This document shows, piece after piece, positions 1 to 34,509 of a stretch of 34,509 nucleotides of DNA (position 1 is its first letter; the number at the start of each line of letters is the position of its first letter). The stretch is from Pseudomonadota bacterium (lineage in GTDB: Bacteria > BMS3Abin14). The stretch spans positions 1 to 34,509 of the forward strand of contig QIEJ01000038.1 of NCBI GenBank assembly GCA_003228585.1, read 5' to 3'. The translations under genes and the position numbers were made by a program. The notes under the pieces were generated by a model. It was not told where the DNA came from. It saw nothing but the letters and a program-made list of their open reading frames with translations, and did not search any database.

Positions 1-1386
1 AAAACAGTCGAAACAACCCTTGAAAAGCTCGGGGTCGCTTCCAGTGACAACCTGCTCCTGGCTCTTTCCGGAGGAACTGATTCCATGGCCCTTCTCCATG
101 CTCTTCTGGAACTCCAGGATCACCGGAGAGGGAAGCTGGACGCCGCCCATCTTGACCACGCTGTCAGGGGACAGGAGTCCCTGGATGATTCTCTTTATCT
201 TCGGTCCATGTGCTCTGATCTCGGGATCGATATGGTTTCAGATCGTCTCGAAGGTGACGAGGTCCAGTCATTGAGCCGCGGACACCGATCTCTGGAAGCT
301 GCTCTCAGGGTCTTGCGATATCAGTTCCTGGAAAAGGCGGCCGACAGATTGGAGTCGGACTGGATTCTGACTGCCCACCAGGCAGACGATCAGGCCGAAA
401 CGGTTCTTTTCCGTGCCGCCCGCCGCATGGATTGGCGCTCCATGAGCGCGATTCCATCAAGGGAGGGCCGGATAATCCGACCACTCCTGGGTATTCGGCG
501 AAAAACCCTCTCGAGCTACTGTGACATGCTGAAATTGCGTCCTCTTGAGGACAGATCCAACCGCGACCTCTCCTTTTCCAGGAACCATATCAGACATGTG
601 GTTATTCCAGGGATGGAAGAAGCCTTTCACTCTGATATCCATCACCAGTTGATCAGAGTGTCAAACGCTGCATCAGCCATGGCTCGGTGGGAAGCGGTGG
701 CTCTAAACCGCTATGCAGGGGAGATGGATTTTGATCCTCGTAATGGGATCCCTCGGAGTGAATTGGACAGGGTTCCATCTCTGCTGAGGGAGCGAGCCGC
801 TCTGATGATCCTTGAAAATACCATGATCCCGCACCCGAAGGGATCCGTTCTTCGAGAGACGTCCCGCTTGCTGGCCAAAGGGAACAGCGGAAGGGTAAGG
901 CTCAGCGATGAGGTGGAACTTATTGTGGGTATGGATGCGATCGTCCTCGAGGAGAGGATGAAACGATACCATCCCCCATCCATACCCGAAAGGGTGTGGA
1001 ATGTTCCTGGAAAAATAGACATCCCTGAATTGGGGTTGACTTTGTCAGCGAATGAGAACTGTTACAACGGTAACTCCGGCTTCCCGGAGGGTGATGAGGT
1101 TCTAGTACGCAAAAAAGCGCTTAAGCTTCCTCTGAGGGTGCGCACCAGGCTTCCAGGAGACCGGTTTTGGCCACTGGGGATGAAGGGTCCAAAAAACCTC
1201 AGACGATTTCTCATGGACAGAAAGGTTCCTCGATACGACAGAGATAGTATCGTTCTCGTCCTGGACAGCGAGGGCAGGATCATCTGGGTTGCAGGGTTGG
1301 AGATCTCCCAGACGGTCAGACTCGCTTCGGGGGTACCATCAAAGGCCCTTCATCTGAAAATAGAAGGGATCAAGGCTTCACCATAG
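1..1386 (+). CDS. tilS: tRNA(Ile)-lysidine synthetase TilS, 5'-truncated by window edge
   Basis: TilS ligates lysine to C34 of the CAU-anticodon tRNA-Ile using ATP, so that the tRNA reads AUA. The reading frame is open from base 1, so the start codon lies upstream of the window; 461 codons are visible. The N-type ATP pyrophosphatase P-loop SGGTDSM is encoded at 67-87, followed by the ATPase domain with HLDHAVRG and TAHQADDQAETVLFR. A middle substrate-binding region and a C-terminal TilS_C domain follow (RTRLPGDRFWPLG, then FLMDRKVP and GRIIWVAGLEI). The ATG at 85 is internal, because it falls after the P-loop serine. The gene is followed by a 234-bp gap with a candidate promoter before ftsH, so it may end the upstream transcription unit. 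Identification is confident from the domain order. Confidence 0.95.
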   Translation, partial: KTVETTLEKLGVASSDNLLLALSGGTDSMALLHALLELQDHRRGKLDAAHLDHAVRGQESLDDSLYLRSMCSDLGIDMVSDRLEGDEVQSLSRGHRSLEAALRVLRYQFLEKAADRLESDWILTAHQADDQAETVLFRAARRMDWRSMSAIPSREGRIIRPLLGIRRKTLSSYCDMLKLRPLEDRSNRDLSFSRNHIRHVVIPGMEEAFHSDIHHQLIRVSNAASAMARWEAVALNRYAGEMDFDPRNGIPRSELDRVPSLLRERAALMILENTMIPHPKGSVLRETSRLLAKGNSGRVRLSDEVELIVGMDAIVLEERMKRYHPPSIPERVWNVPGKIDIPELGLTLSANENCYNGNSGFPEGDEVLVRKKALKLPLRVRTRLPGDRFWPLGMKGPKNLRRFLMDRKVPRYDRDSIVLVLDSEGRIIWVAGLEISQTVRLASGVPSKALHLKIEGIKASP

Positions 1387-1434
1387 GGAAAATTACGCCA
1401 TAACCGACAATACCGACAGTCAGTTTATCCGAGG

Positions 1435-1475
1435 TTGTCACATATGTTAAAATGTGATAAATAGTTAATTTAACT
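1435..1475 (+). promoter_or_regulatory. Candidate sigma-70-type promoter with dyads ahead of ftsH
   Basis: TTGTCA (1435-1440) is followed after 17 bp by TAAATA (1458-1463), a weak -10 match. Between them lies the dyad TCACAT-N8-ATGTGA (1438-1457), and just downstream is the 13-base palindrome AGTTAATTTAACT (1463-1475). The placement between tilS and the ftsH operon fits a promoter with an operator-like site. This is pattern matching only; no regulator is identified. Confidence 0.35.
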
Positions 1476-1499
1476 GGAAAAATTGCCGGATGCCTAGAA

Positions 1500-1585
1500 G
1501 TCCGTCATCTGAAACAGACTTCCAGTTTCTGATTTCCAGTGCTCAATGTCTTGAAACCTGGAATCTGGAACCTGGAACTCAATAT
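1500..1585 (+). repeat. Degenerate GGAATCTGGAACCTGG-type repeat tract
   Basis: The stretch before ftsH contains runs built from CTTCCAGTTTC and GGAATCTGGAACCTGGAAC words (clearest at 1559-1580). Similar words recur near 28720-28760 and 29677-29707, all outside genes. It looks like one of several low-complexity intergenic repeat families here. It encodes nothing that I can see. Confidence 0.5.
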
Positions 1586-1620
1586 TACATTAACTTTAAC
1601 AGCGCCGGAGGTGCTCGCTC

Positions 1621-3519
1621 TTGAACAACTTCTATCGTCATCTTTCATTATGGATCGTCATTGCCCTTGTTATGATCCTGCTTTACAACCTGTTTTCCGT
1701 TCGTCCGCAGCCGGTTACGGAACTCATCTACAGTGACTTTCTGTCAAGGATCGAAGAGGGAGGCGTTGACGAGGTCCTTCTGAAGGGGAGGGATATCAGC
1801 GGTAAATTTACGGATGGAACCCATTTCACATCATATTCCGCCGAGGATCCCGATCTGGTGGGATTTTTGCGGGAGCAGGGCGTCCGCATAGTGGCCAAGC
1901 CATCCCAGGAGAGTCCATGGTACGTGACAATCTTCGTTTCATGGTTCCCCATGCTTTTGCTCATCGCGGTCTGGATCTTTTTCATGCGGCAGATGCAGGC
2001 AGGGGGAAGCAAGGCCCTTTCCTTCGGTAAATCGAAGGCCCGTCTTTTCTCCGACTCGTCAGTGAAGGTTACGTTCAACGATGTGGCCGGGGTTGATGAG
2101 GCCGAGGAGGAGCTGGCCGAGATCATCGATTTCCTCAAAGATCCCCAGAAATTCCAGAGATTAGGCGGAAAGATCCCCAAGGGGGTTCTGATCATGGGGC
2201 CGCCCGGCACAGGGAAAACACTTCTGGCCAAAGCCATTGCCGGGGAGGCCGATGTTCCCTTCTTTTCCATCAGTGGCTCGGACTTTGTCGAGATGTTTGT
2301 GGGGGTTGGAGCCTCAAGGGTCAGGGACCTTTTCGAACAGGGCAAGAAACACGCTCCCTGTATTATCTTCATCGATGAGATCGATGCCGTGGGACGCCAT
2401 CGTGGAGCCGGTCTGGGAGGAGGCCACGATGAAAGAGAGCAGACGCTGAACCAGCTTCTCGTTGAGATGGATGGTTTCGAGGACAACGAGGGGGTGATCC
2501 TCATTGCGGCGACCAACCGGCCCGACGTTCTGGATCCAGCTCTGACGAGACCTGGACGTTTCGACCGGCAGATAGTGGTTCACAATCCCGATATCAAGGG
2601 AAGGCATGGGATCCTCAACGTCCATGTCAAGGAAATACCCATGGATGATGACGTCAATCTTGAGGTCGTTGCCAGGGGTACCCCCGGCTTCTCCGGGGCG
2701 GATCTGGCAAACCTTGTCAACGAAGCGGCTCTCCTGGCGGCGCGCATGGAAAGACAGAAGGTCGCCATGCAGGACTTCGAGGACGCTAAGGACAAGGTTC
2801 TCATGGGTGTCGAGAGAAAAAGTATGATCATCAGTGATGAGGAGAAGAGAACAACCGCCTATCATGAAGCGGGTCACACCCTTGTCGCCAAGATGATTCC
2901 CGGGGCGGATCCCATCCACAAAGTGACCATTATTCCCAGGGGTAGAGCCATGGGCCTGACCCAGCAGCTTCCCATAGACGACCGTCACACCTATCCCAAG
3001 GATTACCTCGTCGACAGGATCACCATCCTCATGGGAGGCAGGGTTGCAGAGGAACTGGTTCTCGGCCATCTTACAACCGGGGCAGGCAACGATATCGAGA
3101 GAGCCACGGAACTGGCCAGGAAAATGGTCTGTGAGTGGGGGATGAGCGAGGAACTCGGGCCGCTTACCTTCGGAAAAAAGGAGGAACAGATCTTTCTCGG
3201 CCGTGAGATAGCGCAGCACAGGGATTACAGTGAGAGCACGGCCATCAAGATCGATGAAGAGGTCAAAAATCTGGTTGACAGCTCCAACCAACGGACGACG
3301 GAAATCATCACCGAGAACATTGACACCCTGCATCGATTGGCTCAATTCCTTTTGGAAAGAGAAGTCCTCGATGGTGCTCAGATCGATATCATCATAAAGG
3401 GTGAAGAGCTGCCGGCCCAGGAAAAGAAAGACAACGCGGAGGGCTCCACCCCGGAGGTTGAGGCACAGCCGGATGAACCAAATGTTTCCACAGCCGAGAA
3501 TCCTCCGTCTGACAGCTGA
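1621..3519 (+). CDS. ftsH: ATP-dependent zinc metalloprotease FtsH
   Basis: FtsH is a membrane-anchored AAA+ protease that degrades misfolded membrane proteins and short-lived regulators, working as a hexamer facing the cytoplasm. The 632-residue product has two membrane segments (about residues 9-25 and 102-121) flanking a periplasmic domain. The AAA module has Walker A GPPGTGKT at 193-200, Walker B IIFIDEID with D252/E253, and the second region of homology [18 protein letters not shown]. The peptidase domain has the zinc motif HEAGH at 415-419 and a third ligand candidate D491. The start is TTG, supported by GGAGGTG at 1607-1613 about 7 bases upstream and by the first membrane helix beginning immediately. 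The Ser/Pro/Glu-rich tail is typical. Its 3' end overlaps the start region of folP. Confidence 0.97.
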
Positions 3520-4684
3520 GGGTGTCCGCGAAGAAATGATCCGCCTGGGAGTCCATCCACGCGGTGTCCGGATCATGGAAAGGAAGGCCCCACAGCTTCT
3601 GATCCGGATTGAGGATCTGGACCTGAGAGCCGCTCTTATTCTCAAGCAGGACATGCTGTCTCTTGGCGGAGACGTTGCCCTGAAAAGTGAGGCGGCGGGA
3701 CTTAAGGTGAAAAGCACCCCGGCCATGATCATGGGTACTCCGATTCATCTCGCCCGGCTCACCGAAAAGATCAAGGGCCAGCCTTTCGGGTTGAGCGATC
3801 TGGCAGACTCGCTAGATGAGCTTCTCGGGGATTACGGTTCCGCAAGGAGATTTGTTGTCAACGGCCGTGATCTTCTCGAGGAGGGAAAAACCCTGGTCAT
3901 GGGGGTCCTCAACGTCACGGACGATTCCTTCTCTGATGCCCGGCAGAATCTGGACAGGAAAGCGGCTGTCGCGAGGGGAATGGAGATGGTCGCGGAGGGA
4001 GCTGACATAGTAGATGTAGGAGGTGAATCGACCAGGCCGGGGGCCCTTCAAGTCAGCCCTGAAACCGAGAGCAGCAGGGTCGTCCCGGTTATTGAGGAAC
4101 TCGCGGAAAGGGGATGTAAATACATCTGTATCGACACAACCAAAGCTGAGGTTGCCGAGCGGGCCCTGGCGTCAGGTGCCTCGATAGTCAACGATATCAG
4201 CGGAATGAATTTTGACAGTGAAATGCCGACAGTGGCGTCGGCGGCCGGAGCTTCGGTAATCCTCATGCATACGACAGGCCGGCCGGAAACAATGCAGGAT
4301 GAGATCAGCTACGATGATCTCATGGCTGACATATTCAGGTATCTGAACGAGGCGGTGAGAAAAGCTGAGGAAAACGGGATTCCCAGGGAAAAGTTGTGCG
4401 TCGATCCCGGTATCGGCTTTGGAAAGATGCCTGAACACAACATGGAACTCATCGCCAGGGCCGGTGAATTAAGATCTCTTGGCACGCCTGTGCTCATTGG
4501 TGTTTCACGCAAGTCCTTTATCGGTCACTATCTGGGCGATGACGTCCGGAACAGGTTGATCGGCTCCATTGCTGCTGCTGCTGCGGCAATCATGGGAGGC
4601 GCGGATATTGTCCGGGTTCACGATGTTGCCCAAACAGTGAAAGCCGCGAAAATCTGCGATCAGGTTAAGAGATGGACCACCTGA
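3473..4684 (+). CDS. folP: Dihydropteroate synthase with N-terminal extension
   Basis: DHPS condenses p-aminobenzoate with dihydropterin pyrophosphate in folate synthesis. The TIM-barrel motifs are present in order: [71 protein letters not shown] and [11 protein letters not shown]. About 130 residues precede the barrel; I recall such an extension in deltaproteobacterial and some clostridial DHPSs. Two usually invariant loops are altered: Pro is replaced by Asp in NVTxDSF, and the following GG is reduced to a single Ala. The start is uncertain. ATG 3473 gives 403 residues and overlaps ftsH by 47 bp; ATG 3482 is a close alternative, and the frame stays open up to an ATG at 3401 that would overlap ftsH much more. 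The 3' end overlaps cdaA by 13 bp, indicating translational coupling. Confidence 0.93.
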
Positions 4685-5520
4685 TAGTCTCAGCACTGGA
4701 ATTACTCAGAGGAATGCGATGGCAGGATGTCCTGGACATCGTCGCTGTCGCCGTTGTCCTGTACTGGATCCTCCTCCTTATCCGTGGGACCAGAGCGGTT
4801 CAGATACTTGCCGGGCTCATGATCCTGGGTGTTGCTTATCTGTTTGCCCGAGGTACCGAACTGAACACTTTCGGTTGGATTCTGGAAAATTTCCTCGGCT
4901 CCATCGTCATCATCATCGTCATCCTTTTCCAGAATGAGATCAGGACGGCCCTGGCTCTGGTCGGTACCAACCCGCTCACGGGAGCCAACCCCGGTGAGCA
5001 GAAACACCTGATCGAGGAGGTTGTCAAGGCGGCGGCCGCCCTGTCCAACAAGCGGATCGGCGCCCTGATGGTTATTGAGCGATCCACAGGCCTGAAGAAT
5101 TATGTTGAGAAGGGAACAGCCATCAACGGGACTGTCGGCAGGGACCTGCTTGTTTCCATTTTCATGCCATTTTCCCCGATCCACGATGGCGCGGTGATTA
5201 TCAGTGGTGGCAAGGTAGCCGCGGCAAGGTGCTTTCTTCCCCTGACTCTGAATCCGCGCCTGGAGAAGATCCTCGGGACCAGGCACAGGGCAGCTCTTGG
5301 CCTTACAGAGGAGACTGATGCCGTGGTTGTGGTCATTTCCGAGGAAACAGGAAAGATATCCACAGCCTTCGAGGGAAAGCTCTTCTCACGGCTGGAAGTG
5401 GACGAACTCAAGAGAATGCTGGAAAAAGCCATGGCCGGGATCAAGACCCCGCCATCGGCCAGAGGATGGTGGGAGAGGCTGCGTATTGCTTTCCGTGCTG
5501 AAAAAAAACCTGTCTCTTAA
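4672..5520 (+). CDS. cdaA: Diadenylate cyclase CdaA (c-di-AMP synthase)
   Basis: CdaA makes cyclic di-AMP from two ATP. The 282-residue product has three N-terminal membrane helices (about residues 18-37, 42-58 and 66-84) and then a DisA_N cyclase domain. The catalytic signatures are intact: DGA at 172-174 in the context HDGAVIISGG and RHR at 204-206 in the context GTRHRAALGL, at nearly the same positions as in the Bacillus enzyme. The gene lies directly between folP and its predicted regulator cdaR, with glmM next, which is the classic cdaA-cdaR-glmM arrangement linking c-di-AMP to cell-wall precursor supply. It overlaps folP by 13 bp and cdaR by about 35 bp. No c-di-AMP receptor gene is recognisable in the window. 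Confidence 0.96.
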   Translation: MDHLIVSALELLRGMRWQDVLDIVAVAVVLYWILLLIRGTRAVQILAGLMILGVAYLFARGTELNTFGWILENFLGSIVIIIVILFQNEIRTALALVGTNPLTGANPGEQKHLIEEVVKAAAALSNKRIGALMVIERSTGLKNYVEKGTAINGTVGRDLLVSIFMPFSPIHDGAVIISGGKVAAARCFLPLTLNPRLEKILGTRHRAALGLTEETDAVVVVISEETGKISTAFEGKLFSRLEVDELKRMLEKAMAGIKTPPSARGWWERLRIAFRAEKKPVS

Positions 5521-6169
5521 GCTCATCTCCCTTTTCCTCGCCCTGATTCTCTGGGTCATTATATCCAGAGGAACCGGCGGGAACGAGATGGAGACCAGCC
5601 TGGGGATACCCGTCGTGCTTCACAACCTGCCTTCGGACCTCGAAGTAGTAGCGGGTCTGGTAGAGCGCGTAGATGTCCGTTTTTCGGGCCCCAGGAGATT
5701 TGTATCGAAGATTTCCCAGTTGGGGATCACCATCCCCCTGGACCTGACCGGGGCAGTGGAGGGGGAGACAACCTTTGAACTTTACACCGCAGACCTCGAC
5801 GTGCCCGAAAGGACTACTGTTACGAGGATAAGCCCATCCTCCATCAGCATACAACTTGAGAAGACATTGAACAGGAAGCTTCTGGTGGAGCCGGTTATCC
5901 AGGGCAAGCCCGCTGAAGGATACATAGCTGGGCCTCCCGGAGTGAAACCGAAATATGTGGAGTTAAAGGGTCCCAGGTCAGCCATCAGTGGTCTGACAAC
6001 AGTCAGGACAGCTCCACTGCAGATCGATGAAGCTATTGAGGCAGTCAGTGCCCGGTTACCCATTTTGATGCCGGACCCCAAGATCCACCCGGTGGGCGAT
6101 TCAACCGTCATGGTCACAGTTCCGGTGACCATGCAGGAAGCACTGAAAGAGGATCCGGGAAAAAAGTAG
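5486..6169 (+). CDS. cdaR: CdaR/YbbR-domain protein, predicted regulator of CdaA
   Basis: YbbR-domain proteins bind the diadenylate cyclase and modulate c-di-AMP output; in Bacillus and Listeria the gene is cdaR/ybbR. The 227-residue product starts with an N-terminal membrane anchor (KLISLFLALILWVII) followed by an extracytoplasmic beta-rich region with roughly two YbbR repeats, containing motifs such as VDVRFSGPRR and KYVELKGPRSAI. This is shorter than the four-repeat Bacillus protein. The frame is open from 5297, but that would overlap the cdaA cyclase domain. TTG 5486 has GGGAGAGG at 5471-5478 about 7 bases upstream; GTG 5495 is the alternative. Overlap with the cdaA 3' end supports coupled translation. 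The call rests on context, the anchor and repeat character. Confidence 0.88.
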   Translation: MLSVLKKNLSLKLISLFLALILWVIISRGTGGNEMETSLGIPVVLHNLPSDLEVVAGLVERVDVRFSGPRRFVSKISQLGITIPLDLTGAVEGETTFELYTADLDVPERTTVTRISPSSISIQLEKTLNRKLLVEPVIQGKPAEGYIAGPPGVKPKYVELKGPRSAISGLTTVRTAPLQIDEAIEAVSARLPILMPDPKIHPVGDSTVMVTVPVTMQEALKEDPGKK

Positions 6170-6209
6170 GGTTTAATTGTTAATGTAAACAATGAAAGAG
6201 TAGACATAA

Positions 6210-7577
6210 ATGACTGTAAAAAAAAGAAAATACTTTGGGACAGATGGCATCCGGGGGGAGGCTAACCGCCCCCCCATGGTGCCGGAGATCGCTCTGAAGC
6301 TTGGTATGGCGGCGGGGACCTTTTTTCAAAATCTGAAGGAAAAACCCAAGATCATTATCGGAAAGGACACTCGCCTTTCCGGATATATGATCGAATCGGC
6401 TCTCATGTCGGGGATATGCTCCATGGGCACTGACGTGTATCTCGTTGGACCTCTTCCTGCACCGGCTATCGCGTTCATCGCGCGTTCCATGAGGGCCGAT
6501 GCGGGTATAGTTATTTCCGCTTCACACAATCCCTTTCAGGACAATGGAATTAAACTGTTCGGGGGGGACGGTATGAAGCTGCCGGATGAGAAGGAGGCCG
6601 AAATCGAGGAGCTTATGGAGGCCAGTTCCCCGGCAAGGCCGACACATGGCGCGGTGGGACGTGCCTATCGCCTCGATGATGCAGGCGGCAGGTATATCGT
6701 CTATGCCAAGTCAACCATTCCCAGGGAAATGACTCTGGATGGCATCAAGATCGTTGTGGATTGCTCCAATGGAGCCGCCTATAAAGTGGCTCCATCAATC
6801 CTGTCGGAACTCGGCGGGGATATTGTAAGTATCGGAAATAGCCCCGATGGGATGAATATTAACCGGGGTTGCGGTTCCACCAACCCTGAGATCATGGTCG
6901 CCAAGGTGCTTGAAACAGGAGCCGACATAGGAATTGCCCTGGATGGCGATGGTGATCGTGCTATCCTCTGTGATTCCTCAGGCAGTATTGTGGACGGCGA
7001 CGACATCCTTTTTCTGTGCGCTGAAAGAATGGGAAACGCCGGTGAGATGGTAAACCGCTCAATAATCGGTACCATCATGACAAACATGGGTCTGGAGACA
7101 GCCTTCCGGGAAAGGGATATTGCACTGACCAGAACAGCTGTGGGTGACAGGTATGTCCTCGAAGAAATGCTGAGGTCAGGGGCAAGACTTGGAGGTGAGC
7201 CCTCTGGACACCTGATCTTTCTCGATCACAGCACAACCGGAGACGGTATCATTACAGCGCTGCAGGTTCTCAGGGTCATGGTGGAGACCGGGAAGACTCT
7301 CGCTGATCTCAGGAAAGGGTGGAAAAGGTATCCGCAGCTTATGAGAAACCTCAGGGTGGAGAGTAAACCGTCCCTTGAGGACCAGCCCTGGTATGATCAG
7401 ATCTTAAAGGAGGCCATGGAGGCCATGGGCAACGATCATCTCCTCAGTCTGCGGTATTCAGGTACAGAACCTCTTCTCAGAGTAACGGTTTCGTGCGCTT
7501 CAGAGGAACTGGTCAAAAGCGTTTCTGATCATATCTGCAGCGCTTTGGCTGAGCATCTTGGGGGCGTCATCGAATGA
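6210..7577 (+). CDS. glmM: Phosphoglucosamine mutase GlmM
   Basis: GlmM converts glucosamine-6-phosphate to glucosamine-1-phosphate for UDP-GlcNAc, peptidoglycan and lipopolysaccharide synthesis. The 455-residue protein opens with RKYFGTDGIRGEAN. It has the phosphoserine loop ISASHNP with the catalytic Ser at residue 105, the metal-binding loop DGDGDR at 245-250, the sugar-binding segment GGEPSGHLIF, and the phosphate-binding loop RYSGTEPLLRV near the C terminus. Length and motifs match the bacterial family. It is the third member of the cdaA-cdaR-glmM cluster and starts 40 bp after cdaR. In Gram-positives GlmM can bind CdaA and inhibit it; whether that applies here is unknown. It is followed by a 336-bp repeat-filled gap. 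Confidence 0.97.
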   Translation: MTVKKRKYFGTDGIRGEANRPPMVPEIALKLGMAAGTFFQNLKEKPKIIIGKDTRLSGYMIESALMSGICSMGTDVYLVGPLPAPAIAFIARSMRADAGIVISASHNPFQDNGIKLFGGDGMKLPDEKEAEIEELMEASSPARPTHGAVGRAYRLDDAGGRYIVYAKSTIPREMTLDGIKIVVDCSNGAAYKVAPSILSELGGDIVSIGNSPDGMNINRGCGSTNPEIMVAKVLETGADIGIALDGDGDRAILCDSSGSIVDGDDILFLCAERMGNAGEMVNRSIIGTIMTNMGLETAFRERDIALTRTAVGDRYVLEEMLRSGARLGGEPSGHLIFLDHSTTGDGIITALQVLRVMVETGKTLADLRKGWKRYPQLMRNLRVESKPSLEDQPWYDQILKEAMEAMGNDHLLSLRYSGTEPLLRVTVSCASEELVKSVSDHICSALAEHLGGVIE

Positions 7578-7913
7578 TCGACCCAGCGACCCGGCGACTG
7601 GGCGACGCGAGGATAGGGCGCATGGGCGAGGGGGAGAAGAGCAGGCGCGGGGACACGGGGACTGAGGGAAGAGGAACAAACGATCGTCATTGCGAACTGG
7701 TTGGTGTGTGAAGCAATCTCGTCAAAATGAGACTGCTTCGGTCGCTTTGCTCCCTGAGATTGCCACGTCGCTCTCGTTTAGCCTCGTTGCTCCTCGCAAT
7801 GAAAATCGCTTTCTTTTGGATCTTGGATTTTGGATAAGAAACATGGACATTCACGGATTAAGGACGCCCGGAGCGCGGGACCCTGGACTGAACACTAGCA
7901 AGGAGTAAGTCAG
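7578..7913. other. Gene-free gap between glmM and pdxJ, filled with repeats
   Basis: No coding region is supported here. The gap holds a CGAC/GGCGAC-rich tract (7578-7611), a GATAGGGCGCATGGGCGAG unit (7612-7630), GCGCGGGGACACGGGGAC (7645-7662), one full copy of the GTCATTGCGA repeat (7686-7802) and TTGGATTTTGGATAAGAAA-type sequence (7816-7844). The pdxJ Shine-Dalgarno AAGGAG lies at about 7900-7905. Confidence 0.7.
7686..7802 (+). repeat. Dispersed GTCATTGCGA repeat, copy A
   Basis: Begins GTCATTGCGA and ends CTCGCAATGA, an imperfect terminal inversion. Internally it has GAAGCAATCTC, GAGACTGCTTCGGTCGC and CTGAGATTGCCACGTCG, words shared in the same order with the copies at 13077, 14312, 27273 and 29557. 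It lies downstream of glmM in gene orientation. No ORF and no transposase. Confidence 0.8.
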
Positions 7914-8654
7914 ATGAGTAACGGAGCAGGCTATACCAGACTGGGCGTTAACGTTGACCATGTGGCTACAGTGAGGCAGGCAAGGATGGTTCAGGTTCCT
8001 GACCCCGTTGAAGCTGCGGTTCTCGCCGAACTTGCCGGCTGCGACGGGATAATCGTGCACTTGAGGGAAGACAGAAGGCACATACAGGATCGCGACCTCA
8101 CAATTCTGAGGAGAACGGTCAAAACCGGATTGAACCTGGAGATGGCCTCTACTCAGGAGATGGTCAAGATTGCCCTCGAGATCAAGCCCGACACGGTCAC
8201 CCTCGTTCCGGAACGAAGGGATGAACTGACTACCGAGGGTGGACTCGAGGTCGCCATGAATCTCGAATACCTGAAGAAGGCCGCGAGACTCCTCCAGGAT
8301 GCCGATATCCGTGTGAGCCTGTTTGTCGATCCCGATGTCGATCAGGTCAAGGCAAGCCATCGGGTCGGTGCCAATGCCATTGAGATACACACCGGGAAAT
8401 ATGCCGACGCCAAAACACGAGAGAGTGCAGAGTCTGAATACCAGAGGGTCCTCGATGCTGCCAAGATCGGCAGAAAACTGAAGCTGGAAGTCGTTGCGGG
8501 ACACGGCCTGGACTACCGGAACGTGAGGCGTATTGTCCAGATTCCCGAGATCGTAGAGGTCAACATCGGGCACAGCATCGTGGCGAGGGCCTTGATGGTT
8601 GGGATGGAAGGGGCTGTTCGAGAGATGAGGAGAGCTATAGGAGGGGTGTCATGA
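7914..8654 (+). CDS. pdxJ: Pyridoxine 5'-phosphate synthase PdxJ
   Basis: PdxJ performs the last ring-closing step of the DXP-dependent vitamin B6 pathway, condensing 1-deoxyxylulose-5-phosphate with 3-amino-2-oxopropyl phosphate to give PNP. The 246-residue product has the family signatures [72 protein letters not shown] and GHGLDYRNV, ending in [12 protein letters not shown]. Length fits the family. The ATG is preceded by AAGGAG with a spacer of about 8 bases. The stop overlaps the acpS start by 4 bp (ATGA), so the two are translationally coupled. The pdxJ-acpS pairing is common in Proteobacteria. Confidence 0.97.
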
Positions 8655-9028
8655 TCGTCGGAGTCGGTATAGACAACGTTCTTAACATGCGTATGCAGGA
8701 AATGCTCATGAAATGGGCCGAGAAGGTTGAGGACCGTGTATTTACCGAGGAGGAGCTGGAGTACTCTAAAAACAAGGGCGAGACGCACGTTCACCTGGCA
8801 GCCCGCTTTGCGGCCAAGGAGGCATTGTTCAAGGCGCTTGGTAAAGGGCTCAGCGATGGAATGACATGGAATGACGTCATGGTGCGAAACGAGGAGTCGG
8901 GGAAGCCATACATCGTTCTCAGGGACAGGGCGAAAGAGATCGCTGACTCCATGAAGGTTGAGACCATACATCTGAGTCTGACCCATTCAAATGACTGCTC
9001 CATTGCGGTGGTCATCCTGGAGAGATGA
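8651..9028 (+). CDS. acpS: Holo-[acyl-carrier-protein] synthase AcpS
   Basis: AcpS transfers 4'-phosphopantetheine from coenzyme A to apo-ACP, activating fatty acid synthesis. The 125-residue length matches the family. The N-terminal magnesium/CoA motif is [11 protein letters not shown]; it keeps the conserved Asp and the Arg six residues later, although the usual IVEIER wording has diverged. [13 protein letters not shown] and the second signature [17 protein letters not shown], with the catalytic Glu, are clear, and the C terminus [17 protein letters not shown] matches the usual ending LSHSxxxAxAxVxLE. It overlaps pdxJ by 4 bp, and its stop lies one base before the preferred nnr start. The enzyme is presumed active. 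Confidence 0.94.
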
Positions 9029-9029
9029 T

Positions 9030-10598
9030 TTGATCCTCGTTACCCCGTCACAGATGAGGGAAATAGACCGCAGAGCCATAGAGGGGCTCGGGATTCCCTC
9101 AATGGTTCTGATGGAAAATGCAGGGCTTTCCCTCGTTGAGGAGGTTGGTAATCGTCTCACCGGGGAACACCTCAGGATCAGCATCCTGTGTGGGCCCGGC
9201 AATAACGGCGGTGACGGCATGGTTGCCGCCCGCCATCTTCACGACAGGGGTCATGAGGTTATGGTGTTCCTTGCGGCGCCCAGGAGCGCATTTTCAGGGG
9301 ACGCCAGGGTCCAACTGAGGATTATTGGGAAGCAAGGTGTTCCCGTCAGGGTGATCTCCGCCGGGACAAACATGGAGAGGGTCCGGAAAAGGTTCGAGGA
9401 GTCGGATCTGGCCATTGACGCTCTGTTCGGGACAGGTCTTCAGAGGGAGATTGACGGATTGTTTGCGGAATGCGTTCGGGCGATTAACTCCTGTCCCGGT
9501 CTGGTGATGGCTGTCGATATACCATCTGGCCTCAACGGAGAAACAGGGATTCCCATGGGCGAAACTGTAACGGCCGACGTCACCGTGACATTGGCATTTC
9601 CAAAACTGGGTATAATTCTCTTTCCCGGCGCCGATTTTGCCGGCGAAATCGTCGTTGCGGACATTGGTATCCCGTTTGCGGCCGTTGAGGGGACCCCGTT
9701 GCCCGGAGAACTGATAGGGCCTGGAATATTGAGGCCGCTGTTTGCGCCGAGATGGGGAGATTCCCACAAGGGCACCTATGGACACCTGCTGGTTTGCTCA
9801 GGATCCACGGGCAAGATCGGAGCAGGGATTCTCGCCGCCAAAGCAGCTCTCAGGACTGGTGCGGGACTTGTCACCCTGGCTCTGCCGTCCTCCGCCATCA
9901 CTTCGGTTGATGCAGCTGCTATTGAAGTCATGACAACACCCTTACCCGAAACAGAGGTCGGATCCCTCTCAACCCGGGGCGTGAAAGCACTCGAAAAGCT
10001 AATCAGGGAACGTGATGCCCTCGCAATAGGACCAGGTCTCACAGTACACGAGGAGACAACCGGACTCGTCAGAGAGATTCTCTCATGGCCGGGTTTCCCT
10101 GCGGTTGTGGACGCGGATGCGCTTAATGCTATTGCCGGCGGTCTGGAGTTACTGAAACCCAGGGGAGACCTGACGATCCTGACCCCCCACCCCGGGGAAA
10201 TGGCAAGGCTCATGGACATCAGCCTGGAAGCTGTTCAGGCTGACAGGGTGGGAACTGCTGTGGAGTGCTCCAGAAATTCCGGCTGCGTTGTTGTCTTGAA
10301 GGGAGCCAGAACAATTGTGGCCAGCCCGGATGGCAAATACCATGTAAATATGACCGGGAATCCTGGTATGGCTTCTGCCGGAACGGGAGATGTGCTTACG
10401 GGAATGATAGGGGCTCTATTGGCGAGGGGAGTGGACCCTCTTAACAGTGCTCTGGCATCGGTTTACCTTCATGGCCTGGCAGGCGATGCAGCAGCAGACG
10501 CATCCACCGAGCACAGCATGACGGCCGGAGATTTACTTGAATTCATAGGACCGACACTGAAAGATACCCTGAAAAATTCTTTTTTGAATGGGGAATAA
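9030..10598 (+). CDS. nnr: Bifunctional NAD(P)HX epimerase/dehydratase (NnrE-NnrD fusion)
   Basis: This enzyme repairs hydrated NAD(P)H: the YjeF_N domain epimerises R- and S-NADHX, and the C-terminal ribokinase-like domain dehydrates S-NADHX using ADP. YjeF_N covers about residues 1-215, with GPGNNGGDGMVAARHL near residue 55 and AIDALFGTGLQREIDG. The dehydratase covers about 225-515, with GTYGHLLVCSGSTGKIGAG, VDADALNAIAG, TPHPGEMARLM and GTGDVLTGMIGALLARG at about 451-467. The frame is open from 8991, but TTG 9030 directly follows the acpS stop, has GGAGAG at 9019-9024, and makes the protein start at the conserved VTPSQMREIDRRAIE, so I prefer it (522 residues). Four bases separate it from the CBS-protein start. 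Confidence 0.94.
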   Translation: MILVTPSQMREIDRRAIEGLGIPSMVLMENAGLSLVEEVGNRLTGEHLRISILCGPGNNGGDGMVAARHLHDRGHEVMVFLAAPRSAFSGDARVQLRIIGKQGVPVRVISAGTNMERVRKRFEESDLAIDALFGTGLQREIDGLFAECVRAINSCPGLVMAVDIPSGLNGETGIPMGETVTADVTVTLAFPKLGIILFPGADFAGEIVVADIGIPFAAVEGTPLPGELIGPGILRPLFAPRWGDSHKGTYGHLLVCSGSTGKIGAGILAAKAALRTGAGLVTLALPSSAITSVDAAAIEVMTTPLPETEVGSLSTRGVKALEKLIRERDALAIGPGLTVHEETTGLVREILSWPGFPAVVDADALNAIAGGLELLKPRGDLTILTPHPGEMARLMDISLEAVQADRVGTAVECSRNSGCVVVLKGARTIVASPDGKYHVNMTGNPGMASAGTGDVLTGMIGALLARGVDPLNSALASVYLHGLAGDAAADASTEHSMTAGDLLEFIGPTLKDTLKNSFLNGE

Positions 10599-10601
10599 AT
10601 A

Positions 10602-11060
10602 ATGCTGAAAGCCTCTAAAATGATGAACAAATCCTTTCTTACCATTACACCGGAAATGGGAGTGGAAGAGCTGGCGCGTCTCTTTACACGTAAGCATATA
10701 TCTGGCGCCGTCGTTGTCAATAAGAAGGGAAAAATCCTCGGGGTCGTTACCGAGAGTGATCTGATTGCAAAGGAAAAAAACCTGCATTTACCGACGGTTG
10801 TCTCTATCTTCGATGCGGTCATCTACCTCGAGAGCTCGGACCATTTCAAGGAGGAACTTCACAGAATGTTGGCCAGCCAGGTTGAGGATATCTATTCCAG
10901 GGACCCGATTACCATCAACCCTGATACCAACCTGTCTGACATCGCCACGCTGATGACGGAGGACGGGGTTCATTTTCTTCCTGTCATGGAAAACGGGCAT
11001 GTGGCGGGCATTGTCGGCAAACGTGAGGTTATTGAGGCTCTGGCCTCCCTCGGAGGATGA
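10602..11060 (+). CDS. Two-CBS-domain protein
   Basis: A 152-residue protein consisting almost only of a tandem CBS (Bateman) module: CBS1 about residues 5-60 (SFLTITPEMGVEELARLF, then GVVTESDLI) and CBS2 about 92-150 (DPITINPDTNLSDIATLM, then GIVGKREVIEAL). Such modules bind adenine nucleotides such as AMP, ATP, SAM or c-di-AMP and usually control partners. No catalytic domain is fused. It lies between nnr and tsaE and overlaps tsaE by 4 bp. The ligand cannot be told from sequence. Sharing an operon region with cdaA makes c-di-AMP one possibility, but that is speculation. AMP sensing or a general regulatory role is equally likely. Confidence 0.9.
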   Translation: MLKASKMMNKSFLTITPEMGVEELARLFTRKHISGAVVVNKKGKILGVVTESDLIAKEKNLHLPTVVSIFDAVIYLESSDHFKEELHRMLASQVEDIYSRDPITINPDTNLSDIATLMTEDGVHFLPVMENGHVAGIVGKREVIEALASLGG

Positions 11061-11557
11061 GCGCTCAAGGACCCGTCCACGTCCCTGATGCTGAAATGAT
11101 GGTAGATCTCGGGGTGACCCTGGGCCGTCATGTCTTTGCAGGTGCAGTCATCGGTCTGATGGGTCCTTTAGGCGCAGGGAAGACGACCTTTGTCAGGGGC
11201 GTGGCTGCAGGAATGGAGCTCCAGGAAGGGTTCGTTGTTTCCAGCCCTACCTATACGATCCTCCAGAGTTATCCCTGCCGGGAAATGGAGCTGTTTCATC
11301 TGGATCTGTACAGGGTTAATGGACGTGAGGATCTCGATTCTACCGGATACAGAGATACGATTCATGGTGAAAGCGTACTGATCATTGAATGGATAGACCG
11401 GGAGCCCCAGGCAGTTCCCGAGGAAAATCTCCTGATCTGTCTGGAGTACCGTGATGGCAGCAGAAAAGTTACCTTCCTGCCCAAAGGGCATGCCTACGAA
11501 TCACTGACTACCAATGTCCTCAATGACTTCAAAAGGTGCCAGGTTCCCGGCACATAG
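11057..11557 (+). CDS. tsaE: tRNA t6A37 biosynthesis ATPase TsaE
   Basis: TsaE is the small P-loop ATPase that works with TsaB, TsaC and TsaD to make N6-threonylcarbamoyladenosine at A37 of ANN-decoding tRNAs. The 166-residue product has Walker A GPLGAGKTT at 36-44, the family segment SSPTYTILQSY, MELFHLDLYRVNGREDLDSTG, and the Walker B-like LIIEWIDR. The C-terminal 20 residues or so look variable. It is the last gene of the large operon, overlaps the CBS gene by 4 bp, and is followed by a 189-bp repeat-rich gap. No tsaB or tsaD is in the window. Length and motifs fit the family well. Confidence 0.95.
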   Translation: MSAQGPVHVPDAEMMVDLGVTLGRHVFAGAVIGLMGPLGAGKTTFVRGVAAGMELQEGFVVSSPTYTILQSYPCREMELFHLDLYRVNGREDLDSTGYRDTIHGESVLIIEWIDREPQAVPEENLLICLEYRDGSRKVTFLPKGHAYESLTTNVLNDFKRCQVPGT

Positions 11558-11572
11558 TTCTTAATCCCCGGA

Positions 11573-11727
11573 TCTTAGTACTCAGTACTTAGTACATAGT
11601 ACTGAGTTATAATTGACACCATTTTATGGTGGTGATAGATATCGATTTTGTTTTAAAAAAGTACTATGTGCTATGTACTGGGTGCTAGGGAAAACCTTAG
11701 TACTTAGTCCATCAGTCCTTAGTACTA
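11573..11727 (+). repeat. AGTACTTAGTAC-type repeat forming a long imperfect hairpin
   Basis: The left arm 11573-11603 pairs with 11660-11690. By hand the 31 paired positions give 25 Watson-Crick pairs, 5 G-U pairs and 1 mismatch; the inner 21 bases are 19/21 complementary. The loop is 56 nt and holds a promoter-like sequence. A third copy (11695-11727, CCTTAGTACTTAGTCCATC...) follows in the left-arm orientation. Confidence 0.65.
11613..11641 (+). promoter_or_regulatory. Candidate sigma-70 promoter for the alaC-like gene
   Basis: TTGACA (11613-11618), 17-bp spacer, TAGATA (11636-11641); the -10 match is only partial. Within and next to the spacer lies the dyad CACCAT-TTT-ATGGTG (11617-11631), placed where a repressor could block RNA polymerase. 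The predicted start would be about 100 bases before the aminotransferase ATG and inside the loop of the flanking inverted repeat. Unverified. Confidence 0.4.
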
Positions 11728-11746
11728 ATTAAATGCGAGGTTCCAA

Positions 11747-12916
11747 ATGGAAGAGTTCTACAGAATCAAAAGGCTTCCCCCTTACGTTTTCAACATCGTC
11801 AATGAACAAAAACACCAGGCGCGTGTCAGGGGAGAAGACATCGTGGATTTCGGCATGGGAAACCCGGATCTGCCCACGCCCCAACACATAGTGGATAAAC
11901 TGATCTCGGCCGCCAGGGACCCCAGGAATCACCGTTACTCAGTCTCCCGCGGGATCCATAAGCTCAGGGCAGCCATGTCCGACTGGTACGACCGGCGATA
12001 CGGTGTCAGTCTTGACCCTGACAGTGAGGTGGTTGCCACCATCGGCTCCAAAGAGGGGATCTCCCATCTGATCCTCGCTGTAACCGCTCCGGGAGACGTC
12101 GTCATGGTTCCGGATCCCTGCTATCCCATCCATTTTTACAGCGCGGTCATCTCAAATGCCGATGTCAGAAGCGTCCCGATACTGGGGGATGAGGATGAGT
12201 TCCTTGCCCGCATTGAGAGGGCGGTCAAGGATGTATGGCCCCGGCCTAAAATGTTGATCCTCAACTATCCCAATAATCCCACGACAGGCACAGTCGAACT
12301 CGGTTTCTTCGAGAAGGTCGTGGCTCTGGCCCGGGAATACGAACTGCTTGTCGTCCATGACCTGGCCTATGCCGACCTGGTCTTTGACGGCTACAAGGCC
12401 CCGAGTATCCTCGAGATACCGGGCGCCAAGGACATGTGCGTGGAGATCTTCACTCTTTCCAAGAGCTACAACATGCCTGGCTGGAGGGTGGGGTTTGTCG
12501 TCGGCAACCCGAGGATGGTCGGGGCGTTGGTCCGCATCAAGAGTTATCTGGACTACGGAATGTTTCAACCCATCCAGATCGCCTCCATAATCGCACTTAA
12601 TGGTCCCGATGACTGTGTCAGGGACACCGTTGAAGCCTACCGGAGCAGACGGGACGTTCTCGTCGACGGCCTGAACCGCATCGGGTGGAAAGTCAGTAAA
12701 CCCAAAGCCACCATGTTCGTCTGGGCGCCTATCCCGGAACAGTTTCGTGAGATGGGCAGCCTGGATTTTTCATTGATGGTCCTCGAGAAGACAAAAGTCG
12801 CCGTCGCTCCTGGCATCGGTTTTGGGGAAGGTGGAGACGGTTTTGTGCGGTATGCTCTCGTTGAGAATGAGCACCGGACCCGACAAGCTATCCGCAGCCT
12901 ACGGACACTGTTTTAA
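11747..12916 (+). CDS. alaC: PLP-dependent aminotransferase, AlaC-like
   Basis: A fold-type I class I/II aminotransferase of 389 residues. It opens with [17 protein letters not shown] and [16 protein letters not shown], typical of the AlaC/YfdZ group that makes alanine from pyruvate and glutamate. The PLP lysine is K239 in the motif [23 protein letters not shown] holds the cofactor-stacking Asn, and [13 protein letters not shown] carries the Asp-x-x-Tyr pair. A C-terminal [19 protein letters not shown] contains the substrate carboxylate-binding Arg. ATG 11747 is preceded by GCGAGG at 11734-11739. In this phylogenetic setting a related role, such as aspartate or LL-DAP aminotransferase, is possible; proximity to asd would suit an amino acid pathway. 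The substrate is inferred from family resemblance. Confidence 0.85.
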
Positions 12917-13076
12917 TGCGGTCGTCCCTGACACGTCATCTACGGCCCGGAAAAGATCATCCATCGCAGAGACATTCGAAGTCAAAGCCTCTCTCACCCG
13001 GAACTTCAGGGTTCGTTCCTCTTTGCTCCGAACGTCTCTTGACGTTATGTTTCCCGGGAATTGCGGGACAAGAGCA

Positions 13077-13154
13077 GTCATTGCGAACCCGCTGGTTCGT
13101 GAAGCAATCCCAGCTTGGTGAGACTGCTTCGGTCGCCAAACGCCTCGCAGTGAC
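13077..13154 (+). repeat. Dispersed GTCATTGCGA repeat, copy B (internally shortened)
   Basis: Begins GTCATTGCGAACCC, contains GAAGCAATCCCAG and GAGACTGCTTCGGTCGCC, and ends CCTCGCAGTGAC. It lacks the CTCCCTGAGATTGCCACG part present in the longer copies. It sits in the 291-bp gap (12917-13207) between the aminotransferase and asd, where I see no other feature apart from the asd ribosome-binding site. Confidence 0.75.
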
Positions 13155-13207
13155 AAGCGCTTTTTCTGGAATTTTAACATTTAACACGACAGAGGGGGCA
13201 CCAACGA

Positions 13208-14230
13208 ATGAGTAGAAAAGAATTTACCGTCGCTGTAACAGGCGCCACCGGCGCCGTTGGAGATCTGATGATCAGAGTTCTGGAGGAGCGTGATTTCCCG
13301 GTAGGCGATATACGCTATCTGGCCTCCTCCCGATCCGTGGGCAAGGTACTCAAGTGGAAGGGGGAGGACGTCCCTGTTCAGGAACTGACAAGGGACTCCT
13401 TCAGTGGTGTGGATATCGCCTTCTTTTCGGCGGGTGGCGGGAGAAGCCAGGAGTTCGCTCCTGCCGCTGTGGATGCCGGGGCCGTCGTTGTCGACAATTC
13501 GTCGGTCTTCAGGATGGAGCCGGACATTCCTCTGGTTGTTCCTGAGGTAAACCCTGATGATATCGCTCACTATACGGATCGGGGTATTATCGCCAACCCC
13601 AACTGTACTACCATAATCATGATTGTGGCTCTCAAACCGCTTCACGATTACTCCAGGATCAAACGGGTGGTTGTGTCAAGCTACCAGTCCGCGAGCGGTG
13701 CCGGTGCGAAGGCTATGGAAGAACTCAAAAAGCAGACCAGGGACTGGGTGTCCGGTAAGCCCTTCGAGGGCAGCGCCTTTCAGTACCCCCTCCTGTTCAA
13801 TGTCATTCCCCACATCGACTCTTTCTCCGAGAATGGATATACCAGGGAAGAGATGAAAATGCACAATGAAACAAGGAAGATGCTTCACGATGATGATATC
13901 AATGTCTCTGCTACCTGTGTGAGGGTGCCTGTTTTAACGGCCCACTCGGAGGCGGTCAGTATAGAAACAGAGCGCGAGATACATCCCGAAAAAGCCAGGG
14001 AACTTCTGGCGGAGGCTCCCGGAGTGGAAGTTCTGGATGAACCGGCGGACAACAGATACCCCATGCCCATTTACACTGCGGGCGGAGATACCTGTTATGT
14101 CGGCAGGATCAGAAAAGATATCTCTACCCGGAACGGCCTGGTCTTCTGGGTGGTAGGGGATCAGCTGAGAAAGGGAGCCGCGACTAACGCCGTCCAGATA
14201 GCGGAGATACTGGCGGAGAAATACCTGTAA
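13208..14230 (+). CDS. asd: Aspartate-semialdehyde dehydrogenase
   Basis: Asd reduces L-aspartyl-4-phosphate to aspartate semialdehyde, the branch-point for lysine/diaminopimelate, threonine and methionine. The 340-residue product has the Rossmann dinucleotide loop VTGATGAVGDLM at the N terminus, SSRSVGK, and FFSAGGGRS. The catalytic Cys133 lies in ANPNCTTIIMIVALKPLH. SSYQSASGAGAKAMEELKKQ is diagnostic of the bacterial enzyme, RVPVLTAHSE includes the catalytic His region, and the C terminus has GLVFWVVGDQLRKGAATNAVQIAE. The start ATG follows an AGAGGGGGC ribosome-binding site (about 13190-13198). It is flanked on both sides by copies of the GTCATTGCGA repeat and is probably transcribed on its own or with the aminotransferase. 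Confidence 0.97.
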   Translation: MSRKEFTVAVTGATGAVGDLMIRVLEERDFPVGDIRYLASSRSVGKVLKWKGEDVPVQELTRDSFSGVDIAFFSAGGGRSQEFAPAAVDAGAVVVDNSSVFRMEPDIPLVVPEVNPDDIAHYTDRGIIANPNCTTIIMIVALKPLHDYSRIKRVVVSSYQSASGAGAKAMEELKKQTRDWVSGKPFEGSAFQYPLLFNVIPHIDSFSENGYTREEMKMHNETRKMLHDDDINVSATCVRVPVLTAHSEAVSIETEREIHPEKARELLAEAPGVEVLDEPADNRYPMPIYTAGGDTCYVGRIRKDISTRNGLVFWVVGDQLRKGAATNAVQIAEILAEKYL

Positions 14231-14252
14231 GCGTCCTTTGGGCGAGTGGAAA

Positions 14253-14271
14253 CCCTTCGGCAGGCTCAGGG
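14253..14271 (+). repeat. CCCTTCGGCAGGCTCAGGG palindromic repeat
   Basis: A 19-base unit just after asd; its reverse complement CCCTGAGCCTGCCGAAGGG closely matches CCCTGAGCTTGTCGAAGGG at 29981-29999. I recall this motif as a widespread intergenic repeat in environmental bacterial genomes. Confidence 0.6.
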
Positions 14272-14311
14272 CAGGGTGGAAAGGTTAAAGTGGAATGGGA
14301 ACTTCGCGGTT

Positions 14312-14434
14312 GTCATCGCGAGTGACCTGAATTACGTGGGAGCGTGGCGATCCCAGAAAGTTGAGACTGCTGCGGTCGCTATGCTCCCTGAGATTGCCAC
14401 GTCGTCACATCGTCGGCGTGACTCCTCGCAATGA
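14312..14434 (+). repeat. Dispersed GTCATTGCGA repeat, copy C
   Basis: Begins GTCATCGCGAGTGACC and ends CTCCTCGCAATGAC; internal GAGACTGCTGCGGTCGC and CTCCCTGAGATTGCCACGTCG match copies A, D and E. The terminal GCAATGAC provides an in-frame ATG (14431) to the ecfT reading frame, which is probably not the real start. Confidence 0.8.
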
Positions 14435-14457
14435 CTTCGCTCGGATCGGCAATAAAA

Positions 14458-15273
14458 ATGCGTTTGCTTCAGGATATCACCCTCGGCAACTATTTTCCCG
14501 CAGAGTCTATAGTCCACAGTCTTGATCCCAGATTCAAGATAGTGGCTCTTGGACTTTTAATGGGTGTGACCTTCGCCGTAAGCAATCCCGGGGCCATTGT
14601 CTTTCATACCCTTTTTATTCTGACGGGAATCAGGTTTTCAAGGATACCGCTGGTTTATTTCCTGCGGAGTCTTCGCTTTTTCATCTGGCTGTTTCTGTTT
14701 ACGGCAATTCTCCATCTTTTCTTCACGCAAGGTGAGCCGATCTTTGTCCATTCCCCCTTGAATTACCTGTCCATCACCTATGAGGGACTTGAAAGGGGAG
14801 GACTGATCTCCTGGCGGCTTCTGGTGGTCATTGCGCTCTCGGCGCTTCTGACGCATACAACAACACCGCTTGAGATTACGCGCGGTATGGAATCCATCCT
14901 CTCTCCGTTGGAAAAGTTGAGATTTCCGGTTCAGGACTTTTCTCTCATGATGATGATGTCCATCAGGTTCATCCCGGTTCTTTCAGAGGAGACGCAAAGG
15001 GTCTGGAAGGCTCAGAGGTCAAGAGGGGCCGATTTCGGAAGGGGAGGTTTAAAGAGGAAAGCGCACACCCTGATGTCGATCCTTCTGCCGGTTTTTGCCA
15101 GTGTTTTCAGGCGCGCCGACGAACTGGCAACGGCATTGGAGGCAAGAGGTTATGTGCCGGGCCAGAGGCGTACAAGCATGAAGCAGCTCTCCTGGACCGG
15201 GCGGGAGACCTCTGCCCTTGTTATCCTGATCTTGTGGGTTACGATACTGGCCGGCCTGCAGATGACCTTATAG
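14458..15273 (+). CDS. ecfT: Energy-coupling factor transporter transmembrane protein EcfT/CbiQ family
   Basis: EcfT is the membrane scaffold that couples ECF-type ABC ATPases to a substrate-binding S component for vitamin or metal uptake. The 271-residue product has about five hydrophobic helices and the two coupling-helix signatures characteristic of the family: AQRSRGADFGRGG in the middle and ALEARGYVPGQRRT near the C terminus. The opening ITLGNYFPAESIVHSLDPRFKI is also typical. ATG 14431 lies inside the upstream repeat; ATG 14458 begins the conserved region and is preferred, although no good Shine-Dalgarno is visible for either. No EcfA ATPase or S component is adjacent, so the substrate is unknown and partners must lie elsewhere. 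It ends 7 bases before truA. Confidence 0.9.
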   Translation: MRLLQDITLGNYFPAESIVHSLDPRFKIVALGLLMGVTFAVSNPGAIVFHTLFILTGIRFSRIPLVYFLRSLRFFIWLFLFTAILHLFFTQGEPIFVHSPLNYLSITYEGLERGGLISWRLLVVIALSALLTHTTTPLEITRGMESILSPLEKLRFPVQDFSLMMMMSIRFIPVLSEETQRVWKAQRSRGADFGRGGLKRKAHTLMSILLPVFASVFRRADELATALEARGYVPGQRRTSMKQLSWTGRETSALVILILWVTILAGLQMTL

Positions 15274-15280
15274 GCGCCGG

Positions 15281-16021
15281 ATGCGTTTGATCCTGACCCT
15301 CGAGTATGACGGTTCACAGTTTCACGGATGGCAGATCCAGCCCGGCCTGAGAACGATTCAGGGAACTGTAGAAAAGGCGCTGGCAGAGATGATGGGGGCG
15401 TCTGTGAGGGCCAAAGCCTCGGGGAGAACCGATGCCGGCGTGCATGCCCTGGGTCAGGTCATGCACTGTGATGTCAGCAGGGGAATACCACCTGAGAACG
15501 TGATGATGGGTCTGAACAGTCTACTGCCTCCTGATGTCAGGGTCATAAAATGTCGGGAGGCCCCTGAGGAATTTCACGCCCAATACAGTGCCACCGGAAA
15601 GCATTACCGATACGATATCCTGAACAGGTCGCAACCAACGGCCCTTCTCAGGGATCGAGTATGGCACGTTCGCCGGCCCCTTGACGATGAAGCAATGAAA
15701 ATCGGGGCATCTTATCTCATCGGGAAGAAGGATTTTGCGGCATTTAAATCTGCCGGGGATGAGGGAACCACCGTCAGAGATCTGAGGAGGATCGATGTTG
15801 TCCGGGAGCAGGACATCCTGACGCTGACCTTCGAGGCGGATGGTTTTCTTAAGCACATGGTGAGGAACCTGACGGGAGCTCTTGTCGAGGTCGGGCTGGG
15901 AAGACTTAATCCTGAGGACGTGAGGGGTATCCTTGATTCGCGCTCCAGGAAAAACTCCCCCAGGAAAGCACCACCGCAGGGCCTGACACTGGTGAAGGTA
16001 TTCTATTTGATGACAAGCTGA
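15281..16021 (+). CDS. truA: tRNA pseudouridine(38-40) synthase TruA
   Basis: TruA isomerises uridines 38-40 in tRNA anticodon stems. The 246-residue protein opens with LILTLEYDGSQFHGWQIQ. It has the catalytic Asp51 in ASGRTDAGVHALGQVMHCD, the YRYDILNR segment, and LIGKKDFAAFKSAG, with FLKHMVRNLTGALVEVGLG towards the C terminus. Length and motif order fit the single-domain-pair bacterial enzyme. It lies 7 bp after ecfT and is probably cotranscribed with it; ecfT-truA adjacency is common in bacteria. The ATG follows a weak GGCGCC-containing leader. It is followed by a 77-bp gap with a candidate promoter for livF. Confidence 0.97.
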   Translation: MRLILTLEYDGSQFHGWQIQPGLRTIQGTVEKALAEMMGASVRAKASGRTDAGVHALGQVMHCDVSRGIPPENVMMGLNSLLPPDVRVIKCREAPEEFHAQYSATGKHYRYDILNRSQPTALLRDRVWHVRRPLDDEAMKIGASYLIGKKDFAAFKSAGDEGTTVRDLRRIDVVREQDILTLTFEADGFLKHMVRNLTGALVEVGLGRLNPEDVRGILDSRSRKNSPRKAPPQGLTLVKVFYLMTS

Positions 16022-16027
16022 CGGCAA

Positions 16028-16056
16028 TTGACCATATTGGATATCTGGGTTAATTT
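16028..16056 (+). promoter_or_regulatory. Candidate promoter ahead of livF
   Basis: TTGACC (16028-16033), 17-bp spacer, TAATTT (16051-16056), about 43 bases before the livF ATG. The spacing is ideal for sigma-70, but the -10 box is only partly consensus. Not verified. Confidence 0.4.
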
Positions 16057-16098
16057 ATCCTGAACCAACCTGCCAAAAACCTTAATAGATAAAGAAAA

Positions 16099-16806
16099 AT
16101 GCTGAGAATAGTCGACATCCACACTTATTACGGCAATATTCAGGCTTTAAAGGGCGTGAGTATTGAGGTCGCCGAAGGGGAGATTATCACCCTTATCGGC
16201 GCCAACGGAGCCGGCAAAACCACCACCCTGATGTCCATATCCGGAGTGGTGCCGCCCCGTGAGGGTGAGATCTTTTTCCTGAATGAGCCCATTCATAATC
16301 AATCTCCCGACCGGATAGTCGCCATGGGGATCTCACAAGCCCCGGAGGGTCGCCGCATCTTCCCCGGTTTGACCGTCAGGGAGAACCTGGACATCGGAGC
16401 ATTCCTTCGCAAGGATAAAGATGGCATCAGAAAGGATCTGGAGTACGTATTCGATCTGTTTCCTATCCTTGCGGAGCGCCGGGGACAGGCCGGCGGCACC
16501 CTCAGTGGAGGAGAACAACAGATGCTGGCCATCTCCCGCGCACTTATGGCCCGCCCCAAACTGATGCTTCTGGACGAACCTTCACTGGGTCTGGCTCCCA
16601 TTATCGTTGAGCGTATTTTTGACATCATCAGAAAGATCAACGAGGAGCACGGCACGACCATTTTCCTCGTCGAGCAGAATGCGAATATGGCCTTGAAACT
16701 GGCTAACCGCGGATATGTCATGGAGAATGGAATTATTACCCTTGTTGATTCAGCTGCCCGCCTTGCGGCCAACGAGGATGTCAAAAAAGCCTATCTGGGA
16801 ATTTAA
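16099..16806 (+). CDS. livF: Branched-chain amino acid ABC transporter ATPase LivF
   Basis: One of the two ATPases of a LIV-type (HAAT family) importer. The 235-residue protein has Walker A GANGAGKTT at 34-42, the LivF-typical QAPEGRRIFPGLTVRENL, signature LSGGEQQMLAISRALMARP, Walker B LMLLDEPSLGLAP and the switch His region replaced by FLVEQNANMAL, as usual for LivF. The C terminus VKKAYLGI is the family ending. It starts the liv cluster rather than ending it (livKHMGF is usual) and is separated from livK by 219 bp with a possible promoter. Its partner ATPase LivG is 4 kb downstream, after the two permeases. It has its own candidate promoter; no strong Shine-Dalgarno is visible. Confidence 0.95.
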   Translation: MLRIVDIHTYYGNIQALKGVSIEVAEGEIITLIGANGAGKTTTLMSISGVVPPREGEIFFLNEPIHNQSPDRIVAMGISQAPEGRRIFPGLTVRENLDIGAFLRKDKDGIRKDLEYVFDLFPILAERRGQAGGTLSGGEQQMLAISRALMARPKLMLLDEPSLGLAPIIVERIFDIIRKINEEHGTTIFLVEQNANMALKLANRGYVMENGIITLVDSAARLAANEDVKKAYLGI

Positions 16807-16877
16807 GAGCCTTTCGAAAAACCGCCGGGAACCTGACTTTGGTCGGGGTAGAGGGGGTTTCAGGGGTACGGTTTTTA

Positions 16878-16906
16878 TTGACTCCGTCAAATGTAAAGGT
16901 TAGTTA
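16878..16906 (+). promoter_or_regulatory. Candidate promoter ahead of livK
   Basis: TTGACT (16878-16883), 17-bp spacer, TAGTTA (16901-16906), in the 219-bp livF-livK gap. The -10 match is weak. A separate promoter would explain high expression of the binding protein. Confidence 0.3.
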
Positions 16907-17025
16907 TTGGGTTCACCTAAAAAGCCGCTGATGCAAAAAAATACATATTGCAGTTTTCCCTTTTGGTGGGGGATCTGCCGGATCGCTCCACTAGGGGTGC
17001 TTTCTAATACCAAGGAGGTGTTTAG

Positions 17026-18159
17026 ATGAGAAGGGTTATGTGTATCGCTGTTGTTGCCATGATGGTCATGGCGCTTATGATCACCGGTTGCACGAAAAAG
17101 GAAGAAGCTGTACAGACTATCAAGGTGGGCGTTGCCGGTCCGCACAGCGGTGACCTGGCGTCTTATGGGATCCCGAGTGTTCGCGCCGCTGAACTGGTCG
17201 TGAAGGATGTCAACGCCAAGGGCGGCATCCTCGGTAAGCAGGTCGAGCTCCTCGTTGAGGATGATGTCTGTAAACCGGAGGTGGCGGCAAACACGGCCAC
17301 CAAGCTGGTGTCCGACGGCGCCGTCGTTGTTGTAGGGCACGTATGTTCAGGGGCCACTAAAGCGGCTCTCGGGATCTACAAGGACGCTGGAATTATTGTC
17401 ATTTCACCATCGGCCACCAACCCGGGCCTGACCCAGAGCGGTGATTATCCCAACTTCTATCGCACAATTGCTTCGGACGACAAACAGGCCGCGCTTGGTG
17501 TGAAATTTACGGTGGAAACCCTCGGCGCCAAGAAGATAGCCATCATTCATGACAAGGGCGATTACGGCAAGGGGTATGCGGAATTTGCCAAGATGAATGT
17601 GGAGAAGACACCGGGAGTCGAGGCGGTGCTGTTCGAGGGGATCACCCCCGGCGCCGTTGATTACAGCGCCATTGTTGACAAGATCAAGCGTTCCGGAGCA
17701 GACGCCGTCATTTATGGAGGCTATCATCCGGAGGCGTCAAAGATCGTGACGCAGATGCGCAAGAAGAAGATGGACACGTATTTCGTCTCGGACGACGGTG
17801 TCAAGGACGTGACATTCATCAAGGTTGCCGGTAAGTATGCTGAAGGTGTTTACGCTTCCGGTCCCATGGACGTGTCCGATCTGCCGCTATACCAGGCCGC
17901 TGTCAAGGCCCACAAGGACGCCTACGGTGGTGAAGATCCAGGCGCCTTTTTCAAAGAGGGTTACGCAGCCACTATGGCACTTCTCAACGCCATTGAGGAG
18001 GCCGGTTCCACGGAATATGACGCTATCGAGAAAGTGCTGAAAAGTACGTATGTCGATACGCCAGTCGGTTCCATCTCCTTTGATGATAAGGGTGACGCTA
18101 TCGGCGTAGGATTTTCCATGTACAGGGTGGTCAACGGCAAATATGTCGAACAGAAGTAA
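17026..18159 (+). CDS. livK: Branched-chain amino acid ABC transporter substrate-binding lipoprotein
   Basis: A type I periplasmic binding protein (LivJ/LivK, ANF-receptor-like) that delivers leucine, isoleucine, valine or a related ligand to the LivHM permease. The 377-residue precursor has a lipoprotein signal with lipobox ITGC and lipidated Cys22. The mature part begins IKVGVAGPHSGDLASYGIPSVRAAELVVKDVNAKGGILG and includes VVVVGHVCSGATKAALGIYKDAGI, ISPSATNPGLTQ, FYRTIASDD, and GADAVIYGGYHPEASKIVTQMR, all typical. A near-perfect Shine-Dalgarno AAGGAGGTG (17012-17020) lies 5 bases before the ATG, fitting strong translation. A strong terminator follows. Exact ligand specificity cannot be read from the sequence; related proteins bind amides, aromatic acids or other amino acids. 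Confidence 0.93.
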   Translation: MRRVMCIAVVAMMVMALMITGCTKKEEAVQTIKVGVAGPHSGDLASYGIPSVRAAELVVKDVNAKGGILGKQVELLVEDDVCKPEVAANTATKLVSDGAVVVVGHVCSGATKAALGIYKDAGIIVISPSATNPGLTQSGDYPNFYRTIASDDKQAALGVKFTVETLGAKKIAIIHDKGDYGKGYAEFAKMNVEKTPGVEAVLFEGITPGAVDYSAIVDKIKRSGADAVIYGGYHPEASKIVTQMRKKKMDTYFVSDDGVKDVTFIKVAGKYAEGVYASGPMDVSDLPLYQAAVKAHKDAYGGEDPGAFFKEGYAATMALLNAIEEAGSTEYDAIEKVLKSTYVDTPVGSISFDDKGDAIGVGFSMYRVVNGKYVEQK

Positions 18160-18180
18160 CTGTTAGGTCCCTGCACATAA

Positions 18181-18219
18181 ACAGGGGAGAGGAGGGAATG
18201 CTTCTCTCCCCTGTTTTTT
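18181..18219 (+). terminator. Rho-independent terminator after livK
   Basis: Stem 18181-18194 (ACAGGGGAGAGGAG) pairs with 18201-18214 across a 6-base loop: 14 bp with one G-U. It is followed by six T (18214-18219). It starts 21 bases after the livK stop and 83 bases before livH starts, so it probably partly separates binding protein from permease expression. Confidence 0.9.
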
Positions 18220-18263
18220 GTTAACAGCTCAAGAAACATCAAGCTGGCAGATTACAGATCTCT

Positions 18264-19166
18264 ATGGAATATTTCTTCGAACTCTTTCTCAGTGGATTGA
18301 CGCGTGGATCCATCTATGCCCTGATTGCCCTCGGGTATACGATGGTTTACGGTATCATCGAGCTGATCAATTTTGCCCACGGTGAGATCTATATGATCGG
18401 TGCCTTCACGGCACTTATCGTGGCAAGTCTTCTCACCATGGCCGGCTTCAAGGGGTTGGCGGTCCTGGCTCTGGCAATGGTGGTGGCTGTCATCTACGCG
18501 GGTGCCTACGGGTTCACCGTTGAGAAGATCGCATACAGACCCCTGCGCCAGGCCCCGAGGCTCAGCCCGCTTATCAGCGCCATCGGCATGTCGATCTTCC
18601 TTCAGAATTACGTTCTTCTGGCGCAGACCTCGGACTTTCTGCCCTTCCCCTCCCTGATTCCCGAATTCGGTTTCATGAAACCATATGAACATATTTTCAG
18701 TTCTTCCCAGGTGGTTATTGTGACGGTTACAACTGTATCCATGGTTGCCCTTACCTGTCTAATAAAGTTCACACGCATGGGAAAGGCGATGAGAGCCACG
18801 GCCCAGGACAGGACGATGGCCATGCTGGCAGGGATCAACGTCAACCGGATTATTTCCACAACATTTATTATCGGGTCGACCCTGGCGGCTGTGGGCGGCG
18901 TTCTCATCGCCTCTCACATAGGCCAGATCAACTTTTACATTGGTTTTATAGCAGGGATCAAGGCGTTCACCGCGGCGGTCCTGGGCGGTATAGGATCGGT
19001 ACCCGGCGCCGTTCTGGGTTCTCTAGTGCTCGGCTGGACGGAGGCTTTCGCCACCGGTTACATCTCAAGCGACTATGAGGATGTGTTTGCCTTCGGGCTC
19101 CTTGTGCTCATCCTCATTTTCCGGCCGGAGGGGATCCTCGGAAAATCCAGGTCACAGAAGATCTGA
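18264..19166 (+). CDS. livH: Branched-chain amino acid ABC transporter permease LivH
   Basis: LivH is one of the two integral membrane subunits of the LIV-type importer. The 300-residue protein is strongly hydrophobic, with about eight helices. It carries the family N terminus LTRGSIYALIALGYTMVYGIIELINFAHGEIYMIGAF, the EAA-loop-like segment KAMRATAQDRTMAMLAGIN, and the C-terminal block IKAFTAAVLGGIGSVPGAVLGSLVLG ending in LILIFRPEGILG. The ATG at 18264 has no strong Shine-Dalgarno; upstream AGATTACAGATCTCT gives little help. It is separated from livK by a strong terminator and from livM by a ~160-bp palindromic element, both unusual inside a liv operon. Confidence 0.95.
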   Translation: MEYFFELFLSGLTRGSIYALIALGYTMVYGIIELINFAHGEIYMIGAFTALIVASLLTMAGFKGLAVLALAMVVAVIYAGAYGFTVEKIAYRPLRQAPRLSPLISAIGMSIFLQNYVLLAQTSDFLPFPSLIPEFGFMKPYEHIFSSSQVVIVTVTTVSMVALTCLIKFTRMGKAMRATAQDRTMAMLAGINVNRIISTTFIIGSTLAAVGGVLIASHIGQINFYIGFIAGIKAFTAAVLGGIGSVPGAVLGSLVLGWTEAFATGYISSDYEDVFAFGLLVLILIFRPEGILGKSRSQKI

Positions 19167-19173
19167 TCTCATT

Positions 19174-19333
19174 ATTGACAGTGTCGCAAAAAGTCCGAGC
19201 GGGACTTTCTGCTCCTCGGAAAGCGAAAAGCGCGGTTTTCGCTTTCCTTACAGATCAATGACTTGCATCATCGGTCATTGATCTGGGCACCCCATGCGGG
19301 GTGCATTGATGACTTTTTGCGAAGTCATCATTA
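19174..19333 (+). repeat. Nested palindromic element between livH and livM
   Basis: The outer parts TTGACAGTGTCGCAAAAAGTCC and GACTTTTTGCGAAG match, in inverse orientation, the compact ~50-bp element at 28796-28845. Here about 100 bp of extra sequence separates them. That insert contains three perfect hairpins: 19218-19229/19236-19247 (12 bp), 19252-19262/19274-19284 (11 bp) and 19287-19293/19298-19304 (7 bp). It has no coding capacity and looks like a MITE- or REP-like element. Confidence 0.8.
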
Positions 19334-19360
19334 ATTTGACGAAAAACATGAAAAATCGTT

Positions 19361-20539
19361 GTGAAAGATCTTAAACAGTCCATATTCCTCTCTATCTGGT
19401 TCATACTCCTCACCTTTCCCATCATGGTGATCAGGGTGAATACCGTGGAGAAGACCGTCCATTGGAGGTGGGCCAATATGGTTTACGTCGGGGCAGGGGT
19501 ATTCATCCTCTCCTACCTCTGGCGGTACATGATGGACCGAAAGGAAAAAAAGCCCGAGGACAGCGGCAAGGTTACCTGGAACCAGAAGCTCATCGCCGAA
19601 AAGAAATACCTGATACCTTTCTGCGGGACCGTCCTCTTGCTGGCAGCGATTTTTCCATTAGTTGTTTCCGATTACCGCGTTAATGTAATGACCAATGCGA
19701 TGATATATGTCGTTCTGGGACTCGGACTGAACATCGTCGTCGGGCTTGCGGGGCTGCTGGATCTGGGTTATGTGGCGTTTTATGCAGTAGGGGCCTACAC
19801 CTATGCCCTTTTGAATTATCATTATGGTGTGGGATTCTGGATCGCATTACCGCTGGGAGCGGTTGTGGGGGCCGTCTTCGGGATCCTGCTGGGCATCCCC
19901 GTCCTGAGGTTGAGGGGGGACTACCTTGCCATTGTAACACTGGGTTTTGGCGAGATAGTCCGCCTGATCCTCGAGAACTGGAACAAGTTCTCCTTTGGGC
20001 CCAGTGGTATCGCCAATATTCCCATGCCCTCGTTCTTCGGCCTGGTATCAAATCGAAGCCAGGGACTTGTCTTGATGTACTACCTGATGATAGCCCTCGC
20101 GATATTCACGATCTTTGTTGTGGAACGTCTGCAGAACTCGCGGTTGGGACGATCGTGGCTGGCGCTTCGTGAGGATGAGATCGCCTGTCAGGCAATGGGC
20201 ATCGACAAGATGAAAACCAAGCTCGCCGCCTTTGCCCTCGGCGCCACATGGGCCGGGATGATGGGCGTGATCTTCGCCGCCAAAACCAGGTTCATTAACC
20301 CGGCCAGCTTCACTTTCCTGGAATCCGCCATCATCCTCTCCATCGTCGTTCTGGGTGGGATGGGGTCCATTCTGGGTGTCATTCTCGGGGCCTTCATCCT
20401 CATCCTGCTGCCCGAGGAGCTTCGAGCGTTCTCGCAGTACAGGATGTTGATCTTCGGTGCGGCCATGGTCCTGATGATGGTCTTCCGGCCACAGGGGATC
20501 ATCTCCAACGTGCGGCGCACATATGAATACCATGAATAA
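19361..20539 (+). CDS. livM: Branched-chain amino acid ABC transporter permease LivM
   Basis: LivM is the second membrane subunit of the importer. The 392-residue product has an extra N-terminal region of about 85 residues with two hydrophobic segments, as in E. coli LivM. The permease core then follows: VMTNAMIYVVLGLGLNIVVGLAGLLDLGYVAFYAVGAYTYALL, GIPVLRLRGDYLAIVTLGFGEI, SWLALREDEIACQAMGID and SAIILSIVVLGGMGSILGVILGA, ending VFRPQGI. The start is GTG 19361; no ATG is in frame upstream and no good Shine-Dalgarno is visible, perhaps because the palindromic element ends only 28 bases before it. The 3' end overlaps livG by 17 bp. Confidence 0.94.
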   Translation: MKDLKQSIFLSIWFILLTFPIMVIRVNTVEKTVHWRWANMVYVGAGVFILSYLWRYMMDRKEKKPEDSGKVTWNQKLIAEKKYLIPFCGTVLLLAAIFPLVVSDYRVNVMTNAMIYVVLGLGLNIVVGLAGLLDLGYVAFYAVGAYTYALLNYHYGVGFWIALPLGAVVGAVFGILLGIPVLRLRGDYLAIVTLGFGEIVRLILENWNKFSFGPSGIANIPMPSFFGLVSNRSQGLVLMYYLMIALAIFTIFVVERLQNSRLGRSWLALREDEIACQAMGIDKMKTKLAAFALGATWAGMMGVIFAAKTRFINPASFTFLESAIILSIVVLGGMGSILGVILGAFILILLPEELRAFSQYRMLIFGAAMVLMMVFRPQGIISNVRRTYEYHE

Positions 20540-21317
20540 AGTTATTGACATCACCTCCCTGACAATGAACTTCGGCGGCCTGAAGGCTGTCGACAGGGTG
20601 GATCTCGACGTGAACAAGAGCGAGATCGTGGCTCTCATCGGCCCCAACGGTGCCGGCAAAACAACGATCTTTAACTGCATTACCGGCATCTTTCCTCCGA
20701 CTGAGGGTGATGTGCATCTGATTCCTCCAGGGGAAAACCCGACACGTATCACCGGGCTCAAACCCAATGTAATAACAAAACGAGGTATGGCCAGGACCTT
20801 CCAGAACATCCGCCTTTTTCAGAACATGACCGCCCTTGAGAATATAATGGTTGGAAGGCACTGCCGCACCCATGCAGGAGTAATAGGGGCAATCTTCAGA
20901 GGGCCTAAGACCCGTGCCGAAGAGCGGGCTATTGTTGGTGAGAGCCACCTGCTATTGCAGAACGTTGGTTTGGAGCCTTTTATCAACGAGCTGGCGAAGA
21001 ACCTCCCTTATGGTGTCCAGAGGCGCCTCGAAATTGCCCGGGCACTGGCCACGGATCCATTTCTCCTCCTCCTGGACGAACCTGCTGCGGGCATGAATCC
21101 CCTGGAGACGGAAAAGCTCATGGAACTGATTGAGAGCATCAGGGGCAGCGGCATATCCATTCTCCTCATTGAGCACGACATGAAGCTGATCATGCGCATT
21201 TCTGACCGGATTATTGTCCTGGATCACGGGGAGAAGATTGCTGAGGGTTTGCCCGAGCAGATCCGCCAGAATCCCAAAGTTATCAAGGCCTATCTGGGAT
21301 CGGGATATGAGGGTTAG
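20523..21317 (+). CDS. livG: Branched-chain amino acid ABC transporter ATPase LivG
   Basis: LivG is the second ATPase of the LIV-type importer. The 264-residue protein has Walker A GPNGAGKTT at 40-48, the LivG-specific insertion around TEGDVHLIPPGENPTRITGLKPN, the Q-loop segment ARTFQNIRLFQNMTALENIMVGRH, signature PYGVQRRLEIARALATDP, Walker B LLLLDEPAAGMNP, and switch motif LLIEHDMKLIM. The C-terminal PKVIKAYLG is the family ending. It overlaps livM by 17 bp, so it is translationally coupled. ATG 20523 and ATG 20532 are both plausible starts. It closes the transporter cluster and pairs with LivF encoded at its front. Confidence 0.95.
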   Translation: MNTMNKVIDITSLTMNFGGLKAVDRVDLDVNKSEIVALIGPNGAGKTTIFNCITGIFPPTEGDVHLIPPGENPTRITGLKPNVITKRGMARTFQNIRLFQNMTALENIMVGRHCRTHAGVIGAIFRGPKTRAEERAIVGESHLLLQNVGLEPFINELAKNLPYGVQRRLEIARALATDPFLLLLDEPAAGMNPLETEKLMELIESIRGSGISILLIEHDMKLIMRISDRIIVLDHGEKIAEGLPEQIRQNPKVIKAYLGSGYEG

Positions 21318-21364
21318 GGTGAGGGTTCAAAGTCCAAGGGTAAGGTGGAAAGGGAAAGCCTTTG

Positions 21365-22756
21365 ATGGCGAGGAATAGTGGCGCAATTTTTACTGCCCTT
21401 CTGCTGCTTTTCGGAACAGCCGGGTTTTCATGGGCCTATGAGCCGGTCTATAACGTGCCGCCCGAGACCGATTGGACTCTGGTCCGCGGACCCATAGACG
21501 GGAATCCTCTTGTTAAGTCCAGGAGCAGTTTCAAGACCACCAAAACCGTCCGGACAAGGCTCGCAACCGTACCGAAGTGGCTGGTCTCGGGTGACCTGAA
21601 TGGTGATGGGAGCGACGAAGCCGTTGTTCTCACCAATGAAGGGGTCCTCAGGGTCCTCACGCTGGATCGAGGGAATATCAGGAAGGTCTCCTTCGTCGTG
21701 AATCTCTCACCAGACTCTCCGCCGGTGGTTCTGGAAAGACCCGCTAGCGGTTTTCCTGTAGGGATCGTCAGTGTTGATGATGACGGGAACCTGATATGGA
21801 TTCACCCCTGGACCGGCAAAACAACACAGCTATCGCGGGGTTTTTCCCGGTTAACATCACCCGTCTCAACCGATATGGACGGTGATGGCAACGATGAGAT
21901 CATAGGTGTGAACGAAAAGGGACAGTTTACCGTCATTCTCGGGACGAACTTTGTCAGAACAAGCAGCAGGACTGTGTTGCTGCCTGACACGCGGATCACT
22001 GTCGGTGATCTCGACGGTGACGGGAGGAAGGAGGCGGTTGCCTTTTCTCTGCCCACCGATAAATTCTCAATGGAGCGTCTCGGAGACAAAATAGAAGCAC
22101 AGGGACTGGCTGTATTCACCTGGGACGGCAGCCTCATCAAACTGGTGACGGAGTTCAAGGTCAAGTCGCCAGTGGTGTTCGAAGGCCTGACACCAATTCT
22201 TGCCGATATCAATGAGGATGGAGAGATGGAGGTTGTCGTTACCACCACTGAGGAGGGGGTGGGTTCCAGGTTGCAGATTCTGAAATACTCGAGAAGAAGG
22301 ATCATTGTTGACCGCACCGGTCCTGTCATTAACGGAAATGTGTGGATTCAGCCCATCGCAGTTTCCGGCCTGGGTAACTCTGATCAGAAGTTTATCATGG
22401 CAGTGTCCGACCCCTCAGGAAAAGGTACACTAGAAGTGTTTTACCCCCTGCTGCCTGAAACGCGTTTTACCCTCAAGGGTAAGATATCCACCCATCTGGA
22501 AGACCGCGTAATGGAAACTGCAGTCGTAGGTGATTTCAACGACGACGGATATGTGGAGATCATCGCTCCGGATGAAACACAGAAGAGCCTTTCTATTTTC
22601 TACCTGGAAAAAACTGTTTTGAGAAGCGTCCACATCACTACTGGTAATCAGAAACTGGTCACAAACCTGTGTCCGGGGGATTTTAACGGTGATGACAGAA
22701 CGGATATCGCTGTTGGCTTCGATGACGGAGCCGTAGTTTTCCTGCTTGGAAGGTAA
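21365..22756 (+). CDS. Secreted FG-GAP/VCBS repeat protein, function unknown
   Basis: I do not know a specific function. The product, about 463 residues, has an N-terminal signal peptide (hydrophobic [14 protein letters not shown], likely cut after residue 24). The rest is beta-propeller-like with six Asp-rich calcium-binding-type loops: DLNGDGSDE (about residue 77), DMDGDGNDE (170), DLDGDGRKE (215), DINEDGEME (281), DFNDDGYVE (390) and DFNGDDRTD (439), as in integrin-like FG-GAP/VCBS repeats. Such proteins are exported and bind ligands or surfaces. TTG 21362 directly precedes ATG 21365; I take the ATG. The gene sits between livG and uvrB, 5 bases before uvrB, so it may be transcribed with the uvr genes. 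No enzyme domain is visible. Confidence 0.85.
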
Positions 22757-22761
22757 AGGGG

Positions 22762-24828
22762 TTGAAATTCAACCTTGTCTCCGATTTTTCGCCTCGAGGG
22801 GATCAACCGCAAGCCATAGAGGCCCTGCTCAACGGCGTCAATGACAACAGGCTGCATCAGGTTCTTCTCGGCGTCACAGGCTCAGGCAAAACTTTTACCC
22901 TGGCCAACGTCATAGCCGCGGTCAATCGCCCCACCCTCATAATAGCCCACAACAAGACACTGGCGGCCCAGTTGTATCACGAGTTCAAGGGGTTCTTCCC
23001 TGAGAATGCCGTTGAATACTTTGTTTCGTATTACGATTACTATCAGCCGGAAGCCTACGTTCCCCAGACCGACACCTTTATTGAGAAAGACAGCTCTATT
23101 AACGAGATCATCGACCGCCTGCGGCATTCGGCCACTCGATCCCTTCTAACACGCCCGGATGTCGTGGTCGTCTCGTCTGTTTCCTGTATCTTCGGTCTGG
23201 GATCACCTGAGACGTACAGGGACATGCTCGCGAGATTCCAGGTGGGGGAGAAGATCACAAGGAAAGAAATATTATCGAAACTGGTCAATATGCGCTACGA
23301 GAGGAATGACCTGGATTTTTCCAGGGGAACCTTCAGGGTGAGGGGTGAGGTCGTGGATCTTTTCCCCGCATACGAGGAAAACGGCCTCAGGATTGAGCTT
23401 TTTGATGATGAGATCGAGCGCCTCGCCTACCTTGACCCTTTGACCATGAAGGTCTCAAGGGAGGTCGACGAGGTCAGTATTTTCCCCGCAAGCCACTATG
23501 TTATCCCGGATGATGTGATGAAGGGGGCGTTGCTCAGTATCGAGAAGGAGCTTGAGGGCCGGGTCCAATACTTTCGATCCCGCGGCCGTCTCCTGGAGGC
23601 GCAGAGGATAGCTGAGAGAACCGCATTCGATTTGGAGATGATGCAGGTAATAGGATACTGCAAGGGGATTGAGAACTATTCCCGACATTTCACCAGACGA
23701 AAAGAGGGAGAACCTCCTCCCACCCTTCTGGATTATTTTCCCGATGACGCTTTAATCATTCTGGACGAAAGCCATCAGACGGTGCCCCAGATCCGTGCCA
23801 TGTACAAGGGAGATCACTCACGGAAGGCTACTCTTGTGGAGTATGGGTTTCGCCTGCCCTCGGCTTTCGACAATCGTCCCCTCAAATTCGAGGAGTTCGA
23901 AGCCATTGATCGACATGAGATATACGTATCCGCGACTCCTGGTCCCTATGAACTGGAGAAAACCGGTGGCGAAGTAATCGAGCAGGTGATCAGGCCAACG
24001 GGACTGCTTGACCCCGTGGTTATTGTAAATCCGGCGACTAACCAGGTTGATGATCTTGTTGCCCGGATCAGGGAGGTTTCCGCAGTTGGTAACAGGGCCA
24101 TGGTCACCACCCTGACAAAGAGGATGGCGGAGGACCTGACGACCTACCTCGAGGAGTTGGGTATCAAGGTCAGATATCTTCACTCGGATATCGAGACCCT
24201 CGAAAGGGTTCAGATCATTCGTGATCTGAGAATCGGTCTTTTTGACGTTCTGGTGGGCATTAACCTGCTCAGGGAGGGTCTGGATATTCCGGAGGTTGCC
24301 CTTGTGGCTATTATGGACGCCGACAGGGAAGGTTTTCTCAGGTCCGAAACATCCCTGATCCAGACCATTGGAAGGGCAGCCAGAAACCTCGACTCCTTGG
24401 CAGTGTTGTATGCTGATGTGATGACCAATTCCATCAGAAAGGCTCTTGCGGAAACCGGAAGAAGAAGAGCTGTCCAGTCCGCGTACAACGAGAAACACGG
24501 CATCACACCTGAGACTGTGAAAACACGGATCCACGACATTCTATCTTCCATTGAGGAAGCGGATTATGTAACAGTTCCCATTGGCGACGATGATGTGGCT
24601 CCAGGCGACATGGACGGGACCATCGATTCCCTTGAAAAGGAGATGAAGGAGTCAGCGGAGACACTGGAGTTCGAGAGAGCAGCTGAGCTCAGGGACAGAA
24701 TAAAACAGCTCAGGGAACGCCAGATCATGATGGGCTCACAGCCCCGCATTGTATCCTCAAAGGCCTCAAAGGGCGGCAGGGCAAAGAAACAGACACGGAG
24801 ACGCGGGGACACGAGGAGGGTGAGATAG
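22762..24828 (+). CDS. uvrB: Excinuclease ABC subunit B, UvrB
   Basis: UvrB is the damage-verifying helicase-like subunit of nucleotide excision repair. The 688-residue product has Walker A GVTGSGKT at 37-44, the damage-probing beta-hairpin region [12 protein letters not shown], the motif DESH at 335-338, helicase motifs [37 protein letters not shown] and QTIGRAARN, and a C-terminal UVR domain ([19 protein letters not shown]) that contacts UvrC. The start is TTG, preceded by AAAGGGG. The last 15 residues or so, an Arg-rich tail, are encoded by sequence resembling the GCGCGGGGACACGGGGAC repeat at 7645, so the natural C terminus may have been replaced. Five bases separate the stop from the uvrC start. 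Confidence 0.97.
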
Positions 24829-24841
24829 GGCGCATGGGCGA
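24792..24841 (+). repeat. Repeat tract spanning the uvrB 3' end and uvrC start
   Basis: ACACGGAGACGCGGGGACAC (24792-24811) resembles 7641-7662, and GATAGGGCGCATGGGCGA (24824-24841) is identical to 7612-7629 and close to 29503-29537. The first part encodes the UvrB tail; the second contains the uvrB stop and the uvrC ATG. Confidence 0.7.
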
Positions 24842-26660
24842 TAAACTCACATCACAGCTGAAATACCTGCCCACGAACCCCGGTGTCTACGTATACCGGG
24901 ACGCAGGTGGACAGCCGCTCTATGTCGGTAAAGCCAAGAACCTGCGAAGGAGGGTCAGACAATACTTTACGGGCCGCCAGGTTGGGCGGACCGCTCTTTT
25001 GGTCACCCATATTGATTCAGTGGAAATTATTGTGGCCGGGTCGGAGAGGGAGGCTCTCCTGATGGAGAGCAATCTAATAAAGACCTGCCGCCCACGGTTC
25101 AATATCGAGCTCAAGGACGACAAGAGCTACCCCTATTTCCGCATCACCGTTCAGGAGGACTACCCGAGGCTGGAGATCACCCGGCGTCCCCACAGGGAAG
25201 GGAGCCTCTACTTCGGGCCGTTTACGGATGTCGGTTCGGCCAGGGAAACAATGAACTACCTTCATCGTGCGTTTCCATTACGCCGCTGCAAAGGTCCGGA
25301 ACCTGGCGGGCGGAGCCGTTCAGGACGGCCCTGCCTGGATTTTCAGATGAGCCGATGTACGGGGCCGTGCGGGAAGGAGATAGGCAGTGAGGACTATCGC
25401 AAGATCGTCGATGGTCTTGTCGATTTTCTGAAAGGTAAAGGGAAAAAGATCGCCCGATCCATGGAGAGTGAGATGAACCGGTTGTCCTCACAGCAGAGGT
25501 ATGAAGAGGCGGCCCGTTTGAGGGACCGGATCCAGGCGATCTACAGCGTGCTTGAGGGGCAGCATGCGGTAGGTGATCCTGGCGACAACCTGGACGTCCT
25601 CGGCTACGGTGCCTCAAATATAATAACTGTGATGGTATGTCTCTTTATAAGGTCCGGTCTTATTGTGGGAAGGCGGGAGATGGTTTTGTCCGGTCAGTTC
25701 GGTGCTGAGGAATCGTTTGAGGCTTTTATATCTACCCATTACAGAAAGGATGTCCATATTCCTCCCCGAGTCCTTTTCCCCATTGGTCTGGAGTTCGCCA
25801 TGGAGCACCAGGAAGTCCTCTCTCAGATCGCGGGACATAAAGTCAGGATACAGAAGCCTTTCAGAGGCAAAGGTGTCGGACTGATCCAGTTGGCAAATGA
25901 GAACGCCAGACAGGCTCTGAAGTCAAATGAGGCAAAACGATCTGAGGCGGCGGACATCACCTCCGAGATCGCCCATTCCCTTGGCCTGCCTGTGCCCCCA
26001 CGGAGGATTGAATGTGTGGACGTCTCTCACACATCAGGGCAACTGGCCTATGGGAGCCTGGTTGTCTGGGAGAACGGGGATCTGGTCAAAAGGGACTATC
26101 GCCTCTTTTCCATTAAGGGGTCCTTGACTCCAGGGGATGATTATGCTGCCCTTGAGGAGGTTCTGACCCGCCGGTTTTCAGGGTCAGCGTCGGAACAACT
26201 CAAGGTACCCGATCTTCTCCTTGTTGACGGCGGCAAGGGACAGCTATCCAGGGTTGAAAGGATCGTGCAAGACCTCCCGGTGCGGGATCTGCCTCTGGCG
26301 GCTATATCAAAAGCAAAGGCTGCCAAAAAAAGGGAAGGCAGCAGAGCCGTGGATGAGATTTACATCCCGGGTCGATCCAATCCCAAACGGCTTGCGCAGC
26401 ACTCGAAAGCCCTTCATCTTCTCCAGATGCTCCGGGACGAGGCACACCGTTTCGCTGTTAACGGACACAGGAAAAAAAGAACCAGAGTCGATCTGCTCAG
26501 CACATTGGATGGGATCAATGGAGTGGGACCGAAAAGGCGCAGAGCACTTTTGACCCGCTTCAGATCCATTGAGGAGATAAAGGCGGCCCCCATCGATGAT
26601 CTGGCTTCCCTCAAGGGCTTCAATCGGAAGATCGCGGCCAGGATCAAGGAGGCCCTGTGA
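24834..26660 (+). CDS. uvrC: Excinuclease ABC subunit C, UvrC
   Basis: UvrC makes both incisions in nucleotide excision repair. The 608-residue product has the N-terminal GIY-YIG nuclease (PGVYVYRDAGGQPLYVGKAK, about residues 16-35), a Cys cluster at CLDFQMSRCTGPC, a UVR domain (RYEEAARLRDRIQAIYSVL), and the RNase H-like second nuclease with D396 in ECVDVSHTSG and D460/D465 in PDLLLVDGGKGQL. Two C-terminal helix-hairpin-helix motifs follow (LDGINGVGPKRRRALL and LASLKGFNRKIAARI). Length matches the family. The ATG lies inside a dispersed repeat, and a good Shine-Dalgarno is not obvious. The 3' end overlaps the mobB start by 4 bp. uvrB-uvrC adjacency is seen in several deltaproteobacteria. Confidence 0.96.
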   Translation: MGDKLTSQLKYLPTNPGVYVYRDAGGQPLYVGKAKNLRRRVRQYFTGRQVGRTALLVTHIDSVEIIVAGSEREALLMESNLIKTCRPRFNIELKDDKSYPYFRITVQEDYPRLEITRRPHREGSLYFGPFTDVGSARETMNYLHRAFPLRRCKGPEPGGRSRSGRPCLDFQMSRCTGPCGKEIGSEDYRKIVDGLVDFLKGKGKKIARSMESEMNRLSSQQRYEEAARLRDRIQAIYSVLEGQHAVGDPGDNLDVLGYGASNIITVMVCLFIRSGLIVGRREMVLSGQFGAEESFEAFISTHYRKDVHIPPRVLFPIGLEFAMEHQEVLSQIAGHKVRIQKPFRGKGVGLIQLANENARQALKSNEAKRSEAADITSEIAHSLGLPVPPRRIECVDVSHTSGQLAYGSLVVWENGDLVKRDYRLFSIKGSLTPGDDYAALEEVLTRRFSGSASEQLKVPDLLLVDGGKGQLSRVERIVQDLPVRDLPLAAISKAKAAKKREGSRAVDEIYIPGRSNPKRLAQHSKALHLLQMLRDEAHRFAVNGHRKKRTRVDLLSTLDGINGVGPKRRRALLTRFRSIEEIKAAPIDDLASLKGFNRKIAARIKEAL

Positions 26661-27157
26661 TCCCGATCGTCCTGTTCGTCGCTCCATCTGGAACGGGGAA
26701 AACCACTCTGGTGGAGGGGGTGATCCGCTGTCTGAAGGAGAGAGGGTTCAGGGTAGGAGCCCTGAAGCACACCAGTCACCGATTGAAATTTGATCATGAA
26801 GGGGCTGATTCATGGCGGTTTACCAGGGCGGGAGCCCAACTCACGGTTATTTCTTCCCCTGATGAGCTTGCCCTCGTCCAGAAAACGGAAATGGAACTTC
26901 CTCTGGAAAATATAGTTGAAAAATACTTTCGTGATGTGGACATTCTTCTGGTTGAGGGATATAAGGCCGGACGCCGTGCCAAGATCGAGGTGTTCAGGGA
27001 TGTGAAGGGTGCGGGTCTGATCAGCAGGGGGGGTCAGAACGATCCTGACCTCGTTGCCGTGGCCAGCGATGTCGAACTCGATCTGGATGTCCCGGTCCTT
27101 CCCCTGGATGATCCTGACGCTGTGGCCGATTTCATTATTGAACGGTTTTTGAGTTAA
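26657..27157 (+). CDS. mobB: Molybdopterin-guanine dinucleotide biosynthesis adapter MobB
   Basis: MobB is a GTP-binding accessory protein in attaching GMP to molybdopterin, used for DMSO-reductase-family enzymes such as formate dehydrogenases and nitrate reductases. The 166-residue product has the P-loop APSGTGKTT at 9-17, GALKHTSHRLKFDHEGADSWR with the conserved His/Asp pair, RAGAQLTVISSPDE, and the Walker B-like region VDILLVEGYKAGRRAKIEVFR. The start is GTG 26657, supported by AAGGAGG (26646-26652), 4 bases before it, and by a 4-bp overlap with uvrC. No mobA or moeA is nearby, so the operon location appears incidental. Length and motifs make the call secure. Confidence 0.95.
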   Translation: MIPIVLFVAPSGTGKTTLVEGVIRCLKERGFRVGALKHTSHRLKFDHEGADSWRFTRAGAQLTVISSPDELALVQKTEMELPLENIVEKYFRDVDILLVEGYKAGRRAKIEVFRDVKGAGLISRGGQNDPDLVAVASDVELDLDVPVLPLDDPDAVADFIIERFLS

Positions 27158-27272
27158 TTTAAAATACAGAATACAGGAAACAGTTATTCCGACGGTGAGA
27201 CTAGGCGACGGGGCGACCGGGTGATAAAATCGCTCAGTCGCAAAATCTCCAGGTCGCTAAATCATTACGATT

Positions 27273-27396
27273 GTCATCGCGAGCGACCCGGATTATTGGG
27301 AGAGCGTAGCGATCTCGGATATATGGGACTGCTGCTGTCACTTTGTTCCCTGAGATTGCCACGTCGGTCACAGATTGTTGCCCTCCTCGCAATGAC
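27273..27396 (+). repeat. Dispersed GTCATTGCGA repeat, copy D
   Basis: Begins GTCATCGCGAGCGACC and ends CCTCGCAATGAC, with CTGAGATTGCCACGTCGG inside; same orientation and word order as copies A, C and E. It occupies the 350-bp gap between mobB and the transglycosylase gene (27158-27507). Before it lies a GGCGAC/CGCTCAGTCGC-rich tract resembling 7580-7611. I see no gene in this gap. Confidence 0.8.
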
Positions 27397-27507
27397 AAAC
27401 GTTTACCGTAAAACCGGTCCTGGTTTTGCATATTCAGGGTATAATTTCAGAAAATTGGGCAAATTAAAGGAGATCACAGGTTTCAAAACCCAAAATGGTC
27501 ACACTTT

Positions 27508-28092
27508 ATGAAGAAAATTAACACCTTTATAGCTGTACTTGCTGCTCTGGGCCTTATCCCTCTGGTTGTCAGCGCGGATATCTACCGGTATATGGATGAG
27601 CGGGGAGTCGTATCTTTTACCGACAACCCAAAACACTCCGGGTACAGAATATACCTGAGGGAGAGCAGCACCGGGCTGGGGCAGGTACAGATGAAATACT
27701 ATCCTTACCGCACTGTGGTCAGGAAGGCGTGCTTGATATACAATCTGGAGGAGCCTCTCCTCCGGGCAGTGATAGAGGTGGAATCCGATTACAACAAGTA
27801 TGCGGTTTCCAGTGCAGGTGCCCGGGGATTGATGCAGCTTATGCCGGCAACCATCCAGTACATGGGCGTCGGCAATCCCTGGGACCCGAAACAGAACATC
27901 ATGGGCGGAGCCAAATATTTAAAGGGGCTCATGAAACGTTTCTCAGGCGACCTCCCGCTGGCTCTGGCGGCATACAATGCAGGTCCCAACGCGGTCATTA
28001 AATACGGAAAAATACCTCCTTATCCACAAACGGAAAGGTATGTCATGAAGGTTATGGACCGGTATTACAGGTATGCCGGTTTCAAAAACTGA
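27508..28092 (+). CDS. Small exported lytic transglycosylase (SLT domain)
   Basis: A 194-residue exported murein transglycosylase. It has a signal peptide (INTFIAVLAALGLIPLVVSA, cut near residue 23), a short DUF4124-like segment (DIYRYMDERGVVSFTDNPK), and then an SLT lysozyme-like domain at about residues 72-190. The domain has AVIEVESDYNKYAVSSAGA with catalytic Glu92, ARGLMQLMPATIQYMGV, MGGAKYLKGLMKRF, LALAAYNAGPNAVIKYG and PPYPQTERYVMKVMDRY. This set is typical of the Slt70/MltE-type family and of the small SLT proteins common in deltaproteobacteria. It cleaves peptidoglycan glycan strands to anhydro products. It stands alone between two repeat-rich gaps, so the context gives no further clue. 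Confidence 0.92.
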   Translation: MKKINTFIAVLAALGLIPLVVSADIYRYMDERGVVSFTDNPKHSGYRIYLRESSTGLGQVQMKYYPYRTVVRKACLIYNLEEPLLRAVIEVESDYNKYAVSSAGARGLMQLMPATIQYMGVGNPWDPKQNIMGGAKYLKGLMKRFSGDLPLALAAYNAGPNAVIKYGKIPPYPQTERYVMKVMDRYYRYAGFKN

Positions 28093-28330
28093 ATTGCATT
28101 TTAGCATCAATTTGTCTTACGCAGAGCCCGCCAGGGAAAACTGGATTTTGATTATTACACAGAACGATGAGAGCTTGGACCACAGCGCAGCCATTTTCAG
28201 GCTGCTCCACAGGGTTTCACAGGGAAAACCTGTCTCACGCTCGTTCGTCACACCCATCGCGCCGCAGGCGTGATGACTCACTAAAGCCGCAAAGCTCGCA
28301 AAGAAGAGCGCATGCCCCTCACCAAAGTCG

Positions 28331-28389
28331 GTTGAGACCTTGCATACATGGATCAAAGTTCACTTTTGTCCCTGTGTGCAAGGCTCAAC
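28331..28389 (+). repeat. 59-nt imperfect hairpin
   Basis: The left end GTTGAGACCTTGCA pairs with the right end TGCAAGGCTCAAC with one bulged A. The inner part continues partial pairing around AAAG-TTCA-CTTT at the tip. No T tract follows, so it is not a classical terminator. No second copy is seen in this window. Confidence 0.5.
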
Positions 28390-28406
28390 ACCTGATTTCC
28401 TGGAAA

Positions 28407-28437
28407 TCCCTCTCCCTCGGGAGAGGTTTGGTGAGGG
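28407..28437 (+). repeat. CCCTCTCCCTCGGGAGAGG REP-like repeat
   Basis: Short palindromic unit followed by TTTGGTGAGGGGAG. It resembles, from memory, the widespread REP-like motif CCCTCTCCC...GGGAGAGGG...GGTGAGGG. Single copy in this window. Confidence 0.55.
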
Positions 28438-28795
28438 GAGTTTATTCTTGACCCCAAGACTGCCACGTCCCCTTCGATCCCGCCGGCGGCGGAACTCAGG
28501 GACCTCGCAGTTACGGGCACTTTGGACACAAAGATGGCACAATAGAAAACGGGCGTGAGGAAAAATTTGTTTCATGCAAAGCACGCAAAGAAGGGCAATT
28601 CATTATTCGACTAATCCAGGGTTAAGGTTTCCTTGGCGTCCTTTGCGGCTTGAGTGACCGGAGGGAACGGGCGTGAGAAAATTTTGGATCTTGGGTCTTG
28701 GATTTTGGATAAGAAATCTATCTGGAATCTGAAATTTGGAATTTGCAATCCGGAATCCAGCAGGTACTCATTTCCCGGATGAACCAGGACTTAAA

Positions 28796-28845
28796 GTTGA
28801 TGGCTTCGCAAAAAGTCCCGCCTGGACTTTTTGCGACACTGTCAA
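28796..28845 (-). repeat. Compact TCGCAAAAAGTCC hairpin element
   Basis: TCGCAAAAAGTCC (28806-28818), loop CGCCT, GGACTTTTTGCGA (28824-28836): a perfect 13-bp stem. Flanks GTTGATGGCT and CACTGTCAA match the outer ends of the larger element at 19174-19333 on the opposite strand. Confidence 0.75.
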
Positions 28846-28891
28846 AGTTAAAGGTTGAAATAGTGCTCCAAAATATTGTATTCGTTAAAAC

Positions 28892-29452
28892 ATGAAATTG
28901 AACACGTTGCCCAACTGGTTAACGATAAGCCGCATTTTTTCGCTGCCGGTTTTTCTGGTCCTTGCTTATTTCCCCAGCCGTGCCTTTGGAATAGCAGCAG
29001 CTCTGGTTTTTTCAGCCGCTGCCATCACTGATCTGCTTGACGGTTACTTTGCGAGGAAAACAGGGCAGGTCAGCGAATTCGGTATGCTCATAGACCCCAT
29101 TGCTGACAAGATCATTGTGGCCTCTGCCCTTATCATGCTGATCCATCTGAATCGCGTGCCCGCATGGATGGTTGCCCTGATCATCTCGAGGGAATTTGCT
29201 GTTTCCGGTCTCAGAGCCTACGCGGGGTCGCGGAATGTGGTTCTGCCGGCGACCTTTCCGGGTAAGCTGAAAACAACCCTCCAGATTCTGGCAATCATTG
29301 CGCTGCTGGTGCACTATCCTGTCTGGGGATTCCCATTCAGAGAGTTGGGATGGATTCTCTTTTTAGCCGCTTTTGTCGCCACGATGTGGTCCGGGTATAC
29401 CTACTTTCGCGATTACGCCCGGAGTATGAAGGAGGAGAGTGGAGGTGAATAG
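28892..29452 (+). CDS. pgsA: CDP-diacylglycerol-glycerol-3-phosphate 3-phosphatidyltransferase PgsA
   Basis: PgsA makes phosphatidylglycerophosphate, the first committed step to phosphatidylglycerol and cardiolipin, at the inner membrane. The 186-residue product has several membrane helices and opens with LNTLPNWLTISRI, the usual PgsA start. The CDP-alcohol phosphotransferase motif D-x2-DG-x2-AR-x8-G-x3-D-x3-D is complete: D47, D50-G51, A54-R55, G64, D68, D72. The following ISREFAVSGLRAYAGSRN and PGKLKTTLQ also match PgsA rather than other family members. The gene stands alone after the repeat-rich gap; a clear Shine-Dalgarno is not visible before the ATG. It is followed by another repeat copy and tRNA-Gly. 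Confidence 0.95.
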   Translation: MKLNTLPNWLTISRIFSLPVFLVLAYFPSRAFGIAAALVFSAAAITDLLDGYFARKTGQVSEFGMLIDPIADKIIVASALIMLIHLNRVPAWMVALIISREFAVSGLRAYAGSRNVVLPATFPGKLKTTLQILAIIALLVHYPVWGFPFRELGWILFLAAFVATMWSGYTYFRDYARSMKEESGGE

Positions 29453-29502
29453 GGCACAGGGCGTGAGGGCGGACGCCGGGGCGCGGAGATTCGCAATGGG
29501 GA

Positions 29503-29537
29503 GATAGGGCGCATGGGAGCATGGGCGATAGGGCGCA
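29503..29537 (+). repeat. GATAGGGCGCATGGG repeat after pgsA
   Basis: GATAGGGCGCATGGG (29503-29517) and CATGGGCGATAGGGCGCA (29520-29537) are two overlapping units of the family also present at 7612-7629 and 24824-24841. Confidence 0.65.
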
Positions 29538-29556
29538 GAACGGAAAAATAACGATT

Positions 29557-29666
29557 GTCATCGCGAGCTGCTTGGGTGGCGAAGCGATCTCAGTAATAAG
29601 AGACTGCCGCAGTCGCTTTACTCCACGAGATTGCCGCGTCGTTCCTTCGTCACTCCTCGCAATGAC
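29557..29666 (+). repeat. Dispersed GTCATTGCGA repeat, copy E
   Basis: Begins GTCATCGCGAGCTGCTTGG and ends CTCCTCGCAATGAC; internal GAGACTGCCGCAGTCGC and ACGAGATTGCCGCGTCG match the same blocks in copies A, C and D. Located between pgsA and tRNA-Gly, in gene orientation. Confidence 0.8.
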
Positions 29667-29748
29667 AAGCGCCTGTTCTGGAATTTGCAATTTGGAATCT
29701 GGAATATATAAAATAGTCGAAATATAGGCTCCGGTGTCGATTAACCTC

Positions 29749-29777
29749 TTGATACCAAAAAGGTATTTTGCTATAAA
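29749..29777 (+). promoter_or_regulatory. Promoter of tRNA-Gly
   Basis: TTGATA (29749-29754), 17-bp spacer, TATAAA (29772-29777): close to the sigma-70 consensus. The -10 box ends 12 bases before the first base of the tRNA, the position expected for a tRNA promoter. Confidence 0.75.
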
Positions 29778-29789
29778 TTACGGCTGAAA

Positions 29790-29864
<75 letters not shown>

Positions 29865-29874
29865 CTCGACGCAT

Positions 29875-29908
29875 AAAGGCCCTTCCAAACCTGGAAGGGC
29901 CTTTATTT
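29875..29908 (+). terminator. Terminator after tRNA-Gly
   Basis: AAAGGCCCTTCCA (29875-29887) and TGGAAGGGCCTTT (29892-29904) form a perfect 13-bp stem with a 4-base loop, followed by ATTTG. The T run is short, but the stem is strong and starts 11 bases after the tRNA. Confidence 0.8.
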
Positions 29909-30216
29909 GCTCGTGGCAGGCCAAATTCGGTAACCGTACGACACGAGTCACGCCATAGGCGTGATCGAGTTTCCCGCCTGCCCTGAGCTTGTCGAAGGGA
30001 GCAAGGTGCCGTCAGCAAGAGCACCGCGTCGAGGGGCACACCATTGAGCTTTAGATGTCCTGAGCTTGTGGTTCGACAAGCTCACCACTCTGAGCAAGCA
30101 AAGTGCGTCGAAGGGTCGAAGGAAAACCTGGAACTTGAAACGGGTTACAAGAGCCCCGTTATTCAAGACGATGACTGATAGGTGAGCCATGGCAAAAAGC
30201 ACCGGAAGCTGTTAAA
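29909..30216. other. Gene-free gap with CCCTGAGCTTGTCGAAGGG-type repeats
   Basis: No gene is supported. CCCTGAGCTTGTCGAAGGG lies at 29981-29999; TGAGCTTGT...ACAAGCTCA forms a 9-bp stem at 30061-30084; AAGTGCGTCGAAGGG follows near 30101-30115. GTCACGCCATAGGCGTGA (29947-29964) is another small palindrome. The right end carries the crp-family ribosome-binding site. Confidence 0.6.
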
Positions 30217-30912
30217 TTGACGACTACTATGAGTGGATGGAACCTGGAACAGAAAGCGGACCTGATGGACAGATTCCCCATTTTCTCGGGTCTGTCCAGG
30301 GAATTTCATTTGGAACTGGCCAAGGTTGCCAGACCGATTCGAATAGGCAGGAAAGAGGTTCTGTTCCGTGAGGGTGACCCTGCCAACGGTTTTTATCTCC
30401 TTGTTGAGGGCAAGATCAAGTTGATCAAGATAAGTCCGGGAGGCAAGGAGCAGATCCTGCATTTTGTCAAAGCGGAGAACTCATTCGCCGAGGCCGCACT
30501 TTACACGGATGGAAAGTTTCCCGCCTTTGCGGAAGCGCTGGATGATTCAACCCTGCTTTTTATCCCCAGTGCCGGGTTTTCTGACCTGCTGGCCGGCAAC
30601 CAGGAGCTGGCTATGAACCTCATCGCACATCTGGCCCAGCTTCTGCAGATTCTTTCAATGAAAGTGGAGGAACTGTCCCTTATGGATGCCACATCCCGGC
30701 TCAGCCGCTACCTGTTGGCAAACATGAACCGGGAGACAGGACTGGCCAAGCTTTCCATGGGTAAAGGCCAGACTGCCTCCAGCATGGGGATGGCGGTGGA
30801 GACATTCTCGAGGACGCTGACCAAGCTCAAGGAGGACGGGATCGTCAAGGAAGTGTCACCCGGGATCATCCAGGTCCTTGACCTCAATGCCCTGGAGCTT
30901 CTCACAGGCTAA
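30217..30912 (+). CDS. Crp/Fnr-family transcriptional regulator without cysteines
   Basis: A 231-residue Crp/Fnr-family protein. The N-terminal cyclic-nucleotide-binding fold (about residues 18-135) includes FPIFSGLSREFHLELAKVA, LFREGDPANGFYLLVEGKIKLIKISPGGKEQILHFV and FAEAALYTDGKFPAFAEAL. A long dimerisation helix and a C-terminal winged helix-turn-helix follow (QTASSMGMAVETFSRTLTKLKEDGIV as recognition region, about 187-212). It has no cysteine, so it cannot carry an Fnr-type iron-sulfur cluster; the region normally contacting cAMP lacks the strict R-S pair (AEAALY instead), so a different or haem-type ligand is possible. TTG 30217 with GGAAG at 30203-30207 is taken as start; ATG 30229 is an alternative. 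The next + gene encodes a YgbA-type protein, suggesting a nitrosative-stress regulator such as HcpR or DNR. Confidence 0.92.
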   Translation: MTTTMSGWNLEQKADLMDRFPIFSGLSREFHLELAKVARPIRIGRKEVLFREGDPANGFYLLVEGKIKLIKISPGGKEQILHFVKAENSFAEAALYTDGKFPAFAEALDDSTLLFIPSAGFSDLLAGNQELAMNLIAHLAQLLQILSMKVEELSLMDATSRLSRYLLANMNRETGLAKLSMGKGQTASSMGMAVETFSRTLTKLKEDGIVKEVSPGIIQVLDLNALELLTG

Positions 30913-30925
30913 AGAACCCTTTTTG

Positions 30926-31047
30926 AACCACAGAGGTCACAGAGGTTGTTCTTTTGTTTGAATCAAGTGAAAATTAATCCTGTCAAACTAATTTAGAAAG
31001 TACCAATAGTTTAAGCACTTCTCTGTGCTCTCTGTGTTCTCTGTGGT
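30926..31047 (+). repeat. CAGAG-rich inverted repeat in the crp-ygbA gap
   Basis: AACCACAGAGGTCACAGAGG (30926-30945) faces CTCTGTGCTCTCTGTG...CTCTGTGGT (31021-31047), an imperfect inverted repeat spanning about 120 bp. The 201-bp gap holds no gene. From memory, similar CACAGAG repeats occur in other deltaproteobacterial genomes. Confidence 0.6.
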
Positions 31048-31113
31048 AAAATTTTTTGCTGAGTATTTACTCTGATCAAGGATTTTCCTGTCGAAAAGAA
31101 TAATAAACCTCAC

Positions 31114-31440
31114 ATGATGATAAACTCGGAATTTCAGGCGGATGCGGATAAACTTGAGAAGTTCGTTTCCTTGTACTGCCGGAGCCACCACAAGGACAGG
31201 GAAAAGGAATCCTTTGATTTTTTGTATCAAAGGGTTCCAGTCCGGATCGAAGGTGGTTCGGAACTGTGCGCGGAATGTTCAAAACTCCTGAAATACGCCA
31301 TTATCATGAGGGTTCTGTGCCCTCTGGATCCCAAACCGAGGTGCAGAAAATGCCCTCAGAACTGCTTTCGGTCCGAACATTGGAAATCCCTGGAAGAAGT
31401 CATGAAGTATTCCGGCCCAAGAAGTATTTTTCTGAAATGA
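31114..31440 (+). CDS. YgbA-type protein (nitrous oxide-stimulated promoter family)
   Basis: A 108-residue cysteine-rich protein. Seven Cys are present (22, 52, 55, 69, 77, 80, 84), and the order YCRSHH, LCAECSKLLKYA, MRVLCPLDPKPRCRKCPQNCF, then VMKYSGPRS matches the YgbA_NO family. E. coli ygbA belongs to the NsrR (NO-sensing) regulon and is linked to recovery from nitric oxide. The cysteines suggest a metal or iron-sulfur site; the biochemical role is not established. ATG 31114 and 31117 are tandem starts; no good Shine-Dalgarno is seen. It follows a Crp/Fnr-type gene by 201 bp. The last codons and the stop lie within a strong hairpin. Confidence 0.88.
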   Translation: MMINSEFQADADKLEKFVSLYCRSHHKDREKESFDFLYQRVPVRIEGGSELCAECSKLLKYAIIMRVLCPLDPKPRCRKCPQNCFRSEHWKSLEEVMKYSGPRSIFLK

Positions 31441-31458
31441 CAATACTTCTTGGGCCGG
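31412..31458 (+). terminator. Perfect 17-bp hairpin overlapping the ygbA stop codon
   Basis: CCGGCCCAAGAAGTATT (31412-31428) and AATACTTCTTGGGCCGG (31442-31458) are perfect complements with a 13-base loop that contains the stop codon (31438-31440). No T run follows on the + strand, so intrinsic termination is doubtful. It could instead protect the mRNA 3' end or be a palindromic repeat. Confidence 0.6.
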
Positions 31459-31605
31459 GGTTCCGAGTCCCGAGTTCCTGGTTCCTGGGAAGTTAGCAGT
31501 TAAACTAGAGACCAGAGACAAGAAACTAGAAACTCCCATCACGCGGTTCATGAAGTACGTTGGATTCGGCTTGCGTTATGGCAATAGTATTTTCAGTCGG
31601 TTAAG
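31459..31605. other. Leader of tRNA-Cys with degenerate repeats
   Basis: Contains AGTTCCTGGTTCCTGGGA and GAGACCAGAGACAAGAAACTAG words (31504-31530, similar to 31857-31885). A possible tRNA promoter is TTGGAT (31560-31565) with TAGTAT (31585-31590), a poor 19-bp spacing. No gene. Confidence 0.4.
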
Positions 31606-31680
31606 GGCGCCATCGCCAAGTGGTAAGGCAGAGGCCTGCAAAGCCTTTATTCCCCGGTTCGAATCCGGGTGGCGCCTCCA
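31606..31680 (+). tRNA. tRNA-Cys (anticodon GCA)
   Basis: A 75-nt cloverleaf with encoded CCA. Acceptor GGCGCCA pairs with TGGCGCC and the discriminator is T, as expected for tRNA-Cys. The D arm includes CGCCAAGTGGTAAGGC, the anticodon loop CTGCAAA gives GCA, and the T arm CCCGGTTCGAATCCGGG is complete. It has a strong terminator directly downstream. Confidence 0.96.
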
Positions 31681-31682
31681 TT

Positions 31683-31723
31683 AAAAAAACTCCCGGTCGG
31701 GATAATGACTGGGAGTTTTTTTT
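31683..31723 (+). terminator. Rho-independent terminator after tRNA-Cys
   Basis: ACTCCCGGTC (31689-31698) pairs with GACTGGGAGT (31707-31716), one G-T pair and an 8-base loop. The A run before it and the eight-T run after it (31716-31723) extend the stem. It starts 2 bases after the tRNA. Confidence 0.92.
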
Positions 31724-31757
31724 GTATGGATGTGTGGGGGTATGGGGGGAAGGCGTT

Positions 31758-31806
31758 GTCATTGCGAGGAGTCACACAAAATGTGTGAGGACGTGGCAAT
31801 CCCGGA
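31758..31806 (-). repeat. Dispersed GTCATTGCGA repeat, copy F (inverted half copy)
   Basis: GTCATTGCGAGGAGTCAC ... GACGTGGCAATCCC is the reverse complement of the right-hand end of copies A, C, D and E, and it ends where their middle block would begin. It is the only inverted copy, lying between + strand tRNA-Cys and the minus-strand regulator gene. The rest of this 327-bp gap holds only GAGATCAGAGACCAGAGG words (31857-31885). Confidence 0.75.
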
Positions 31807-32007
31807 AAAGGTTTAAAGCAGCGCACTCCCCGAAGGGGTTTCTGACAGGATTTATTAGAGATCAGAGACCAGAGGTCGGAGGTCAGAACAAATTAAGGTA
31901 AAAGACGTTCGGAGCAAAGAGGAACGAAGCCTGATTTTAAGAGTACTGGGTGAGAGACGCTTTGACTCCGGTCGTCTATGCGGTTGAAATTCCTCCTTTT
32001 TTTGCAT

Positions 32008-34236
32008 TCACCTCGCTTCAATCATCTCCATGAACTCGCCCACAAGATATCCGTCCCACATACCCTTGTCCGATTCACTCATGAGGATTCGGGATGCCTC
32101 TTCACTTTCGAAACCTTCCCTGTAGGTTCTGCCCGTCAGAAGGGAATCGTGTACATCTATAACGGTCAGGAGGCGGACCAGAAGCGGGATCTGATCCCCG
32201 GTCAGGCCCTCGGGGTATCCACCGCCATCTACTCTTTCATGGTGGTGCTTGATGAGCGGCAGTGCTCCTTCGAGGAAGGGGATATCGCAACAAAGATTGT
32301 ATCCGACTTTTGGATGGGATTTTACAACGGCATACTCCTCTGGATTCAGCATGCCCTGCTTGTTGAGAATGTGATACGGAACGAAGATCTTGCCGATGTC
32401 GTGAAGAAGAGCCCCCCAGCGCAGGATCTCCAGCTCGTGGGAGGTAAGGTTGAGCCGAACTCCCAGGCTCAATGCCAACTGTGAGACCCTCTGGGTATGC
32501 CCCCTCATTGTGGGGTCACTGGATTCTGCCATCTTGACAAGATGGCCCAGAATTCCTTCCACATGGGTCCTGGTACTGGTTGCTTCAGAAACCCTGGTCA
32601 GCTGTCTGGCCCGATGCGCCAAATATGGGATCCCGGTGTCTCTCGGAACATAATCGTCAACAATTCCCGACAGGATCCTGTCCTCGTCCTCGGTTGTGGT
32701 TCCGGCTAATCGCAGAAGGACCGAGAGCTTTCTACCGTGTGGCAATGCTCTGACTGAGGAAACCAGTTCTTTTGCGGTATCCAGGTCCCCTTCAACGATC
32801 AGGAGGGCAGAGGGTGCCGGTTGTTTCGTTTTCAGGTCCTCCACGGACACGGATTCCGTGTTTGACAATCCCACGGATATCAGATTCCGGGCCAGACTGA
32901 TCCCGGAGCCGTTTTGGGAAAGCACAAAGACCTTCCCTGTATCTTTTTCCTTCTCGAGTCTGTGTCCGATGGTCTCGACAGTGGCGCGATATCCGGTCAG
33001 GGAAAGCAGCTCTTCCGGAATCCAGCCATCCTCCGGGGTCGAGGCGCTCCCAAGCATGTAATAACCTCTCTTCAGCCCCTCTTTTTCAAGCAGTTTAACG
33101 ATACGGGTATGGGCATGTCTGGCTCGGGAGGAGGGTGTCTCCGGCAGGGCGAGAGCAAGCTCCAGATCTCCTGTTCTGAACACTGTGTCGAGATTTCTCA
33201 GGGAATGAGCAAGAACCTGGGCTGCTTTCTGAAGTTCCCCAACGGTTCTGAACTTGAAGGTTGACAGGGTAAATGGAAGTGCAGCCGCCTGGGCCCATTG
33301 GATCATTTCAGGCAGGTAAAACTTAAAATACTCCTTTCCAGCATATCCCGAGAAGGGGTCTGCCAGATTTTCTCGTATCAGGATCTGGTGATTTGCTTCT
33401 ATCCTGTCGTGACCATACTTTCTGGTAAGGAGGCGTCGGATCCTGGTCTGGATCTCCAGGTCGGGTGCGGGCTTGACGAGATAGTCATCCGGTCCGAAGT
33501 CAAAACCCAGTATCCGGTTGTCCAACTCGGGAACCGAGGTGAGCATGAGGAGAGGAATATTTCGTGTAGCAGGATTTCCCTTCAGGTATCGGCAGAGATC
33601 AAAACCGTCTTTTTCCGGGAAGAGGAGATCCATGATGATCAGATCATGTGGGGTGTGACTGACATGCTCGAGGGCCTCACGAGCGCCATCTGCTTTGGTA
33701 AGCGAACAGTTCATGTTCTGGACGATGTTCGCGATCTGGTTTCTGAATTCACCTTCGTTCTCAAAAAGCAGGATGTGTGGCATACTGTGCACGGGCGTAA
33801 ATGGCCTCATGCCCCTGCGTCGCAGAAAGATCTCCTGAAGACGAATTTGTCCGAGAAGTTGCCGGTTCCTGAGGAGGGAACGGGTTCTCGTGATGAGTTC
33901 AAGGGATGAGACAGGCTTCAACAGGGTGTCGTCAATGCCCTCTCTGATAATGCCATGCACAGCGTCCTGCTGGTCTCTTTCAATGAGGTAGAGCATTGGG
34001 ACCTGCGCATGGCCGCTGAACCTTTTGAGAAGGTGGCTCAACGATTCAGAGTCAAAACCGTTCAGGTCAGGGTCAATAATAACGAGATGGGGAATGGAGC
34101 GTGAAAGCTCTCTCTCAGCCTCAGACATTGACATCGATTCAGCAACGTCGTAATCGGCACCGAGAAGCTGGGCCGAAAGAAAAAGCAGATCCTCCGGATA
34201 AGGAGTTGTTACAATGATTCGCGGTTTCCAGGGCAC
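32008..34236 (-). CDS. Multidomain response regulator with HD-GYP output (REC-REC-GGDEF*-pseudoREC-HD-GYP)
   Basis: A 742-residue soluble signalling protein. REC1 (about 5-125) has phospho-acceptor D55 and K107; REC2 (about 152-270) has D203 (IIMDLLFPEKDGF) and K255 (YLVKPAPD). A degenerate GGDEF domain follows (about 291-395; TGDLE at 355-359 instead of GGDEF, so probably no cyclase activity), then a receiver-like segment without obvious acidic pocket (about 435-545). The C-terminal HD-GYP domain (about 560-740) is intact: H580, HDIGK at 612-616, H641, HHHER and GYP at 673-675, D694/D697. It predicts hydrolysis of cyclic di-GMP or a related dinucleotide. The start is GTG with GGGAG about 9 bases upstream. 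No histidine kinase is in the window. Confidence 0.93.
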   Translation of the reverse strand: MPWKPRIIVTTPYPEDLLFLSAQLLGADYDVAESMSMSEAERELSRSIPHLVIIDPDLNGFDSESLSHLLKRFSGHAQVPMLYLIERDQQDAVHGIIREGIDDTLLKPVSSLELITRTRSLLRNRQLLGQIRLQEIFLRRRGMRPFTPVHSMPHILLFENEGEFRNQIANIVQNMNCSLTKADGAREALEHVSHTPHDLIIMDLLFPEKDGFDLCRYLKGNPATRNIPLLMLTSVPELDNRILGFDFGPDDYLVKPAPDLEIQTRIRRLLTRKYGHDRIEANHQILIRENLADPFSGYAGKEYFKFYLPEMIQWAQAAALPFTLSTFKFRTVGELQKAAQVLAHSLRNLDTVFRTGDLELALALPETPSSRARHAHTRIVKLLEKEGLKRGYYMLGSASTPEDGWIPEELLSLTGYRATVETIGHRLEKEKDTGKVFVLSQNGSGISLARNLISVGLSNTESVSVEDLKTKQPAPSALLIVEGDLDTAKELVSSVRALPHGRKLSVLLRLAGTTTEDEDRILSGIVDDYVPRDTGIPYLAHRARQLTRVSEATSTRTHVEGILGHLVKMAESSDPTMRGHTQRVSQLALSLGVRLNLTSHELEILRWGALLHDIGKIFVPYHILNKQGMLNPEEYAVVKSHPKVGYNLCCDIPFLEGALPLIKHHHERVDGGGYPEGLTGDQIPLLVRLLTVIDVHDSLLTGRTYREGFESEEASRILMSESDKGMWDGYLVGEFMEMIEAR

Positions 34237-34385
34237 TTCAGCTATCTCCCGGGTTCTCCTGTCAGCAACCGATAATCATCAATTACTGGAAAAAAAAGTC
34301 ATAACCACTTAATAAGTCAAGCAAATATCGTTCCATGTTGGACTATGCGCCGGATTTGCACTAATTTAGATTCCGGATCAACCCA
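34237..34385. other. Divergent upstream region of the HD-GYP gene
   Basis: A/T-rich. It carries the HD-GYP ribosome-binding site, a minus-strand TTGACT (34314-34319) without a convincing -10 box, and on the + strand TTGGAC (34338-34343) with TAATTT (34362-34367) at 18-bp spacing, a possible promoter reading out of the window. No gene seen. Confidence 0.35.
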
Positions 34386-34509
34386 ATGGATTTTAAGTTG
34401 TTGTTATTAAAAAGGAATTTTCGGGTCAGATTTCAGATTGGTTGCCACTTTATACCCGAATTGCCTGTTAAGGGCGCAAGTTTAGGTAACAAATGTGACA
34501 ATCCTTGTC
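34386..34509 (+). CDS. Possible start of an unrecognised gene, cut by the window edge
   Basis: From ATG 34386 the frame stays open to the last base (41 codons), encoding MDFKLLLLKRNFRVRF and later VKGASLGNKCDNPC. A promoter-like TTGGAC-N18-TAATTT lies 19 bases upstream, but no Shine-Dalgarno is visible. I do not recognise a family. A 41-codon open stretch in A/T-rich DNA could be chance. Confidence 0.25.
   Translation, partial: MDFKLLLLKRNFRVRFQIGCHFIPELPVKGASLGNKCDNPC

Follow-up and report, generated by a model that had tools for sequence, protein, structure and literature searches.

A hairpin-rich element between livH and livM is very probably a member of a non-autonomous DNA transposon family with long and short forms

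The element in the livH-livM spacer

The window, by which we mean the whole stretch of 34,509 nucleotides that was analysed, carries two permease genes of the liv type in the same orientation, and the spacer between them is occupied by a compact palindromic element that starts with TGACAGTGTCGCAAAAAGTC and finishes with GACTTTTTGCGAAGTCATCA. The features of this region are as follows.

18264-19166, forward strand: upstream livH-like permease gene, with a BPD_transp_2 match
19172-19175: left flank TTAT, a decayed 4-bp target-site duplication that matches TTAA at 3 of 4 positions (row L001)
19176-19330, forward strand: full-length copy of the element, very probably a MITE; 155 bp, with TGA...TCA ends
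19176-19195, forward strand: left terminal inverted repeat, TGACAGTGTCGCAAAAAGTC
19186-19212: hairpin H1, arms 19186-19196 and 19202-19212, 10 of 11 positions paired
19203-19212, forward strand: direct repeat copy 1, GACTTTCTGC (GACTTTTTGC in most copies), left boundary of the proposed deletion
19218-19247: hairpin H2, 12-bp stem, 19218-19229 and 19236-19247
19251-19285: hairpin H3, 12-bp stem, 19251-19262 and 19274-19285
19287-19304: hairpin H4, 7-bp stem, 19287-19293 and 19298-19304
19307-19330: hairpin H5 at the right end, 9-bp stem, 19307-19315 and 19322-19330
19311-19320, forward strand: direct repeat copy 2, GACTTTTTGC, right boundary of the proposed deletion, 108 bp from copy 1
19311-19330, reverse strand: right terminal inverted repeat, reverse complement TGATGACTTCGCAAAAAGTC
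19331-19334: right flank TTAA, the duplication partner of the left flank
19361-20539, forward strand: downstream livM-like permease gene with a GTG start at 19361 and a BPD_transp_2 match

With its 155 bp, the element stays below 500 bp and has no room for a transposase or another long ORF. Its ends are inverted repeats of about 20 bp, TGANNNNNTCGCAAAAAGTC, which have a 13-bp core in common, and its G+C content is 50%, that of the window being 53%.

A preliminary description of this DNA had reported a hairpin-rich palindromic element at this place. The element is real and lies far beyond chance: the predicted fold reaches -78.8 kcal/mol (z -9.3), none of 200 shuffles was as good, the fold of the other strand is equally strong (z -9.4, 0 of 200 shuffles), and 12 further full-length copies exist. 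The stems had been given as 12, 11 and 7 bp; the 12 and the 7 are borne out, and the second is 12 bp long. The right arm had also been thought to be broken by an insert, which is not the case: each end folds by itself, the left one on its own inner arm and the right one as a separate hairpin. The pairing in H5 and the pairing of one end with the other are mutually exclusive.

Copies, target sites and history

We searched the genome from which the window comes with a 175-base query. The search gave 49 rows, some of them second matches to the inner palindrome, and led to 13 full-length copies, the window copy included, with about 15 short forms beside them; the other 12 full-length copies showed 85-94% identity. 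Scans for the ends, allowing up to 2 or 3 mismatches, found 32 left and 36 right ends in the same genome. The proposal that the element is dispersed, for which a genome search for both forms had been recommended, is thereby upheld, as many copies of each form are present. An alignment of the 13 full copies with 18 left-end partial or short copies showed a single architecture between unrelated flanks.

The host range was examined in 61 genomes, comprising the own genome, 11 of the same family and 49 others. The element was matched in the own genome and in 10 of the 11 relatives, often in many copies (up to 326 first-look candidates in one relative), and in 2 of the 49 others, where the matches reached only an E value of about 1e-3. 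G001, the sole family member with no element match, is given as a complete genome. A search of the named collection with the exact hairpin pattern returned 91 stretches; the hosts among the best 80 of these 91 are the MAGs SZUA-178, PFL40, ZodW_Metabat.265, bin582 and CSMAG_1715, together with Desulfurivibrio sp. AMeS2, which belongs to a different phylum (Thermodesulfobacteriota at NCBI) and in whose family the element occurs in only 2 of 27 genomes. The exact pattern had no match in viral contigs, and no element match was found in plasmids and phages.

Flanking sequences were compared for 87 full copies, a set that omits copies with no recognisable ends, with fewer than 12 flanking bases or with duplicate flanks. 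An exact 4-bp target-site duplication was found in 42 of them (mean 3.8 and maximum 8 in 200 shuffles) and was absent from the other 45. Duplications of 5 bp gave a slight signal (6 vs a shuffled mean of 0.5), and lengths of 2, 3 and 6-9 bp gave none in the 87 copies. The Desulfurivibrio copies have clean duplications, as judged by eye. The target resembles TCA-ANNT-TGA (TCAANNTTGA-like sites), the duplicated 4 bp being ANNT, and its consensus looks like two element ends brought together with 4 bases between them. In relatives, copies are found head to tail with a few bases separating them, as at L106, L107 and L140.

A comparison of livH-livM spacers in related genomes had likewise been recommended, a structured RNA conserved there being the finding that would have spoken against a mobile element. 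LivM relatives at 78-82% identity are encoded by G003, G007 and G005. In all three of these genomes with a close LivM the spacer is short and element-free, the 160 bp being absent; therefore, the window insertion is lineage-specific among the sampled genomes. We also built a tree of 62 copies, taken from 13 genomes. Its deep branches are weak, but it placed 11 of the 13 own copies in one clade (99/98) and the 8 AMeS2 copies with the one G063 copy in another (100/98). The Desulfurivibrio clade groups with the two G002 copies (96/86) and falls within the range of variants found in the window's family. The genome label changes 22 times on the tree, vs 45 times for shuffled labels. This pattern agrees with bursts of copying inside single genomes and with passage of the element from one phylum to another.

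Because there are many copies, inverted ends, 4-bp duplications and empty livH-livM spacers, we conclude that the element is very probably a copy of a non-autonomous cut-and-paste DNA transposon (MITE). A transposase from elsewhere in the genome, now or formerly, would recognise the ends of about 20 bp (TGANNNNNTCGCAAAAAGTC) and insert the element at TCAANNTTGA-like sites with duplication of the central 4 bp; the ends and the duplication are observed, and the transposase is postulated from them. The window copy would have landed between livH and livM after its lineage split from the sampled relatives, and its 4-bp duplication would since have begun to decay.

By an ORF heuristic, 60 of the 67 copies with enough flank are intergenic, 4 lie inside an ORF and 3 are unclear. 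The intergenic copies include 37 between co-directional genes, 14 between divergent and 9 between convergent ones, the corresponding background being 403, 99 and 98 gene pairs. No promoter-like site was found in the element, and terminator-like sites numbered one, with 0.8 expected. Given these counts and sites, we rate an effect of the element on livM expression as possible but unsupported; the most likely outcome for the liv operon is a longer spacer of little consequence.

Long and short forms of the element

The window holds a second, compact copy, with the following features.

28794-28797: AAGT, left copy of the 4-bp duplication
28798-28844, reverse strand: short form, 47 bp
28845-28848: AAGT, right copy of the 4-bp duplication

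Two tRNA genes identified with Rfam, at 29790-29861 and 31606-31677 of the window, lie downstream of it. The outer ends of the long element had been described as equal to those of the compact one in opposite orientation, and this is correct: the left 38 bases match 28808-28845 of the reverse strand at 92%, and the 21-mer of the right end is found again at 28797-28817 of the reverse strand, both copies being one mismatch off the common end. Bar a few substitutions, the short form is the long form minus 108 bp between the direct repeats GACTTTYTGC. The 15 short forms of the own genome were counted by eye from 32 rows (11 exact), with a both-strand mix and 8 long or truncated rows dropped; 6 of the 15 have an exact 4-bp duplication and 2 an exact 5-bp one. 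In AMeS2 the short forms have other junctions, which in three cases lie at CCATGG-like repeats. One AMeS2 short form is perfectly palindromic.

Since the same long element is cut short at different points in two lineages, deletion is favoured, and with it the 'fuller ancestor' that was one of two options offered in the preliminary description. We therefore favour the view that the short form is the remnant of a deletion that ran from one 10-bp direct repeat to the other, the junction being observed and the route deduced from it. Slippage or recombination between the GACTTTTTGC direct repeats, perhaps helped by the intervening hairpins, would remove 108 bp from full copies, and the product would be a short form of about 47 bp such as that at 28798-28844. 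The duplications flanking short forms fit jumping by the short form itself as well as an origin in place, because both leave a duplication.

The other option was that a small hairpin element had gained a 100-bp insert carrying three hairpins. That such insertions can happen is suggested by L138, where one copy is nested inside another, and by other Desulfobacterota, where the same ends surround unrelated interiors; together these cases imply that interiors can be exchanged. However, the three-hairpin core is no peculiarity of the window copy. It stands at the same place in all full-length copies from 11 genomes of the window's family and from Desulfurivibrio, so that the core of the long form is constant across the genera sampled. 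Deletion between direct repeats, moreover, explains the short form exactly, and the short forms of the two lineages differ in their junctions. We regard an origin of the long form by insertion as highly improbable.

Further size variants were seen. At L032 (G000:C14:3775-3803) the element is reduced to about 26 bp, apparently by a further deletion, this time at AAGTC repeats; the flanks of this ultra-short form match. A perfect palindromic short form of the 50-bp class lies at L101 557-605 in AMeS2; it has two left ends, with AAAA on both sides. Composites of about 270 bp in two relatives (L138 4225-4502, L137 3880-4166 and L154 6249-6512) have the core inside another element, and the similar junctions of several of them mean that one nested form may itself have multiplied.

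Hairpin pairing, mobilisation and relation to known elements

For covariation we aligned 49 sequences, the window copy and 48 of 55 representatives, 7 being omitted as divergent or as loci already represented. Standard pairs make up 92.2% of the pair cells in the 49 copies. Changes on both sides of a pair were found in 21 of 54 pairs (shuffled mean 10.4; 5-13 pairs in a slid-partner control) and in 115 cells (shuffled mean 37.4); near-copies inflate the numbers of cells, and the structural model was derived from the same sequences, but the hairpin covariation is real, and the compensatory changes exceed what the interior of a passive MITE would require. The local hairpins fit better than end-to-end pairing, because both-side changes are fewer between the ends (2 of 12 pairs, vs 4 of 11 in H1 and 4 of 10 in H5).

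Mismatches over the five hairpins comprise 82 G.U and 85 A.C cells. As decay after insertion also equalises the two, the count was repeated for mismatches common to at least 4 copies, which were still balanced (4 G.U vs 8 A.C types). In a small tRNA control, using fixed positions in two stems of 17 tRNAs, we counted 14 G.U and 0 A.C. The balance in the element means that nothing points to an RNA function of one strand; the pairing seems to have its importance, or its origin, in the DNA itself. We also considered template switching as the source of the compensatory changes. The sign of this process is loop inversion (PMC8604942), which did not show up here, with 0 inverted pairs among the 116 H1 loops (43 kinds) and 71 H3 loops (51 kinds) examined. 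Homogenisation of the arms with no inversion is a possible source.

These results bear on the idea that the element is a structured RNA of the liv transcript, such as an mRNA stabiliser, attenuator or riboregulator, that was dispersed by chance. Such an RNA would account for the fold, very stable on either strand, and for the compensatory changes in the hairpins. A one-strand RNA should, however, strongly favour G.U over A.C, and it would not lead one to expect the same spacer to be element-free in three relatives. Orientation relative to co-directional genes shows no preference (21 same, 16 opposite), the single terminator-like site compares with the 0.8 expected, and Rfam has no entry for the element. 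Cis-regulatory RNAs are recognised by conservation at orthologous sites and by RNA-type variation of pairs, and we found neither. This origin appears very unlikely to us.

Transposases of the DDE_Tnp_1, rve and Y1 families were sought in G000, G003, G005 and G061. None of the 13 PF01609, 4 PF00665 and 7 PF01797 matches in these four genomes is bounded by element ends; of the three families, only DDE_Tnp_1 is matched in the own genome, twice. In 805,531 bases of loci, 21 pairs of inward-facing ends stand 0.4-4 kb apart. ORFs in seven of these intervals and in L205, inspected by eye with no family search, included no recognisable transposase; those in the inspected intervals read as cobT, ruvC, purM, gap/pgk and similar genes. 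An autonomous IS with the same ends was not found with the three transposase families in the four genomes or in the 805 kb of loci.

A further possibility is a REP-like element that a Y1 transposase (RAYT or IS200/IS605) moves on single-stranded hairpins. The element is palindromic and intergenic, its short hairpin derivatives resemble REP units, and Y1_Tnp genes are present in G003, G005 and G061. The own genome, however, has no Y1_Tnp match, and the 7 found elsewhere are not bounded by element ends. Neither 4-bp target duplications nor inverted ends are expected from the Y1 mechanism, and the element has both; the clear duplications largely refute this explanation, to which we give almost no credence. 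REP/RAYT systems are defined by the lack of a target duplication and by a Y1 transposase partner. The short form does resemble a single REP hairpin, but the element has target duplications and inverted ends and no matching Y1 transposase, which sets it apart.

ERIC/IRU elements are about 130 bp long and form one long imperfect palindrome. Like the present element they are intergenic, palindromic and found in many copies in one bacterial family, but their ends are of 7 bp with TA termini, as the part of PMC2229807 that deals with them states, whereas here there are five separate hairpins. The Correia/NEMIS elements of Neisseria, in the account given in that part of PMC2229807, are similar in length, have inverted ends and fall into long and short classes of 155 and 107 bp; they carry TA at their termini, whereas the present element has 4-bp ANNT duplications at TCAANNTTGA-like sites. 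Bacterial MITEs, according to the passages of PMC10969869 that describe them, are shorter than 500 bp, have inverted ends of 4-30 bp and direct repeats at younger copies, are mostly intergenic and form stable stem-loops. Size, ends, duplications, intergenic sites and stem-loops are all those of the element. Compared with typical MITEs as portrayed there, it is not AT-rich, no parent IS was found for it in the search described above, and it has separate hairpins with compensatory change.

Ends like those of the element reach beyond it. Among 395 Desulfobacterota genomes, 10 match the AMeS2 element, 8 of the 10 over only a short stretch, mostly the ends. Three loci from other Desulfobacterota (L251 1502-1656, L252 1502-1635 and L254 1502-1654) have the same 20-bp ends, spaced about 135-155 bp apart, around unrelated and partly palindromic interiors; the interior at L252 holds the palindrome GTCATTGCGAGGAGTGAAGCGACGAAG. 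This suggests one end-specific mobiliser that serves several interiors, and thus a superfamily with exchangeable cores. One may go further and propose that the hairpins are not passengers but are kept paired as DNA, equally on both strands, because a putative transposase or a replication-coupled excision step requires the element DNA in folded form. In this view a single transposase, acting in the window's family as well as in Desulfobacterota, would recognise nothing but the 20-bp ends and move any palindromic interior that they enclose, and the elements would make up a modular superfamily of exchangeable hairpin cores. We put this combined proposal forward as a speculation that is rather unlikely to hold in full.

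A full-text literature search for CGCAAAAAGTC returned no relevant title, and literature on transposable or repeat elements of Desulfurivibrio and on bacterial MITEs gave no title pointing to the element. By the features set out in those passages of PMC10969869, it is a MITE, apparently of a new family. The analysis defines a mobile-element family that seems to be unnamed and gives its ends, its target site, its size classes and the range of its hosts. In the named collection the host lineage is represented mainly by metagenome assemblies. The family appears to show transfer between two phyla and a clear route from long to short forms, and its hairpins, with compensatory changes and no sign of RNA function, are a warning for covariation-based RNA discovery.
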